Origin: an uncultured Bacteroidia bacterium
GTDB taxonomy: Bacteria > Bacteroidota > Bacteroidia > Bacteroidales > UBA932
DNA length: 57,494 bases
Direction of reading: 5' to 3'
NCBI GenBank assembly: GCA_902784435.1
Contig: CACZUR010000014.1
Location: forward strand, 1 to 57,494
The notes beneath the pieces were generated by a model, which was given only the letters and a program-made list of their open reading frames with translations, made no database searches and was not told the DNA's origin. The position numbers and the translations under genes are program-made. How positions within the stretch are numbered: the first letter of the stretch is position 1; each line of letters opens with the position of its first letter. This document shows, in pieces, positions 1 to 57,494 of this stretch.

Positions 1-11
1 GAATTGAAAAA

Positions 12-43
12 ATGATCCCGAACAACACAAAGTCCGGGATCAT
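12..43. terminator. Inverted repeat, possible transcription terminator
   Basis: A perfect 9-bp stem (ATGATCCCG pairing with CGGGATCAT) encloses a 14-nt loop. On the minus strand it is followed directly by a run of six T, which is the layout of an intrinsic terminator. On the plus strand it could close a gene lying left of the window. No gene that it must serve is visible here. Confidence 0.45.
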
Positions 44-102
44 CTCAATAATCAGATTCTCTGGCGAAAAAAAACACTCTACTTTTTCAGCGGCCTCCTT
101 CC

Positions 103-139
103 AGGGCCTTCCAGATGTTCATACAAGGTATGTACAAAA
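103..139. repeat. Diverged single copy of the 84-bp repeat family
   Basis: The stretch GGCCTTCCAGATGTTCATAC, followed at once by AAGGTATGTACAAAA, resembles the reverse complement of two parts of the 84-bp unit arrayed at 18482-18860. The middle of the unit, between its two GTACATAC copies, is missing. The core at 117-135 matches the array palindrome at 16 of 19 positions. It lies upstream of the barrel gene at 261. Confidence 0.5.
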
Positions 140-221
140 GCCCAACAGCAGGTGTCTTCCTTGTATTAGGGAATTCCCTTGTACTATTTGGGAATCGCTT
201 TTATTTTTGGGCATTTCTTTG

Positions 222-229
222 TATTTTTG
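222..229 (+). promoter_or_regulatory. -7 promoter box (TATTTTTG)
   Basis: This matches the Bacteroidota -7 consensus TAnnTTTG and lies 31 nt upstream of the ATG at 261. A second TATTTTTG sits at 202-209. No well-spaced -33 TTTG is visible, so the exact start site is uncertain. Confidence 0.5.
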
Positions 230-260
230 TGCTGCAAAAACAAAAAACTTCATTAAAACC

Positions 261-935
261 ATGAAAAAGATTTATGCAATCGTTCTTTCGGCAGCCCTGG
301 TGCTGCTGGGAACCCAGGCCAAGGCCCAGCTTTCCGTTGGCGCTGGCTATCTGAATTCTACGGAAACCACCACCACCAACGCCAATAACAGCTCCAACGC
401 AGGCCTCAACGGCATTTACGTAGGCGGCCAGTACAACCTGCCCATCGTGGCCGGCTTGAACATCGCCCCCGGTCTGTATCTCGACATGCTCTTCGGTGGC
501 AGCAAATCCGAAGCCGCCGGAACTGTTTTCGGTATTCCCGTGAGCGCCAACGGCAGCGTCAAGTACACGGAACTGGCCCTGAACATTCCCGTGAACCTGA
601 ACTACACCTTCCATGTAGGCTCCGACTTCAACGTATTCCTCTATGCCGGTCCCGTGCTGCAGTATGGCCTCCTGTCCAAGTCCAGCGCCAATGCCGGTGC
701 CTCTGCCGGAGCCATCAGCATCGGCGGAAATAAACCGGCCGAAGCTAACAATTACGATGCGGACTATGGCTCCCGCAATCCGTTCGTGGTGTATCTGGGC
801 GGTGGCGCAGGCATCCAGGCCGGTGCCCTGCAGGTCATCCTGGGCTACGACCACAGCCTCACCAACATCAGCAAGAATACAAACGTGAACCTGGGCCGCT
901 CCCAGATTAAGATCGGTGTAGGCTATTCCTTCTAG
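261..935 (+). CDS. Small outer-membrane beta-barrel protein
   Basis: This encodes a 224-residue secreted protein. Residues 1-22 are a signal peptide (MKKIYAIVLSAALVLLGTQA, cleaved near AKA-Q). The mature part alternates short amphipathic strands with Gly/Asn-rich turns and ends in an aromatic residue (VGYSF), as outer-membrane barrels inserted by the BAM machinery do. An upstream in-frame ATG at 12 is rejected because it would bury the signal peptide; the start at 261 follows a promoter. It resembles porin-family barrels of Bacteroidota, with no specific function visible. A relative with nearly the same signal peptide lies at 2907-3515. The stop overlaps the end of queH on the other strand by 4 nt. 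Confidence 0.8.
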   Translation: MKKIYAIVLSAALVLLGTQAKAQLSVGAGYLNSTETTTTNANNSSNAGLNGIYVGGQYNLPIVAGLNIAPGLYLDMLFGGSKSEAAGTVFGIPVSANGSVKYTELALNIPVNLNYTFHVGSDFNVFLYAGPVLQYGLLSKSSANAGASAGAISIGGNKPAEANNYDADYGSRNPFVVYLGGGAGIQAGALQVILGYDHSLTNISKNTNVNLGRSQIKIGVGYSF

Positions 936-1507
936 TCCCTGTGGGAGAATTCACAGCCGCAGAACAGCTGGTTGTAGAAGTTTTCCTCCTTTAAAATCTC
1001 GTTCCGGCGTTCCTGGAGACCACCTTTCCGCCAGTTTTGGTCCCACCAGGCAACGCCGGAAACTTGTTCACAGGCCCATCGGCCCGCGGCGTTCACCTGC
1101 TCCAGGCTTTTCCAGCGGGAAGACGCCAGCGTGGTGGTAAGGACCCCGAATCCATGGGCCGATGCATACTGCGCAGCCCGCAGAAGGCGGAAGCGGAAGC
1201 ACTGGAGGCAACGGCCTCCGCGCTCCGGCTCGTCCTCCAGCCCCGCCACACACGTGCCCCAGGCCTGATGGTCGTAGACGTCGTCCACCATTTCCACACC
1301 CCATTTCCGGGCATAGCGGAGACATTCATCCCGGCGGTGCCGATACTCCTCCAGGGGATAGATATTGGCGTTGGAGTAGAAGATGACGGGGGTGATTCCC
1401 CGTTCCATCAGGCACTCCACGATGGCCCCGGAGCACGGCGCGCAGCACGCATGCAGGAGAATCTTCCGGGCCCCGCCGGGCACTTCCAGTTGTACATGGG
1501 TTTTCAT
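932..1507 (-). CDS. queH: Epoxyqueuosine reductase QueH
   Basis: QueH (formerly DUF208) carries out the last step of queuosine synthesis, reducing epoxyqueuosine in tRNA; it is unrelated to QueG. The 191-residue protein shows the family's cysteine pattern: HACCAPC near residues 19-25, a central GGRCLQCFRFRL, and the C-terminal FCGCEFS, which together bind an Fe-S cluster and metal. Length is normal for the family. The start codon lies 7 nt after a box-like CATCTTTG on the minus strand, so the message may have almost no leader. It is divergent from the antiporter gene at 1585. Confidence 0.9.
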   Translation of the reverse strand: MKTHVQLEVPGGARKILLHACCAPCSGAIVECLMERGITPVIFYSNANIYPLEEYRHRRDECLRYARKWGVEMVDDVYDHQAWGTCVAGLEDEPERGGRCLQCFRFRLLRAAQYASAHGFGVLTTTLASSRWKSLEQVNAAGRWACEQVSGVAWWDQNWRKGGLQERRNEILKEENFYNQLFCGCEFSHRD

Positions 1508-1554
1508 GATGGGGCAAAGATGGAACTTTTCCTTAAACTATGCAAGGATTTTTG

Positions 1555-1562
1555 TATCTTTG
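1555..1562 (+). promoter_or_regulatory. -7 promoter box (TATCTTTG) for the antiporter gene
   Basis: A perfect Bacteroidota -7 box lies 22 nt upstream of the ATG at 1585, in the 77-nt gap divergent from queH. Confidence 0.65.
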
Positions 1563-1584
1563 CAGCCCCTGACGAACTTACAGC

Positions 1585-2910
1585 ATGGCAATTAAGACCG
1601 AGCCCCAACAGCATAGGGAACCCGCCGGCCGGAGAATGAACGGCTGGCTGGCCCTGAGTCCCCTCTTCGTATTCCTGGCCGTCTATGTGGCCGGCTCCAT
1701 CGTGGCACACGACTTCTACAAGGTGCCGGTGGCGGCGGCGTTCATCATCGCATCGGCCTATGCGTTCCTCATTACCCGGAGCGTAGACAAGACCGACGAC
1801 AAGATTGCCCTCTTCTCGGAAGGTGCGGGCAACAGGAACGTGCTCATGATGATCTGGATCTTTGTGCTGGCGGGGGCCTTCGCCGCTACGGCCAAGGATA
1901 TCGGCGCCATCGACGCAACCGTAAACGCCACGCTGCACGTCCTTCCGGGGAACCTGCTGTTCGCGGGGCTGTTCCTGGCTTCCTGCTTCATTTCCATGGC
2001 CATCGGCACGTCTGTGGGAACCATCGTGGCGCTGGTGCCCATCGCCAGCGGCCTGGCGGCCGAAACGGGCACGGGACTGCCCATGATGACGGCCATCATC
2101 GTCGGCGGCGCCTTTTTCGGGGACAACCTTTCGTTCATTTCCGACACCACGGTGGCCGCCACCAAAAGCCAGGGCTGCTCCATGAAGGACAAGTTCCGCG
2201 TGAACCTGTGGATTGCCGCGCCGGCAGCCATTCTGGTGGCCGCGCTCTATGTAGTCCTGGGGCTTTCCGTCGAGGCTTCGCCGGCAGCCCGGCCGGTGGA
2301 ATGGCTGGGACTGCTCCCCTATCTCCTGGTGATCGGCCTGGCACTGTCCGGCATGAATGTGGTGACGGTGCTGGCCATCGGCATCGGCGTAAACGGAGTA
2401 ATTGGCTGGAGCACAGGAGCTTATGACTTTGTGGGATGGATGAGTTCCATCGGCGGGGGCATCGGTTCCATGGGCGAGCTCATCATCGTTTCCCTGCTGG
2501 CCGGCGGCCTGCTGGAGCTCATCCGCTACAACGGCGGCCTGCAGTTCATCATCGACGGCCTGTCCCGGCACATTGCGGGCCGGCGCATGGCCAGCCTTTC
2601 CATCGCGGCGCTGGTGTCCCTGGTGAACTTCTGCACGGCCAACAACACCATCGCCATCATCACGGTGGGCCCGCTGGCCAAAGACATTTCCCAGCGGTAT
2701 CGACTGGACCCGCGCAAGACGGCATCCATCCTGGACACCTTCTCGTGCCTGGTACAGGGCATCCTTCCCTACGGCGCGCAGATGCTCATGGCCTCCGGCC
2801 TGGCGGGGATATCGGCCCTGTCCATCATGGCCAGGCTCTACTATCCCTTTGTGCTGGGGATAGTAGCCTTCCTGTCCATCGTGTTCCGCTTTCCGCGGAA
2901 GTATTCCTAG
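1585..2910 (+). CDS. NhaC-family Na+/H+ antiporter
   Basis: This is a 441-residue polytopic membrane protein of about 11-12 hydrophobic segments beginning near residue 19 (NGWLALSPLFVFLAVYVAGS). Family-typical stretches include FFGDNLSFISDTTVAATKSQG near the middle and FCTANNTIAIITVGPLAKDI towards the end, as in NhaC/IT-superfamily antiporters that exchange cytoplasmic Na+ for protons (some relatives take amino acids such as lysine or malate/lactate). The role is therefore sodium and pH homeostasis at the inner membrane, with the exact substrate open. It has its own promoter. Its last 4 nt overlap the end of the convergent barrel gene. Confidence 0.85.
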   Translation: MAIKTEPQQHREPAGRRMNGWLALSPLFVFLAVYVAGSIVAHDFYKVPVAAAFIIASAYAFLITRSVDKTDDKIALFSEGAGNRNVLMMIWIFVLAGAFAATAKDIGAIDATVNATLHVLPGNLLFAGLFLASCFISMAIGTSVGTIVALVPIASGLAAETGTGLPMMTAIIVGGAFFGDNLSFISDTTVAATKSQGCSMKDKFRVNLWIAAPAAILVAALYVVLGLSVEASPAARPVEWLGLLPYLLVIGLALSGMNVVTVLAIGIGVNGVIGWSTGAYDFVGWMSSIGGGIGSMGELIIVSLLAGGLLELIRYNGGLQFIIDGLSRHIAGRRMASLSIAALVSLVNFCTANNTIAIITVGPLAKDISQRYRLDPRKTASILDTFSCLVQGILPYGAQMLMASGLAGISALSIMARLYYPFVLGIVAFLSIVFRFPRKYS

Positions 2911-3515
2911 AAGAGATAAGCGCCCCCGATCGTGAGGGTGTTGCGGTGCAGACGCTGATCCTGGATGGCGTTCAGGTTCAGCAGGCCCAGGCTCAGGCCG
3001 ATGGTCACGCGCACGCGCTCTGCAGCCTCTACGCCGATCCCCAGCTGGAGGGCCAGATTCACGCGGTTGCGGTAGCCCAGGCCGGAACCGTTGTTATTGT
3101 TGTACATGTCGTAGCTGGTACCGGCCGACTTATGGGAGATGCCGTGCATCAGACCGAACTGCACCTCCGGACCGGCCAGGCCCAGGAGTTTGAACTCGTC
3201 GGTAAACTCATAGGAATAAGCGGCGGTAAGGGGCAGGTTGAAAGCCAGTTCCCTGGCGCTCATGCCGGAGATGGGGGAATTGCCGAACATCAGCGACAGA
3301 TTGGCGCCCGGCAGGAAGGACAGGCCGTCCAGAATATTTTCCAGGTCCAGGTTGTAGCGGCCGCCGAAATAGACGCCGTCCAGATTGGTATCGGCCTCGG
3401 CCACATAGCCTTTCCAATGTTCGAAACCGTGAACATAGCCGGCGTCGGCCGACAGTTGGGCGCGAGCCTGCGTACCCAGCAGCACCAGGGCTGCCAAAAC
3501 GAGGAGTTTTTTCAT
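2907..3515 (-). CDS. Small outer-membrane beta-barrel protein
   Basis: This encodes 202 residues with the signal peptide MKKLLVLAALVLLGTQARAQ, almost the same as that of the barrel at 261-935. The body alternates short strands and turns (VYFGGRYNLDLEN, LGLAGPEVQFGLMHG) and ends in GGAYLF, an outer-membrane insertion signature. A start four codons upstream (ATG at 3527) is possible; the inner ATG gives the canonical signal peptide. It is divergent from feoAB. The two barrels are probably paralogs separated by two unrelated genes. No specific function is visible. Confidence 0.75.
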   Translation of the reverse strand: MKKLLVLAALVLLGTQARAQLSADAGYVHGFEHWKGYVAEADTNLDGVYFGGRYNLDLENILDGLSFLPGANLSLMFGNSPISGMSARELAFNLPLTAAYSYEFTDEFKLLGLAGPEVQFGLMHGISHKSAGTSYDMYNNNNGSGLGYRNRVNLALQLGIGVEAAERVRVTIGLSLGLLNLNAIQDQRLHRNTLTIGGAYLF

Positions 3516-3536
3516 TGCGTTCTGCATTTATTGGCA

Positions 3537-3544
3537 CAAAAATA
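3537..3544 (-). promoter_or_regulatory. -7 promoter box (TATTTTTG, minus strand)
   Basis: Read on the minus strand, this box lies 21 nt before the chosen barrel start at 3515, or 9 nt before the alternative ATG at 3527. Confidence 0.5.
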
Positions 3545-3577
3545 AGGATTATTCCCAAAAATCCCAACTATTGGGGA

Positions 3578-3608
3578 TTGACCATATGGGGTAATTCCTG
3601 TAATTTTG
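3578..3608 (+). promoter_or_regulatory. Promoter of feoAB (TTG-N20-TAATTTTG)
   Basis: A -33 TTG at 3578-3580 and a -7 box TAATTTTG at 3601-3608 are separated by 20 nt, the standard spacing in this phylum. The start codon follows 30 nt later, after an A-rich leader. I see no clear Fur or DtxR operator. Confidence 0.65.
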
Positions 3609-3638
3609 CGCCGCAAGCGCAAAAAGAAAAAAAAAACT

Positions 3639-6023
3639 ATGATACTTTCGGATCTGGAAACCGGCGAAAAAGCGGTGGTGGAACGTGTGCATGGCCACGG
3701 CAGCTTCCGTAAACGCCTGATAGAGATGGGATTCATCCAGGGAAAAGAAGTGCGGGTTATCCTGAATGCCCCGCTCAAGGACCCTATTGAATACGAAATC
3801 CTGGGCTACAAGATTTCCCTGCGGCGGGAAGAAGCCCGCCAGATAGAGGTGGTGACGGAGGCCGAGGCCCGCGAGGCCCTGGTGAGCGACGAGCATCTGC
3901 AGGCGCTCCCCGGAGACCTGGAAGAGAAGGAGCGGCTGGACAAGGCCCTGGCCCATGTGGCCGAAGAGCGCCACCGCAACATCCGGGTGGCCCTGGTAGG
4001 CAACCCCAACTGCGGCAAAACCTCCCTGTTCAACCTGGCATCCGGCAGCCACGAGCACGTGGGCAACTACTCCGGCGTAACGGTCGATGCCAAGGAGGGA
4101 CATTTCAAATACAAGGATTACGACATCACGCTGGTAGACCTCCCGGGTACCTATTCCCTGAGCGCCTACTCCCCGGAAGAGCTCTATGTCCGGAAAAACC
4201 TGCTGGACAGCGTCCCGGATGTGGTGATTAACGTGGTGGACGCCTCCAACCTGGAGCGCAACCTGTACCTGACCACCCAGCTCATCGACATGAATCTCCG
4301 GGTGGTGATGGCCCTGAACATGTACGACGAGCTCCAGCACAAGGGAGACAAACTGGATACGCACCAGCTGGGCTGGCTGCTGGGCATGCCCGTGTGCCCC
4401 ACGGTGTGCCGCGACGGGCAGGGCATCCCGGAGCTCCTGGACACGGTGATCCGCATTTACGAGCAGTCCGACCCCAAGCTTTCCCGCCACATCCACATCA
4501 ACCACGGCGCAGAAATCGAAAAGAGCATCCGCCGCGTGCAGCCCTTCATCGCCCACAACGAGGACCTGAAGGCCCGCTACTCTACCCGCTACCTGACCAT
4601 CAAGTATCTGGAGGCCGACAAGGACGTGGAGGCCCTGCTCGCCGGCATGCCCAATATCCAGGACATCTCCAATGCCCGGGCCGATGAAATCCAACGCATC
4701 CAGTCCCTGCTGGGCACCCCTCCGGAAAGCGCCATCGTGGACGCCAAGTACGCCTTTATCCAGGGCGCCCTGGCCGAAACCTACGAAAAATACATCGAGG
4801 AGCATCCCCGCCGTACCATCACGGACAAGCTGGATGCCATCGTCACCAACCAGTGGATGGCTTTCCCCATCTTCGTCCTCCTGCTCTGGTTTGTTTTCTG
4901 GGCCACGTTCACCGTGGGCCAGTACCCCATGGACTGGATCGAGGCCGGCGTGGCCTGGCTGGGAGACAAGCTGGGAGGGCTGATGCCGGACGGCTGGGTC
5001 CGGGACCTGGTGGTAGACGGCGTCATCGCCGGTGTGGGCAGCGTACTGGTGTTCCTGCCCAACATCCTCATCCTGTACTTCTTCATCTCCTTCATGGAGG
5101 ACAGCGGCTACATGGCCCGCGCGGCGTTCATCGTGGACAAGCTCATGCACAAGATCGGCCTGCACGGGAAGAGTTTCATCCCCATGGTCATGGGCTTCGG
5201 CTGCAACGTGCCGGCCATCATGGCCACCCGCAGCATCGAAAGCCGCAAGAGCCGCCTCATTACCATCGCCATCATCCCCTTCATGTCCTGCGCCGGACGG
5301 CTGCCAATATTCGTACTGTTCGCCGGAGCGTTTTTCCCGGCCCATCCGGCCACGGCGCTGCTGGGCATCTATCTGCTGGGCATTGTGATGGCCATCCTGT
5401 CGGCCCTGGTCATCGGCCGCTTCGTGAAAGACGACGACCTGCCGTTCGTGATGGAACTGCCGCCCTACCGCATCCCCACGGGAAAGGCCATCTGGCGCCA
5501 CACCTGGGAGAAAGGCCGGCAGTATCTGGAAAAGATGGCCACCACCATCCTCATTTTCTCCGTGGCCATCTGGGCCCTGGGTTACTTCCCCCGGCATCCG
5601 GAACAGAGCAAGGCCTATCAGCAGGAGCACTCCTATATCGGCATGGTGGGCAAAGCCATCGAACCCATGAACGAGCCCCTGGGCTTCAACTGGAAGATGG
5701 ATGTGGGCCTACTGGCCGGCGTAGGAGCCAAAGAACTGGTTATCAGCACCATGGGCGTTACCTATGCCCAGGAGGGAACGGAGTATGAAGAGGGCGACGA
5801 TACCGCCCTGCAGGCTGCGCTGAAGGCCACCGTACCCACGGCCGCAGCCCTGGCTTTCATGGTGTTCGTGCTGCTGTACTTCCCCTGCATCGCCACCTTC
5901 GTCGCCATTAAAAACGAAACAGGAAAATGGCGCTGGGCCATTCTCCTGTGTCTGTATACCATCCTGGTGGCCTGGCTGGGCGCCTTCGCCGCCTACCGGC
6001 TGGGGCTGCTCATCTGGCCGTAG
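3639..6023 (+). CDS. feoB: FeoA-FeoB fusion ferrous iron transporter
   Basis: This transporter brings Fe(II) across the inner membrane. Residues 1-75 are an FeoA SH3-like domain (LIEMGFIQGKEVRV). A linker leads to the FeoB GTPase domain with G1 GNPNCGKT at 121-128, G3 DLPGTYSLS near 167 and G4 NMYD near 228. The rest is the polytopic pore domain with the Gate motifs (GFGCNVPAIMATR, and a later VGAKELVISTMG). The 794 residues match the FeoAB fusions common in Bacteroidales. The start at 3639 is preferred over an upstream ATG whose product would begin with a lysine/arginine run encoded by the A-rich leader. The gene ends 10 nt before the convergent mdh gene. Confidence 0.95.
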   Translation: MILSDLETGEKAVVERVHGHGSFRKRLIEMGFIQGKEVRVILNAPLKDPIEYEILGYKISLRREEARQIEVVTEAEAREALVSDEHLQALPGDLEEKERLDKALAHVAEERHRNIRVALVGNPNCGKTSLFNLASGSHEHVGNYSGVTVDAKEGHFKYKDYDITLVDLPGTYSLSAYSPEELYVRKNLLDSVPDVVINVVDASNLERNLYLTTQLIDMNLRVVMALNMYDELQHKGDKLDTHQLGWLLGMPVCPTVCRDGQGIPELLDTVIRIYEQSDPKLSRHIHINHGAEIEKSIRRVQPFIAHNEDLKARYSTRYLTIKYLEADKDVEALLAGMPNIQDISNARADEIQRIQSLLGTPPESAIVDAKYAFIQGALAETYEKYIEEHPRRTITDKLDAIVTNQWMAFPIFVLLLWFVFWATFTVGQYPMDWIEAGVAWLGDKLGGLMPDGWVRDLVVDGVIAGVGSVLVFLPNILILYFFISFMEDSGYMARAAFIVDKLMHKIGLHGKSFIPMVMGFGCNVPAIMATRSIESRKSRLITIAIIPFMSCAGRLPIFVLFAGAFFPAHPATALLGIYLLGIVMAILSALVIGRFVKDDDLPFVMELPPYRIPTGKAIWRHTWEKGRQYLEKMATTILIFSVAIWALGYFPRHPEQSKAYQQEHSYIGMVGKAIEPMNEPLGFNWKMDVGLLAGVGAKELVISTMGVTYAQEGTEYEEGDDTALQAALKATVPTAAALAFMVFVLLYFPCIATFVAIKNETGKWRWAILLCLYTILVAWLGAFAAYRLGLLIWP

Positions 6024-6033
6024 GAACGTTTTA

Positions 6034-7020
6034 CTACAGATTGGCGTTTTCTTTCTTCCAGTCTGCGACGGCGGGGACAATGCCCAGGGATACAATTTCG
6101 TCGCGCATCTTTACCAGGTGCTCGTAGGAGGCGTCCAGGGCAGCGATTTCCTCGGCGGTACCCTGCGGGGCGGTGAAGTGGCAGCCCGTAGCGTCAATCA
6201 CGGTGGGCATGGCCATCATCACGTTCTTGTACTTGCCTTCATTCACATAGGTGCCGGCCGGCCAGCAGAACTGAGGACCGCCCATGGCGGCTTCGATCAT
6301 CTTCACAGCCTGGTATGCGGGGCTCTGGAAGGAGCTGCGGCCGCGGAGCTTGATGATGTTGGAACCACCCTGGATGGTGTTGTGCTTGATTTCGGCGAAA
6401 CGCTCTGCGGAAAGATTCATTTCGGAGAGGGGCTTGCCGTCAATCTTGACCTGGCTGGCGAAGACTGCCATGGCCTCGCCGTGGCCGCCGTAGGTGTGGG
6501 CGCCGGTCACCTTGTACTGCGGCACGCCGAACTCCTGGGCAAGGGCTTCCTGCAGGCGGGTGCTGTCCAGCGCTGCCAGGGAGGTGAGCTGGGAGGGCTT
6601 GAGGCCGGAGTGGATGAGGGCGGTGAGGGCGGTGACATCGGCCGGGTTAAAGATCACTACCACGAATTTGGCATCCGGGCAGTACTTCTTGATGTTGTCA
6701 CCGAATTCGGCGGCAATCTGGCAGTTGCCCTTGAGTAGGTCTTCGCGGGTCATGCCTTCCTTGCGGGGGGCGCCGCCGGAGGAGATGATGTACTTGGCAT
6801 CCTTGAAGGCCACGGCCGGGTCGATGGTGGCCGTCAGGTTGATACCTTCGAAAGCGCAGTGGTCCATCTCTGCGAGCACGCCCTTGAGGCCGGGTTCGAA
6901 AATATCATACAGGCAGATGTTGGGGGTGAGGCCGAGCATGGCGGCGGTCTGGACCATGTTGGAGCCGATCATGCCGGCTGCGCCTACGATAAGGAGCTTT
7001 TCATCGGTAAGGAATTTCAT
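6034..7020 (-). CDS. mdh: Malate dehydrogenase
   Basis: This NAD-dependent enzyme of the lactate/malate dehydrogenase family interconverts malate and oxaloacetate, here probably in the reductive branch leading to succinate. The 328 residues begin with the Rossmann motif VGAAGMIGSN (17-26 region). They contain the substrate-loop region GGAPRKEGMTREDLLKGN, the NAD-contact VVVIFNPADV, and the catalytic-His region HTYGGHGEAMAVF. This arrangement matches the Bacteroidales type of malate dehydrogenase rather than the E. coli type. The longer reading frame starts upstream of the promoter, so the ATG at 7020 is used. Confidence 0.93.
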   Translation of the reverse strand: MKFLTDEKLLIVGAAGMIGSNMVQTAAMLGLTPNICLYDIFEPGLKGVLAEMDHCAFEGINLTATIDPAVAFKDAKYIISSGGAPRKEGMTREDLLKGNCQIAAEFGDNIKKYCPDAKFVVVIFNPADVTALTALIHSGLKPSQLTSLAALDSTRLQEALAQEFGVPQYKVTGAHTYGGHGEAMAVFASQVKIDGKPLSEMNLSAERFAEIKHNTIQGGSNIIKLRGRSSFQSPAYQAVKMIEAAMGGPQFCWPAGTYVNEGKYKNVMMAMPTVIDATGCHFTAPQGTAEEIAALDASYEHLVKMRDEIVSLGIVPAVADWKKENANL

Positions 7021-7056
7021 AATATCTGTGTTTAAATCAGTTTTCAAAACAGTTTG

Positions 7057-7064
7057 CAAAGATA
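7057..7064 (-). promoter_or_regulatory. -7 promoter box of mdh (TATCTTTG, minus strand)
   Basis: A perfect -7 box lies 36 nt upstream of the mdh start codon. Confidence 0.65.
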
Positions 7065-7136
7065 CGAAAATCCCGTGAAAGATTTGCGGGAAAAGCAAAA
7101 AATACGTACTTTGCGGGGAATAAACACAGACACGGA

Positions 7137-9770
7137 ATGGAACAAGAACGCATCCTCGTTTTTCAGGGCACCTGGCGGAGTTATCAGAAACGGATCCTGG
7201 ACAATCTGCAGACCCACCTCAGGGACAATAAGCTGCACGTGGTGGCCGCCCCGGGCGCGGGAAAGACTACCCTGGGAATCGAGGTAATAGGCCGGACGGG
7301 CCGGCGGGCCCTGGTCCTGTGCCCGACCAACACCATCAAGAACCAGTGGCGGGAGCGCATCTGCGCCTCTTTCCTCCAGGAAAGGGACTACGGCCTGGTT
7401 TCCACCGATATCCGGCAGCCGCAGTTCATTACCGTGGTCACCTACCAGGCGCTGCTGGCCGCTTTCTGCGGCAACGACGTCCCCGAAGAAGACCCTTCCC
7501 GGCCGGACGAAGAGGAAGGGCCGTCCATTACCTCATCGGCCCGCTTCCGCCAGGAGAAGGCGGACGAAATCGTGGCCGTCCTGAAGGCCGCCGGCATTTC
7601 CCTGCTGTGTTTTGACGAGGCGCATCACCTGCGCAAGGAATGGTGGAAAGCCCTCATCTATCTGAACGAGCACCTGGTCCCGGAGCAGACGCTCGCCCTC
7701 ACCGCCACGCCGCCCTACGACGCAGATCCGGCCGAATGGAAAAGATACCAGGAACTGTGCGGGGAAATAGACGAAGTGATCTCCATTCCGGAACTGGTGA
7801 AAAACGGGGACCTGTGCCCGCACCAGGACTACATCTATTTCTCTTCCCTGAGCCAGGAGGAGAAGGAACTGCTGAACCGGCACAAAGAAAATGTAGGGCA
7901 GCTGATCCGACAGCTCAAGGCCGACAGGGAGCTGCTGGACGGCCTCTCGCGCCTGCCTTTCCTGCAGGCCGATGAATCCGCGGTGGAAACCGTCCTGGAG
8001 AATCCGGAGTTTTACGTGTCGGCAGCCGCCCTGCTCCACGGGCAGGGATACCCGGTTCCGGGGCGTTTCCTTGCCCTCTTCGAGGCATCGGCCCACAGCC
8101 TTCCGGCGTTTGACGTTCCCCGCGCTGCTACGTTCCTGGACGGCTTTTTCAACGCGGAAGGCCCGGCGTGGGCTCCGCTGGAGCAGAAGCGGGAAGAATA
8201 CCTACGCCTGGCCCGGCGGATGAGCATCGTAGACGGCCGGAAGGTGGTGCTGGAGGCCGGCGACAAGTATTATCGGCAAATTGCCAACAGCGTAGGGAAA
8301 CTGGATTCCATCGTGCACATCGTCCGTCAGGAGAGCGCCCTGCTCAGGGAGCGCCTGCGGATGGTCATCCTGGCCGATTACATCAAGCTGTCAGACCCCG
8401 GCTGCACCACCCTGGGCGTGGTTCCCATCTGGCGGAAACTCAAAGACGCGCCGGGGCTGGACATTTCCCTGGGCGTGCTGTGCGGCTCGCTCATCCTGCT
8501 GCCGAAAGCGGCGATGGAAAGCTGGCGGCAGCGCCTGGCGAGCAGCGGCATTGCGCCGGACGCCGTGGCTGAAGGCAGTTTCGACGACGACCGTTATGTG
8601 CGCCTCACGCCCCGGGAAGGCATCCGGAACCACATCGTCCGGCTTGTAACGGACCTGTTCAACGACGGCGTACTTACCGTTCTGGTAGGTACGCAGGCCC
8701 TGCTGGGCGAGGGCTGGGACGCCCCGTCCATCAATTCGCTCATCCTCTCCAGCACCGTCAGTTCCTATATGCTGTCCAACCAGATGCGCGGCCGCGCCAT
8801 CCGCACGGACAAAAAACACCCCGACAAGGTGTCCAATATCTGGCACCTGGCCGTGTGGGACCCGCTCCTGGGAGAGAACACGGCCGATATCGCCCAGCTG
8901 AAAGCCCGCTTCGAGGGCTTCGAGGCGCCGTCCTATTACGATAAGCATGAGATTGTCTCGGGCATCGAACGCATTCTGGGCAGCTCGGTGGTCCCGCTGC
9001 AGCTGCGGGTGCAACGCATCCGGGACAGCTCCCTCACCCTCTCCAGGGACCGGGAACTCATCCGGAAATGGTGGAAGGACGCCCTTTACGACGGCTTCGG
9101 CAGGCGGGGAGGACTTCGCACCGGTGTGGAAACCGAGGCCGTTACCCTCCGGACGCTGCGGTATGTGAGCCTGAAATACATCATCCTGTCGGTGCTGTCG
9201 ATCGCGGGCGCCCTGCTGGACGTGACCCCTTTCCTCAGCATCCTGTGCCTTGTGGGACTGGCCGGCTTCCTGAGCATCGCCTTTGTCCGCTTCCTGCGCA
9301 CGGGCAGCGTGACCGGAGTCCTGAAACAGGTCTCCCGGGTCATCCTGGAATCCCTGGCCGCCCGCGGCCACATCAAGACATCGCTTGAACGGGTGGGTCT
9401 CACGGTGACGGGAGAAAAGGGCATCCTGTATGTGAACTGCGCCAACCTGCCCGCCCAGGAGAACAACCTGTTCATCCAGGCCCTGCAGGAATTCCTGGAC
9501 CCCATCGACAACCCGCGCTATCTACTGGTCAAGCACGACAAGTTCCTGGGGCGCATCCGCCAGAAAGACTATTTTGCCGTGCCGGCCATCCTTTCCCCCA
9601 ACAAGGAAAGCGTAGAAGGGTTCCGGACGCTGTGGGAGAAGTATATCGGCAAGTGCGAGGTGGTTTACACCCGTAATGCCGAAGGCCGGCGCCTCCTGGT
9701 AAAAGCCCGGAAGATAGCGTCGTCCGCCAGCAAACGCCGCCGCTCCAAGCGCCTGTCGCAGTGGCAGTAG
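7137..9770 (+). CDS. SF2 DEAH-type helicase with C-terminal membrane segments
   Basis: This 877-residue protein has a superfamily-2 ATPase core: Walker A APGAGKTT at 38-45, DEAH near 160, motif III TATPP near 196, and a second RecA lobe with GTQALLGEGWDAPSIN and the arginine-finger region NQMRGRAIRT. Between the lobes lies a long helical insertion. After the helicase core, near residues 680-730, there is a strongly hydrophobic stretch (IILSVLSIAGALLDVTPFL, then ILCLVGLAGFLSIAFVRFL) that looks like two transmembrane helices. A soluble C-terminal domain of about 150 residues follows and ends in a basic tail (SKRRRSKR). A helicase attached to the membrane is unusual, and its substrate cannot be inferred. 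It stands alone between mdh and a phosphopantetheinyl transferase, with no nuclease or methylase partner. Confidence 0.8.
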   Translation: MEQERILVFQGTWRSYQKRILDNLQTHLRDNKLHVVAAPGAGKTTLGIEVIGRTGRRALVLCPTNTIKNQWRERICASFLQERDYGLVSTDIRQPQFITVVTYQALLAAFCGNDVPEEDPSRPDEEEGPSITSSARFRQEKADEIVAVLKAAGISLLCFDEAHHLRKEWWKALIYLNEHLVPEQTLALTATPPYDADPAEWKRYQELCGEIDEVISIPELVKNGDLCPHQDYIYFSSLSQEEKELLNRHKENVGQLIRQLKADRELLDGLSRLPFLQADESAVETVLENPEFYVSAAALLHGQGYPVPGRFLALFEASAHSLPAFDVPRAATFLDGFFNAEGPAWAPLEQKREEYLRLARRMSIVDGRKVVLEAGDKYYRQIANSVGKLDSIVHIVRQESALLRERLRMVILADYIKLSDPGCTTLGVVPIWRKLKDAPGLDISLGVLCGSLILLPKAAMESWRQRLASSGIAPDAVAEGSFDDDRYVRLTPREGIRNHIVRLVTDLFNDGVLTVLVGTQALLGEGWDAPSINSLILSSTVSSYMLSNQMRGRAIRTDKKHPDKVSNIWHLAVWDPLLGENTADIAQLKARFEGFEAPSYYDKHEIVSGIERILGSSVVPLQLRVQRIRDSSLTLSRDRELIRKWWKDALYDGFGRRGGLRTGVETEAVTLRTLRYVSLKYIILSVLSIAGALLDVTPFLSILCLVGLAGFLSIAFVRFLRTGSVTGVLKQVSRVILESLAARGHIKTSLERVGLTVTGEKGILYVNCANLPAQENNLFIQALQEFLDPIDNPRYLLVKHDKFLGRIRQKDYFAVPAILSPNKESVEGFRTLWEKYIGKCEVVYTRNAEGRRLLVKARKIASSASKRRRSKRLSQWQ

Positions 9771-9801
9771 CACCTGCCGGAGCAGTTTTTCCAATCAAAG
9801 A

Positions 9802-9833
9802 TTTGTAGCAATTGGAAAAAGTATATATCTTTG
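9802..9833 (+). promoter_or_regulatory. Strong Bacteroidota promoter (TTTG-N20-TATCTTTG)
   Basis: TTTG at 9802-9805 and TATCTTTG at 9826-9833 are both perfect matches with 20-nt spacing. Transcription should start near 9838, leaving a leader of about 165 nt before the phosphopantetheinyl transferase gene. Confidence 0.8.
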
Positions 9834-9856
9834 CAGTGTAAATTGTAACGTTTTAT

Positions 9857-9940
9857 ATGGAGCCTCCCAGTCAGGTCAAATCCAACCAGTTAGCGGGCGT
9901 CGGTTCAGACGACCCTCTGTCGCGATATTTCCTTTCCTGA
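9857..9940 (+). other. Possible 27-codon leader ORF
   Basis: The leader contains a short open frame from ATG 9857 to TGA 9940 encoding a peptide that starts MEPPSQVKSNQLAG. It shows no codon run typical of attenuation. The remaining leader is rich in short GC stems (GGTACC and CCGG elements). It could be a leader peptide, a structured leader or chance; no comparative evidence is available. Confidence 0.25.
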
Positions 9941-10005
9941 TAACCCCTTCCCGGTACCGCCAGGTATCCGGGTGCTTCCGTATAGCCGTTCAAAGGACAT
10001 ATTAA

Positions 10006-10644
10006 ATGGGACTTTATTTAAAGAAGAAATTAGACAACGAAGCCATCATAGGCGTATGGCAAATCACGGAAAGTGAGGAAGAGCTCCTGCAGCTGGCCTC
10101 CACTCCCACGGACGAGATGGAAGAAATCTCGTTCATCCGCAGTGAATCCCAGCGCAAGCAGCGCCTGGCCGTACGCGCCCTCCTGAACACCCTTTTTGAC
10201 GAAAAGGTATATCTGGGCCACCACGAAAACGGGAAGCCCTACCTGGAGAACGACCCTACCAACATCTCCATCACCCATACGGAAAAATATGTGGCCGTCA
10301 TCCTGCACGAAGACCAGGACTGCGGCATAGACATAGAATCCCTGGACCGGGACTTCTCGGCCGTAGAAAAGAAAGCCCTCAGCGAGGACGAGATAGACGA
10401 CCTGGAAGACGAAAAACGCAACGAGCAGCTGGCCATCTACTGGTGCGCCAAAGAAGCCGTATTCAAGCTCCTGAGCCGCTACAGCGTAGACTTCGCGGAA
10501 CAGATCGAGATTGAGCGTTTCCGGCCCCGCGGAGAAGGGGAACTGGAAGCCACCTTCATCGACAAGAACGAGGACGAAGAAGAATTCGAACTGGAATACA
10601 TGACCTTCGACCGCCACGTGCTGGTGTGGGTCGTGGGAGACTAA
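10006..10644 (+). CDS. 4'-phosphopantetheinyl transferase superfamily protein
   Basis: The enzyme moves phosphopantetheine from CoA onto a serine of carrier proteins. The 212 residues have the Sfp-type signature: RKQRLAVRALLN near 45-60, the Mg-binding CGIDIESLDRD near 105, and WCAKEAVFKLLSR near 145, with the final E and K conserved. No carrier protein or polyketide genes are nearby, so the target could be the housekeeping acyl carrier protein or a distant cluster. The C-terminal part is unusually acidic (DKNEDEEEFELEY). It is convergent with nrdG. Confidence 0.85.
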   Translation: MGLYLKKKLDNEAIIGVWQITESEEELLQLASTPTDEMEEISFIRSESQRKQRLAVRALLNTLFDEKVYLGHHENGKPYLENDPTNISITHTEKYVAVILHEDQDCGIDIESLDRDFSAVEKKALSEDEIDDLEDEKRNEQLAIYWCAKEAVFKLLSRYSVDFAEQIEIERFRPRGEGELEATFIDKNEDEEEFELEYMTFDRHVLVWVVGD

Positions 10645-10659
10645 GCCCCGGAAGCAGGG

Positions 10660-11172
10660 TCAGCGGAGCGGCTCCAGCGCAACCGTCCCGGGAATGTCGT
10701 CCTGGGGCGGTTGTCCGTGTAAATAGATGATGCGCTGGTTGGGACTGCCGCGGAACAGGAGGTCCGTGTCCCGCTGCTCCAGGATAAAGGGGCCGTCTAC
10801 CAATACGTCCAGGTAGGGCAGCATCTGCGACATTTTTTCCGAAGCCTGGATTTCTTCCAGCGTAAAGCCCGTCCAGCACCAGATGGTTTTGCGGGTTTCC
10901 TCCTTGATGCGGCGGGCCAGTTCCGTGAAAGCCTCTACCTGGTAAAAGGGGTCTCCGCCGGAGAAACTCACGTTGGACATGGAATCGGCCTTGATCAGGG
11001 AGAGCAAATCGTCCACTTCCACCCACTTGCCTGCCTTGAAGTCCCAGCTCTGGGGATTGTGGCAGCCCTTGCAGGCGTGCGAACAGCCGGCACAGTAAAT
11101 GGCCGTCCGGAAACCAGGTCCGTCGGCCATTGTCTGTTGCAGTATGTCTAAAACTCTGATCTTCATATACAA
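10660..11172 (-). CDS. nrdG: Anaerobic ribonucleotide reductase activating protein
   Basis: This radical SAM enzyme generates the glycyl radical on NrdD. The 170 residues carry the CxxxCxxC cluster motif in CSHACKGC near residue 30-37 and the SAM-contact region SFSGGDPFYQ. They end with the family's LFRGSPNQRII. Length and layout are those of NrdG. It follows nrdD by 72 nt that hold two GC-rich hairpins. The ATG two codons downstream (11166) is an alternative start. Confidence 0.93.
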   Translation of the reverse strand: MYMKIRVLDILQQTMADGPGFRTAIYCAGCSHACKGCHNPQSWDFKAGKWVEVDDLLSLIKADSMSNVSFSGGDPFYQVEAFTELARRIKEETRKTIWCWTGFTLEEIQASEKMSQMLPYLDVLVDGPFILEQRDTDLLFRGSPNQRIIYLHGQPPQDDIPGTVALEPLR

Positions 11173-11173
11173 G

Positions 11174-11243
11174 TCCCTCCCCCGAGGGGAGGGGTTTCGG
11201 GAGGGGGTAACGTGGGGAACCCTCCGGGCACGAATGGCCGGAG
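11174..11243. other. Two GC-rich hairpins between nrdD and nrdG
   Basis: CCCTCCCC-CGA-GGGGAGGG (11174-11192) and CCTCCGG paired with CCGGAGG (about 11220-11243) can each fold into short strong stems. They may moderate readthrough or protect the nrdD message. Neither has a U-tract, so a classical terminator is unlikely. Confidence 0.35.
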
Positions 11244-11244
11244 G

Positions 11245-13455
11245 CTATTCGTGCACTACACGGTCGTGGAGTTCCGCCAGTTTGCCGGCGTTCCAGCGGT
11301 CCGTGGTGCCCACCAGGTAGCCGGTGATGCGCTGCAGGGTGTCGATATGGTGACCGTGGCAGTGCGGGCACTCGTGGAGGTCTTTTTCCGCGTTTTCGTA
11401 GCCGCAGTCCATGCAGCGGTTGCGGTTGTGGTTCACGGAACCGTAGCCGATGTCGTACTTGTCCATCAGGTCTACGATCTGCATGATGGCCTCCGGGTTG
11501 TGGGTGGCGTCACCGTCCACCTCCACGTAGAAGATGTGGCCGGCGTTCTCGTACTTGTGGTACGGGCCTTCGATCCTGGCCTTGTGCTCCGGGGTGCACT
11601 TGTAGTACACGGGAACGTGGCTGGAGTTGGTGTAGTAGTCCTTGTCCGTGATGCCGGGCAGGATGCCGAAGGTCTTTTTGTCGCGCTTGGTGAACTTGCC
11701 GGACAGGCCTTCTGCGGGAGTGGCCAGGAAGGTGAAGTTGTGCTGATAGGTCTCTGCAAAGCCGTTGATCTTCTCTGCCATGTGAGAGATGATCCGCAGG
11801 CCCAGCTCCTGGGCTTCCTCGCTTTCTCCGTGGTGCTTGCCGATGAGGGCGATCAGGCATTCCGCCAGGCCGATGAAGCCGATGGACAGGGTGCCCTGGT
11901 TGATGACGGATTCGATGGTGTCGTCGTCGTCCAGCTTTTCGCTGCCCAGCCACAGGCCGTTCATCAGGAGCGGGAACTGCTTCTTGAGGGCGGTCTTCTG
12001 GAACTCGAAGCGCTCGTTGAGCTGGCGGGCGGCGATTTCCAGGGCCCAGTCCAGCTTCTTGAAGAACTTCTGGATGCGCTTGTTCTTGTCCTGCTCTTCG
12101 TTCATGGCCTCGATGCCCAGCTTCACGATGTTGATGGTGGTGAAGCTCAGGTTGCCGCGGCCGATGGAGGTCTTGGGACCGAACTTGTTGCCGTACACGC
12201 GGGTGCGGCAACCCATGGTGGCCACCTCGTGCTCATAGCGCTTGGGATCGTCGGCCTTCCAGGCGTCGTCCTGGTTGTAAGTGGCGTCCAGGTTCAGGAA
12301 ATTGGGGAAGAAACGGCGGGCGCTCACCTTGCAGGCAAACTTGTAAAGGTCGTAGTTAGGGTCTTCCGGCAGGTAGCTCACGCCCCGCTTTTTCTTCCAG
12401 ATCTGGATGGGGAAGATGGCGGTGGAACCGTTGCCCACACCCTCGTAGGTGGTGTTCAGGATTTCGCGGATGATGCAGCGGCCTTCTGCCGATGTGTCCG
12501 TGCCATAGTTGATGGAAGAGAACACGACCTGGTTGCCGCCGCGGCTGTGAATGGTGTTCATGTTGTGCACGAAGGCTTCCATGGCCTGGTGCACGCGGCC
12601 CACGGTCTGGTTGATGGCGTGCTGCATGGCGCGCTCCTTGCCCTGCAGGCCCACCAGGTCCCGGCGGAGATAGTCGTCGATATGAGCTTTCTTGAGCTCG
12701 CTGAAGTCCTGGTTGTACAGGTCGCTCACCTTGTCGATCTCTTCCTCGTAGGTTTTGCGGACATAGGGAGCCAGGTAGAAGTCGAAGGCAGGGATGGCCT
12801 GGCCGCCGTGCATCTCGTTCTGGACGGTTTCCATGGAGATGCAGGCCAGCACGCTGGCGGTTTCGATGCGCTTGGCGGGACGGGACTCGCCGTGTCCGGC
12901 CTTGAGACCGTACTCCAGCACCTTGTCCAGGGGATGCTGGATGCAGGTGAGGGACTTGGTGGGATAGTAGTCCTTGTCGTGGATGTGGATGTAGTTGCCG
13001 GCCACGGCCTCGCGGACAGGGTCTGAGAGCAGGCACTCGTCCACATAGCTCTTGGTGGCTTCCGAGGCAAACTTCATCATCATGCCGGCCGGCGTATCCG
13101 CGTTCATGTTGGCGTTTTCGCGGGTGATATCGTTGGCCTGGGCGTCGATGATGGTCTCGAAGATCTCGTTGGTCTTGGCCTTGCGGGCAATGTTGCGCTT
13201 GTTGCGGTAGCGGATGTATTCCTTGGCAACCTCCTGACGGGGGCTGTTCATGAGGTGGTTTTCCACCACGTCCTGAATTTCCTCCACGGTCATCTCTTCT
13301 TTCTCCAGCTGGGAGATGGCCTGCGCTATCTGGGCGGCAAGTACAATGTCCTCGCCCCTATCTGTTACGTCCATCGCCTTGAGGATGGCCGCTACGATTT
13401 TTTGGTTGTTAAAGTCGACGCGACGCCCATCGCGTTTGAGTACACGTTTTACCAT
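11245..13455 (-). CDS. nrdD: Anaerobic ribonucleoside-triphosphate reductase
   Basis: The class III reductase makes deoxyribonucleotides without oxygen. The 736 residues start with an ATP-cone allosteric domain (VKRVLKRDGRRVDFNNQKIV). The glycyl-radical barrel follows, then a C-terminal zinc site with two CxxC pairs (CMDCGYEN and CPHCHGHH), then the radical loop RITGYLVGTTDRWN in which G is the radical residue. All hallmarks are intact. It is transcribed ahead of nrdG and fits an anaerobic lifestyle. Confidence 0.96.
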   Translation of the reverse strand: MVKRVLKRDGRRVDFNNQKIVAAILKAMDVTDRGEDIVLAAQIAQAISQLEKEEMTVEEIQDVVENHLMNSPRQEVAKEYIRYRNKRNIARKAKTNEIFETIIDAQANDITRENANMNADTPAGMMMKFASEATKSYVDECLLSDPVREAVAGNYIHIHDKDYYPTKSLTCIQHPLDKVLEYGLKAGHGESRPAKRIETASVLACISMETVQNEMHGGQAIPAFDFYLAPYVRKTYEEEIDKVSDLYNQDFSELKKAHIDDYLRRDLVGLQGKERAMQHAINQTVGRVHQAMEAFVHNMNTIHSRGGNQVVFSSINYGTDTSAEGRCIIREILNTTYEGVGNGSTAIFPIQIWKKKRGVSYLPEDPNYDLYKFACKVSARRFFPNFLNLDATYNQDDAWKADDPKRYEHEVATMGCRTRVYGNKFGPKTSIGRGNLSFTTINIVKLGIEAMNEEQDKNKRIQKFFKKLDWALEIAARQLNERFEFQKTALKKQFPLLMNGLWLGSEKLDDDDTIESVINQGTLSIGFIGLAECLIALIGKHHGESEEAQELGLRIISHMAEKINGFAETYQHNFTFLATPAEGLSGKFTKRDKKTFGILPGITDKDYYTNSSHVPVYYKCTPEHKARIEGPYHKYENAGHIFYVEVDGDATHNPEAIMQIVDLMDKYDIGYGSVNHNRNRCMDCGYENAEKDLHECPHCHGHHIDTLQRITGYLVGTTDRWNAGKLAELHDRVVHE

Positions 13456-13518
13456 AAAACAGCTATTGTTTCAGTATTCTTCAGTAATGATTCAGGTCGG
13501 GGGGATTTCCCCGGAGGG

Positions 13519-13526
13519 CAAAGATA
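13519..13526 (-). promoter_or_regulatory. -7 promoter box of nrdD (TATCTTTG, minus strand)
   Basis: A perfect -7 box lies 63 nt upstream of the nrdD start. I find no -33 element at the usual distance. Confidence 0.5.
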
Positions 13527-13579
13527 ATCCTTCGGATGCAACTTTCCCACATTTTTTCAGAAAAAAGTTATCAACAAAG

Positions 13580-13626
13580 AAGCCTAGGCTTCTGTTAATT
13601 CGTTGATTAACAATTGCCTAGGCCTT
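13580..13626. terminator. Long hairpin between the barrel gene and nrdD
   Basis: Two GCCTAGGC arms (13582-13589 and 13616-13623) enclose an inner perfect stem TGTTAAT/ATTAACA (13593-13599 and 13606-13612), giving a two-stage hairpin of 47 nt. On the plus strand it is followed by GTTTTTAG. It lies 64 nt behind the stop of the minus-strand gene ending at 13690 and upstream of nrdD, so it is either a terminator or a control site for nrdD. Confidence 0.55.
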
Positions 13627-13689
13627 GTTTTTAGCTATATAAACACTAAAAACTAACCATTCTGTTTCTTGCAGCGGAGGTTGTTCACA

Positions 13690-14862
13690 TCAGTGACTTC
13701 CGAAGCTGAATCTCAGGCCCGCTTCTATGTCGAAGCGAAGGGGTTGGATGGTGCGCAGCGAACGCGGCTGCTGGGCCGTGTCGAAGTAATAGCGGAAGGC
13801 CGGATCCAGGTACAGTCCCACCACCGGCGTGAGCTTGAATTCCACGCCCAGGCCGCCGGCCACCGACCACTGCGGCAGCGTGCCGTGCGGCTTGTGGTAG
13901 TGCAGGTCCTTGGGGCTGTAATGCACCAGGTAGTGGTCGTCGGCCAGGAACTCTGCCGAGCCGCCCGCGAAGGCATGGACGCGCCAGCGCCCGCGGTTGA
14001 CCACATCGTAGTAGAAGTTGAGCGGAATGCCCAGCCAGTGCTGCGCGTTGTCGATGTCTGTCTGCGGGACCATGATGCCGTCCGACGACACGAAGTCTCC
14101 CACGAAGGTGCGGCTGAGGTTGGTGTAGCGAAGACCCAAGCCCAGCGCCAGGCGGGAAGTAAAGTTGTACTTGGCGCCCACACCCAGCGAGAAGGGCAGC
14201 ATGAAGGAGGTTTCCGGCTGCTCGTTGTAGATGCCCTCCCCTGCGCCGATGGGCACGGGAGCCGCGAAACGCATGGGCCGCCCCCCGGGATTCACATTGT
14301 TGCGCATACGGGCCTCCAGGAGGCCGGAGGCCAGGAGGGACAGGCCCTTTTCCTCCGAGGGACGGCGGTCCGAGAAGGCCAGCCTGTTCAGGAGGGCAGC
14401 ATCTTCCACGCCGCTTCTGAAGCGGTTGTCCGGGCCGATGGTCCGCCGATGCTGCGCGACCGGACGGTTGGCGGCCGCAGGAAGGGCCACGGTGCCCGCC
14501 AGCGTCCCGGAAGGGATGGCGGCCAGGCGGGAACGACGGGTGGCCAGGGGCTCCGCGGGAGCGGCCGTCTCCTCTGCGGGAGAGGCCTGCTGCCGGAGGG
14601 GCGTACCTGCCACCTGCGCTTCCGCGACGGATATAGTAGTAGGATTAGAATGTTCCTGGATGTGCTTGTCCGGCTCAAGGAAGACGAAGGCGCCTGCCAC
14701 GGCGGCGGCCGCAGCCACGGCCACGGCGCTCCGGCGCCAGAACACCAGCCTGTGGTATTTGTTCAGGCCGGCTTCCACACCTTCCCACACGGCGGGAGAA
14801 ACCCGTTCTTCCGCATCCTGCAATAGTTCTTTTATCTGTATGTCAAACTCTTCGCTGTTCAT
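13690..14862 (-). CDS. Membrane-anchored barrel protein paired with an ECF sigma factor
   Basis: The 390 residues begin with a short acidic cytoplasmic segment (EEFDIQIKELLQDAEERVSP). One transmembrane helix follows near 45-65 (AVAVAAAAAVAGAFVFL), then a low-complexity linker, then a C-terminal domain of beta-barrel type (LGVGAKYNFTSRLALGLGLRY through to AGLRFSFG). In Bacteroidota such proteins are encoded directly behind ECF sigma factors and probably act as their anti-sigma or signalling partners. Its start overlaps the sigma stop (ATGA, 14859-14862), indicating translational coupling. Upstream in-frame starts lie inside the sigma gene and are rejected. Confidence 0.75.
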   Translation of the reverse strand: MNSEEFDIQIKELLQDAEERVSPAVWEGVEAGLNKYHRLVFWRRSAVAVAAAAAVAGAFVFLEPDKHIQEHSNPTTISVAEAQVAGTPLRQQASPAEETAAPAEPLATRRSRLAAIPSGTLAGTVALPAAANRPVAQHRRTIGPDNRFRSGVEDAALLNRLAFSDRRPSEEKGLSLLASGLLEARMRNNVNPGGRPMRFAAPVPIGAGEGIYNEQPETSFMLPFSLGVGAKYNFTSRLALGLGLRYTNLSRTFVGDFVSSDGIMVPQTDIDNAQHWLGIPLNFYYDVVNRGRWRVHAFAGGSAEFLADDHYLVHYSPKDLHYHKPHGTLPQWSVAGGLGVEFKLTPVVGLYLDPAFRYYFDTAQQPRSLRTIQPLRFDIEAGLRFSFGSH

Positions 14863-15455
14863 TTTTTTCCATTTATCAGTTCCTGCAACCTTTGCCGCGC
14901 ACGCTGCAGTTTGGAGCGTGACGTGGCTTCTGCGCATCCCAGTTCCTTGGCTATTTCACTGTGGCTGTAACCTTCCAGTACATACATATTGAAGACGGTC
15001 CTGGCGTCCGGGGGCAGCTGGCCGATAAGCCCCATCAGTTCCCGGTAGCCCATTTTCTGGAGCGGGGTGGCTTCCTCCGTAAAGAGCCCCCTGGCTTCCG
15101 AAATGTCGTCCGACATGCCCAGCGCGTCCTTTTGCCTGAGATGCATCAGTGCAGTATTGACAAAGATCTTTCGCGCCCAGCCTTCGAAGGAGCCTGCTCC
15201 CTGATAGCTGTCCAGCTTGGTGAACAAGGTGATGAAGCCTTCCTGGAGTACGTCTTCTGCGTCTTCCCGATTACCCATATACCGCAGGCACACGGCCATC
15301 ATTTTGGGCGAGAGGGCATCGTAGAGGCGTTTCTGGGCCTTGCGGTCCCCGCTTTTGCAGGCGGCGGCCAACTGCTCCGGGGACACGGCCCCCACAGGGG
15401 AGTCTTCTTCCCTTGTCCAAGTAATAAGATGCAGTTTGGTCCAAAAACGTTTCAA
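14859..15455 (-). CDS. ECF-family RNA polymerase sigma factor
   Basis: The 198 residues contain sigma region 2 (AVCLRYMGNREDAEDVLQEGFI, with the core-binding and -10 recognition helices) and region 4 (LEGYSHSEIAKELGCAEATSRSKL, a helix-turn-helix that reads the -35). It probably controls an envelope-stress or surface regulon together with the coupled membrane protein downstream. It is divergent from the TPR gene at 15517. An internal start is possible because the first 25 residues are not conserved in the family. Confidence 0.92.
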   Translation of the reverse strand: MKRFWTKLHLITWTREEDSPVGAVSPEQLAAACKSGDRKAQKRLYDALSPKMMAVCLRYMGNREDAEDVLQEGFITLFTKLDSYQGAGSFEGWARKIFVNTALMHLRQKDALGMSDDISEARGLFTEEATPLQKMGYRELMGLIGQLPPDARTVFNMYVLEGYSHSEIAKELGCAEATSRSKLQRARQRLQELINGKK

Positions 15456-15503
15456 TGGGTCCGGAATTTGTTTAACGCAAACACAAATTTCGAAAAAAAC
15501 ACG

Positions 15504-15511
15504 TATTTTTG
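15504..15511 (+). promoter_or_regulatory. -7 promoter box (TATTTTTG) just before the TPR gene
   Basis: Only 5 nt separate the box from the ATG at 15517, so transcription would begin at or next to the start codon and the mRNA would be leaderless. Confidence 0.55.
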
Positions 15512-15516
15512 CAAAT

Positions 15517-17154
15517 ATGAAGAAAGCGCTTCTGGCTTTGGTAACCTCTCTCCTGTTTCTGGTTCCCGCCGCCGCCCAGTCGGTGGAGGGCCATCTTGTA
15601 GATGCGGTCCAATTCTATAGCGACGGACAGTACGAACGGGCCCGCAAGCTGCTGACCACCCTGTCGGCGGCCGCCCCGGGCAACGACGCCGTGTGGTATT
15701 ATCTGGCCCTCACGGAAAGCGCCTGCAAGAACCTGAAAGGGGCGGAAGAGGCCCTGCAGAAAGCCGTAGCCCTGGACAGCAGCAATTACTGGTACCGCCG
15801 CATGCTGGCCCGGATGTACTTCGTAACCCAGCGCCCCGACGAAGGTGTGGCCCTGTACGAGGCCCTGGTCCGGGACTTCCCGGAGGACGAAAATGCCAGC
15901 TATGAGCTGCTGGACATCTATCTGTCCCGCAAGCAGTTCCAGCCCGCGCTGGACATCCTGGCCGACATCGAGCGGCAGCGGGGCCTGTCGGAAGAAGTGC
16001 TGCGCACCCGCTACGATGTCCTCAGCGCCATGGGCCGGCAGGAAGAAGGGGTGGAAGAACTGGAAAAATTCAACCGGGAGTATGCATCGGCCCAGATCCT
16101 GAGCATGACCGGGGACTATTACCTGTCGCAGTTTTCGGATTCCCTGGCGCAGGTGCGTTATCAGGAAGCCCTGGCGCTGGACAGCAGCTATGTCCCCGCC
16201 ATCCTGGGCATGTCGGAAGTGCATCGGCACCAGCGCCGCTACCCGGAGTTTTTCAAGACGCTGGAGCCCTTCTTTGCTTCGGCCGATGTCCCCGCGCCCT
16301 CCAAGAGCATGTACATCGGCAACCTGACCAGGGGCATCGACCCCAAAATTCTGCAGCTGCACCGCGCGGGCTTCGACTCCCTGGTGCAGATGGCCGGGCA
16401 TACGCACCCGGCGGACAGTTCCGTCCTGCAGGCCGGCGGGTCCTATTACTACACCACCGGCCGGCCGGAAGAAGCCGGCAAATGGTTCCGCAGCGCGGCG
16501 GACCAATTTCCGGAAAGCCTCTCGCAGACAGCTACTTACATCCAGTATCTGTCCCTGCAAAAAAAGTGGGAAGAGCTGCGGGACCGCTCAGTGCAGGCGT
16601 TTGACCGTTTCCAGGAGCTGGCCTTCCTGGACTATGCCAACATGGCCAATTATCAGCTGGAAGACTACGACGCCATCATCGGCAACAGCCAGTATATCAT
16701 CAGCAACAACCCCAAGGACAAGACCCTTTGCACGGGCGCCTATTCCATGATGGGCGACGCCTACCACTCCAAAGGGGATTCCCGGCAGGCGTACAAGGCC
16801 TATGAAAAGGCCCTGAAACTGAACCCGGACTATGCGCCGGTGCTCAACAACTATGCCTACTACCTTAGTATAGAGGGCAAAAAACTCAAGAAGGCCTACG
16901 CCATGTCCAAGAAAACGGTGGAGCAGGAGCCGGACAACGCCACCTACCTGGACACCTTCGGCTGGATCCTGCACCTGATGGGCCGGGACCTGGAGGCCAA
17001 GCCCTTCTTCAAGCATGCCATGCTGTACGGGGGCAAGGACAGCGCCGTCATCCTGCAGCATTATGCCACCGTACTGGAGGTGCTGGGAGAGGCCGACACC
17101 GCCAAAGTCTACCGGAACCAGGCCCGGCGCCTGGAAGAGAACCCCAAGCCATGA
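15517..17154 (+). CDS. Periplasmic TPR-repeat protein
   Basis: The 545-residue protein has a signal peptide (MKKALLALVTSLLFLVPAAAQ). The rest is a helical solenoid of tetratricopeptide repeats, clearest at residues 25-150 (AVWYYLALTESACKNLKGAE) and 395-530 (AYKAYEKALKLNPDYAPVLN). Such proteins act as scaffolds for envelope assemblies. Its stop overlaps the start of the EnvC-like gene (ATGA, 17151), so the two are translationally coupled and may cooperate in cell-wall remodelling. Similar TPR-EnvC pairs are common in Bacteroidota. The promoter position supports the start at 15517 rather than further upstream. Confidence 0.85.
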   Translation: MKKALLALVTSLLFLVPAAAQSVEGHLVDAVQFYSDGQYERARKLLTTLSAAAPGNDAVWYYLALTESACKNLKGAEEALQKAVALDSSNYWYRRMLARMYFVTQRPDEGVALYEALVRDFPEDENASYELLDIYLSRKQFQPALDILADIERQRGLSEEVLRTRYDVLSAMGRQEEGVEELEKFNREYASAQILSMTGDYYLSQFSDSLAQVRYQEALALDSSYVPAILGMSEVHRHQRRYPEFFKTLEPFFASADVPAPSKSMYIGNLTRGIDPKILQLHRAGFDSLVQMAGHTHPADSSVLQAGGSYYYTTGRPEEAGKWFRSAADQFPESLSQTATYIQYLSLQKKWEELRDRSVQAFDRFQELAFLDYANMANYQLEDYDAIIGNSQYIISNNPKDKTLCTGAYSMMGDAYHSKGDSRQAYKAYEKALKLNPDYAPVLNNYAYYLSIEGKKLKKAYAMSKKTVEQEPDNATYLDTFGWILHLMGRDLEAKPFFKHAMLYGGKDSAVILQHYATVLEVLGEADTAKVYRNQARRLEENPKP

Positions 17155-18353
17155 GAAAACTGCTGTGCATACTGGCCGCGCTCTTCCTCTGCGCCTTCCC
17201 CGCCCTTTCCCAGAACATGAAAAGCCTGGAAAAGCAGCGGGCGCAGCTGGAAAAGGACATCGCGCTCCTGAACCGGAAGCTGGACCAGAACTCCAAGAAC
17301 AGTTCGCAGGCCCTGAGCAACCTGTCGCTCCTCAGAAGCAAGATCCAGTCGCGGGAAAAGCTCATCGCCGGCTGTGACCAGACGCTGCGCATGCTGGGGG
17401 ACTCCATCCGCGTCACCCAGCGGGAAATGGACAAGCTGCAGGCCCGGCACGACACCCTGTCCCTCTATTACGGACGCCTGGTGCGGGGGGCCTACAAGAA
17501 CCGCGACAGCCGCCTCTGGTACATGTACATCCTGTCCAGCCAGTCCATCGGCCAGGGTTTCAAAAGGGCTTCCTACCTGCGGGACATGTCGGCCGAAATG
17601 AGCCGCCAGGCCCTGCGCATCCGGGAAACATCGGCCCAACTGGCCGTGAAAAGGGAAAGGCTGGAAGGCCTGCACAAGGAGGCCGATGAAATGCGCCGCA
17701 AGGTGGTGGGCGAACGCGCACGCCTGCAGACGGAAGAGGCCGACGCCGACCGCCTGGTCACGCAGCTGAACAAGGACCGCAAGAAGTTCCAGCAGCAGCT
17801 GCGGGACAAGAACAAGCAGAAAGAGGCGCTGAACCGCAAGATCGCCGACCTCATCCGGAAAGAGAACGAGAAAGCCGCCAAGAAGGGCAGGAAAGGCGGC
17901 AGCAGCGGCTCCAAGACCACCTCTACGGCCGTGGATACGCAGCTCTCCAACGAGTTTGCCGCCAACAAGGGCAAACTGCCCTGGCCGGTGGAGGGCGCCA
18001 TTGTGGAACGCTTCGGCAAACACCCGCACCCCGTGTACCAGAATGTGGAAATGCCGCAGAATAACGGCGTTACCCTGTCGGTGAAGCCGGGCACCCAGGC
18101 CAAGGCCGTGTTTGGCGGGACCGTCACGCAGGTGGTGGTGCTGCCGGGCTTCAACCAGTGCGTGCTGGTAAGCCATGGTGCCTACTACACCCTCTACGCC
18201 AAGCTCAAGAGCATCGCCGTAAAAGTGGGCGACAACATCAAGACCGGCCAGGTGGTGGGCACGGTAGACACCATCGGCGGCGAAGACCTCTTCCACTTCG
18301 AGCTGTGGAAAGGCGACACCCCCCAGAATCCGGAGGGCTGGCTCAGGAACTAA
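17151..18353 (+). CDS. EnvC-like murein hydrolase activator
   Basis: The 400 residues comprise a signal peptide (1-20), two long coiled-coil blocks (25-120 and 160-250, rich in K/E/Q/R), a Ser/Lys-rich hinge, and a C-terminal LytM/M23 domain (LPWPVEGAIVERFG to the end). The M23 zinc site is degenerate: the first His and Asp are replaced (NNGVTLSVKPG) while the last HFELW remains. That is the pattern of EnvC/NlpD activators, which switch on amidases rather than cut peptidoglycan themselves. The probable role is daughter-cell separation. It is the last gene before the repeat array. Confidence 0.88.
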   Translation: MRKLLCILAALFLCAFPALSQNMKSLEKQRAQLEKDIALLNRKLDQNSKNSSQALSNLSLLRSKIQSREKLIAGCDQTLRMLGDSIRVTQREMDKLQARHDTLSLYYGRLVRGAYKNRDSRLWYMYILSSQSIGQGFKRASYLRDMSAEMSRQALRIRETSAQLAVKRERLEGLHKEADEMRRKVVGERARLQTEEADADRLVTQLNKDRKKFQQQLRDKNKQKEALNRKIADLIRKENEKAAKKGRKGGSSGSKTTSTAVDTQLSNEFAANKGKLPWPVEGAIVERFGKHPHPVYQNVEMPQNNGVTLSVKPGTQAKAVFGGTVTQVVVLPGFNQCVLVSHGAYYTLYAKLKSIAVKVGDNIKTGQVVGTVDTIGGEDLFHFELWKGDTPQNPEGWLRN

Positions 18354-18359
18354 CGCACC

Positions 18360-18460
18360 GACGGGGTCGGGCGGAGAGGTCGGGCGGCGGAACGGCAGGA
18401 TGGCGGGATGGCGGGACGGCAGGCCGGCGACGGCAGGTCGGCGACGGCGGCATGCGGACG
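18360..18460. repeat. Low-complexity GGCGG/ACGGCAGG tract
   Basis: Irregular repeats of GTCGGGCGG, GATGGCGGGA and GGCGACGGCAGG fill the first part of the 515-nt gap between two convergent genes. No gene or promoter is visible. Confidence 0.55.
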
Positions 18461-18481
18461 TAACTAGATTCCCTGACAGCA

Positions 18482-18860
18482 AGCAGAACGGCACTTCCCC
18501 GAAGGTATGTACAGCCAGAAGGCCGTAGAAAGCCGTTTTCGTGTACATACCTGGTATGTACGGCGTGACGGGCTGCGTTTCCGGGGAGGTATGTACAGCC
18601 AGAAGGCCGTAGGAGGCCGATTTTGTGTACATACCTGGTATGTACAGCGGGCAGAACGGCACTTCCCGGGAGGTATGTACAGCTGGAAGGCCGTAGAAGG
18701 CCGATTTTGTGTACATACCTGGTATGTACCGCAGGCAGAACGGCACTTCCCGGGAGGTATGTACAGCTGGAAGGCCGTAGAAGGCCGATTTTGTGTACAT
18801 ACCCGGTATGTACGGCGTGCCGGGCTGCGTTTCCGGGGAGGTATGTACAGCCAGAAGGAC
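18482..18860. repeat. 84-bp tandem repeat array with internal palindromes
   Basis: GGTATGTACAGC recurs at 18504, 18588, 18672, 18756 and 18840, exactly 84 nt apart, giving about 4.5 units. Each unit holds the 19-nt palindrome GTACATACCTGGTATGTAC (18543, 18627, 18711 and 18795; the last has one changed base) and a further half-site GTATGTAC. Two unit variants alternate at the tail (GCAGAACGGCACTTCC or GTGACGGGCTGCGTTTCC). The period is a multiple of three, so open frames cross the array in several registers, but none has a plausible start or protein-like composition. It lies between the 3' ends of two convergent genes. Confidence 0.9.
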
Positions 18861-18868
18861 CGGAATCC

Positions 18869-19291
18869 CTAACCCCAGGTCAGGGTGCGGGAACCGTCGG
18901 GGTTCACGCAGATGTGGATGCGGAGGGTTTCTTCCGGCAGCAGGGGCTCTATGTTCTCCGGCCATTCCATCAGGCACATGCAGCCGGAATCCAGATAGTC
19001 GTACAGGCCGATGTCCAGGGCCTCTTCCGGGCGTTCCATCCGGTAAAAGTCAAAGTGGAAAAGGGGCTGCCCGCCACCGCCGCGGTACTCGTTCACGATG
19101 GCGAAGGTGGGGGAACTGATGGCGTCTTCCTGCACGCCCAGGGCCTTGCATACCGCCGTGATGAAAGTGGTTTTTCCGGCACCCATCGGCGCGTAAAAAG
19201 CCAGCAGGGAATGCCCCCGGACCGCTTCCAGAAACGCCTGCGCCGCCCGGGGCAGGTCCGATAAATCCCGAATGATGATCTCTTGCTTCAT
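18869..19291 (-). CDS. tsaE: tRNA threonylcarbamoyladenosine biosynthesis ATPase TsaE
   Basis: TsaE is the ATPase that drives TsaB/TsaD in making t6A37 of ANN-decoding tRNAs. The 140 residues show Walker A APMGAGKTT at 34-42, the SSPTFAIVNEY switch, the HFDFYRME motif and the MEWPENIEPLLP region. Length is normal. The start at 19291 is placed 6 nt after a perfect promoter box; an upstream ATG would precede that box. Confidence 0.93.
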   Translation of the reverse strand: MKQEIIIRDLSDLPRAAQAFLEAVRGHSLLAFYAPMGAGKTTFITAVCKALGVQEDAISSPTFAIVNEYRGGGGQPLFHFDFYRMERPEEALDIGLYDYLDSGCMCLMEWPENIEPLLPEETLRIHICVNPDGSRTLTWG

Positions 19292-19297
19292 AGACTG

Positions 19298-19305
19298 CAA
19301 AGATA
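19298..19305 (-). promoter_or_regulatory. -7 promoter box of tsaE (TATCTTTG, minus strand)
   Basis: A perfect box lies 6 nt before the start codon, again implying an essentially leaderless mRNA. There is no good -33 element. Confidence 0.55.
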
Positions 19306-19328
19306 CGCTTTTTCTCCCAATCTGCCGG

Positions 19329-19672
19329 CTATTCCACGGCCACAAAACTGCGCCGGACGTCCTTCCCGTAGGAGAAAATGTTATATCCCGGGGATATGTC
19401 GTTCATTTTCAGACTCTCCAGCGTTTCGTACCGGACCCCTTTGAAGAAGGTGGTTTCCGTAACGTGGTCGTGGCCGGAGAGGACGATTTCGACGCCCGCA
19501 AGGGGAACACGGGTTGCACTTGAAGCAAGCCCGTCATGACGCCGACACCCAGCAAGGCCAGCCCGACGGAGCGGCCGCCGACGGTTTTTCCAGGAACTCC
19601 TGCCGCCATCGGCAGCACCCCCAGCATTCCAGAGAGCGACAACGCTATCCACCGTAACTTTCCGGACATCAT
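19329..19672 (-). pseudogene. Remnant of a membrane metallophosphoesterase
   Basis: Two frames carry parts of one protein. The first (from ATG 19672 or 19669) gives MMSGKLRWIALSLSGMLG and a second hydrophobic segment (SVGLALLGVGVMTGLLQ), like the N-terminal membrane part of bacterial calcineurin-type phosphoesterases. The second frame gives the end of the catalytic domain, GVEIVLSGHDHVTETTFF, whose GHDH is the metal-binding motif, and runs to the stop at 19329. The roughly 200 residues that normally lie between are gone and the frame shifts at the junction near 19510. The gene is therefore an internally deleted relic, although its promoter box persists. Confidence 0.7.
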
Positions 19673-19686
19673 GAATAGAATATGCA

Positions 19687-19694
19687 CAAAGATA
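19687..19694 (-). promoter_or_regulatory. -7 promoter box of the phosphoesterase remnant (TATCTTTG)
   Basis: Read on the minus strand, the box lies 14-17 nt before the remnant's ATG codons. Confidence 0.45.
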
Positions 19695-19706
19695 ATAGAT
19701 TGGAAT

Positions 19707-21263
19707 CTATTCTACAAGATTCCGCCGGTCCAGGAAACGGTACTGGGCGGCTTCGCTCAGGTGGACGGGCAGGATGACGGGGCTGCCGGCAAGGTCGGCG
19801 ATGGTGCGGGCAATCTTGATGATGCGGGTGTAGGCGCGGGCGCTCAGGCCCAGGCGGTCGATGATTTGCTCCAGGACCTGCTTGCAGGCATCGTCCAGCG
19901 GACAGAATTTCTCCAGCTGCCGGGCCGACATTTCCGAATTGCAGAAAATCCCGCTGCCGGCGAAGCGCTTGCGCTGGATTTCCCGGGCTTTCAGCACCCG
20001 GCGGGCAATCTCTTCGGAGGGCTCTCCCTTGCGGCCCCGAATCAGGTCGGCGGTCTCTACCGGATGCATCCAGAGCTGGATGTCGATCCTGTCCATGATG
20101 GGCCCGGAGAGACGGGACAGGTACAGCATGCGCTGACCGGGGGTGCAGGTGCAGCGGTCCCCCTCCCCGTAATAGCCGCAGGGGCAGGGATTGGAGGCCG
20201 CCACCAGCATGAAAGAGGCGGGATACTCCACCTTGGCCTTAAGCCGGGATACGGTTACTTTCCGGTCTTCCAGCGGGCCCCGGAGGGCTTCCAGGGTAGA
20301 TTTCGGGGCCTCGAAAAATTCGTCCAGGAAAAGCACGCCGTTGGTAGCCAGGGACACCTCCCCGGGCAGGATGTTATCGCCGCTGCCACCGCCCAGGAGG
20401 GCCGCCTTGGAGGCCGATATATGCGGGGCACGGAAGGGCCGGGTCCGCAGGAATCCCAGGCCGCCCGAGGCGCGCCCCGCCACCGAATAGACCTTGGACG
20501 TGATGGCGCTCTCCTCCACGCTCATGGGTGGCAAAATGCCCGCCAGAGCCTTTGCAATGGAGCTTTTTCCGCTGCCGGGCGCGCCGATCAAAAGTACGTT
20601 GTGCTGCCCGGCGCTGGCGATTTCCACCCCGCGCTTGGCTCCTTCCTGGCCGATGATATCGGCAAAGTCCATGTAATCCCTGGCGGGCCGGTCCGAGGCT
20701 TCCCGCGCCCGGCGGTAGCACTCCGTATTCCAGATCAGGAGCTCCGAAGGGTCTTCCCGCCCTTCCAGGATGAGGAGGACGTCTTCCAGCGTCTGTACGC
20801 CGAAGATGGAAATGCCGGTGTAGTCCACCGCTTCCAGGGCGCTTTCGGCCGGAAGGATGCACCCCCGGTAGCCGCGGCGGATGGCCAGTTCCACCATGGG
20901 CAGGGTGCCGCTCACGCCCCGGATGCTGCCGTCCAGGCCCAGTTCGCCCATAATCAGATACTTGTCCAGGTCCGGCATTTCCCGCTGCCCGGAGGCGGCG
21001 ATGATGCCCAGCGCGATGGGAAGGTCATAACCGCTCCCCTGCTTGTGCAGGTCGGCCGGAGCCAGGTTGATGACCATTTTCCGCCCCGGGATGTGGAACC
21101 CCTTGGCCTGCAGGGCGGTGACGGTGCGCAGGAGGCTTTCCTTGACGGCGGCATCGGCCAGCCCCACCAGGTGGATTCCGACGCCCAGTGTGATGTTTAC
21201 CTCTACCAAAACGGGGACGGCGTCTATCCCTACGCATTTGGCGCCGTGAATGTTTACCAGCAT
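19707..21263 (-). CDS. YifB/ComM-family Mg-chelatase-like AAA ATPase
   Basis: The 518 residues comprise an N-terminal Lon-protease-like S5 domain (1-170, with KGFHIPGRKMVINLAPADL), a ChlI-type AAA module with Walker A GAPGSGKSS at 227-235 and Walker B VLFLDEF, a zinc-like NPCPCGYYG...CTCTPG region, and the C-terminal helical ChlI domain. ComM, the best-studied member, is a branch-migration helicase that extends heteroduplexes during natural transformation; most bacteria have a copy without known competence. It starts 4 nt after the lipoprotein gene stop, so the two are co-transcribed. Confidence 0.92.
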   Translation of the reverse strand: MLVNIHGAKCVGIDAVPVLVEVNITLGVGIHLVGLADAAVKESLLRTVTALQAKGFHIPGRKMVINLAPADLHKQGSGYDLPIALGIIAASGQREMPDLDKYLIMGELGLDGSIRGVSGTLPMVELAIRRGYRGCILPAESALEAVDYTGISIFGVQTLEDVLLILEGREDPSELLIWNTECYRRAREASDRPARDYMDFADIIGQEGAKRGVEIASAGQHNVLLIGAPGSGKSSIAKALAGILPPMSVEESAITSKVYSVAGRASGGLGFLRTRPFRAPHISASKAALLGGGSGDNILPGEVSLATNGVLFLDEFFEAPKSTLEALRGPLEDRKVTVSRLKAKVEYPASFMLVAASNPCPCGYYGEGDRCTCTPGQRMLYLSRLSGPIMDRIDIQLWMHPVETADLIRGRKGEPSEEIARRVLKAREIQRKRFAGSGIFCNSEMSARQLEKFCPLDDACKQVLEQIIDRLGLSARAYTRIIKIARTIADLAGSPVILPVHLSEAAQYRFLDRRNLVE

Positions 21264-21267
21264 AGTC

Positions 21268-22485
21268 TTACTCGATATAAATTCCTGTGAAATAGCCGTT
21301 GAAGTGCACGGGATACTGTTTTTCGCCCGCGAGAATCAGGTGGTCGGTTCCGTCGTCATGCGTGAGGGCCAGGGCAAAAAGGCCCTTTTTCAGGCCGATG
21401 CACCGCGGTGTCTGCAGCCGGTAGGTCTCCAGCGGGAAGGCGGCCAGCTCTTCTGCCCCGCGCCGCACGGAAATGACGCAGTCCTCGTGGTCCAGGAGCA
21501 CGAAATGCATCGTGCCCCGCTGGACGAAGAGGTTGTACATGGGAAATGAAGGGGGGTCGTAGTAATAGCGGGTGGTGTCGGCCCCCTGGATAAAGTAGCG
21601 GGGCTCCCGGCCCGGATAATCGTAGCCTTTGACCCAGATGGCGCCGTCCACCTCCACCAGCTTCAGATTGTGGGGCTCCCGGGGGAAGTCCAGCGGGAAC
21701 AGCTGCTCGTCCCGGACCAGGCAGTATCGGCCATAGCGCAGTTCCAGCCTGTACACCACGCCGCCGTGCACCCGCACGTCGAAAAGATGGCCCCCGGAAA
21801 CGGCCGGAAGCATTTTGATCGTTTCCCCTTCCCGCATGACGCGGTGCTCCCAGAGCAGGTTGCCGTCGGCCTCCAGCGGCAGGCCGATGGTATAGTACAC
21901 CCCGCTGGAATCCCGTGTAAGGGCCCCGCCTTCCCAGTCCGGGTCCTGGGGCGTTCCCAGCGCCACGCCCACCGGGGAGGAGAAACGTTCCTGTCCGTTC
22001 TGCCGATAACACACGCCCCCGCCCGGGCGCTGGCCCAGGGTGTGGACGATGCCGGCATCGGTCCAGAAACCCAGCAGGCGCTCCTCTCCTTCGTATTGGA
22101 ACAGCCGGGTGCCGTCGCAGGCGATAAAGGTGTGATGGCCATCTGTGCTGTCCGTCCATACATGACCGGCCTGGAACCGGTGCCGTTCCGGGTCGGGCCG
22201 GTCGCCCAGGGAGATGCCGCCCACGGGCTGACCGTTGCGGAACAGGACCAGGCGCGGCCGGCGGGTGTCGCCCTTCCGCCACAAGACGGAATCGGGGAAC
22301 ACCAGGGCGGTGGCATAGACATCGGGAACCGGAGTGAGGGTGTCCTGGCGGGCCTGCCCGGCCTCCTGCGCATAGCGGCTGAACCGGTCCTGTTCCCGCA
22401 TGGCGCGGGGAAGGGAATCGCTGGAGAATTTGCGGCAGGAAACGAGGGCCAGGCCGATAAGCAAAACAGCAGACAATGTACGCAT
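21268..22485 (-). CDS. Hypothetical lipoprotein, beta-rich
   Basis: The 405 residues carry a lipoprotein signal (MRTLSAVLLIGLALVSC, lipid on C17). The remainder is rich in beta strands with repeated short blades (HLFDVRVHGGVVYRLELRYG, TMHFVLLDHEDCVISVRRG), possibly a beta-propeller. I recognise no family or catalytic motif. It forms a two-gene unit with yifB and is divergent from ispE. Confidence 0.65.
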   Translation of the reverse strand: MRTLSAVLLIGLALVSCRKFSSDSLPRAMREQDRFSRYAQEAGQARQDTLTPVPDVYATALVFPDSVLWRKGDTRRPRLVLFRNGQPVGGISLGDRPDPERHRFQAGHVWTDSTDGHHTFIACDGTRLFQYEGEERLLGFWTDAGIVHTLGQRPGGGVCYRQNGQERFSSPVGVALGTPQDPDWEGGALTRDSSGVYYTIGLPLEADGNLLWEHRVMREGETIKMLPAVSGGHLFDVRVHGGVVYRLELRYGRYCLVRDEQLFPLDFPREPHNLKLVEVDGAIWVKGYDYPGREPRYFIQGADTTRYYYDPPSFPMYNLFVQRGTMHFVLLDHEDCVISVRRGAEELAAFPLETYRLQTPRCIGLKKGLFALALTHDDGTDHLILAGEKQYPVHFNGYFTGIYIE

Positions 22486-22601
22486 GGCGGGCCTTGTTTA
22501 GTGGGCTGCAAGGTGGCGAAAGAGATTGGTTTTTCCTACAGGCTGTTGATAACTTGTGTTGTTTCTTATGAATTTTGTTGTGTTTTAAAGGATTTGTGGC
22601 G

Positions 22602-22609
22602 TATCTTTG
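22602..22609 (+). promoter_or_regulatory. -7 promoter box of ispE (TATCTTTG)
   Basis: A perfect box with TTG at 22578-22580 (21-nt gap). The ATG follows only 5 nt after the box, so the transcript should begin at the start codon. Confidence 0.7.
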
Positions 22610-22614
22610 CGCAT

Positions 22615-23562
22615 ATGATCACTGAGCCCAACGTAAAAATCAACCTGGGACTGCATGTCCTGCGCAAGCGTCCGGACGGTTTCCACGACCTGGAAACCCT
22701 CTTCGTTCCCTATTTCGGCATCCGGGACCGCCTGGAGATTGTCACCGGCGACGACTGGTCCCGCACCCTGGCCTACCTGAAGGAGCGCTACGGGGCGCGG
22801 GAGGCGGATGCATCGCAGGCGGGCTCTCTGGCGCAGGGCGAGGCCTTGGCGCCCCTGGCGCGGGGCGAGGCTTTGGCGCAGGGCGAGATGTTGACCCAGG
22901 CCGGGACGCTGGCGCAGGCCGTGTCCCCGGACGGCAAGCTCATGATTACCATCGCCCGCGCAGAAGGCGTGGACTGGGACCCGCTGCAGGACCTCACTGC
23001 CAAGGCCTACTTCCTGCTGGCGGCAGACTACGACCTTCCTCCCATGAAAATTTTTCTGGAAAAGCGCTCTCCCGTAGGTGCCGGCCTCGGCGGTGGCAGC
23101 GCCGATGCCGCCTTCGCCCTGAGGATGATCGCGCAGTTGGGGGCTGTGGCCGTAGACGATGCGACACTGGCCGCCTACGCCTCCCGGCTGGGCAGCGACT
23201 GTGCCTTTTTCGTGTATAATCGGCCCATGCTGGGAACGGGCCGCGGAGAAATCCTGGAGCCCTACGACCTGGCGCTGGACGGCTATCGGCTGGAAGTCTT
23301 CATTCCGGAAGGGGTAGCCGTCTCTACGGCCGATGCCTACCGCGGCATCGTCCCCCGCATCCCCAAGACGTCGCTTCGGGACGTGCTCCGACAGGACATT
23401 TCCACCTGGCGGGCGGCGCTCCACAACGACTTCGAGACCACCGTCTTTGCCAAATATCCCGCCCTGGCCCCCGTCAAGGACCAGCTTTACGCCCGGGGCG
23501 CCGTGTACGCCGCCATGTCCGGCAGCGGCAGCGCCTTCTTCGGCATCTATCCGGACCGGTAA
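22615..23562 (+). CDS. ispE: 4-(cytidine 5'-diphospho)-2-C-methyl-D-erythritol kinase
   Basis: This GHMP kinase catalyses the fourth step of the MEP isoprenoid pathway. Landmarks are the N-terminal NVKINLGLHVLRKRPDGFHD, the ATP loop SPVGAGLGGGSADAA at 152-166, the LGSDCAFF motif and the C-terminal MSGSGSAFFG. The protein is 315 residues, about 45 longer than usual. The excess is a low-complexity segment at residues 61-104 made of LAQGEALA-like units, between the first strands and the cytidine-binding region, where relatives have a short loop. The core is intact, so activity is probably kept. The start is fixed by the promoter. Confidence 0.92.
   Translation: MITEPNVKINLGLHVLRKRPDGFHDLETLFVPYFGIRDRLEIVTGDDWSRTLAYLKERYGAREADASQAGSLAQGEALAPLARGEALAQGEMLTQAGTLAQAVSPDGKLMITIARAEGVDWDPLQDLTAKAYFLLAADYDLPPMKIFLEKRSPVGAGLGGGSADAAFALRMIAQLGAVAVDDATLAAYASRLGSDCAFFVYNRPMLGTGRGEILEPYDLALDGYRLEVFIPEGVAVSTADAYRGIVPRIPKTSLRDVLRQDISTWRAALHNDFETTVFAKYPALAPVKDQLYARGAVYAAMSGSGSAFFGIYPDR
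22795..22926 (+). repeat. Low-complexity repeat insertion inside ispE
   Basis: Units with the core TGGCGCAGG (22829, 22874 and 22910, plus TGGCGCGGG at 22856) are spaced by multiples of 9 nt and stay in the ispE frame. The core is the same 9-mer that defines the intergenic array just downstream of the gene. Confidence 0.7.
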
Positions 23563-23578
23563 GGCCCGTCGGAGCCTG

Positions 23579-23912
23579 GATGGCGCAGGCTGGAGCCCGG
23601 ATGGCGCAGGTTACGACTTGGATGGCGCAGGTCGAGGCCCTGATGGCGCAGGCTGGAGCCCGGATGGCGCAGGTTACGACTTGGATGGCGCAGGTCGAGG
23701 CCCTGATGGCGCAGGCGTAGGTTACGGATGGCGCAGGTGGCACTCTGAATGGCGCAGGCTGAATTTCAAGGGCTATGCCTGCGCCACGGGACGGCACAGA
23801 ACGGGGATTCATGGCGCAGGTATCGGCATTAGAATTAGGCCGGCGCCAAATAAAAGGAGGCCTGCGCCAAGTAGACGGAGGCCTGCGCCAAGTAGACGGA
23901 GGCCTGCACCAC
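23579..23912. repeat. 21-nt-phased array with forward and reverse arms
   Basis: GATGGCGCAGG starts at 23579, 23600, 23621, 23642, 23663, 23684 and 23705 (exactly 21 nt apart), then at 23727; a further core follows near 23749. The 9-10 nt between cores cycle through three variants, giving a 63-nt higher order. After a middle segment (about 23756-23835) the array reverses: CCTGCGCCA-type cores start at 23840, 23861, 23882 and 23903, again 21 nt apart. The whole is thus a large inverted structure behind ispE. A 200-residue open frame crosses it, but it begins inside ispE and has a repeat-only composition. It is not a CRISPR array: there are no conserved 24-40-nt repeats and no cas genes. Confidence 0.9.
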
Positions 23913-23939
23913 GACAAGCCTTGGGCGCCCCCAGGTAGC

Positions 23940-24071
23940 GATGCCCCCTAGGCAGCAGCACCGCCCTCCAGACACAGGCCCAAGGCAGCACCGCCCCCAG
24001 GCAGCACCACCCAGACACCGCCCCCAGGCAACACCACCCCAGACACCGCCCCCCCCCCAGGCAGCACCACC
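23940..24071. repeat. C-rich degenerate repeat CCAGGCAGCACCACC
   Basis: Imperfect units of about 27-33 nt (CCCAGGCAGCACCACC followed by CAGACACCGCCCCC) fill the rest of the gap up to the stop of the CotH gene. No gene is visible. Confidence 0.65.
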
Positions 24072-25700
24072 CTACAACTTCTGCTGGATGACCTTCAGGT
24101 GGGTCTCGTAGTTGCTCTTGAGGCGGGTGACGGCATCGTGGAAGGAGAGGTTTTCGTCACCGTTGATGATGTTGCCGCCGTTCTGGCTCTTGTCGTCGGC
24201 GGGGTTCCACATTTTAAAATTCAGCGCGGCGCTGGCCTCCAGCCGCTTTTCGCACTGGTCCATGTAGGCGGGGATGGTCTGTAGCTGGGGCAGGAGCTCC
24301 AGGAAACGGGCTTTGAGCCGAGCCTTGAAGGCGGGGTCCTGCATCAGGCGGGCATACCAGATGGCCTCGCCGTTCACCAGTCCGGTCCGGCCGCCGGAAG
24401 TATAGAAAGACAGCACGCCCCAGTCGAAGTCCCAGACGGGGCCGGCCGTGAGCTTTCCGCCCCGGTCTTTGTGGAAGAAAACGCTGCCGGGATTGCTGAG
24501 CTCGTGGTTGCACATGACTTCGAACACAATCCAGTAGTCGATGAAGGAATCCACGTCCAGGTACCGGGCATAGCCGTTCTCCGGGTCTGTGAACCCTTCT
24601 CCGTACAGTACCGAAGCCACATCGGAGATGTACTTTTTGATATAAGTCTTCTGCGCGTCGGTAAGGTCCTGCGCATCGGGCGATTTCACGGCAAAGGGAA
24701 TCTTGCCGCCCATCTGCCAGCAAGAGCCGTGCGGATCCGTCCACTGGAACTCGTTATCGAAGTGGAAGTCCAGTTCCAGCAGATAGCCGCCCGTGACGGC
24801 GTCGCCGCTGTTGTCTTCCGGCGTAAGTTCCGCGATGTCCACGCGGTTTTTGTCTATGCGCACCTGTTCGATGAGCAGGTAACTTCCTTGGTGTTTCCCA
24901 TTCAGGACCAGTTCCACGGGGACGCAGTGCGGGCTCCAGGCCAGGTTGGTCAGGGAGGCGACGTGCATGGACACCAGGTTGCGCATGAGGGTCCGGTCCA
25001 TAAAGTTGGCCAGCAGTACCCAGCGCTTGTGTTTGGGAAGGCCCAGGATGGAGGTGCGCTCCTCCAGCTTCAGAGCATAAGGTTTCTTGGGCCAGGTCCA
25101 GGTGGTGTTGCCGCGGCCGCGGATTTCGCAGGAGAGCACCTGCGGAAGGCCGGGATAGGCCTCCGTGCCCCGGATATAGAGGCCGGCGGCCTTCCAGATG
25201 TCCTTGGAAGTGACGGCCTGGCCGTCGTCGGTATCCACATACACCACCGGGAGGCCGGTTTCCAGCGCCGGGCCCGGATACTGCTGCTCTGAACGGACAG
25301 TGAAATAGTCCGATGGAAACAGGGCCTCGTTGCCCGTCCCGGCATCCTTCTGCACCACGGTCAGGCACGCCTGCTCCATGTAGATTTCGCCGGTTCCTGC
25401 ATCGGTGAGGGTGGCCACATACAGTCCCGCTCCCGCCGTTCTGGTAAAGCCTGTCAGGCGGAAATGGGCGGGATTGGCACCCGAACCGGTCTGCAGCCGC
25501 AACTCGGGGATGACATAATCCGGGTCCTTCACCGAAAAGTACAGCTCGGCGCTGCCATTCGGGGAAAGGACCACGGACTGGGCCTTCAGCTCGATGGAGC
25601 GAAGACGGGGCGATGCGGTCTGCTCCGGAAGGATGCTCTCATGGGAACAGGCCAGTGCCGCCAGCAGCACGAAGGCTATGGACAGTCTCCCGGGACGCAT
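24072..25700 (-). CDS. CotH-kinase-family lipoprotein
   Basis: The 542 residues have a lipoprotein signal (MRPGRLSIAFVLLAALAC, lipid on C18), an N-terminal beta domain, and a CotH-type kinase domain from about residue 150. Typical motifs are EIRGRGNTTWTWPKKPYALKL, LLANFMDRTLMRN, QGSYLLIEQVRID and FDWGVLSF, which in spore CotH bind ATP and metal for protein phosphorylation. In Bacteroidota these lipoproteins are of unknown role. It begins 5 nt after the GH3 stop, so it is the last gene of the glucan operon and may modify or process a surface component. An ATG upstream lies inside the GH3 gene and is rejected. Confidence 0.85.
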   Translation of the reverse strand: MRPGRLSIAFVLLAALACSHESILPEQTASPRLRSIELKAQSVVLSPNGSAELYFSVKDPDYVIPELRLQTGSGANPAHFRLTGFTRTAGAGLYVATLTDAGTGEIYMEQACLTVVQKDAGTGNEALFPSDYFTVRSEQQYPGPALETGLPVVYVDTDDGQAVTSKDIWKAAGLYIRGTEAYPGLPQVLSCEIRGRGNTTWTWPKKPYALKLEERTSILGLPKHKRWVLLANFMDRTLMRNLVSMHVASLTNLAWSPHCVPVELVLNGKHQGSYLLIEQVRIDKNRVDIAELTPEDNSGDAVTGGYLLELDFHFDNEFQWTDPHGSCWQMGGKIPFAVKSPDAQDLTDAQKTYIKKYISDVASVLYGEGFTDPENGYARYLDVDSFIDYWIVFEVMCNHELSNPGSVFFHKDRGGKLTAGPVWDFDWGVLSFYTSGGRTGLVNGEAIWYARLMQDPAFKARLKARFLELLPQLQTIPAYMDQCEKRLEASAALNFKMWNPADDKSQNGGNIINGDENLSFHDAVTRLKSNYETHLKVIQQKL

Positions 25701-25705
25701 CTTCC

Positions 25706-27934
25706 TTACTGCACCGCAAACGCTACGGGGCTTCCTTCCTGGCTGCTGCCGGCCACCCACAACTGGAAGTCGCCGGGTTCCACTTTCCGCTTGCCGTCCA
25801 GGCCTGTGAAGGAGAGTTCCGACACGGGGAGCTGCACGGTGAGCTGCCGGCTTTCGCCAGGAAGAAGGCTCACGCGCAGGAAGGCTTTCAGTTCCTTCAC
25901 CGGACGGGTAATGGACCCTACCAGGTCGCGGACATACACCTGGGCCACCTCGGTGCCCTCGCAGGTGCCGGTGTTGGCCAGGGTGAAGGTTACCTGGATG
26001 GTGTCATCGGCCCCATAGACCTTCTTGTCCAGGCCGATGCCGGAATAGGCGAAGGTCGTGTAACTGAGGCCGAAACCGAAGGGGAAGAGCGGATAGGCAC
26101 CGTAGTCCAGGTAGTAGCTGGTGTTGCCCAGGGAAGTCTGCCCGGCTTCCAGCGGAATATCTTCCAGCAGCGTTTCGCCGTTGTAGGGACGGCCGGTCAT
26201 GTGGTGGCTGTAATACATCGGAGCCTGCCCCACGGTGCGCAGGAAGGTGACGGGGGTTTTGCCGGAAGGATTCACCTCGCCGGCGAGGATGCGAGCCAGG
26301 GCCGGGCCGCCCATCGTTCCGGGATGGAAGGCGTACAGCAGGGCATCCACGTTGGGCAGGTCGCGCTCGATGGTGAGCGGCCGGCCGGCCATGACGATGG
26401 CCACTACAGGCTTGCCGGTGGCCTTCAGTGCGGCCAGCAGGGCGCTTTGGGAGCCGACCAGGTTCAGATCGGCCAGGGAGTGGGCTTCTCCGGAGAGGAT
26501 GGCCTCTTCGCCCAGGAACGCGAGCACGATGTCAGCCCTCCGGGCAGCCGCCGTCACATCGGCGAAGTTATCGCGCTTTTCGCGGCTGTAGCGCAGGCCG
26601 GGAACATAGTCCACGCGGCCGGGGAACCGGGCCCGCAGCGCCTGCAGCGGGGTGACGGTATGCTCTTTCTGCCCGTCGAAGGCCCAGGTGCCCAGCTGGT
26701 CGTGCGGGGCATCGGCCAGGGGGCCCGTTACCAGGATGCGGCCACCCTTCAGGGGCAGCACGCCGTCGTTTTTAAGCAGGATCACCGACTCCTCCACGCT
26801 CTTTTGGGCCGATGCCAGGTGTTCCGGCGCATACTGCACCGCCCTGGCAGCCTCCACATCCACGTAGGGATGCTCGAACAGGCCCAGGAGCATTTTCACG
26901 CGCAGGATGTTGCGCACGGCCTTGTCGATGGTCTTTTCCTTCACGGCTCCGCCCTTCACCAGCTCTTCCAGATGCGACAGGAAGCCGTAGGTCATCATGT
27001 CCATGTCCACGCCGGCGTTGGCGGCCTTTTCGGCCACGTCCTTGCGGTCCGTACCAAAACCATGGTTGATCATTTCGCCCATGGAATTCCAGTCCGTGAC
27101 TACCAGGCCGTCGAAGCCCCATTCCCCGCGGAGGATATCCTTCACTACGAAGGTGTTGCCCGTGGAAGGCACGCCGTCGTTGTCATTGAAAGAGGTCATG
27201 AGCGTGAGGGCGCCGGCCTTCACGGCCGCCTCGAACGGCGGCAGATAGATGTTGCGCAGCTGCCGTTCCGTGAGGAAGGTGCTGTTATAGTCCCGGCCAC
27301 CTTCGGCTGCGCCATATCCCACGAAATGCTTGATGCATGCCGCCATGGAAGTGCTGTCCAGGCTTGCGCCCTGGTAGCCGCGCACCATGGCTTCGCCCAT
27401 CCGGGCGTCCAGATAAGTGTCTTCGCCACTCCCTTCCGCCATCCGTCCCCAGCGGGGATCGCGGGCGATGTCCAGCATGGGCGAGAACGTCCAGCGGACC
27501 CCCTGCGCCGTGGCTTCCAGGGCAGCCACGCGCGCACCTTCTTCCACCAGGGCGGGGTCGAAAGTGGCCGCCAGGCCCAGCGGAATGGGGAATACGGTGT
27601 GGAAGCCGTGGATGACGTCGCGGCCCACCAGGAGCGGAATGCCCAGGCGCGACTCCTCGACGGCGATGCGCTGAAACTCATTGATCTTGGCGGGATCCAC
27701 CTCGTTCAGGATGGAGCCGATCTGCCCCTTTCGCAGGGCATCGGCATAATTGGACACCTCGCCGCCGGCGCTTACCTGGTTCATCTGGCCGATTTTCTCC
27801 TGCAGCGTCATCTGGCCCAGCAGCTTGTCCACGCGGGCCTCCACTTCGGGAGACGAGCCCACGGTAGTGCCTGCCTGCCGGGAGCAGGCAAGCACTGCCA
27901 TCAGACTCAGTAAAAGGAGTTTAGTACACTTCAT
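25706..27934 (-). CDS. GH3 beta-glucosidase lipoprotein
   Basis: The 742 residues start with a lipoprotein signal (lipid on C17 in LMAVLAC), then the GH3 TIM barrel with the nucleophile D281 in LVVTDWNSMGEM, the KHFVGYGA motif, the alpha/beta sandwich and a fibronectin-III-like C-terminal domain. It matches the BglX-type architecture. It should remove terminal glucose from beta-linked oligosaccharides released by the neighbouring GH16 enzyme. It lies 4 nt after the GH16 stop in the same operon. Being lipid-anchored, it could face the periplasm or the cell surface. Confidence 0.92.
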   Translation of the reverse strand: MKCTKLLLLSLMAVLACSRQAGTTVGSSPEVEARVDKLLGQMTLQEKIGQMNQVSAGGEVSNYADALRKGQIGSILNEVDPAKINEFQRIAVEESRLGIPLLVGRDVIHGFHTVFPIPLGLAATFDPALVEEGARVAALEATAQGVRWTFSPMLDIARDPRWGRMAEGSGEDTYLDARMGEAMVRGYQGASLDSTSMAACIKHFVGYGAAEGGRDYNSTFLTERQLRNIYLPPFEAAVKAGALTLMTSFNDNDGVPSTGNTFVVKDILRGEWGFDGLVVTDWNSMGEMINHGFGTDRKDVAEKAANAGVDMDMMTYGFLSHLEELVKGGAVKEKTIDKAVRNILRVKMLLGLFEHPYVDVEAARAVQYAPEHLASAQKSVEESVILLKNDGVLPLKGGRILVTGPLADAPHDQLGTWAFDGQKEHTVTPLQALRARFPGRVDYVPGLRYSREKRDNFADVTAAARRADIVLAFLGEEAILSGEAHSLADLNLVGSQSALLAALKATGKPVVAIVMAGRPLTIERDLPNVDALLYAFHPGTMGGPALARILAGEVNPSGKTPVTFLRTVGQAPMYYSHHMTGRPYNGETLLEDIPLEAGQTSLGNTSYYLDYGAYPLFPFGFGLSYTTFAYSGIGLDKKVYGADDTIQVTFTLANTGTCEGTEVAQVYVRDLVGSITRPVKELKAFLRVSLLPGESRQLTVQLPVSELSFTGLDGKRKVEPGDFQLWVAGSSQEGSPVAFAVQ

Positions 27935-27938
27935 GCGT

Positions 27939-29039
27939 TTAGTTTTTCTGGAATACGCGGACGTAGTCTACCAGCATGGTCACGGGAAGGGCGCTTTCAT
28001 CCACACCTGTCTGGCCTCCCCAGTCTCCGCCCCAAGCCAGGTTCAAGATAACATAGAAAGGAGCGTCATAGGGCCAGTCGTCATGTCCCAGCCCGCGGTT
28101 GTCGTAAGAGAGCTGCACCTTGCCGTCCACGAACGTGGTGATGTTCTCATGGGTCCACTCGATGGCGTACACATGGAAGTCGTCTTCGGCTCCGGCGCAA
28201 TACATCTCGTGGGTCACCTGGGTGCCGTTGGAATGTACATGCGAATTGGCGTGCAGGCTGCTGGACACGTAGTTGGGGTGGTAACCCACCTCTTCCATGA
28301 TGTCTATCTCGCCGCTGTCGGGCCAGCCGGTAAAGTTCACCGGCATCATCCAGAAGGCGGGCCAGGTGCCCTTTCCCTTCGGAAGTTTGATGCGGCCTTC
28401 GATATAGCCATACTGCCAGCCGGTCTTCACCTTGGCATACACGCGGCCGGAATAAATCTTTCCGCCCTCTTTGAAGCAGTGAATCTGCAGGGAGCCGTCT
28501 TTCACCTCGGTCACCAGACCGCCGTTCGGGGAGGTATGGTTCACATAGGTCTGCAGCTCGTTGTTCACCCAGTGGTCGCCCTTCACTTCGTGGGTCCAGT
28601 CGCTGCTCTTGAGCTCGGACCCTTCATTGAATTCGTCCCGCCAGACCAGGTTGTAACCATCGGGAATGTCGATATCCACCTCTCCGCCGGCCTGCGTAAG
28701 CGTCACTTTCTCGCGCGTGGAACCGCACTTGATGGTGATGAAAGTCTCGCGGTCGCGGTAGGTGTCGTTTTTCTTCACCTTCACGGCAACCTGGGCCGAT
28801 GCCTGGGCACTGTACGCAGGTTCTACGCTCACCCAGTTCACGCCGTCGGCCGGAAACACCTGGAAGGCGTCGGAGGCCTTCACGTCCAGCGTGAGCGTCT
28901 GCTCATTCTGGTCGCAGGACAGGGTGGCAGGGGTTACCGTAATGGTCTCCGTCTTGCCGGGAGCATCCTTCTCCCCACCCCCGCCGCAGGCGCAGGCGAG
29001 GGTAAGGAAAAGAACGGGGATCAAATGAATCGCACGCAT
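27939..29039 (-). CDS. GH16 endo-beta-glucanase lipoprotein with BACON domain
   Basis: The 366 residues start with a lipoprotein signal with Cys at 16 and 18. A BACON-like beta domain spans about 33-117 (VTPATLSCDQNEQTLTLDV). The GH16 jelly roll runs from 129 (LVWRDEFNEG) to the end. The catalytic motif GEIDIMEEVG (243-252) has nucleophile E244 and acid/base E249 in the ExDxxE arrangement of laminarinases and lichenases. It should cut beta-1,3 or mixed beta-1,3/1,4-glucan at the cell surface, feeding SusC. It belongs to the operon between the binding lipoprotein and the GH3 gene. Confidence 0.93.
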   Translation of the reverse strand: MRAIHLIPVLFLTLACACGGGGEKDAPGKTETITVTPATLSCDQNEQTLTLDVKASDAFQVFPADGVNWVSVEPAYSAQASAQVAVKVKKNDTYRDRETFITIKCGSTREKVTLTQAGGEVDIDIPDGYNLVWRDEFNEGSELKSSDWTHEVKGDHWVNNELQTYVNHTSPNGGLVTEVKDGSLQIHCFKEGGKIYSGRVYAKVKTGWQYGYIEGRIKLPKGKGTWPAFWMMPVNFTGWPDSGEIDIMEEVGYHPNYVSSSLHANSHVHSNGTQVTHEMYCAGAEDDFHVYAIEWTHENITTFVDGKVQLSYDNRGLGHDDWPYDAPFYVILNLAWGGDWGGQTGVDESALPVTMLVDYVRVFQKN

Positions 29040-29046
29040 CTTCCAG

Positions 29047-31908
29047 CTAGTTTGCGGGGCAGAGGGCGATATCCTTCACCGTGATCTCGGTGCCGGCCGG
29101 CATGCGGCCGAAGTCCAGGACCACCATGATGGCTTCGTAGGCCTGGTCCGGAGAAACGGGTTCTTTCACATAGGAAAGGACATCGTAGGCCTCCAGCGCC
29201 ACGGCATTGTCATAGAAGAAGGCGTGGTTGGAGTCGTCGTTGGCATCGGCCACCTTGATGGTGCAGACACCGGCGGCAGAAGATTCCAGCTTGCAGGTGA
29301 ACTGGTAGGCGATGGCGGGATCGGCCGGAACATCGGCCACGATCTTCACCTGGCCCTGCCATTCGCCGCCGCCCACGCCCTCGGGAACGGTGAGGGAAAG
29401 CACACCGCCCTCGAAGCTGGCCTGAGGATCCAGACCGCCGCTCCAGTCGGCCGGGCTGAACCAGGTCTCCTTCAGGTAGCAGCCGCCGATGATGTTGTCA
29501 CCGTAGCCGGCAGCGGAACCGCCGCCTGCGGAAGCCGTCACTTCCCGGAGGCTGATGTCCTTCACGGTAATCTCGGCGCCGGCCGGCATGCGGCCGAAGT
29601 CCAGGACCACCATGACCGCTTCGTAAGCCTGGTCCGGAGCGATGGGCTCGTTCTTGTAGGCGAGCGGAGCATAGCCTTCCAGCGCCACGGCATTGTCATA
29701 GAAGAAAGCGTGGTTGGAGTCGTCGTTGGCATCGGCCACCTTGATGGTGCACACGCCGCCCACGGAAGACTCGAGGGTTGCAGCAAAGGAATACTGCTTC
29801 TCGGGATCGGCCGGGATGTTGGCCACCAGCTTCACCTGGCCCTGCCATTCGCCGCCGCCCACGCCCTCGGGAACGGTGAGGGAAAGCACACCGCCCTCGA
29901 AGCTGGCCTGAGGATCCAGGCCGCCGCTCCAGTCAGCCGGGCTGAACCAGGTCTCCTTCAGGAAGATGCCGCCCAGAAGTTCGTCGCCATAGGTCACGCC
30001 GCCACCGGTCTGTCCGGTGATCTCACGCAGTTCGATAGCGGAAACCTTTACCTCGGCGCCGGCCGGGATGCGGCCGAAGTCGAAAATGGCCATCACGGCC
30101 TCGTAGGCCTGGTCCGGGGAAACGGGTTCGTTCTTGTAGGAGAGCGGAGCAAAGCCTTCCAGCGCTACGGCGTTGTCGTAGAAGAAAGCGTGGTTGGAGT
30201 CGTCGTTGGCATCGGCCAGTTTCACGGTGCAGGTGCCGCCAATGGACGATTCGATGGTGGCGAAGAAGGCATACTGCTTCTCGGGATCGGCCGGGATGTC
30301 GGCCACGATCTTCACCTGACCCTGCCATTCGCCGCCGCCGACACCCTCGGGCACGGTGAGCGTAAGGACACCGCCTTCAAAGCTGGCCTGCGGATCCAGA
30401 CCGCCGGACCAGTCGGCCGGGCTGAACCAGGTCTCCTTCAGATAGCTGCCGCCAAAGAGGTTCTCACCATAGGTATAGCTGACCGGCGTTTCCGGCTCTT
30501 CGGGTTCCTCGCTGGGCAGGATGGTGCCATCGTCAACGGCATGGTCCTTCAGCACGATATTGGCAATGGAAACCACGGTTCCCGCTTCGTTGCCGCCGAA
30601 GTCGAAGACCATCTTCACACCGTTCGGGGCGTCTACGCCCTGGAGGTCGGTGAGGTAGTAAATGGTTTCACCGACAGGGATGTCCACACGGTTGGCAAAG
30701 AGGAAAATATCGTCGGAATCCACGGCCGTGAGCTTGAAGGTCATGCCCGGGATGGCCTTGTTGGTGTTCACGATGACAGAATAGTCGTAGTTCGTGTTGG
30801 CGTTGAGCACGACAGGAGCATCGGGAATGATGAAGAACTGGGCCTGCCACTGGCCGAAGGTGGCCTCCGGCAGGGTCAGGGTGTATTCCGCACCGCTCTG
30901 CTCCGTGGCAGGGTTGTCAATCTGTGCCCAGTTGGGAGCATAATAGTAGCTGTAGGTGTGGGCGTCGTCGGCCGGTTTCCACAGGTTGGAATCGGCGTTG
31001 TACTTGTAACCCTTGAACACGTAGGCAGCGGCCCTGGAGGTAAGGATGAAGTGCCAGGCGATGTCACCGTTGTCGTGCACCAGCTCCAGCGTCTCGCGGG
31101 TGATGTTCTCTACCTTGAATTCGGGCTTCTCCCAGAATTTGTCGTTGTCGATGTACGGGAACAGGGTGTGCTCCGGAAGTACCAGATACAGGTCGTTGCC
31201 ACGGTACTCGAAGGCATAGGTGGAGGTCTGGGCCGCTACAGTGGCCAGATAGTCCTCTGTGGCGTCACCCTTCTGGTCCGCGAAGAGGGAGGCTGCGACG
31301 TCCTTGTTCACGTATACGCCGCCGTCCTCACCGGGATCATAGGTGTAAGCACCTGCACCACCGAAGGTTACGATATCTTCGTATACGCCGAAGGCAGCCT
31401 TGTCCCCGGGAGCGGCATTCCACCACTCCAGACCGACAGTTCCGGCAGGGCCGCAGCCCATGTGTCCGGCGGTTTCACCGTCGATGTGCCAGTTCTTGCT
31501 GTTGTCGGCAGAAGTGCCGCCGGCCAGGAAGGTGATGAACTTGTCGAAGGAGGCGATGGTGTTGTCGATGTGGAAGGTCTTTTCCACATAGTCGGGGGTG
31601 ATGCCGGAGGCGTTCATGACCTGCATGCGCACCTTGTAATCTCCGGCCATGGCGAAGATTTTCTTGAGGCCGTTCTGGGCCCTGCGCTCGGTGAATTCAC
31701 CGTCCTTGTCCTGGAACAGCCAGACGGGAATCACGGACGGAGCATCGACGGAGAAGGTAACCTGGTTGATTTCCTGGTCTACCGTAATGATGGGCTCAAA
31801 GGCAGCGGCCGTCTTGGGAGCCTGGGCCTCGGAGGGGTGTGTGAATTCCTCCTTGGCGCAGGAGGCCAGCGCCAGAACCGCAGTAAGTATGTAAACTAAT
31901 TTTTTCAT
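29047..31908 (-). CDS. Surface glycan-binding lipoprotein with repeated CBM-like domains
   Basis: The 953 residues begin with a lipoprotein signal (YILTAVLALASC). A PKD-like domain (about 40-115) and a middle beta domain follow, then four CBM4-like jelly rolls. The first (about 325-465) is diverged. The last three (about 485 to the end) are nearly identical, each with WFSPADWSGGLDPQASFEGG, GEWQGQVK and DANDDSNHAFFYDNAVALE. At DNA level they repeat with a period of 480-486 nt (29410-30900 region). It sits between susD and GH16, the usual place of the SusE/SGBP partner, and should hold beta-glucan at the surface; multiplied domains would raise avidity. Confidence 0.88.
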   Translation of the reverse strand: MKKLVYILTAVLALASCAKEEFTHPSEAQAPKTAAAFEPIITVDQEINQVTFSVDAPSVIPVWLFQDKDGEFTERRAQNGLKKIFAMAGDYKVRMQVMNASGITPDYVEKTFHIDNTIASFDKFITFLAGGTSADNSKNWHIDGETAGHMGCGPAGTVGLEWWNAAPGDKAAFGVYEDIVTFGGAGAYTYDPGEDGGVYVNKDVAASLFADQKGDATEDYLATVAAQTSTYAFEYRGNDLYLVLPEHTLFPYIDNDKFWEKPEFKVENITRETLELVHDNGDIAWHFILTSRAAAYVFKGYKYNADSNLWKPADDAHTYSYYYAPNWAQIDNPATEQSGAEYTLTLPEATFGQWQAQFFIIPDAPVVLNANTNYDYSVIVNTNKAIPGMTFKLTAVDSDDIFLFANRVDIPVGETIYYLTDLQGVDAPNGVKMVFDFGGNEAGTVVSIANIVLKDHAVDDGTILPSEEPEEPETPVSYTYGENLFGGSYLKETWFSPADWSGGLDPQASFEGGVLTLTVPEGVGGGEWQGQVKIVADIPADPEKQYAFFATIESSIGGTCTVKLADANDDSNHAFFYDNAVALEGFAPLSYKNEPVSPDQAYEAVMAIFDFGRIPAGAEVKVSAIELREITGQTGGGVTYGDELLGGIFLKETWFSPADWSGGLDPQASFEGGVLSLTVPEGVGGGEWQGQVKLVANIPADPEKQYSFAATLESSVGGVCTIKVADANDDSNHAFFYDNAVALEGYAPLAYKNEPIAPDQAYEAVMVVLDFGRMPAGAEITVKDISLREVTASAGGGSAAGYGDNIIGGCYLKETWFSPADWSGGLDPQASFEGGVLSLTVPEGVGGGEWQGQVKIVADVPADPAIAYQFTCKLESSAAGVCTIKVADANDDSNHAFFYDNAVALEAYDVLSYVKEPVSPDQAYEAIMVVLDFGRMPAGTEITVKDIALCPAN
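29080..30480. repeat. Three in-frame tandem duplications in the glycan-binding gene
   Basis: Matching landmarks (for example TC(G/A)AAGCTGGCCTG at 29411, 29897 and 30377) show three units of about 480-486 nt with very high nucleotide identity, pointing to recent tandem duplication or ongoing gene conversion. Confidence 0.85.
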
Positions 31909-31910
31909 AA

Positions 31911-33446
31911 TCAATAGTTGTTCTGGGTGAGTTCGTTAGCCTTGCCGGCGGTAGAGTCGATCAGGCCCTGCGGGAAGGGCAGGTACTTCTTGGAAGCAGA
32001 CCAGGTGTTGGTACGGTAACCGTATGTGTCGGGAACCAGCACGGTGGGAGCGTCACCCCAGCGGATGAGGTCCCAATAGCGTTTGCCTTCACCCACGAAT
32101 TCGAGTTTGCGCTCTTCCTTGATGTTCTCCAGCGAGAGGGAGACGGTGGCGCCGCCGAGGGCGCGGCCGTGCACGTCGTTCAGCCACTGGGCGGCATCAC
32201 CGGAACCGGCGCCGCGCACCACCAGTTCGGCGGCGTTCAGCAGGGTTTCGGAATAGCGGTAGATGCGCAGGTTGTTGTTGAAGTTCAGGTTCACGTCACC
32301 CTGGGTGCCTACATTGTCCATGTAGCCGATATACTTCTGCTGGAAGATGCCGGTATCCTGGTAACGGGGGGTGTATTCCTCCCGGGTGGGATCGGTGACA
32401 TAGCACGTTGCGGCGCGACGGGCATCGGCGGCGTCGAACATGTCGTAGGTTTCCTGGCGCACCGGGCAGAAGCCCCAGCCGTCGTTCCAGAGGAGGTCGG
32501 CCTGGGCGATGCTGCCCTTGGACTTCCAGGACTGCGGAGTGATCAGGGTAGGCAGCACGGTGCCGCCGGCACCCCGGACCCAACCCCAGCTGCGCTCGCC
32601 GGAGACGTTGCGGAAATTGATCTCGAAGATGGACTCGACGCCCCATTCTCCGGTTTCCTTAAAGATATCGCCGTAGTTGGGCATGAGGTCATACTCGCCC
32701 GAGCCGATGATTTCCTTCATGTAATCCAGTGCCTTGCCAAAGCGGCTTTCGTCGTTCTGGTACAGGACAGCCTCGGCATAGAGCATATAGGCCATGGCCT
32801 GGGAAACACGGCCGTAGTTGGCGGCGTCCCACTTCATGGGAAGGACCTTCATGTCGATGGCCCCTTCCAGGTCGGTGATCATGCCATCATACACTTCGTC
32901 GGCCTTTTTCTGCGGAGAAGTGAAGTCGCCGGTGAGGTTCTCCTCATAGTAAGGGATGTTGCCCCAGAACTTCCAGAGGATGCAGTAGTAGTAGTCGCGC
33001 AGGACGCGGGCCTGGGCCTCGGTGCTCTTGGCCACGGCATCCGGCAGGTCGGGCGTCCACTTGATATAGGCGATGACATCGTTGCAGCGTTTCACACCGG
33101 AGAAGGCGTCGGACAGGATGCCGGACATGCAGTTGGTGGGAACGGCTTCATAGTTCATCATCAGGTGCCAGTAGGCGTTGTCCGTCTTGTCCTGACCGCC
33201 CACCCAAATCTGGTCGGCCATGATATCGGACATCATGTTCAGGGGATTGTACTGGTCTGCGCACCAGTCGAACCACTGGAGCGGATCGTAGGCGGCCACC
33301 AGGGCTTCGGACAGATGCTTCTCCGTGGTGAAATACTCTTCCAGCTGCATGGCGCCGGTATTATCCACCGTCAGGAACTTGGAGGTGCAAGAAGAGGCAA
33401 ACGCGAGCGCTGCGACGGCAGCGAGAATGGTGATATGTTTTTTCAT
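31911..33446 (-). CDS. susD: SusD/RagB-family nutrient-binding lipoprotein
   Basis: SusD proteins form the lid on the SusC transporter and bind glycan outside the cell. The 511 residues have a lipoprotein signal (AALAFASSC), the TPR-like helical core (AQARVLRDYYYCILWKFWGNIPY), and the C-terminal signature LRIYRYSETLLNAAELVVRG...IKEERKLEFVGEGKRYWDLIRWG. It lies 16 nt behind susC and 2 nt ahead of the binding lipoprotein, so it is translationally linked to both. Confidence 0.96.
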   Translation of the reverse strand: MKKHITILAAVAALAFASSCTSKFLTVDNTGAMQLEEYFTTEKHLSEALVAAYDPLQWFDWCADQYNPLNMMSDIMADQIWVGGQDKTDNAYWHLMMNYEAVPTNCMSGILSDAFSGVKRCNDVIAYIKWTPDLPDAVAKSTEAQARVLRDYYYCILWKFWGNIPYYEENLTGDFTSPQKKADEVYDGMITDLEGAIDMKVLPMKWDAANYGRVSQAMAYMLYAEAVLYQNDESRFGKALDYMKEIIGSGEYDLMPNYGDIFKETGEWGVESIFEINFRNVSGERSWGWVRGAGGTVLPTLITPQSWKSKGSIAQADLLWNDGWGFCPVRQETYDMFDAADARRAATCYVTDPTREEYTPRYQDTGIFQQKYIGYMDNVGTQGDVNLNFNNNLRIYRYSETLLNAAELVVRGAGSGDAAQWLNDVHGRALGGATVSLSLENIKEERKLEFVGEGKRYWDLIRWGDAPTVLVPDTYGYRTNTWSASKKYLPFPQGLIDSTAGKANELTQNNY

Positions 33447-33462
33447 TGTAGTCGCGCTTTAT

Positions 33463-36400
33463 TTATTTAACGATACAGACAGCCACGCGGTTGCTTTCCG
33501 GACCCTGGGAGGCGTCGCGGTCCACGGAGGCGTTGAAGGAGATACGGCTGGCCTCGATGCCGGCCTTCTTGAGCATATCCACCACAGTCTGGGCACGCTG
33601 CTCAGAAAGGGCCTTGTTGATGCTGGCGTTGCCGGTTGCGCTGTCGGCATAGCCGGTAACCGTGATCCTGGCATCCGGGTTCTCTTTCAGGATCTGGGCA
33701 ATCTGACCCAGCTTGAAAGCCTCTTCCGGACGGATTTCGGCCTTGCCGATCACAAAGTACAGGTCGTCGGTGTAGGATCCAGTCAGCTTGGCGGGAACTT
33801 CCTTGATTACCTCTACGGGAACTTCCTTGACCACTTCCTTGATCACTTCTTTCTCCACGATCTTCTCGACCACCTTTTCAGGTACGTAAGGATCTACATG
33901 GACGGGAGCGGCTGCACCGGCCTTGCTGGGACGGCCGCCCAGTTTCACCTGGACGCCGGCCAGGAGGGTACGGGCCTGCGGATACACGCCGTAGTCGATA
34001 CCCAGGGAGGTGCCGCCGGAGGAGATTTCCGGGTCGAAGCCTCTGTAGTTGGTGAGGGTGAGCAGGTTCTCGGCCGCCACATACACGCGGAGGGAATTGA
34101 TGAGGATGGCCTTGGTCCACTTCTCCGGCAGGGTGTAACCCAGCTGGATGTTCTTCAGGCGCAGGTAGCTGCCGTCCTGGACATACAGGTCGGAGAACTG
34201 CCAGTTCACATTGTCACCGCGGACAAAGCGGGGCAGCGTGTTGGAAGTGCCTTCACCGGTCCAGCGGCCCAGCATATAGGCCGGCATGTTGGTGTCGGGG
34301 ATATCCGTACGGCGGGTAAGGTCGGCGATGGAGTTGCCGTAAGTACCCTGCCACAGCATATAGAAGTCCAGGCCCTTGTAGGAGGCGGAGAAGTTCAGGC
34401 CGCCCGACCATGCAGGCATGCCGTTGCCGATGTAAGTACGGTCGCTGTCATTCCAGACACCGTCTCCGTTCACATCCACGAAGCGGACGTCGCCGGGAAC
34501 GGCACCGGGGATGATCTTTGCCCCGCTGGCGTTCACATAAGCGTCAACCTCTGCCTGGTTCTGGAAAATACCGTTGGTCTTGTAACCATAGAAGAACGGG
34601 AAAGGATAGCCATTCTCACCGCGGGTGACGGTGCCGGCGCCCTGGAAGGAGTCGTAGTTGTTGAAACCGCTCTCATTGCCCATGGAAACGAGCCGGTTGT
34701 GCAGGTAGGTGGCGTTGCCGCCCACGCGGAAGTTCCAGTCGCCGCGGCCGAACTTGTAGGAGATTTCCATTTCCACACCCTGGTTCACCATGTAACCGGT
34801 GTTGCCCCAAGGGCTGGATTCACCCACATAGGAAGGAGTGGGCATCTGGAGCAGCATGCCGTCGGTGGCCTTGTGATAGTAGTCGGCCGTGAACGTGAGG
34901 GCATTGCCGAAGAAGCCCAGGTCGATACCGGCATCCGTCTGGATGGAACGCTCCCAGTGGAGGGAAGGGTTCGCGAGGCCGCTGGACTTCACACCTTCCA
35001 CGGTGGTTTCACCGGCGCCGAAGATGTAGTTGTTGCTGCGGGAAGTAAGGGTGGTGTAACGGAAGGCCTCGAAGGCATCGGAACCGTTCACACCCCAGGA
35101 GAGACGGAGCTTGGCGTTGGACAGCCAGCTGGGAATGTTCAGATAAGGCTCGTTGTGGATGTTCCAACCCACGGATACGGACGGGAAGTTACCCCATTTG
35201 CTGTTGGCACCGAAGCGGGAGGAACCGTCCCGGCGGAAGGTTACCTGGATCATGTAACGCTCGTCGTAGTTGTAATCGGCACGGGCAAAGTAGGATGCCA
35301 GGCGGTAGGGGCTGCTCACCCAGCCGTTGGCGTGCTGCTTGTCGGGGTCGTTCACGTTGTTGGGGGCATTGCCGATGTAAGGCTTGCCGAACCATTCCGG
35401 AGCAATGTCCAGGCGGTCGGCGTAAATGCCGTCGCTGCTGTTCTCCAGGGCACTCTGACCCAGGAGGACGGAGAAGCTGTGCTTGCCGATTTCCTTATTA
35501 TAGGTCAGGTAGTTTTCCAGCTGCCAGACCAGGCCCTTTTCGTACTGGGCGTTGACAATAGTGTTGACCCGGCGGTTGTTGCCGCTCAGATAGAAGGTGG
35601 GCGTATAACCGCTGTTGCCCCAGAAGCTCATGTCCACGCTCAGGGAGCTGTGGAACTTGAGGTTGTCCCAGATCTGGAGTTCGCCGGAAAGGGCGGCCAC
35701 CAGTTTGTGGCTCCAGTTGTTATTGGCGGGCAGGCTCATGGCGGCGATGGGGTTCACCATCTCGTGGAAGTCGGCGCCCGGCACCATGAACAGCTGGCCG
35801 TTTTTACCGGAGAGCAGGTCCAGGCCCGCATAATCTACCGCGTAGGCAGCCGCCTGCTCGGGAGTGGCATAGACACCCAGGATGGGAGCCAGTGAAAGGG
35901 CCGATCCCAGCGGGGAGCCCCACTGCGAGTTCTCGTCGACGCCCTTGCTGCTGATATTGGCATAGGACAGCTGGTTGGTGAGCACGAAGCTGTTCAGGAA
36001 ATTGCGCTCGTCCTTGTGGTCCCACAGGGTGAACTGCGTATTGGAACGCAGGGTGAGACGGCGGTAGTTGGAACGGCCGAAATTACCGCCCACGATACCT
36101 TCCTGATCCGTATAACCGGCAGACACATAGTAATTTACCGCGTCGGATGCACCGCTCACGGACAGTTCGTGGGTCTGCTGGGGAGCATTGGGATTGAACA
36201 CTTCCTTCTGCCAGTCGGTACCCTGACCGTAAGAGAACGGATCGGCATACTTGGGAGCCATGCCGGCATTGATGAGACCTTCGTTCACCATGAGGGCATA
36301 CTCGCTGGCATTGAGCACGGTACGGTGTTTCCAGGGGTTGGAAATACCATAGGCGAAGTTATAGTCAATCTTGGCGGAACCCTTGGCGCCCTTCTTGGTG

Positions 36401-37065
36401 GTTACCAGCACCACGCCGTTGGCGGCGCGGGTACCGTAAACGGCACCGGAGGCGGCATCCTTGAGCACTTCGATGGATTCGATATCATTGGGATTCAGAT
36501 AATCGATACCCCCGGAGATGGGCATGCCGTCCACTATATAAATAGGGTCGGAGGAGTTGATGGAACCCACACCACGGACACGGATACGGGAACTGGCGCC
36601 CGGCTGACCGGAAGCGGAAGTAACGGTAACACCGGCGGTGAGGCCCTTGAGGGCGGCATCCACGCGGGTAGGAGCCGTTACACCCAGCGCTTCGGCGTCC
36701 ACCTTGGCAATGGCCGCGGTGACCACCGATTTTTTCTGTACACCGTAGCCGATGACCACGGTTTCTTCCAACATCTGCGTGTCGTCCGGAAGGACGACCA
36801 CCAGGTTCTGCTGGCCGTTGTTGGAAATCACCTGCGTTGCATATCCGATGCAGGAAATCTCCACGGATGCACCTTTCGGGGTGGAAAGCGCAAAAGCGCC
36901 GTCCACGTCCGTCATGGCACCGTTATTGGTTCCCTGCTGGACAACAAACGCTCCGATAATGGGTTCGCCGGCGGCATCCTGAACGGTACCCCGCAGGGTA
37001 ACATTCTGCGCCAGGGCCGACAAAGCCAATCCTGCGAAGAGGATCAGAGTTGCGATTTTTTTCAT
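33463..37065 (-). CDS. susC: SusC/RagA TonB-dependent transporter fused to an OmpA domain
   Basis: The 1200-residue protein has, in order: a signal peptide (MKKIATLILFAGLALSALAQ); a carboxypeptidase-regulatory-like domain (22-100, RGTVQDAAGEPIIGAFV); a TonB-interacting segment (LEETVVIGYGVQKK); the plug (SSRIRVRGVGSINSSDPIYIV); and the 22-stranded barrel ending near residue 1042 (YPQARTLLAGVQVKLG). Ordinary SusC stops there at about 1000-1050 residues. Here a charged linker (about 1060-1090, repeats of EKVVEK and KEV) leads to an OmpA-like domain (about 1098-1200) with the peptidoglycan-contact residues D1141 (GYADS) and R1193 (SNRVAV). The C-terminus of the last strand faces the periplasm, so this domain can reach the cell wall. 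The longer upstream frame starts before the signal peptide and is rejected. Confidence 0.94.
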   Translation of the reverse strand: MKKIATLILFAGLALSALAQNVTLRGTVQDAAGEPIIGAFVVQQGTNNGAMTDVDGAFALSTPKGASVEISCIGYATQVISNNGQQNLVVVLPDDTQMLEETVVIGYGVQKKSVVTAAIAKVDAEALGVTAPTRVDAALKGLTAGVTVTSASGQPGASSRIRVRGVGSINSSDPIYIVDGMPISGGIDYLNPNDIESIEVLKDAASGAVYGTRAANGVVLVTTKKGAKGSAKIDYNFAYGISNPWKHRTVLNASEYALMVNEGLINAGMAPKYADPFSYGQGTDWQKEVFNPNAPQQTHELSVSGASDAVNYYVSAGYTDQEGIVGGNFGRSNYRRLTLRSNTQFTLWDHKDERNFLNSFVLTNQLSYANISSKGVDENSQWGSPLGSALSLAPILGVYATPEQAAAYAVDYAGLDLLSGKNGQLFMVPGADFHEMVNPIAAMSLPANNNWSHKLVAALSGELQIWDNLKFHSSLSVDMSFWGNSGYTPTFYLSGNNRRVNTIVNAQYEKGLVWQLENYLTYNKEIGKHSFSVLLGQSALENSSDGIYADRLDIAPEWFGKPYIGNAPNNVNDPDKQHANGWVSSPYRLASYFARADYNYDERYMIQVTFRRDGSSRFGANSKWGNFPSVSVGWNIHNEPYLNIPSWLSNAKLRLSWGVNGSDAFEAFRYTTLTSRSNNYIFGAGETTVEGVKSSGLANPSLHWERSIQTDAGIDLGFFGNALTFTADYYHKATDGMLLQMPTPSYVGESSPWGNTGYMVNQGVEMEISYKFGRGDWNFRVGGNATYLHNRLVSMGNESGFNNYDSFQGAGTVTRGENGYPFPFFYGYKTNGIFQNQAEVDAYVNASGAKIIPGAVPGDVRFVDVNGDGVWNDSDRTYIGNGMPAWSGGLNFSASYKGLDFYMLWQGTYGNSIADLTRRTDIPDTNMPAYMLGRWTGEGTSNTLPRFVRGDNVNWQFSDLYVQDGSYLRLKNIQLGYTLPEKWTKAILINSLRVYVAAENLLTLTNYRGFDPEISSGGTSLGIDYGVYPQARTLLAGVQVKLGGRPSKAGAAAPVHVDPYVPEKVVEKIVEKEVIKEVVKEVPVEVIKEVPAKLTGSYTDDLYFVIGKAEIRPEEAFKLGQIAQILKENPDARITVTGYADSATGNASINKALSEQRAQTVVDMLKKAGIEASRISFNASVDRDASQGPESNRVAVCIVK

Positions 37066-37133
37066 ACGCGTTTGATTTGGTTTGCGTTGGTTATTATAGT
37101 TAATTAAAGTGAGTTGCGACACTGGGTCAGGAG

Positions 37134-37141
37134 CAAAATTA
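37134..37141 (-). promoter_or_regulatory. -7 promoter box of the glucan operon (TAATTTTG)
   Basis: Read on the minus strand, it lies 68 nt before the susC start codon. The flanking sequence is A/T-rich and lacks a standard -33 element, as expected for an activator-dependent promoter. Confidence 0.5.
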
Positions 37142-37178
37142 GGAGGAAAAAAACACGCCTGCGCTTTTAAGAGTATTA

Positions 37179-37278
37179 AAGTAGTGACATAATAAAAATA
37201 ATTGGCTGTGGTTCAGCCAATTAAAATAATTTAAAACACTAAAAAAGTAGTGACGGAATAATCAAAAATCCACTACTT
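37179..37278. promoter_or_regulatory. Candidate operator: repeated AAGTAGTGAC sites upstream of susC
   Basis: AAGTAGTGAC occurs at 37179 and again at 37245 (66 nt apart), each followed two bases later by AATAA, and an inverted CACTACTT lies at 37271-37278 over the regulator's stop codon. The sites lie upstream of the susC promoter and are good candidates for binding of a locus-specific activator. Confidence 0.45.
37199..37222 (-). terminator. Terminator behind the locus regulator
   Basis: A perfect 9-bp stem (AATTGGCTG/CAGCCAATT) with a short loop is followed on the minus strand by ATTTTTATT. It lies about 50 nt after the regulator's stop and separates it from the susC operon. Confidence 0.6.
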
Positions 37279-38904
37279 CCCAATCATTTTTACCCTTTCT
37301 TCGAAATTTTCGCGGTCTTCCAGCGCCGCATTTTTGACGGCCACCTTGTAGTTGTAGATGGTACTCAGGGAGTAGTCCAGCATGGCGGCGATCCGCTTGC
37401 TGTCGTCTACACCCAGGCGGATGAGGGCGAAGATGCGCTGCTCGGTGGTGAGATGTCCGCGGGGCGGGACCTCGCGGGCTTCCTCCTTCAGGAGCGCATT
37501 GAACTGCTCTACGAAATCCGGGTACAGGCCCAGGAAGGTGGCGTCAAAGGTGTCGTAGAACTCGTCCCTCACCTTTTCCGAACGGCCGCTGATGGAAAGC
37601 TCCTTGAGCAGTTGGTCCGCCTTGCCCTGCTTGAGCAGGTTCCGGAAACGGTTGTCCTCTGCGCGCACAGCCGAAATCTGGGCCGACAAGCCCTGCAGGA
37701 AGCTCAGGATGTACTGTTCCTTCACCTCGTTTTCCTTGGAGATCTGCTGGTTCAGACCGTTCAGGGCCGTATTGGCCTGCGCCAGGGAAAGATTGCTGTC
37801 TTCCAATTCCTTCCGCACGCGGGAGAGTTTGCGGGAGCGCACGATGAGGAAATAGGTCACCTGTGACAGGATAAGGGTGAGGACCGCCAGCAGGATGGAC
37901 CAGACCTTCCGGCTGCGGTTGGCCCGCACCTGTCTGTCCTGATAAGCGTCCTCCACCTGCATCAGGAAACGGGAAATCTGCCAGGGACGCAGCTTGGCAT
38001 TGTAGCGGATGGCATCTTCCTGGGCTATCCGAAGATACGTGAAAGAGTGGTCCACGTCGGTGGGAAGCACCAGCTGGGCCACCATGGTCAGGGAGGCATA
38101 GTCCCGGACGGCATTTACGATGTCGCATTCGGCCGACTTCACCAGCCAGTACAGCCGGTCCGGCTGATCGCCCCGGGCGTTGGCCAGCTCCGACTGGAAG
38201 AAGGCGTGGATGGCAAAGTCGCGCTGTTCCGGCGTGACGCTTCCCACCAGCAGCCGGCTCACGCTGTCGGCCGCCTCCCACTGGCTTTCGTCCATGAGTT
38301 TGTCCCGAAGCAGCGCACGGTAACGGGCCGATTCCCGGGGCAGCATGTCCAGCAGGCGCTGGCGGAAAGAGGCTGCCGGCGGAATGGACAGGCGCTCCAC
38401 CATGCCGGAATTACCGGCCATGTCCTTGGAAAAGTCGTACAGCGTCCAATAATAGTCGGCCTGGAGATGGGCGGGAAGAGAAAGTGTATCGATTTGGTTG
38501 TAAAGCACTTGTGTCGCCTCCAGGTAGTTGCCGGCTTTCTCGTACAGGTGTCCCAGGTCGATGGAGGCCTGCAGATAGCGGTCCCGGTCTCCCAGTTCCA
38601 GCGCCCATTCCTGGCAATGCTTCAGGTAATGCTGTGTGGAGTCGAAGCTGAAGGGAAAGTATTCCGCCGCCGTAAGCATGCCCAGTTCGAAACGGCGGGA
38701 AAGGTCCGGGGTGGCCTGTACCAGCTTGCAGTAAGCCTCCAGCTGGTCTGCCTTTTTGGCCACATGGATTTCCCGCATGGCCAGATAGCTGTCCAACTCT
38801 TCCAGCAGGGCGCGCGTGCGACGGTCCGTCCGGGGCTGCGTGACGCAGGACAACGCTGCCAGCGCCGCCAGACTTACCAACAAGATGTTCTTCCCCCATC
38901 GCAT
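37273..38904 (-). CDS. DUF6377-type membrane regulator of the polysaccharide locus
   Basis: The 543 residues have an N-terminal lipoprotein-like or signal segment (VSLAALAALSC), a helical TPR-like sensor region (30-335), one transmembrane helix (about 345-365, SILLAVLTLILSQVTYFLIV), a coiled coil, and a C-terminal region with a helix-turn-helix (LTTEQRIFALIRLGVDDSKRIAAMLDYSLSTIYNYK). This matches regulators encoded beside Sus-type loci in Bacteroides, thought to sense sugar on the periplasmic side and activate susC on the cytoplasmic side. It is encoded next to susC, facing the same way, with a terminator between. The ATG lies 4 nt after a promoter box. Confidence 0.82.
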   Translation of the reverse strand: MRWGKNILLVSLAALAALSCVTQPRTDRRTRALLEELDSYLAMREIHVAKKADQLEAYCKLVQATPDLSRRFELGMLTAAEYFPFSFDSTQHYLKHCQEWALELGDRDRYLQASIDLGHLYEKAGNYLEATQVLYNQIDTLSLPAHLQADYYWTLYDFSKDMAGNSGMVERLSIPPAASFRQRLLDMLPRESARYRALLRDKLMDESQWEAADSVSRLLVGSVTPEQRDFAIHAFFQSELANARGDQPDRLYWLVKSAECDIVNAVRDYASLTMVAQLVLPTDVDHSFTYLRIAQEDAIRYNAKLRPWQISRFLMQVEDAYQDRQVRANRSRKVWSILLAVLTLILSQVTYFLIVRSRKLSRVRKELEDSNLSLAQANTALNGLNQQISKENEVKEQYILSFLQGLSAQISAVRAEDNRFRNLLKQGKADQLLKELSISGRSEKVRDEFYDTFDATFLGLYPDFVEQFNALLKEEAREVPPRGHLTTEQRIFALIRLGVDDSKRIAAMLDYSLSTIYNYKVAVKNAALEDRENFEERVKMIGK

Positions 38905-38908
38905 AGTG

Positions 38909-38916
38909 CAAAGTTA
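38909..38916 (-). promoter_or_regulatory. -7 promoter box of the regulator gene (TAACTTTG)
   Basis: Read on the minus strand, the box ends only 4 nt before the start codon at 38904, the tightest spacing in the window; the mRNA would have no leader. Confidence 0.5.
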
Positions 38917-38927
38917 ATAAAAACGCG

Positions 38928-39512
38928 TTACAGACTCCTTACGGCGCGTTCGATTTCCTCCTCGCGGCCCGCGGGGATCACCGGGGACAGGAAGGACAGC
39001 ATCTGCAGGGTGCGTGCCTGCGCCTCCGGAATGCCGCGGGAACGCATGTAGAACAGTTCGTCCTCGCTGAGCTGGCCCACGGTGGCGCCGTGCGAGCACT
39101 TGACGTCGTCGGCATAGATTTCCAGCTGGGGACGGGTGGTTACCTTGGCCGTTTCCGTAAGGACGATGTTGTGGTTTTCCTGGAAAGCTTCCGTCTGCTG
39201 GGCGTCGGGGGCCACTACGATGGTGCCGTCGAAGGATACCTGGGCGCTGCCGCCGGCGATGCCGTTGAACAGCTGGGTGCTCTTGCAGCCCGGCGCCCGG
39301 TGGTGCATCACGATGCGGAAGTTCACCTTTTCGTCGGCCCGGCAAAGGTAGAGGCCATTCAGATGGGCTTCGGCCCCGGGACCCGCCAGGTCTATGCTCA
39401 CGTCGATGTCGCGCGATTCCCCGGGCAGCACCACGAATTCCAGTTCCAGCTTTTCCCCGGCCTGCACCTGATACTGTCCCACGGGGGGCGCTATGTACTT
39501 ACCGTGTCCCAT
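38928..39512 (-). CDS. sufD: Minimal SufD-like Fe-S scaffold protein
   Basis: SufD pairs with SufB and SufC in the Fe-S cluster assembly complex. This version has only 194 residues against about 420-450 in E. coli. The N-terminal helical domain and much of the beta-helix are missing, while the C-terminal part is kept: VKCSHGATVGQLSEDELFYMRSRG with the conserved Cys/His, and the terminal helices. It starts 2 nt after the sufC stop, so it is not a fragment cut by a visible frameshift. It may be a shortened form that still pairs with SufB. Confidence 0.85.
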   Translation of the reverse strand: MGHGKYIAPPVGQYQVQAGEKLELEFVVLPGESRDIDVSIDLAGPGAEAHLNGLYLCRADEKVNFRIVMHHRAPGCKSTQLFNGIAGGSAQVSFDGTIVVAPDAQQTEAFQENHNIVLTETAKVTTRPQLEIYADDVKCSHGATVGQLSEDELFYMRSRGIPEAQARTLQMLSFLSPVIPAGREEEIERAVRSL

Positions 39513-39514
39513 GG

Positions 39515-40252
39515 TCAGAACTGGTCAAAGCCCCGGGTTTCGATGGCGTCGATGAGCTCCCGGCCGCCGGTAGTCACAATGCGGCCGGCCTTGAGCACGT
39601 GCACATAGTCCGGCTGCACATATTCCAGCAGTTTGTGGTAGTGCGTGACGATGATAGCGCTTTTCTCCGGACTGCGCAGGGCGTTGACGCCGTCGGCCAC
39701 AATCCTGAGGGCGTCCACGTCCAGGCCGCTGTCGGTCTCGTCCAGGATGGACAGGTCCGGGTCCAGCAGGGCCATCTGGAAAATTTCGTTGCGTTTCTTT
39801 TCGCCGCCGCTGAAACCCACGTTCACCTCGCGTTTGGCAAATTCCGGCTTCATCTGCACGAAAGCCATCTTCTCCTTCATCAGCTTCAGGAATTCCCCGG
39901 CCTTCATTTCCGGCAGGCCGGCCGCCTTGCGTTTGGCGTTCACGGCCGCTTTCAGGAAAGCCGTGATGGTGACGCCGGGAATCTCGATCGGGTACTGGAA
40001 GCTCAGGAAAAGGCCCGCCCAGGCCCGCTCCTCCGGGCTCATGGCCAGCAGGTCCTGTCCCTTGAACAGCACCGAACCTTCCGTTACCTCGTAACCGGGC
40101 TTTCCGGTGAGCACGGCGGCCAGGGTGCTCTTGCCGGCGCCGTTGGGGCCCATGATGGCGTGCACCTGGCCTGCGCCGATGGTCAGGTCGATTCCCTTGA
40201 GTATTTCCTTGTCTTCTACCCGCGCGTGCAGGTTGTGTATTTCCAGTAGCAT
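39515..40252 (-). CDS. sufC: Fe-S cluster assembly ATPase SufC
   Basis: This ABC-type ATPase powers the SufBCD scaffold. The 245 residues carry Walker A GPNGAGKST at 35-43, the Q-loop FQYPIEIPG, the signature FSGGEKKRNE and Walker B LSILDETDSGLD, all standard for SufC. It lies between pnuC and sufD with 1-2 nt spacing on each side. Confidence 0.96.
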   Translation of the reverse strand: MLLEIHNLHARVEDKEILKGIDLTIGAGQVHAIMGPNGAGKSTLAAVLTGKPGYEVTEGSVLFKGQDLLAMSPEERAWAGLFLSFQYPIEIPGVTITAFLKAAVNAKRKAAGLPEMKAGEFLKLMKEKMAFVQMKPEFAKREVNVGFSGGEKKRNEIFQMALLDPDLSILDETDSGLDVDALRIVADGVNALRSPEKSAIIVTHYHKLLEYVQPDYVHVLKAGRIVTTGGRELIDAIETRGFDQF

Positions 40253-40253
40253 A

Positions 40254-40871
40254 CTATGCTTCGTTTTTATATAGCTTCATCCAGGTCCAAAGGGACCACA
40301 GTCCGTTAATCAGGTACAAGGCGCACACGATGGGCATGAATACGTTGCCCACGCTGATGTGCAGGATAATCTGCGTGACGTTCACCAGCAGCCACACCAT
40401 CCAGCAGTCCCACTTCTTGAGGGAACTGAGCAGCTGGGCCAGCAGGATGAGGGCCGTGACCAGGCAGTCCAGGTAGGGATGAGGGTCGGCCGGGAAAAGG
40501 CGGTCCAGCGTCCAGCCCCACAGGAGGGCCACCACCAGCACGGCGCCCAGGCAGAAGGCCCGCTCCGTCCAGCCAAGCATGCTCACCTTCAGGGAGCCGT
40601 CTTCCGCGGCTTCCGTCTGGCGGGGATGCGTCCAGCGATAGTGCCCCATGATGTTGATGGCGAGCGAGACGGGCTGCAGCAGCAGGCTGGCGTACAGGTT
40701 GCGGTTCCAGAACAGCAGGAACAGGGCCGCCGTGTACAGGTAGCCCACCCAGAAATTGTACTTGGAGTTGCGCCCCGCGAGGAACACGCAGGCGAGACCC
40801 AGGATACTGGAAATCAGGTCTATCAGCAGCACCGGACGGCCGGCGAGGGTAAAAATGACGGTGTCGATCAT
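40254..40871 (-). CDS. pnuC: PnuC-type nicotinamide riboside (vitamin) transporter
   Basis: The 205 residues form about seven hydrophobic helices. The family signature is visible ([29 protein letters not shown], and [15 protein letters not shown] near residue 160). PnuC facilitates diffusion of nicotinamide riboside for NAD synthesis; some relatives carry thiamine or riboflavin, so the substrate is not certain. Its start overlaps the sufB stop (40868-40871), which couples its translation to the Suf system. That is an unexpected partner for a vitamin transporter. Confidence 0.85.
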
Positions 40872-42304
40872 CCTACGCTTCCCTCCAGTGAAACTTGCAG
40901 TAATTTCTGTGCCTCCACCGCGAATTCCATGGGCAGGCGCGACAGGACCTCACGGGCATAGCCGTTCACGATAAGGCCCACGGCGTCTTCCGGGCCGATT
41001 CCCCGCTGGTTGCAGTAAAACAGCTGGTCTTCGCTGATCTTGGACGTGGTGGCCTCGTGCTCCACGGTGGCCGAAGGTTCCAGGGACTGGATGAGCGGGA
41101 AAGTATGGGCCCCGCAGCGGGAGCCGATGAGGAGGCTGTCACACTGGGAGTAGTTCCGCGCGCCCACGGCGCCTTTTCCCATCCGCACCAGGCCGCGGTA
41201 GCTGTTCTGGCTCACGCCGGCCGATATGCCCTTGGACACGATGCGGCTCCGGGTGCCCTTGCCGATGTGCACCATCTTGGTGCCGGTGTCGGCCTGCTGA
41301 TGGTTGTTGGTAACGGCCACGGAGTAGAATTCCGAAGCGGAATAATCCCCTTTCAGGATGGTGGAGGGGTATTTCCAGGTGATGGCGCTGCCGGTTTCCA
41401 CCTGCGTCCAGGAAAGATGGCTGCCGCTGCCCTTGCAGATGCCGCGCTTGGTGACCAGGTTCAGGATACCGCCTTTGCCGTCGGCGTCGCCGGGATACCA
41501 GTTCTGGACGGTGGAGTATTTTACATCCGCATCCTTCTCCACCACGATTTCCACCACGGCGGCGTGGAGCTGCTGTTCGTCCCGCATGGGGGCCGTGCAG
41601 CCTTCCATATAACTTACATACGAGCCTTCATCGGCCACGATGAGCGTGCGCTCGAACTGGCCGATGCCGCGGGCATTGATGCGGAAATAGCTGCTGAGCT
41701 CCATGGGGCAGCGGACGCCCTTGGGAATGTAGCAGAAAGAGCCGTCGGAGAAAACGGCGCTGTTCAGGGCCGCGAAAAAGTTATCGCTGGAAGGCACCAC
41801 GCTGGCCAGGTACTTGCGCACCAGGTCCGGGTGTTCTTTCACGGCCTCGGAGAACGAGCAGAAAATGATGCCCTTTTCCGCCAGGGTTTTCCGGAAGGTG
41901 GTGGTGACGGACACCGAGTCGAAGACCGCATCCACGGCCACCACGCCGGCCAGCACGTCGCGCTCCTTCAGGGGGATGCCCAGCTTATCGAAGGTTTCGG
42001 CCAGCTTGGGGTCTATCTCCTTGGGGCGGTCCTTGTCTTTCTTGGGGGCGGCGTAGTAGATGATATCCTGAAAATCAATCTCCGGCATGTCCAGGTGCGC
42101 CCAGTCCGGCTGCGGCATGCGCTGCCACTTCCGGAAGGCGTCCAGCCGGAATTCCAAAAGCCAGGCGGGCTCTTCCTTGCGGGCGGAGATGGTCCTTATG
42201 ATGTCTTCGTTGAGTCCTTTGGGGACAAACTCCTGCTCCACATCCGTCACGAATCCCTCTTTGTACTCTCCGGAGGTAAATTCCTTGATAATGTCTTCTG
42301 CCAT
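40868..42304 (-). CDS. sufB: Fe-S cluster assembly scaffold SufB
   Basis: The 478 residues show the SufB signatures: an N-terminal helical region ([15 protein letters not shown]), the beta-helix core ([20 protein letters not shown]), [19 protein letters not shown], the cluster-ligand region [19 protein letters not shown], and the C-terminal [22 protein letters not shown]. Length is normal. It is the first gene of the four-gene operon sufB-pnuC-sufC-sufD. Confidence 0.96.
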
Positions 42305-42315
42305 AATTCTAAAGG

Positions 42316-42323
42316 CAAAGATA
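42316..42323 (-). promoter_or_regulatory. -7 promoter box of the suf operon (TATCTTTG, minus strand)
   Basis: A perfect box lies 11 nt before the sufB start codon, giving a very short leader. No IscR-like site could be identified. Confidence 0.6.
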
Positions 42324-42396
42324 CTCCTTTTTTTTGGAATTCTTCCTTTTATTTCTTATCTTGCGGGCAATAGCCCATAATTAATTGATATTCAAA

Positions 42397-43929
42397 ATGA
42401 AACGGAATCAATTCCCAACAGCCTTACGTGCACTTGCAGGCATGCTGGCCGCGTTTTCGCTCCTTGCGTGCGAAGGCAGCCAGACCAGCCTGGGTGTAAC
42501 GCCAAAGACCGTATCCGTCAACGCGGAGGGAGGCTCCGTCCAGGTGGCCTTTTCAGCCACCATGGACTGGACGGCGAGCACCTCGGCCGACTGGATATCG
42601 CTTTCCCCCAGTTCGGGAACGGCCGGCGACATTGTCATGACGGTCACGGTGCAGAAGAACAGCAGTACTTCTCCCCGTTCCACCGTGGTCACCGTCTCCA
42701 TGCCTTCCATCCAGGTTTCCGACGTCGTCACCGTCAGCCAGGAAGCGGCCGCTGCCATTCCGGACCCCAGCTTCAGCTTATCGGCCCATGAAACCGTCAT
42801 GGGGGCCGAAGGCGGATCGGCACAGCTTACGGTGAAAACCAACCAGACCTGGAGCGCCCGCAGCAGCGGCAACTGGATCACCGTAACGCCTGAAGCCGGC
42901 ATCGCCGGCGAGATGAGCATCATTCTCACCGTGGCCGCCAACCCGGCCCTGGAGCCCCGCGAAGGAGAAATCACCTTTACGGCCGGTTCCCTCACCGATG
43001 TGTTCAAGCTCAAGCAGTATGCCCGCAAACCGGCCTCGGTTACGCTTTCCTCCGACGCATTCATCTTCCCGGCGGAAGGCGGCATGAACAACCTGGTTGT
43101 CAGCGCCAATGTGAACTGGACCGCCCAGTCCAACGACGCCTGGCTCACCATTACCCCGGCCGAAGGAATCGCCGGAGCGGTGGCCACTGTCGTGGAGGCA
43201 TCGGCCTATGAAGGAGAGGAAGCCCGCACGGGCAGCATCACCTTCAGCGGCGGAGACGCCAGAGCCACCCTCTTTGTCACGCAGCTGGCCCCCGTCAAGG
43301 CCGACGAACCCGTCCTGGAGCTCTCCGCTTCCACGCTCTCCTTCCCGGACAGCGCCGGCAACAACGAGATTTCGGTCATCGGCAACGTGAGCTGGAACGC
43401 CGTTTCCGACGCGGGATGGCTCACCGTAACGCCCGCCCAGGGCCAGGCCGGAAACGTTTCCGTGACCATCACGGTAACGGCCAACACCTCTGCGTCCGAC
43501 CGCGGCGGCAAGGTTTCCTTCATCTCCGGCAACCTGGTGCGCACCCTCATCGTGAACCAGAAGGGGAAAGTCAGCGAAAGCGCACCCACCATTAACCTCT
43601 CCCCCGTTTCCCTCACCTTCAGTACGGAGGGCGGAACCACCGAAATCAGCCTGTCGGCCGATGCTGCCTGGTCGGCCTCTGCCGATGCCACCTGGCTCAG
43701 CGTGAATCCCGCCAGGGCCGAAGCCGGCACGCGGACCGTCCAAGTGACGGCAGCCCGGAATGAGAGCAGCAATGACCGCAGCGGTGCCGTCGTCTTCACC
43801 GCCGGAAACACGTCCGTCCGCCTGTCCGTGAGCCAGAAAGGCCGCGGCCAGCAGAGCCTGGGCGGCATCACCGGCGAACTGGGAAACTGGGCCGACGGCG
43901 GTAGCGCAGACTTTAACAAGAACAACTAA
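42397..43929 (+). CDS. BACON-repeat surface lipoprotein
   Basis: The 510 residues carry a lipoprotein signal (LAGMLAAFSLLAC) and then five BACON-type beta domains of about 85-95 residues (roughly 35-115, 122-212, 215-303, 310-392 and 402-490). Each has the pattern EGGxxxLxVxxNxxWxAxSxxxWLTxTPAxGxAG...VTQ. BACON domains in Bacteroidota bind mucin or glycans or act as spacers. The tail (GGITGELGNWADGG) is low complexity. An ATG four codons upstream is an alternative start. A near-match to a promoter (TATCTTGC) lies about 40 nt upstream. It is followed at 13 nt by the fimbrillin-type gene. Confidence 0.82.
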   Translation: MKRNQFPTALRALAGMLAAFSLLACEGSQTSLGVTPKTVSVNAEGGSVQVAFSATMDWTASTSADWISLSPSSGTAGDIVMTVTVQKNSSTSPRSTVVTVSMPSIQVSDVVTVSQEAAAAIPDPSFSLSAHETVMGAEGGSAQLTVKTNQTWSARSSGNWITVTPEAGIAGEMSIILTVAANPALEPREGEITFTAGSLTDVFKLKQYARKPASVTLSSDAFIFPAEGGMNNLVVSANVNWTAQSNDAWLTITPAEGIAGAVATVVEASAYEGEEARTGSITFSGGDARATLFVTQLAPVKADEPVLELSASTLSFPDSAGNNEISVIGNVSWNAVSDAGWLTVTPAQGQAGNVSVTITVTANTSASDRGGKVSFISGNLVRTLIVNQKGKVSESAPTINLSPVSLTFSTEGGTTEISLSADAAWSASADATWLSVNPARAEAGTRTVQVTAARNESSNDRSGAVVFTAGNTSVRLSVSQKGRGQQSLGGITGELGNWADGGSADFNKNN

Positions 43930-43942
43930 AACATCCCCCTAT

Positions 43943-46900
43943 ATGAAAAAATCATTCTTGCTTCTGCTTCCGGTCCTCCTCTTTGCCGCGGCCGCCTGCC
44001 AGAACCTGGAACCGGCCTCTCCGGAACAGGAAGTGAACCTGCGGACCATCGAGTTCTCCTCTTCCGTAGGCGCCTACACCAAGGCCACGGATACCAGTTT
44101 TGAAGCTGGAGACGTGGTGGGCCTTACCATCGGCCAGCCCGTGAATGCCAGCAATGTGAAACTCACGTATGCCAACGGCAGCTTCACCCCCGAACGTACT
44201 CTTTACTGGGGCCTGGACCAGAAAAACGAGGAAAAATCCTCCTTTGTGGCCTATGCCCCCTATGATGCCGCCACAGATCCTTCCAAGGCCTTCTCCTTTA
44301 CCATCAAGGCCGACCAGAGTGCGGCCGGCGCCTATGCCGCCTCCGACCTCCTGGCCGCCAAGGCCGATGCCGGTCCGGGCGAAAAGACCGTACACCTGGC
44401 TTTCAGCCATGTCCTGTCCCGCCTGGTCCTTACCCTGACCAACACCGTGGAAGGCGATGAGATTGCCGGCGTCACCCTGGGCGGTGTCCAGATTGCCCTC
44501 ACGGCCGACATCCCGAACGGCCGTTATGCCGCCACCGGAGAAACCGCCGTGGTAACACCTGCGAAGAAAGACAACAACTACGTTTTCCTCGTAGCGCCCC
44601 AGACCGTGGCTCCGGAAGTGCTCATTGCCATGAAATCCGGAAAAATCGTCCGCTACACGCCCGACGCAGCCCTGCAGTTCGCCTCCGGCAAGCAGGTTTC
44701 GGCCGCCATTTCCGTGCAGCAGGACGCCGTGTCGTTTGAGGCCGAAGTCCTGGACTGGACCGACGCTACAGCCTTCTTCGGAAAGACCGCCGACAGCGGA
44801 GAGCCCCTGGAAGAATGGGGAATCCTGGGCAATGTGATCGGCAGTGAATGGGTGGAAATCCTGCCCATGACCCTTCAGGAAGACGGTTCCTATCATGCCC
44901 GCATCAGCAGCTGGGCACAGGATTACTCCTATATTAATTTCTATATCCAGAACCTCTTCAAGAACGACGTGCGGGTGGGGCCCGCCCAGCCCGTGAATTA
45001 CACCCTGGTAGACGGAGAACCCACGGAGATTCCCATTTCGTACGGCTACAACATGTTCTATTTCCCGGTGAAGGAAATCCTTGACGTCTATTTCTCCCCC
45101 GCCAAGGGCCTTGTCAAGGTAGTACCCGCGCCCCACGAGTGGAAGAGCATGGGCAGCGGACAATTCATCGACGGCTTCATCACCGACCTTTTCGAACTGC
45201 CGCACGAGGAAATGACCGTAGCCATCGAGGCCGACGGTCTACGCGAAGGAATGTACCGCATTCCCAATCCCTACAAGGAGTGGAACTGGACGCCCTTCTT
45301 CAACTATACCGAAGGCGGTGAACTCGTCATTGACGCTTCCAATCCCGACCGCGTCTATTTTAAAACCACCTTCACCGGCATCGCCGATGACCGCTACGGC
45401 AATTTCTACGCCTGCTCGCTGGTTCCCGAAAACGGCTGGAACAACTACTACTATTACGGCTGGTACTATAATTCTTACAAGTATCTCACCTTTGGCGACT
45501 ATGCCGGTATTATACTGGATCAATACGGCACCTATCGCACCAACGATGAGGGCATGATGAGCGTAACCCTGCCCGAAGGTACCCGTCCCAGCATCTACAC
45601 CGGCATCACCATTTCCATGCAAGGTACGGAGACGGGAACCGACGGTGTCCACTATATGTTGTACAACGTCAAGCCCCAGATGGATGTGAGGACGCTCCGC
45701 TACGGTATCTGGAACGGGACGCTGGCCCGGGAAGACGTGCTGGCCAATTGCCTGCCGCAGGTCCAGAACAACGAAGAGGGAACGGTGGTCATCAGCGATT
45801 TCGAGCCCGACGACGACAATCTCGTCAAGATACCCTTCGACAAGAGCGGTTCCTATACGGTGCTGTTCTACGCAGCAGACGCATCGGGAGACTACTGGAA
45901 CTGGCTATTCGAGCACGTGGGCGTGCTCATCGACGGCGACACCCCTCCCGCCGCGGAGATTTCCATCACCGTACCCGAGAACCAGGGCGCCTATGCCGAC
46001 AGTGAGATCACTTTCCATATCGACATGCCCTCTCCCGGAAGCCTTGCCTATGTAGTCCTTCCCTCCTATGAGTTCTGGAATTCCGGACTTACGGAAGACA
46101 GCATTTACGACTATGTGATGTCCAACGGCACTTATGCCAACCTGTACTATTTCAACGACACCAGAGGTGCCGACTACGTGGTGTCCGGCCTGTCCCCCGA
46201 AACGGAATACGTGATCCTGGCCGCCGGTGAAAACCAGTTCGAAATCAGCACCTGGGCCATGGCTTTTGCCGTTACCGCGAAATCCCCCGAATTCTCCTAT
46301 CTGGGAACCGGCCGCTACAATGACTTTACCTGGATGTTCGAAGGTGAATTCCGGAACCCGGTGGACGTCTTCGTCGCAAAGAGTACCCAGCCGGTCCGCT
46401 ACCGGGTCATGTACCCTTACCGGAATTACTGGTCGGCCCGTTACGACAAGCCGGAAATCATGGAAAACTACACCTGGAACGATGCCGAATTCTTTGACTT
46501 CTATCTGGACGGCGAGAACTTCGTGTACACCTCCTTCTACAACGGCTATCAGGCCTATTACAGTAATAGTGACCCGCGTCCCATCATCCTCCAGCATTAC
46601 GCCCAGGACAACAACCGCGTCATCGCCGAAGGGGTCTACAACCTGAGCCCCTGGGCCGCCCTGGAGGGCACCAACATGGGTTATAACTTCCGCAATTTAT
46701 GGGAATCCATCTTCCTGGAAATGCCCGGCGTAGAGTATACACCCGAATGGATGGGCTCCAATGGTGCGCCCAAACGCTCCCTGAAGAGCCAGGGCAGACC
46801 TTCTCCTCTCGTACCGGACGGTCCCGAGCGCCTGACCCTGCAGAAGGTAAAGCCTTTTACCCATCACCTGGTAAAGACCGGAAAACCCGTGGTTATCCCT

Positions 46901-46954
46901 GCCCAGAAGGCGACTCCCGCCCTCGGCTCCACCGAAGAAAAACTTGCTAAGTAA
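43943..46954 (+). CDS. Large fimbrillin-family surface lipoprotein
   Basis: The 1003 residues have a lipoprotein signal (LLPVLLFAAAAC). A fimbrillin-like N-terminal domain spans about 30-270 (TKATDTSFEAGDVVGLTIG, TVHLAFSHVLSRLVLTLTN), resembling FimA/Mfa-type subunits of Bacteroidales fimbriae. A long beta-rich extension follows, dense in Tyr/Asn/Trp with several Ig-like modules (PPAAEISITVPENQGAYADSE), and a basic Pro-rich tail. Most fimbrillins are only 300-450 residues, so this is a giant adhesin-like version. The next gene encodes a shorter relative and starts within a few nt. A role in adhesion or glycan capture is inferred. Confidence 0.78.
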   Translation: MKKSFLLLLPVLLFAAAACQNLEPASPEQEVNLRTIEFSSSVGAYTKATDTSFEAGDVVGLTIGQPVNASNVKLTYANGSFTPERTLYWGLDQKNEEKSSFVAYAPYDAATDPSKAFSFTIKADQSAAGAYAASDLLAAKADAGPGEKTVHLAFSHVLSRLVLTLTNTVEGDEIAGVTLGGVQIALTADIPNGRYAATGETAVVTPAKKDNNYVFLVAPQTVAPEVLIAMKSGKIVRYTPDAALQFASGKQVSAAISVQQDAVSFEAEVLDWTDATAFFGKTADSGEPLEEWGILGNVIGSEWVEILPMTLQEDGSYHARISSWAQDYSYINFYIQNLFKNDVRVGPAQPVNYTLVDGEPTEIPISYGYNMFYFPVKEILDVYFSPAKGLVKVVPAPHEWKSMGSGQFIDGFITDLFELPHEEMTVAIEADGLREGMYRIPNPYKEWNWTPFFNYTEGGELVIDASNPDRVYFKTTFTGIADDRYGNFYACSLVPENGWNNYYYYGWYYNSYKYLTFGDYAGIILDQYGTYRTNDEGMMSVTLPEGTRPSIYTGITISMQGTETGTDGVHYMLYNVKPQMDVRTLRYGIWNGTLAREDVLANCLPQVQNNEEGTVVISDFEPDDDNLVKIPFDKSGSYTVLFYAADASGDYWNWLFEHVGVLIDGDTPPAAEISITVPENQGAYADSEITFHIDMPSPGSLAYVVLPSYEFWNSGLTEDSIYDYVMSNGTYANLYYFNDTRGADYVVSGLSPETEYVILAAGENQFEISTWAMAFAVTAKSPEFSYLGTGRYNDFTWMFEGEFRNPVDVFVAKSTQPVRYRVMYPYRNYWSARYDKPEIMENYTWNDAEFFDFYLDGENFVYTSFYNGYQAYYSNSDPRPIILQHYAQDNNRVIAEGVYNLSPWAALEGTNMGYNFRNLWESIFLEMPGVEYTPEWMGSNGAPKRSLKSQGRPSPLVPDGPERLTLQKVKPFTHHLVKTGKPVVIPAQKATPALGSTEEKLAK

Positions 46955-46962
46955 TGACCGCC

Positions 46963-49452
46963 ATGAGAAAATATATTTACTATCTGTCACTTGCCCTTGC
47001 CGCTGTCTTTGCACTGGCATCCTGCGCCAAAGAGGAGGATAAAGCCCTGCAGCAGAGGGAAATCAAGTTCTCGGCCTCCCTGGGAACCTTCCAGGTCAAG
47101 GCTACCGACACCGCTTTCGAGAAAGGCGACGCCGTGGGTGTATACGCCCTGGGCACCACCACTTTCAGCAATCGGAAACTGGTTTATGACGGCGTTAACC
47201 TTACGGCCGAAACCCCCGTATACTGGAGTTCGTACCAGCAGGTGAACGAAGGCAACCTTTTCCGTGCATATTATCCCTATCAGGAAGGGCTCGAGAACGA
47301 AAAAGAGTATTTCTTCACCGTGCAGCCCGACCAGAGCACCCACGCGTCCTACACCGCCTCTGACCTGATGGTGGGCGATGCCTATGCCAGCCCCTCCGAC
47401 GGGACGGTGCACCTGAACTTCGTCCATCAGATGTCCAAGGTGGTCCTTACCATCGACAACCGCCTGGGAAGCGAAATTGCCGACGTCTACTTTGCCGATG
47501 TCTACGGCCGCGTCCAGGTTTACCCGGGCGAGGGACTCGGGGCCATCGGCGAACCCGGCACCATCAAGGCCGGAAAAGTGACGCTCACGGACGGTTCCCC
47601 GGCCTGGGCGCTCATCCTCGCCCCCCAGGGATGCAATCCCCGGCTCCTGATTACCACGGTGGACGGCAAGCAGTATACTTATTATTCAGACTACACGGTT
47701 TATTTCAGCAGCGGCCATCGCTACGGCGTGCGCATCGTCCTGGACGAAACCTCCATTTCCACCGATTTCACCTCCGACGTTCTGGACTGGGTGGACGATT
47801 CCGATATCCAGTTCGGGCAGATGACACCCCAGCCGCAGAATGGCAGCTGGGCTGTCATCGGCAGCATCATGGGAACGGGATGGGATACCGATTTCTGGAT
47901 GGAGAGATGCTATTCCGAATACAACTGCTATTACGGTCTCATTTACTACCAGGAAGGCGACGAGTTCAAACTCCGCTGTAACGGAGACTGGAGCATCAAT
48001 GTGGGCGTGGACGACTACATCGGCACCGGCGGCCACATCGCGGTTCCGAATGGTCCCAACATCCAGCTCGGCGAAACGGGTCTGTACGAACTGTTCTTCT
48101 ATGCCGATGAGAACTATCTGTACATCGCTCCCGCGGGAACGGAGAAGACGTGGGGTGTCATAGGCACCATCGAAGGAACCGGCTGGGATACGGACTTCCC
48201 CATGACCTTTGCCCACAACGGCGATGCCCCTTGCTTCTTTACCAACATCACCTATCACGCAGGGGAGAGTTTCAAACTCCGCTTCCAGGGCAACTGGTAT
48301 CTGAATTACGGCCTGGCCAACTGGAACTGGGGTGACGCCATCCCCAGTGGCAAATGGTTCCTGATGGAGCGGGACGGTGCCGATATCCTGCTCGAAGAAG
48401 GAGACGGCTCCTATCAGGTCATCTTCGACTGGAACCTCCGCGCTGTGTCCATTTACCGTTTCGGCGACATCAGCCAGGAAATCGTAGCAAATAATGTCGG
48501 AGAGGTCCTGAACGGTCCGGACAATAACGTCTATACCGTCACCGGAGGCATTACCCAAATTGCCAATACGTCCTATGGCAATTATTATATTGCCGACGAG
48601 ACCGGCGAACTGTATATCTACGGAACGGTCAACGAAGAAGGGATGTATCCCAAAGCCTTGGACGGCGGCTGGTACTCCCCGGCATTCGGGCTGGTACCGG
48701 GCGATGTGGTAACGGTGAAAGGCCCCAAAACCACCTATAACGGGGTTGCGGAACTGGTGGACGTACAACTGCTGGACGTACAGAAAGTCCCGCTGGGCGC
48801 CCTCTACAACCAGATTTCGGTCAGTTCCGCCCAGGACGTCGTCTCGTTTGAAATAAGGTCCACCCAGGGTGAACCCTCGTTCAGCAGCGACGCAGACTGG
48901 ATTTCGATTTCCACGGAAGGGTTCGCAGAAAACTGGTACAGGGTCATTGTTTCCGTGAATGAGAATTCCTCGACGGAAGAACGCGCCGCCACCCTCATCG
49001 CCGAGAGCGCGGGATCCATCCTGAACCTTTATATCTACCAGCTTGGCGCAACCGCCCCCGGCGAAGCCGGAAGCCTTGAGAATCCCTTCGACATCGCATC
49101 GGCCATCGCTTTCATCGACAACGGCGGCACCGGGGAGGTTTACGTGAAAGGCATCGTGACCCGGATCCTGTACACCTTCAGCGCCGATTACGGCACCGGC
49201 ACCTTCTGGATTTCGGACAACGGGGAGTGCTATGGCGTAGCCGACGACAACAAGAGCACCACGGCACCGGACAAAGACTTCGAATGCTACAGCGTCTATT
49301 GGCTGGGCAACCGGAACTGGGCCGACGGCGACCGGCAGATCGAGATCGGCGACGAAGTCATCGTCTGCGGCCAGCTCACCAAGTACAGGAACACCTACGA
49401 AACCGCCAGCAAAAAGGCGTACGTATACAGTGTCAACGGAAACACCGAATAA
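46963..49452 (+). CDS. Modular fimbrillin-type lipoprotein with SusE-like and OB-like domains
   Basis: The 829 residues comprise a lipoprotein signal (AAVFALASC) and a fimbrillin-like domain (20-275, VKATDTAFEKGDAVGVYALG). Two SusE/SusF-like binding modules of about 100 residues follow, each opening with GSWAVIGSIMGTGWDTDF or WGVIGTIEGTGWDTDF. Then come an OB-fold-like domain (VTGGITQIANTSYGNYYIAD), a BACON-like domain and a second OB-like domain at the end (YVKGIVTRILYTFSADYGTG). The mix of fimbrial and starch-binding modules suggests a surface protein that binds polysaccharide. An ATG at 46954 overlaps the previous stop (TAATG) and would add three residues. A terminator follows. Confidence 0.78.
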   Translation: MRKYIYYLSLALAAVFALASCAKEEDKALQQREIKFSASLGTFQVKATDTAFEKGDAVGVYALGTTTFSNRKLVYDGVNLTAETPVYWSSYQQVNEGNLFRAYYPYQEGLENEKEYFFTVQPDQSTHASYTASDLMVGDAYASPSDGTVHLNFVHQMSKVVLTIDNRLGSEIADVYFADVYGRVQVYPGEGLGAIGEPGTIKAGKVTLTDGSPAWALILAPQGCNPRLLITTVDGKQYTYYSDYTVYFSSGHRYGVRIVLDETSISTDFTSDVLDWVDDSDIQFGQMTPQPQNGSWAVIGSIMGTGWDTDFWMERCYSEYNCYYGLIYYQEGDEFKLRCNGDWSINVGVDDYIGTGGHIAVPNGPNIQLGETGLYELFFYADENYLYIAPAGTEKTWGVIGTIEGTGWDTDFPMTFAHNGDAPCFFTNITYHAGESFKLRFQGNWYLNYGLANWNWGDAIPSGKWFLMERDGADILLEEGDGSYQVIFDWNLRAVSIYRFGDISQEIVANNVGEVLNGPDNNVYTVTGGITQIANTSYGNYYIADETGELYIYGTVNEEGMYPKALDGGWYSPAFGLVPGDVVTVKGPKTTYNGVAELVDVQLLDVQKVPLGALYNQISVSSAQDVVSFEIRSTQGEPSFSSDADWISISTEGFAENWYRVIVSVNENSSTEERAATLIAESAGSILNLYIYQLGATAPGEAGSLENPFDIASAIAFIDNGGTGEVYVKGIVTRILYTFSADYGTGTFWISDNGECYGVADDNKSTTAPDKDFECYSVYWLGNRNWADGDRQIEIGDEVIVCGQLTKYRNTYETASKKAYVYSVNGNTE

Positions 49453-49470
49453 AGTCTGATTCCGTTATGA

Positions 49471-49507
49471 AAAACCGGCCTGCGCTTTTTTGCGGGCCGG
49501 TTTTTTC
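49471..49507 (+). terminator. Intrinsic terminator of the surface lipoprotein operon
   Basis: AAAACCGGCC pairs with GGCCGGTTTT, and the 3' side runs into TTTTTTCG. It lies 18 nt after the stop at 49452 and closes the three-gene unit. Confidence 0.85.
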
Positions 49508-49542
49508 GTTTGAGTCCGGGGTTATTAGACCAATGGGGCATC

Positions 49543-49554
49543 GGGATGGCGCAG
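49543..49554 (+). repeat. Isolated GGATGGCGCAGG core
   Basis: A single copy of the core that defines the 21-nt array downstream of ispE, here without neighbours at 21 nt. The rest of the gap to 49633 holds the GH2-like fragment. Confidence 0.5.
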
Positions 49555-49581
49555 GTGGGAGGAAGGCCCTAGGCACGGAGG

Positions 49582-49624
49582 AGCCGACGGCCTGGCACCC
49601 TGCACCTTGAATATCGACGTACGG
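49582..49624 (+). pseudogene. Fragment resembling the 3' end of the GH2 gene
   Basis: The bases from GCCGACGGCCTGG to TATCGACGTA match the last part of the GH2 gene (about 54366-54405) with only two mismatches, and read ADGLAPCTLNIDVR followed by a stop in one frame. The GH2 protein has ADGLAPCTLNIDVS at the same place. It looks like the leftover tail of a deleted paralog or a small duplicated patch. Confidence 0.55.
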
Positions 49625-49633
49625 TAAAAAGGG

Positions 49634-50278
49634 TTATTTCTTCTCCTCGGTTTCCTGGTTCCGCTTGTCCTCTATGGTGGCGCCGGGATAGTTGGCCGTG
49701 TCGAAAATGACCTCCTTTTCCGTCACGCCGAAGGAAAAGTCGTGCATGTTCATGGTGACCCCTTTCATCTTGACTTTGAAGCTCACGGGCATATAGCTGC
49801 CTTTGGATACCGCCACATCCATGCTCTTGGGTGCGTCTTTGTCCGTGTTGTCCCGGTTTTTCTTACACTGGATGAGCCAGCTGTCGGCCGTTTCCTTGAC
49901 CAGTTTGAGGTCGTACCCCTCGCTCATCCCCGACAGCAGCTTGGTATCGCCTACATCGTCCTTGGACTTTCCGTTTTCCTTGGTGATGGTGATCTTGTTC
50001 TCCTGGCTATCGTAAGTCCAGACCGTTTCCCCGTCGGTCCAGGTGAGCAGCGTGATGCCCATCATGGTGGTCTCCATACGGATCTTGTCGCCCCGTGAAT
50101 AAGACCGGGTGCTCATGGTGCCCAGGATGGGGATTTTGATTTCTGTGGTCATGATCATCCCCTCCTGCTCATGGTCCGTCATGACGGCGTTCATCTTATC
50201 CAGAATTTCCTGGGGCGTCTGGGCAAAGACGGCCACCGAACACAGGAGCGCCGCCATCAGGGAGTACAATCTGTTCAT
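49634..50278 (-). CDS. LolA-like outer-membrane lipoprotein carrier family protein
   Basis: The 214 residues have a signal peptide (MNRLYSLMAALLCSVAVFAQ) and a LolA/LolB-type half-barrel (ILDKMNAVMTDHEQEGMIMTTEIKIPI, TWTDGETVWTYDSQENKITI, KGVTMNMHDFSFG). This fold carries lipids or lipoproteins across the periplasm; the Bacteroidota branch is common but uncharacterised. The acidic/lysine-rich C-terminus is not conserved in LolA. The start is chosen for the signal peptide; a longer frame begins upstream of the promoter. Confidence 0.72.
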   Translation of the reverse strand: MNRLYSLMAALLCSVAVFAQTPQEILDKMNAVMTDHEQEGMIMTTEIKIPILGTMSTRSYSRGDKIRMETTMMGITLLTWTDGETVWTYDSQENKITITKENGKSKDDVGDTKLLSGMSEGYDLKLVKETADSWLIQCKKNRDNTDKDAPKSMDVAVSKGSYMPVSFKVKMKGVTMNMHDFSFGVTEKEVIFDTANYPGATIEDKRNQETEEKK

Positions 50279-50298
50279 ATTCGTGTCTTTTTGAAATG

Positions 50299-50306
50299 CA
50301 AATATA
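50299..50306 (-). promoter_or_regulatory. -7 promoter box (TATATTTG, minus strand)
   Basis: It lies 20 nt before the start of the LolA-like gene. Confidence 0.5.
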
Positions 50307-50350
50307 CAAAAACTTTGCACAGGCTTAGACAAATGGGGCATCGGCCCGGG

Positions 50351-50495
50351 ACGTATTACGCGTTTTTCCCGGAAAAGTGCGTAATACGTCCCCCTCGAAG
50401 GCAACCTATTACGCACTTTTGGCCGTTTTTCGCGTTATACGTTGCATCGGCGAGCGCCCTGTAACGCACTTTTGGCCGTTTTTCGCGTTATACGT
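50351..50495. repeat. Cluster of three REP-like palindromes
   Basis: Unit 1 (50351-50389) is a palindrome with 11-bp perfect arms ACGTATTACGC/GCGTAATACGT and inner TTTT/AAAA pairing. Units 2 (about 50407-50442) and 3 (50461-50495) share ACGCACTTTTGGCCGTTTTT and TCGCGTTATACGT and lie 53 nt apart; each resembles the reverse complement of unit 1. They fill much of the 309-nt gap between the LolA-like gene and the peptidase gene. The remaining part (50496-50585) is a G-rich tract of GGGGGATGCC-like units. Confidence 0.8.
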
Positions 50496-50587
50496 GCCCG
50501 GGGAGCCTGGGAAGTGCACCGGGGGATGCCCGGGGGGGGGCCTGGGGGATGCCTGGGGGGTACCGGGGGTGTCCCGGGGCAGCGCGA

Positions 50588-51472
50588 TTATGAATCGTGC
50601 TCTTCCAGCCAGGACTCAAGGATGCGGCAATAGTCCTCGTGGCGGTCTACGAAGCACATGTGGCGTGCTCCCTCCATCAGTTCCCATCGGCTGCCGGGAA
50701 TGCCTTCGTACATCGAGCGGGCTACGGCCGGGGTGCACAGGTCTTCCGAGCCGCTGAACAGAAGGCAGGGGCAGGTTATCTCGCCAAGGCGGCCGATGTA
50801 TTCGAAATCCCCCAGACTGCCTGTCGGGACATACTCGTTCGGTCCCCAGCCATACAGGTAGGCTTCCTTGCCGGAACGCTTGGGACGCGTGAGGCATTCG
50901 GGGCTGTTTTCGTCCGTACTGGCGCAGTGGAGCGCCATGAAACGGTCATTGGCAGCAAGGTATTCCGGGTCAGAGAAATGGCCGGTTTCTTCGGCCCGTC
51001 GGATGGCCTCCTGGTCTTCCCGGGACATCTGCCCTATCATCCTGTGCTGCTCGCTGGCCCAGAGGCTGGAGGAGGCGTGACCACTAGAGATAATGGCCGA
51101 TAAGATACCCTCCGGTTTCTTTTCTATCAAGTACGCGATGATGAGCATCCCGCCCCAGGACTGCCCCAGGATGTGAAGCCGGTCCAGATGAAGGTACTTC
51201 CGAAGGGCTATCAGTTCGTTCATCCAGGTCTCCAGGGTCCACAGTTCCGGGTGGCCGTCCAGGTAAGACGCTCCACAGCCGATCTGGTCGTAGGAAATCA
51301 CCTGCCGTCCCGTTTCCCCGGCTATACGGTCCAACACCTCGAAATAGTTATGGGTGCTGCCCGGCCCACCGTGAAGCAGCAGCAGAGGAGCCCGCCCGGC
51401 GGTGGACTCTCCTACAATCCTGTAATAGGTCCTGTGCCCGAGAAGGGGCATATATCCTTCTGTGATTGTCAT
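50588..51472 (-). CDS. Proline iminopeptidase-family alpha/beta hydrolase
   Basis: The 294 residues have the oxyanion motif LLLLHGGPGS near 30, the nucleophile elbow GQSWGG near 105 (catalytic Ser), the acid region LFSGSEDLCTP, and the catalytic His in GARHMCFVDRHED. These features fit S33 proline iminopeptidases and related tripeptide/prolyl hydrolases, which cut N-terminal proline from peptides. No signal peptide is seen, so it is probably cytoplasmic. A near-consensus TATCTTTA box lies about 9 nt before the start. Confidence 0.85.
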   Translation of the reverse strand: MTITEGYMPLLGHRTYYRIVGESTAGRAPLLLLHGGPGSTHNYFEVLDRIAGETGRQVISYDQIGCGASYLDGHPELWTLETWMNELIALRKYLHLDRLHILGQSWGGMLIIAYLIEKKPEGILSAIISSGHASSSLWASEQHRMIGQMSREDQEAIRRAEETGHFSDPEYLAANDRFMALHCASTDENSPECLTRPKRSGKEAYLYGWGPNEYVPTGSLGDFEYIGRLGEITCPCLLFSGSEDLCTPAVARSMYEGIPGSRWELMEGARHMCFVDRHEDYCRILESWLEEHDS

Positions 51473-51535
51473 ATTGCCACGTAAAGATACACAATGGTCG
51501 GGTGATTTACAAATCCCCGGACGGGTCCAGGCTAC

Positions 51536-51765
51536 GGATGGAGCAGGTGTAGGCTACGGATGGCGCAGGCTGCTTTTTAGGGCCGATACCGGCGCCACGG
51601 CAAGGCACACAATGGCAATTCATGGCGCAGGCGTAATTTCAGGGGCTATGCCTGCGCCACGGGAGGGCAAAGAACGGGGATTCATGGCGCCGGCATCGGC
51701 ATTGGAATTAGGCCTGCGCCAAGTAGACGGAGACCTGCACCATTCAGGACCCGACCTGCGCCACG
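51536..51765. repeat. Second, partial copy of the 21-nt TGGCGCAGG element
   Basis: Forward cores lie at 51536 (GGATGGAGCAGG) and 51558 (GGATGGCGCAGG), then at about 51621 and 51683. Reverse cores (CCTGCGCCA or close) follow at about 51651, 51713, 51734 and 51752. The segment 51629-51742 aligns with 23756-23912 of the first copy over most of its length, minus repeat units; shared blocks include GGCTATGCCTGCGCCACGGG and GAACGGGGATTCATGGCGC. Confidence 0.8.
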
Positions 51766-51766
51766 G

Positions 51767-51874
51767 GGAACTGACGGGAGGAAGGGAACTGACGGGAGGA
51801 AGGGAACTGACGAGAGGAAGGGAACTGACGAGAGGAAGGGAACTGACGAGAGGAAGGGAACTGACGAGAGGAAG
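51767..51874 (+). repeat. 18-bp tandem repeat, six copies
   Basis: Units GGAACTGACGGGAGGAAG (two copies) and GGAACTGACGAGAGGAAG (four copies) follow each other without gaps at 51767, 51785, 51803, 51821, 51839 and 51857. The array ends 53 nt before the promoter box of the GH2 gene. Confidence 0.9.
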
Positions 51875-51926
51875 GCCGTCATGTCACTTGGCAAGGGTCC
51901 TATTTTGATTTTTGGGGGATTCGGAA

Positions 51927-51934
51927 TATATTTG
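51927..51934 (+). promoter_or_regulatory. -7 promoter box of the GH2 gene (TATATTTG)
   Basis: It lies 13 nt before the ATG at 51948. Confidence 0.6.
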
Positions 51935-51947
51935 TAAAAACACACGA

Positions 51948-54455
51948 ATGAAACGCTTCCTTTCCCTTTTCCTGCTACTGCTGTTTCCCTTGCTGGCCCC
52001 CGCACGCGAAACTGAACCAACCCGCGAAACCCCATCCGTCCGCGAACGCGAATGCTTCGACACCGGGTGGGAGTTCGCCTTCGGGAACGCATCGTCCCCG
52101 GCCCTGGACTTCGGCTGCGGAACGGAGTATTTCAATTACCTGACCAAGGCCGCATCCATCCATAACACGGGGCCGTACAGCCTTAAATTCAACAAGGCCG
52201 ACTGGCCCCAGACGTGGAAGGAAGTGACGCTTCCCCACGACTGGGTGGTAGACCTTCCCTATGCCCGGGAAGCCAGCCACAGCCATGGTTACAAGACGGT
52301 GGGGTACAAGTATCCGGAAACCAGCGTGGGCTGGTACCGGAAGGTCTTTACCGTCCCCGCCGCCGATGACGGGAAGCACATCAGCCTGCGTTTCGACGGC
52401 ATTTTCCGGGCGGCCGACATCTGGGTGAACGGTTTCTGGCTGGGGAAGGAGCCCAGCGGTTATGCCACCCGCACCTACGACATCTCCGAATACCTGAACT
52501 ACGGCGGAGAGAACGTGGTGGCCGTCCGCGTGGACGCCACCCTGGAGGAGGGCTGGTTCTACGAAGGGGCCGGCATCTATCGGCATGTCTGGCTGGAAAA
52601 GACAGCGCCCGTGCATGTGGCACCCTTCGGCACCTTTGTCTACGCCAGCCTGCTGGCGCCCTATGACCAGGCCATCGTCACGGTGGAAACCACCGTCCGG
52701 AACGGGGGCGCCGGGCCGGCGGAATACACCCTTCGGCATACGCTCGCGGACGCTTCCGGGCAGGTGGTGGCCACGGCGTCCGTCCCCGCGAAAACGGTCC
52801 TGGCCAAAGACTGCTCACAGACCCGGGTGAGCTTCTCCGTGGGCGCTCCGCATCTCTGGAGCACCACGGACCCGTATCTGTATACGCTCTCTACGGCGGT
52901 CCTTTCCGGTGGAAAAGTCATCGACGAATATACCACTGTCACGGGCTTCCGGGACCTGGTCTTCGATGCCGATCAGGGCTTTCTCCTTAACGGCAAACGC
53001 CTGGAAATCAAAGGGGTAAACCAGCACCAGGACCATGCGGGCGTGGGCACGGCCATCCCGGATGCCCTGCAGCTCTGGCGCCTTCGGAAACTCAAGGAAC
53101 TGGGCGTCAACGCCATCCGCACCAGCCACAATCCCGCCACCCCCGAACTGCTGGACGCCTGTGACCGGGAAGGCATCCTGGTCCTGGAAGAGAACCGCCT
53201 CACCGGCATCAACGAGGAGCACATCCGGCTCCTGAAGGCCCTCATCGAAAGGGACCGCAACCACCCCAGCATCATCCTCTGGAGCGTGGGGAACGAGGAA
53301 TGGGGCCTGGAATGGAACGACAAAGGCACCCGCATCGCGGAGTCCATGCGCGAATACTGCCACCGGCTGGATCCCACCCGCCTGGCCACCGTGGCCACCA
53401 GCAGCGGCCCCCATATCGTCATCCCGGCCGATGTGGCCGGCTACAACTACCTGATGCAGAACCCGGTAGACCAGCACAGGCAGGACTATCCCGAAAGAAA
53501 AGCCCTGGGCACGGAGGAGACCACCGGCTGCGGCACCCGCGGCGTCTACTATGACCAGCCCGGCCGCATGCCGTCCATGAACCGCACCCCGGACCCGAAA
53601 GACGGGGCCCTGAACCGGATTGGCCGGGGATGGAATTTCTACCGCGAGCGGCCCTGGCTGGGCGGCCTGTTCTACTGGACCGGCTTCGACTACCGGGGCG
53701 AGCCCAATCCGCTGGAATTCCCCGCCACGGGCTCGGAATTCGGCATTCTGGACTACTGCGGCTTCCCCAAGGACGAAGCCTTTTACCTGAAGGCCTGGTG
53801 GACCGACGAGCCCGTCCTGCACATTTTCCCGCACTGGAACCTGGCCGGCCACGAAGGCGAAACCGTGAGCGTCTGGGTCTATTCCAATTGTGACGAGGTA
53901 GAGCTCACGGTCAATGGGAAACGCCTGGGCCGCAAGAAGATGGAAAGCGGCGGCTACCTTAGCTGGAACGCCGTCTACAAGCCCGGAAACGTACGCGCCG
54001 TGGGCTATAAGCACGGCCGCCGGGTGCTCTCCCGGGAAATCCAGACTACCGGCAGCGCGGCGCGCGTGGAAGCATCGGCCCACCGGAACACCATCCAGGC
54101 CGACGGAACCGACGTCGCGGTGGTCACCCTGTCCCTGGCCGACAGCAAAGGCCGCTTCGTTCCCGATGCCTGCGTGCCGCTCCGGCTCCGTGTAAGCGGC
54201 CCGGTGCGCATCCTGGGCGTAGGCAACGGAGACCCCGCCTGGCAGGCCCCGGAAAGGCCCGCGGAGGCCGATGCCCGCACGTTCACGGTCGCTTCCTTCA
54301 ACGGCCTGGCCCAGGTGCTGCTGCAGTCCTCCGGCACCCCCGGCCCCGCCTCCCTCACCGTGGAGGCCGACGGCCTGGCGCCCTGCACCCTGAATATCGA
54401 CGTATCTCCGGCCTATTTCAGGGTCTCAAGCTCTGTGAGCGCCGTCTCAAGATAG
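51948..54455 (+). CDS. GH2 family glycoside hydrolase (beta-galactosidase-like)
   Basis: The 835 residues have a signal peptide (MKRFLSLFLLLLFPLLAPA). The GH2 sugar-binding domain follows (DWVVDLPYAREASHSHGYKT, FRAADIWVNGFWLG), then the Ig-like domain and the TIM barrel. In the barrel, GVNQHQDHAGVG and RTSHNPATPELLD are typical, GNEEWG holds the acid/base Glu, and GTEETTG probably holds the nucleophile. A C-terminal DUF4982/Ig-like pair ends the protein. Such enzymes remove terminal beta-galactosyl (sometimes mannosyl or glucuronyl) residues in the periplasm. It stands alone, outside a Sus locus. Its 3' end overlaps the convergent TerB-like gene by 43 nt, and the last 15 residues are of unusual Ser/Val composition, so the original stop may have been lost. 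Confidence 0.9.
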   Translation: MKRFLSLFLLLLFPLLAPARETEPTRETPSVRERECFDTGWEFAFGNASSPALDFGCGTEYFNYLTKAASIHNTGPYSLKFNKADWPQTWKEVTLPHDWVVDLPYAREASHSHGYKTVGYKYPETSVGWYRKVFTVPAADDGKHISLRFDGIFRAADIWVNGFWLGKEPSGYATRTYDISEYLNYGGENVVAVRVDATLEEGWFYEGAGIYRHVWLEKTAPVHVAPFGTFVYASLLAPYDQAIVTVETTVRNGGAGPAEYTLRHTLADASGQVVATASVPAKTVLAKDCSQTRVSFSVGAPHLWSTTDPYLYTLSTAVLSGGKVIDEYTTVTGFRDLVFDADQGFLLNGKRLEIKGVNQHQDHAGVGTAIPDALQLWRLRKLKELGVNAIRTSHNPATPELLDACDREGILVLEENRLTGINEEHIRLLKALIERDRNHPSIILWSVGNEEWGLEWNDKGTRIAESMREYCHRLDPTRLATVATSSGPHIVIPADVAGYNYLMQNPVDQHRQDYPERKALGTEETTGCGTRGVYYDQPGRMPSMNRTPDPKDGALNRIGRGWNFYRERPWLGGLFYWTGFDYRGEPNPLEFPATGSEFGILDYCGFPKDEAFYLKAWWTDEPVLHIFPHWNLAGHEGETVSVWVYSNCDEVELTVNGKRLGRKKMESGGYLSWNAVYKPGNVRAVGYKHGRRVLSREIQTTGSAARVEASAHRNTIQADGTDVAVVTLSLADSKGRFVPDACVPLRLRVSGPVRILGVGNGDPAWQAPERPAEADARTFTVASFNGLAQVLLQSSGTPGPASLTVEADGLAPCTLNIDVSPAYFRVSSSVSAVSR

Positions 54456-55306
54456 CGGCGGGAAAGCTGGGGATTCTCTTCTCCGGACACCATGATGCCG
54501 TTGTCAATGGAGTAGAGGATGCCGATGAAACGCTCGATGAAGCTCTTGTAATTGAAGCCCTTCAGGGTCTTGTCTTCGTTTTCAAGGACAAAAAGCACGG
54601 GGCCGAAAACATCTTCTTCGGCCACGATGCCTCCCACCTTGTTACGCTTGGGGGCAGCCCAATAGTCCTTGCCCGCGTATACCATGATCAGTTTCCATCC
54701 GCCGGCAAGGCCCAATTTCTCATTGATGGCATTCAGGGTCCCGGACCTTCTGAAGAACTGCAGGGTCTGGGCATCATTGAACCAGCCGAACACCTTGTCC
54801 CTGACATTCACTCCCCGGTCCCACTGCACATACTTGATGGCGCCGTCGCAGATATCCGCCTTCACGCGTTTGTAATTGATGGTGATGGCGGTTTGACGGG
54901 TAAGGCTATCCTCCGGCTGGGCGTTGTCCGTGGCCGCGGCAGCTGTCTCCAGATTGTGGTCCGGAAGGCCGCACTTATCCATGATGTCCCAGTACAGGCT
55001 CTTTTCGTTTTCTTCCAGGTTGCCATCGGCTACGATGGTCTTCACAAAGAAATTGGACGTCCACTGCTTTTCCGCGGGACCGAATGCGGCTATGCGCTTG
55101 AGGGCTTCCGTGGGCTGCATGTTCATGCCGTCATTGATGTACTCCTTCAGGAGGTCCTGTTTGCCTTCACAATCGTACTGGTCCGTGATAGCCCTGACGA
55201 TTGCTTCCATTTCATCGTCTGTGACGTTTCCGTCCGCGTTGGCCAGGTGAACGGCCAGGCAGATGACGGACGCCAAGTCTTCGTAAGTGAGATTCAGTGT
55301 TGCCAT
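54413..55306 (-). CDS. TerB-like domain protein
   Basis: The 297 residues begin with a TerB-type helical bundle (about 10-120) with two acidic metal-binding repeats, HLANADGNVTDDEMEAIVRA and TIVADGNLEENEKSLYWDI, as in tellurite-resistance TerB. The C-terminal half (about 140-297) is of unknown fold (GAIKYVQWDRGVNVRDKVFG). No signal peptide is seen. Other ter genes are absent, so the role may be a stress or signalling function rather than tellurite resistance. The upstream in-frame starts lie beyond its promoter and are rejected. Confidence 0.72.
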   Translation of the reverse strand: MATLNLTYEDLASVICLAVHLANADGNVTDDEMEAIVRAITDQYDCEGKQDLLKEYINDGMNMQPTEALKRIAAFGPAEKQWTSNFFVKTIVADGNLEENEKSLYWDIMDKCGLPDHNLETAAAATDNAQPEDSLTRQTAITINYKRVKADICDGAIKYVQWDRGVNVRDKVFGWFNDAQTLQFFRRSGTLNAINEKLGLAGGWKLIMVYAGKDYWAAPKRNKVGGIVAEEDVFGPVLFVLENEDKTLKGFNYKSFIERFIGILYSIDNGIMVSGEENPQLSRRYLETALTELETLK

Positions 55307-55323
55307 AATGATGTGTGTTTTTG

Positions 55324-55331
55324 CAAATGTA
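55324..55331 (-). promoter_or_regulatory. -7 promoter box of the TerB-like gene (TACATTTG)
   Basis: Read on the minus strand, it lies 17 nt before the start at 55306. Confidence 0.5.
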
Positions 55332-55492
55332 ATCAATTCGTTGCTCAGTTGCAAGCGTTGCGGGCAGCGTCGTTCTGCTGCGCGGCCAAGTGTACTCCGA
55401 GGTCGAGGCTGGGTAGTGCGAGGAGAGAACGCCCCCCCGTCGGTGAAAGTTCCCCGGACACCACACACCCCTTCAAACAACAAAAAAAATGC

Positions 55493-55500
55493 TATCTTTG
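55493..55500 (+). promoter_or_regulatory. -7 promoter box of the GH11 gene (TATCTTTG)
   Basis: A perfect box follows an A-rich run and lies 20 nt before the ATG at 55521. Confidence 0.6.
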
Positions 55501-55520
55501 CAGGACAAGATACAGCGACT

Positions 55521-56546
55521 ATGAACAAAAGAATTGTATTGATTGTACTGGCAACCCTGACATTGATTGCAACGGGCTGCAAAAAGGGAGAGGAACAACC
55601 CGCTTCCGATGATTCTGCGAAAATAAGTATTACCGTCACGGGTGCGCCCGAATCGGCGGTGTTGGTTGGAGAAAATTTTCCTCTCAATGTAGAGATTACG
55701 CCAAAGGATGCCGAAGTTGAGACTGTCGTCTGGAGTTCCTCGAATCCAGCGGTTGCTAAGGTAAATGCCGGGGGGAACGTTATCGCAACAGGTAAAGGAA
55801 CGTGCGAGATTTCGGCAACGGTGGGTAAGGCTTCCGGCAAGGTTGCCGTCCGCGTGGACGACCGCGACCCCGTCAAGGACGAGATGGGGCACACGGGGAA
55901 CGGCAAAACACTCACTGGAATGAATAATAACGAGGTGTATTTCCCGATTAGCGGTACTCGTTGGACTGGTCTTCTCTGGTATCAAGGCGGAAACAATTCC
56001 ATGACATATTACAACAACAGCACATTCAAAGCCGACTGGAGCGCGACCAATAATTTAGTAGCCAGTGTCGGATATGATTATGGCAATCCCGTGAAATGGC
56101 AGGATTTGGATTTTGACTGCTATTTCAAGCACAGTAAGACCGGCACTGCCGGAGGGTATAGTTTCATAGGCATTCACGGATGGACGCTGAATCCTCTCGT
56201 CGAATTCTATATTGTCGACGACTGGTTTAGCAAACCGGGGCCCCAGCTTCTCGGTCAGAAAAAAGGTGAATTCGTTGTCGACGGCGACAGTTACGACATC
56301 TATCAGAACACCCGGGTCAATGCTCCATCCATTTCAGGTGAGAAAACGTTCTCTCAGTTCTATTCGGTCCGCAGCACTGCGCGCCAAAGCGGCCATATTG
56401 ACATCAGCGCTCATTTTAAAGAATGGGAAAGTCTTGGAATGAAGATGGGTGATGACATGCGCCAGCTTATGTACTATCTCGAAGTCGGCGGCGGCAGCGG
56501 CTCGATGGACTGCACCTACCTCTACATGTGTGACGGTCAACTCTGA
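55521..56546 (+). CDS. GH11 endo-1,4-beta-xylanase lipoprotein with Big2 domain
   Basis: The 341 residues have a lipoprotein signal (LATLTLIATGC, lipid on C20), a bacterial Ig-like domain of Big2 type (about 33-113, VVWSSSNPAVAKVNAGGNVI), then a GH11 beta-jelly roll. The diagnostic HGWTLNPLVEFYIVDDW holds nucleophile E228, and MYYLEVGGGSGS holds acid/base E321; SQFYSVRSTARQSGHIDI and HFKEWESLGMKMG are also typical. It should cut xylan at the surface. GH11 enzymes are scarce in Bacteroidota relative to GH10. Base composition is visibly more A/T-rich than that of its neighbours, and it stands beside a decayed gene, so horizontal gain is plausible. Confidence 0.9.
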   Translation: MNKRIVLIVLATLTLIATGCKKGEEQPASDDSAKISITVTGAPESAVLVGENFPLNVEITPKDAEVETVVWSSSNPAVAKVNAGGNVIATGKGTCEISATVGKASGKVAVRVDDRDPVKDEMGHTGNGKTLTGMNNNEVYFPISGTRWTGLLWYQGGNNSMTYYNNSTFKADWSATNNLVASVGYDYGNPVKWQDLDFDCYFKHSKTGTAGGYSFIGIHGWTLNPLVEFYIVDDWFSKPGPQLLGQKKGEFVVDGDSYDIYQNTRVNAPSISGEKTFSQFYSVRSTARQSGHIDISAHFKEWESLGMKMGDDMRQLMYYLEVGGGSGSMDCTYLYMCDGQL

Positions 56547-56798
56547 TGGAAACCGCCTTCTGCATGATAAGAGAAAGCCTGAGGAACTATATTTATAATG
56601 AAGTCATTCCCAAGTATGCGGCCTTTGATAAGGCGCATCGGGAAGACCACGCACTAACGGTCATTGAGCGTGCCCTGTCGATGGGCAAGCAGTATGAGAT
56701 CAATGAGGAGATGCTCTTGGCGGCAACTGCGGGAGATGATAAAAGACGAACCGCGGCTCAGAGGCTTCTTTGAATCCGTTTATGCAGAAGAATCATAA
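56546..56798 (+). pseudogene. Internally deleted HD-domain phosphohydrolase
   Basis: The first frame (ATG 56546 or 56564) gives an HD-type N-terminus: NEVIPKYAAFDKAHREDHAL then VIERALSMGKQYEINEEMLL. The metal-binding HD pair that should follow (AAxHDLG) is absent. A second frame picks up LREMIKDEPRLRGFFESVYA and ends at TAA 56796-56798, which is what the C-terminus of such proteins looks like. The catalytic middle is thus deleted with a frameshift near 56730. The ATG overlaps the xylanase stop (TGATG). Confidence 0.68.
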
Positions 56799-57101
56799 CC
56801 GTTGACCACCCGGCCCTCCGGACGAAAGGTATTCTTTCAGCGCTTCCACATAGCCCCTGAAGGCTTCGTGGCCTGAAGGAGTCATCTTGCAGGTGGTGCG
56901 GGGCATCTTGCCCTTGAAGCCCTTCTCAACCGTGATATAGCCGGCGGCGGTGAGTTTGTCTATCTGCACGCTGAGGTTTCCGGAGGTGGCACCCGTCTGC
57001 TTTTTCAGATAGGTGAAATCGGCTTCATCCACTCCGGCCAGGATGCTCATCACCGCCAGCCGGAGTTCGGAATGAAGGAACGGATCTAACTTGGGAAACA
57101 T
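56793..57101 (-). CDS. Small winged-helix transcriptional regulator
   Basis: The 102 residues form one winged-helix domain: HSELRLAVMSILAGVDEADF, then a recognition helix TGATSGNLSVQIDKLTAAGYI and a wing (TVEKGFKGKMPRTT). It resembles the PF13601-like or MarR-related single-domain regulators of Bacteroidota. It starts 3 nt after the stop of the membrane-protein gene, so the two form an operon and the regulator may control it. Its end overlaps the HD remnant by 6 nt on the other strand. Confidence 0.82.
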   Translation of the reverse strand: MFPKLDPFLHSELRLAVMSILAGVDEADFTYLKKQTGATSGNLSVQIDKLTAAGYITVEKGFKGKMPRTTCKMTPSGHEAFRGYVEALKEYLSSGGPGGQRL

Positions 57102-57104
57102 CGG

Positions 57105-57494
57105 CTACTTGTACTGCTGTTTTACAATAAGCCCGGTGGATGAGAGGACGATTCCTGCAAAAGTGAAGATGAACATCTGCTCAGCGCCCGCTTGCGTAAT
57201 GTAAAAGATGACCAGGCCTCCGATGCCGGTAATCCACCCTGCAATCTTTATCGTCCAGTTCTTGAGGACAACGCCACTAATGGTCTCGGCGATTCCGAAG
57301 AGAAGGACAATCTGCGCCGTCAGGGTAGCCCCAAGGACAATTGCGGTAAGCTGACTGTCACCGAGCAGGCTGTAAAGTACAGTGAACAGGGCGATAGAGC
57401 AGGCAAACAGGCCGAAGGAGCCCCAGATGCCGCCGTTGATACGGCTGATGTAGTTCTCTGCGCGGGCAGGCTTTTCTTTGCTTTTTATCAGCCG
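57105..57494 (-). CDS. Integral membrane protein, partial at window end
   Basis: Reading the minus strand gives an open frame through the window edge of about 129 residues ending at TAG (57105-57107). It has four hydrophobic helices, for example GIWGSFGLFACSIALFTVL, LTAIVLGATLTAQIVLLFGI, WITGIGGLVIFYITQ and FIFTFAGIVLSSTGLIV. The start lies outside the window. Membrane proteins of this size beside a one-domain winged-helix regulator are frequent in Bacteroidota, with unknown function. Confidence 0.75.
   Translation of the reverse strand, partial: RLIKSKEKPARAENYISRINGGIWGSFGLFACSIALFTVLYSLLGDSQLTAIVLGATLTAQIVLLFGIAETISGVVLKNWTIKIAGWITGIGGLVIFYITQAGAEQMFIFTFAGIVLSSTGLIVKQQYK

Follow-up and report, generated by a model that had tools for sequence, protein, structure and literature searches.

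A SusC-type importer with a C-terminal OmpA-like domain, probably an exchangeable wall-anchor cassette, in uncultured Bacteroidales

The window analysed here, a stretch of 57,494 nucleotides from an uncultured Bacteroidia bacterium, encodes a SusC-type transporter that continues in frame, beyond its last barrel strand, into an OmpA-like domain. We conclude that this protein is very probably a TonB-dependent glycan importer of the SusC family to which an exchangeable peptidoglycan-anchor cassette has been added at the C-terminus, and that such cassettes have been grafted recurrently onto diverse SusCD importers. SusC and the OmpA domain are both known kinds of protein; joined, they form a new combination. 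A search of the open-access PMC literature, part of whose hits came from other words beginning with 'susc', returned no description of a SusC joined to an OmpA domain.

The fusion gene and its product

The features of the locus are collected in Table 1. A sequence-only reading of the window had claimed an in-frame succession of SusC, linker and OmpA domain with an extra segment at its end, and this was borne out down to the exact limits of the segment. A single open frame covers the gene, and its product matches the whole of TIGR04056 (OMP_RagA_SusC; residues 42-1061, model positions 2-981 of 981, ~875 bits), well above the curated cut-off of 368.25, which places it in the SusC/RagA family. 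PF07715 (Plug) and PF13715 sit in the front part of the protein. The tail belongs to the OmpA family PF00691 by a match above the gathering score (residues 1122-1202, 59.3 bits against 27.2, E 5e-16), and the diaminopimelate-contact Asp and Arg, placed by motif, are present. The same frame remains open to 37122 (window:33463-37122(-)), where a GTG start gives 1219 aa; the ATG appears the likelier start, being followed directly by a signal-peptide-like stretch. By sequence, the closest solved relative of the tail is 9uu2_A, a 'Major outer membrane protein' (E 3.2e-18). The linker DNA contains a 24-nt repeat in three copies; inverted repeats were sought in window:33300-34100 and none was found, and no SLH family is among the Pfam and NCBIfam matches of the fusion protein at E ≤ 0.001. 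The 955-aa product of the gene behind susD likewise matches neither Pfam nor NCBIfam families at E ≤ 0.001.

Table 1. Positions of the fusion gene, its parts and its neighbours in the window
Feature	Position	Strand	Basis or remark
SusC-OmpA fusion gene	33463..37065	-	1200 aa from ATG at 37065-37063
SusC part: CarboxypepD_reg-like domain, TonB plug, beta-barrel up to terminal strand	33940..36999	-	TIGR04056, PF13715, PF07715
Linker, ~60 aa, V/E/K repeats EKVVEKIVEKEVIKEVVKEVPVEVIKEV	33760..33939	-	Predicted unstructured (model)
OmpA-like peptidoglycan-binding domain	33517..33759	-	PF00691; fold runs on to stop at 33463
Tail cassette, 474 coding nt plus stop	33463..33939	-	Missing from colinear orthologous locus of other species
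Codon of contact Asp (GYAD)	33643..33645	-	D1160 in GTG numbering, D1141 counting ATG as 1; invariant in 84/84 tails
Codon of canonical contact Arg (LSEQR)	33595..33597	-	R1176 in GTG numbering, R1157 in ATG numbering; invariant in 84/84 tails
SusD partner	31911..33446	-	PF07980, PF14322; 16 nt downstream of fusion gene
955-aa putative surface glycan-binding protein, three near-identical C-terminal repeats	29047..31914	-	Position and translation
GH16 beta-glucanase-like protein with BACON domain	27939..29039	-	PF00722, PF13004
GH3 beta-glucosidase-like enzyme	25706..27934	-	PF00933, PF01915
SusR-like regulator, upstream (DUF6377)	37273..38904	-	PF19904; NF058541 391 bits, under cut-off 480

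An AlphaFold2 model was built from the window protein and 59 fused relatives (mean pLDDT 77.9, pTM 0.71). It places the terminal barrel strand at mature residues 1011-1023, with a pLDDT of 92 in block 1011-1020 and 56 in the next. The linker (mature residues 1026-1071) stays below 50 throughout, at 25-33 in the blocks covering 1031-1070. Mature residues 1080-1179 fold as strand-helix-strand-helix-strand-strand, with a pLDDT of 82-92 in the blocks from 1081 to 1160, except for one at 67, and of 59-60 in the final 20 residues. The best Foldseek match of the model, which has the plug and barrel fold of solved SusC proteins, is 8aa4_A, the SusC of the dextran utilisome (E 2.3e-76); other top matches are the levan utilisome SusC and RagA. 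Because of the modelled terminal strand and these SusC and RagA matches the barrel looks intact and complete before the tail, as had been proposed, and the tail is predicted to be a separately folded OmpA domain in the structure prediction that the sequence-only reading had suggested. The C-terminus of a TonB-dependent barrel faces the periplasm, and the modelled barrel end is placed so that an OmpA domain could extend into it.

Wall contacts, linker and possible roles of the tail

Comparisons were made with a set of 147 distinct SusC proteins, 84 tailed and 63 untailed (157 rows less 10 identical ones). According to an excerpt of PMC6572160, A. baumannii OmpA holds diaminopimelate with the pair D271/R286; the equivalence of R286 with the Arg of LSEQRA was assigned by reading the motif. 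The Asp of GYAD, the Arg of LSEQR and the Arg of SNRV are each invariant in the 84 tails, as are two Asn, a Thr and a Gly of the contact motifs. The sequence-only reading had thus named the contact Asp, D1141, correctly; it had mistaken R1193, the invariant Arg of SNRV, for the contact Arg, which by motif is R1157. Tail dN/dS lies between 0.05 and 0.25 in 10 pairs, and the tails are under purifying selection. Judged from these residues, each tailed transporter is probably tied to the cell wall.

The OmpA domain would then fasten the tailed SusC to the wall on a flexible strap, as in two-domain OmpA. Since the barrel ends in the periplasm, the linker would give the OmpA domain access to the wall, where it could bind diaminopimelate. 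Each SusCD unit might thereby double as an outer-membrane-to-wall tether, and a SusCD so tethered would neither diffuse away nor be lost in vesicles. We infer that the tail would bind the wall in the cell and that such binding would be of benefit, by fixing or bracing SusCD or by tethering the outer membrane; a role in bracing the transporter against the pull of TonB is speculation.

The tail had also been linked to glucan uptake, a tie that did not hold up: the carriers in the window's own genome adjoin a beta-glucanase, alpha-fucosidases, a uronate isomerase and others (the ten neighbours scanned at the five other tailed loci included two alpha-L-fucosidases, a uronate isomerase and a phosphodiester glycosidase domain), so the function of the tail is not tied to one glycan. 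The same variety of enzymes suits a wall tether that benefits the envelope and not transport, SusC serving simply as a carrier that is plentiful in the outer membrane of a phylum reported to be without Tol-Pal, which is a tenable if rather doubtful alternative. SusC-SusD operons are substrate-induced as a rule, and that makes them a poor choice for a housekeeping tether; moreover, each of the eight fused genomes scored retains standalone OmpA-family genes, and no tail was found in some related species. In its favour, PMC12204202, which proposes PorE, cites a survey that detected no pal genes in Bacteroidetes, and OmpM of Negativicutes couples tethering with nutrient uptake (PMC10628300).

Linkers of the 84 tails measure 51-89 aa (median 57) and consist of 21% V, 14% E, 14% K and 12% A. 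By motif count 80 of the 84 are of the V/E/K type. Similar tails on Ala-rich, coiled-coil-like linkers with Cys occur at three loci (L188-L190) and at three more in genome G012 (L069-L071), while a third kind is confined to a single locus (L206). OmpA domains with the first two linker types group together (support 84/82), and a separate origin of the second type is unsupported. The one tail of the third type falls tentatively with standalone OmpA proteins (AU p 0.124, with four standalone rows). The idea that fusions replace standalone OmpA found no support, as standalone genes persist in all eight genomes scored.

It is unlikely that the OmpA domain serves something other than the wall, for instance by pairing the halves of SusC2D2, docking TonB/ExbD or aiding assembly. 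SusCD forms dimers, hydrophobicity along the V/E/K stretch recurs strongly about every 4.2 residues (78 linkers), and the second linker type resembles a coiled coil, all of which would fit such a role. RmpM, an OmpA-domain protein, is moreover reported in an extract of PMC2797634 to associate with the BAM complex. Pairing alone, however, would not demand the wall-contact residues kept in 84 of 84 tails, and the linker is structureless in the model.

Recurrence, empty sites and exchange of the tail

The fusion had been taken for a single odd protein, and it is not: the tail occurs on six of the 17 SusC proteins above the family cut-off in the window's genome (a MAG of 2.23 Mb, 82.6% complete) and in 43 of 400 genomes of the genus. 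A search model (A1) derived from 15 fusions that are themselves among its matches gave at least 115 genus tail matches of at least 141 bits. In 110 cases, from 41 genomes, the match lies in a frame of at least 1081 aa; the other five are in frames of 319, 338, 435, 683 and 930 aa, and the weaker matches (≤137 bits), among those listed, are in frames of 129-411 aa. At most 10 candidates were scored per genome, so the genus counts are lower bounds, and SusC identity was confirmed for the matches fetched. A query with the C-terminal 300 aa gave, outside the window's own genome, no barrel-plus-tail match among the matches listed for 392 other genomes of the order and 394 of the phylum, an absence that is provisional with five candidates scored per genome; the two sets share some genomes. 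As far as sampled, the tail is clade-specific.

Tailed SusC proteins are a minority in each of eight genomes counted, namely 6/17 in the window's genome (G000), 5/24 in G389, 3/39 in G418, 3/36 in G255, 9/36 in G179, 3/40 in G172, 2/33 in G396 and 2/17 in G333. Here SusC proteins were counted by the family cut-off in the window's genome and by E ≤ 1e-80, with at most 40 candidates scored, in each of the other seven, and tailed ones as SusC-sized frames, one of those in G389 at only 97 bits. Of the nine in G179, L186 and L187 are apparently copies of one gene. As a search of the window's MAG returned no RpoB match, genome relatedness was gauged with NrdD: 33 of the 43 tailed genomes gave a match, at 80 to 95% identity to the window's genome, and untailed genomes with a match (21 of 37, a non-random draw) are interspersed from 91% down, with one partial match at 94%.

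The 80 best of 303 loci from a contig scan were all titled Bacteroidales or Bacteroidia; 39 of the titles name a ruminant animal and the rest no animal. The group consists of gut Bacteroidales, probably the genus that GTDB names Cryptobacteroides. These 80 include a few near-copies and several loci per genome. Some genomes covered by the genus searches recur in the contig scan (G179 and the JAFUWZ contigs, for example), and L186 and L187 look like copies, so the samples are not independent. The tail lies in a frame of at least 1083 aa at 74 loci, and an ORF of at least 250 aa begins close behind it at 72. The 72 downstream proteins scanned (the window's SusD and 71 others) matched SusD-like_3 (45), SusD-like_2 (45), SusD_RagB (43) and SusD-like (21), in overlapping sets, and the lipobox Cys is the sole invariant column among these SusD-type proteins. 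The sequence-only reading had proposed a search for further joins of SusC and PF00691, and these recur, as does the V/E/K linker: Plug and OmpA were both found in 40 of 40 fused proteins scanned (the window protein and 39 relatives).

At the orthologous site, empty and occupied loci can be compared. A barrel-only search of the genus recovered full-length relatives, 77-79% identical, in seven genomes, all with frames of 1042-1056 aa. These end exactly at the window's barrel end, and the end of susC and susD are colinear save for the 474-nt in-frame insert. The DNA of the window and of two untailed loci (L153, L157) is on average ~79-81% identical over the barrel's final kilobase and ~73% over susD, and neither locus has DNA matching across most of 33463-33939. 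The terminal strand is the end of the protein (e.g. GVNLKF-stop) in 28 of the 29 nearest relatives fetched (54-79% identical), the remaining one, L172, being tailed. Tailed members of the window's barrel clade are L172 (64%), a gene in G094 (68-71%, split frame) and, further off, one in G297 (49%). By sequence, L172 is the same gene as L073. To the question of whether close relatives lack the fusion, the answer is therefore divided: it is absent from 28 of the 29 nearest orthologues and present in five paralogues of the same genome and in many other genomes.

Tails and barrels have separate histories. In the six tailed SusC proteins of the window's genome, tails are 48-71% identical and barrels 18-30% (one pair 43%), and the barrel of one of them (L047) shares 45% identity with two untailed barrels. 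Across 3010 pairs with barrels less than 35% identical, tails average 61.0% (maximum 87.5%) and in 2733 of the pairs are more alike than any barrel window of the same length; at least 80% identity is reached by 31 tail pairs, against zero barrel windows, and tails 83-88% identical were found on barrels 23-33% identical. Tails are not simply slower-evolving, since in orthologues of different genomes (246 pairs with barrels at least 60% identical) they average 72% and barrels 79%. When the two trees, the barrel tree coming from a fast search, were compared in a topology test, the barrel tree forced on the tail data was 938 log units worse (p-AU 9e-7), and the tail tree forced on the barrel data 21725. 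In all five unlike-barrel pairs profiled, picked for the most alike tails, DNA identity over 60-column windows shifts in a step at either limit of the cassette: mostly 30-57% in the barrel, intermediate at the linker start, mostly 77-98% in the cassette and at most 60% after the stop. Synonymous divergence disagrees within gene pairs in both directions, dS being 0.095 for the barrel and 0.617 for the tail in L104/L118, and 0.144 and 0.050, respectively, in L138/L141. We take these patterns to mean that the 3' end of the gene has recombined repeatedly. Homogenisation of tails within genomes was rejected, as tails of unlike-barrel pairs average 60.2% in the same genome (n = 91) versus 61.0% in different genomes (n = 2919).

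The alternative of a single ancient tailed SusC, with loss of the tail from most lineages and a tail merely slower than the barrel, is very unlikely, being disfavoured by the orthologue control, the topology test and the DNA profiles. The 83-88% identical tails on 23-33% identical barrels and the tail and barrel dS of L104/L118 also speak against it. Decayed tails behind untailed genes were rejected as well: tblastn found no tail-like DNA beside the 63 untailed genes, and one untailed SusC of the window's genome (L045) bears a short stub, GSAPKK, beyond the last strand, which could be a remnant. A single ancestor would also agree with the clustering of the tailed state on the barrel tree, where it changes 18 times against a mean of 48 after label shuffling (17 times when relabelled by tail length), counts that do not separate gain from loss of the tail. 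That tree is a FastTree with many long branches, and tailed rows are over-represented in it, since searches with the tail supplied most of them (71 of the 157 rows). The tail of L073, the closest of 45 to that of the window (77%), is followed after the stop codon by a short sequence that the window shares, and an older gain with later losses would fit. This after-stop motif was rejected as a general part of the cassette, because it was seen at only one of 79 loci.

That an assembly or frame error fused a separate ompA gene to susC, a split that the sequence-only reading had named as its refutation, has a negligible probability: although all fusions with titles examined come from MAGs or uncultured genomes and two of the six remaining contig-scan loci (L089, L093) are shortened away from a contig end, the other four run off the contig, the window's frame is open, Plug and OmpA stand together in every fused protein scanned, and the fusion recurs in many assemblies from many projects.

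Implications and relation to known systems

On the preferred reading, that of a recurrently grafted wall anchor, recombination has joined closely related tails in frame to many barrels of unrelated sequence, with susD following directly. A bolder form of it is quite possible, if short of probable: the tail would be a mobile cassette that recombination swaps on and off unrelated SusC proteins, toggling nutrient systems between a free and a wall-anchored state, and the tailed proteins would jointly tether the outer membrane in a phylum reported to be without Tol-Pal. SusC proteins that carry a wall anchor would be candidates for what attaches the outer membrane of Bacteroidota to the wall. Within the clade, the same SusC-SusD locus occurs both tailed and tailless (~80% DNA identity at the barrel end, 73% in SusD), and such natural pairs make it directly testable whether a TonB-pulled transporter gains from bracing or immobilisation. 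At the DNA level, the pattern is one of domains exchanged within only the final few hundred bases of genes that are themselves highly diverged.

The window protein shares with SusC/RagA proteins (TIGR04056; dextran and levan utilisomes) the whole family model above its cut-off, the fold and the adjacent susD gene. The family model stops at the last barrel strand, whereas the window protein has ~158 residues more. For the tail, the nearest architecture is that of the two-domain OmpA porins of the same genus (frames of 360-411 aa), which likewise join an N-terminal part, a linker and an OmpA domain. Four of these, the best matches, share ~43-45% identity with the tail and end, like it, in NRV(A/T)xCxVK or NRVAxCxVK; they differ in having what is presumably a small N-terminal barrel and a Pro/Ala-rich linker where the fusion has a SusC barrel and a V/E/K linker.

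Systems outside the family show partial likenesses. OmpM/SlpA of Terrabacteria, as described in an extract of PMC10628300, joins nutrient uptake and wall tethering in one protein, as the fusion would if its tail tethers; OmpM, however, is a trimeric porin with an N-terminal SLH domain and a coiled-coil stalk, and the fusion a TonB-dependent importer with a C-terminal OmpA domain. In Neisseria, RmpM/PIII is an OmpA-domain protein that stands beside barrel proteins in PorA/PorB complexes (excerpt of PMC4226279) but is a separate protein, whereas the OmpA domain of the window is covalently part of the barrel protein. From Bacteroidetes comes PorE, proposed as a tether there in a 2025 paper that regards similar systems as still to be revealed (PMC12204202). 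PorE also combines a carboxypeptidase-like domain and a Pal/OmpA domain in one protein, but it is a lipoprotein of otherwise different domains. The window protein matches the PorE model NF052230 over the OmpA part only, at 46.1 bits against a cut-off of 600, and is thus not PorE but an importer of the SusC family that carries an OmpA domain of its own.

Other tail types

A second type of tail was found at loci L188, L189, L190 and L069-L071, in which the kind of OmpA domain (PF00691) is unchanged from the first type, with its V/E/K linker, and the linker is Ala-rich, coiled-coil-like and contains a Cys. Genome G179 carries both types together. The tail of L206 (G389:C13) is of a third, more distant type, scoring 97 bits against A1, the tail model built from 15 SusC-OmpA fusions. 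Its linker is of the EKAAAEK type and its OmpA domain groups with standalone OmpAs; this tail is perhaps an independent fusion. A tandem of three OmpA-family genes, with frames of 407-416 aa, lies in the L007/L008 region of the source genome.

Candidate tail loss and replacement

The untailed SusC L045, of which tailed SusCs are close relatives, ends in a stub, GSAPKK, after its last strand, possibly a trace of tail loss. The barrels of MAG loci L104 and L118 are nearly identical (dS 0.095) while their tails are divergent (dS 0.617), making this pair a candidate for recent tail replacement.

Other genes in the window

The protein encoded behind SusD contains three almost identical repeats (ETWFSPADWSGGLDPQASFEGGVL...) and gave no family match when scanned against Pfam and NCBIfam; it probably represents a surface glycan-binding protein not recognised so far, in which the binding module is repeated. 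Elsewhere, the fimbrillin-like genes are arranged head to tail.

Locations of the features discussed
Feature	Location	Strand	Basis
955-aa repeat protein, gene behind SusD	window:29047-31914	-	position, translation
L045, untailed SusC	own genome, C2:101902-105081		
L007/L008, OmpA-family genes	own genome, C7:64442-67403		
Pair of large fimbrillin-like proteins of 1003 and 832 aa (PF13149)	window:43943-49449	+
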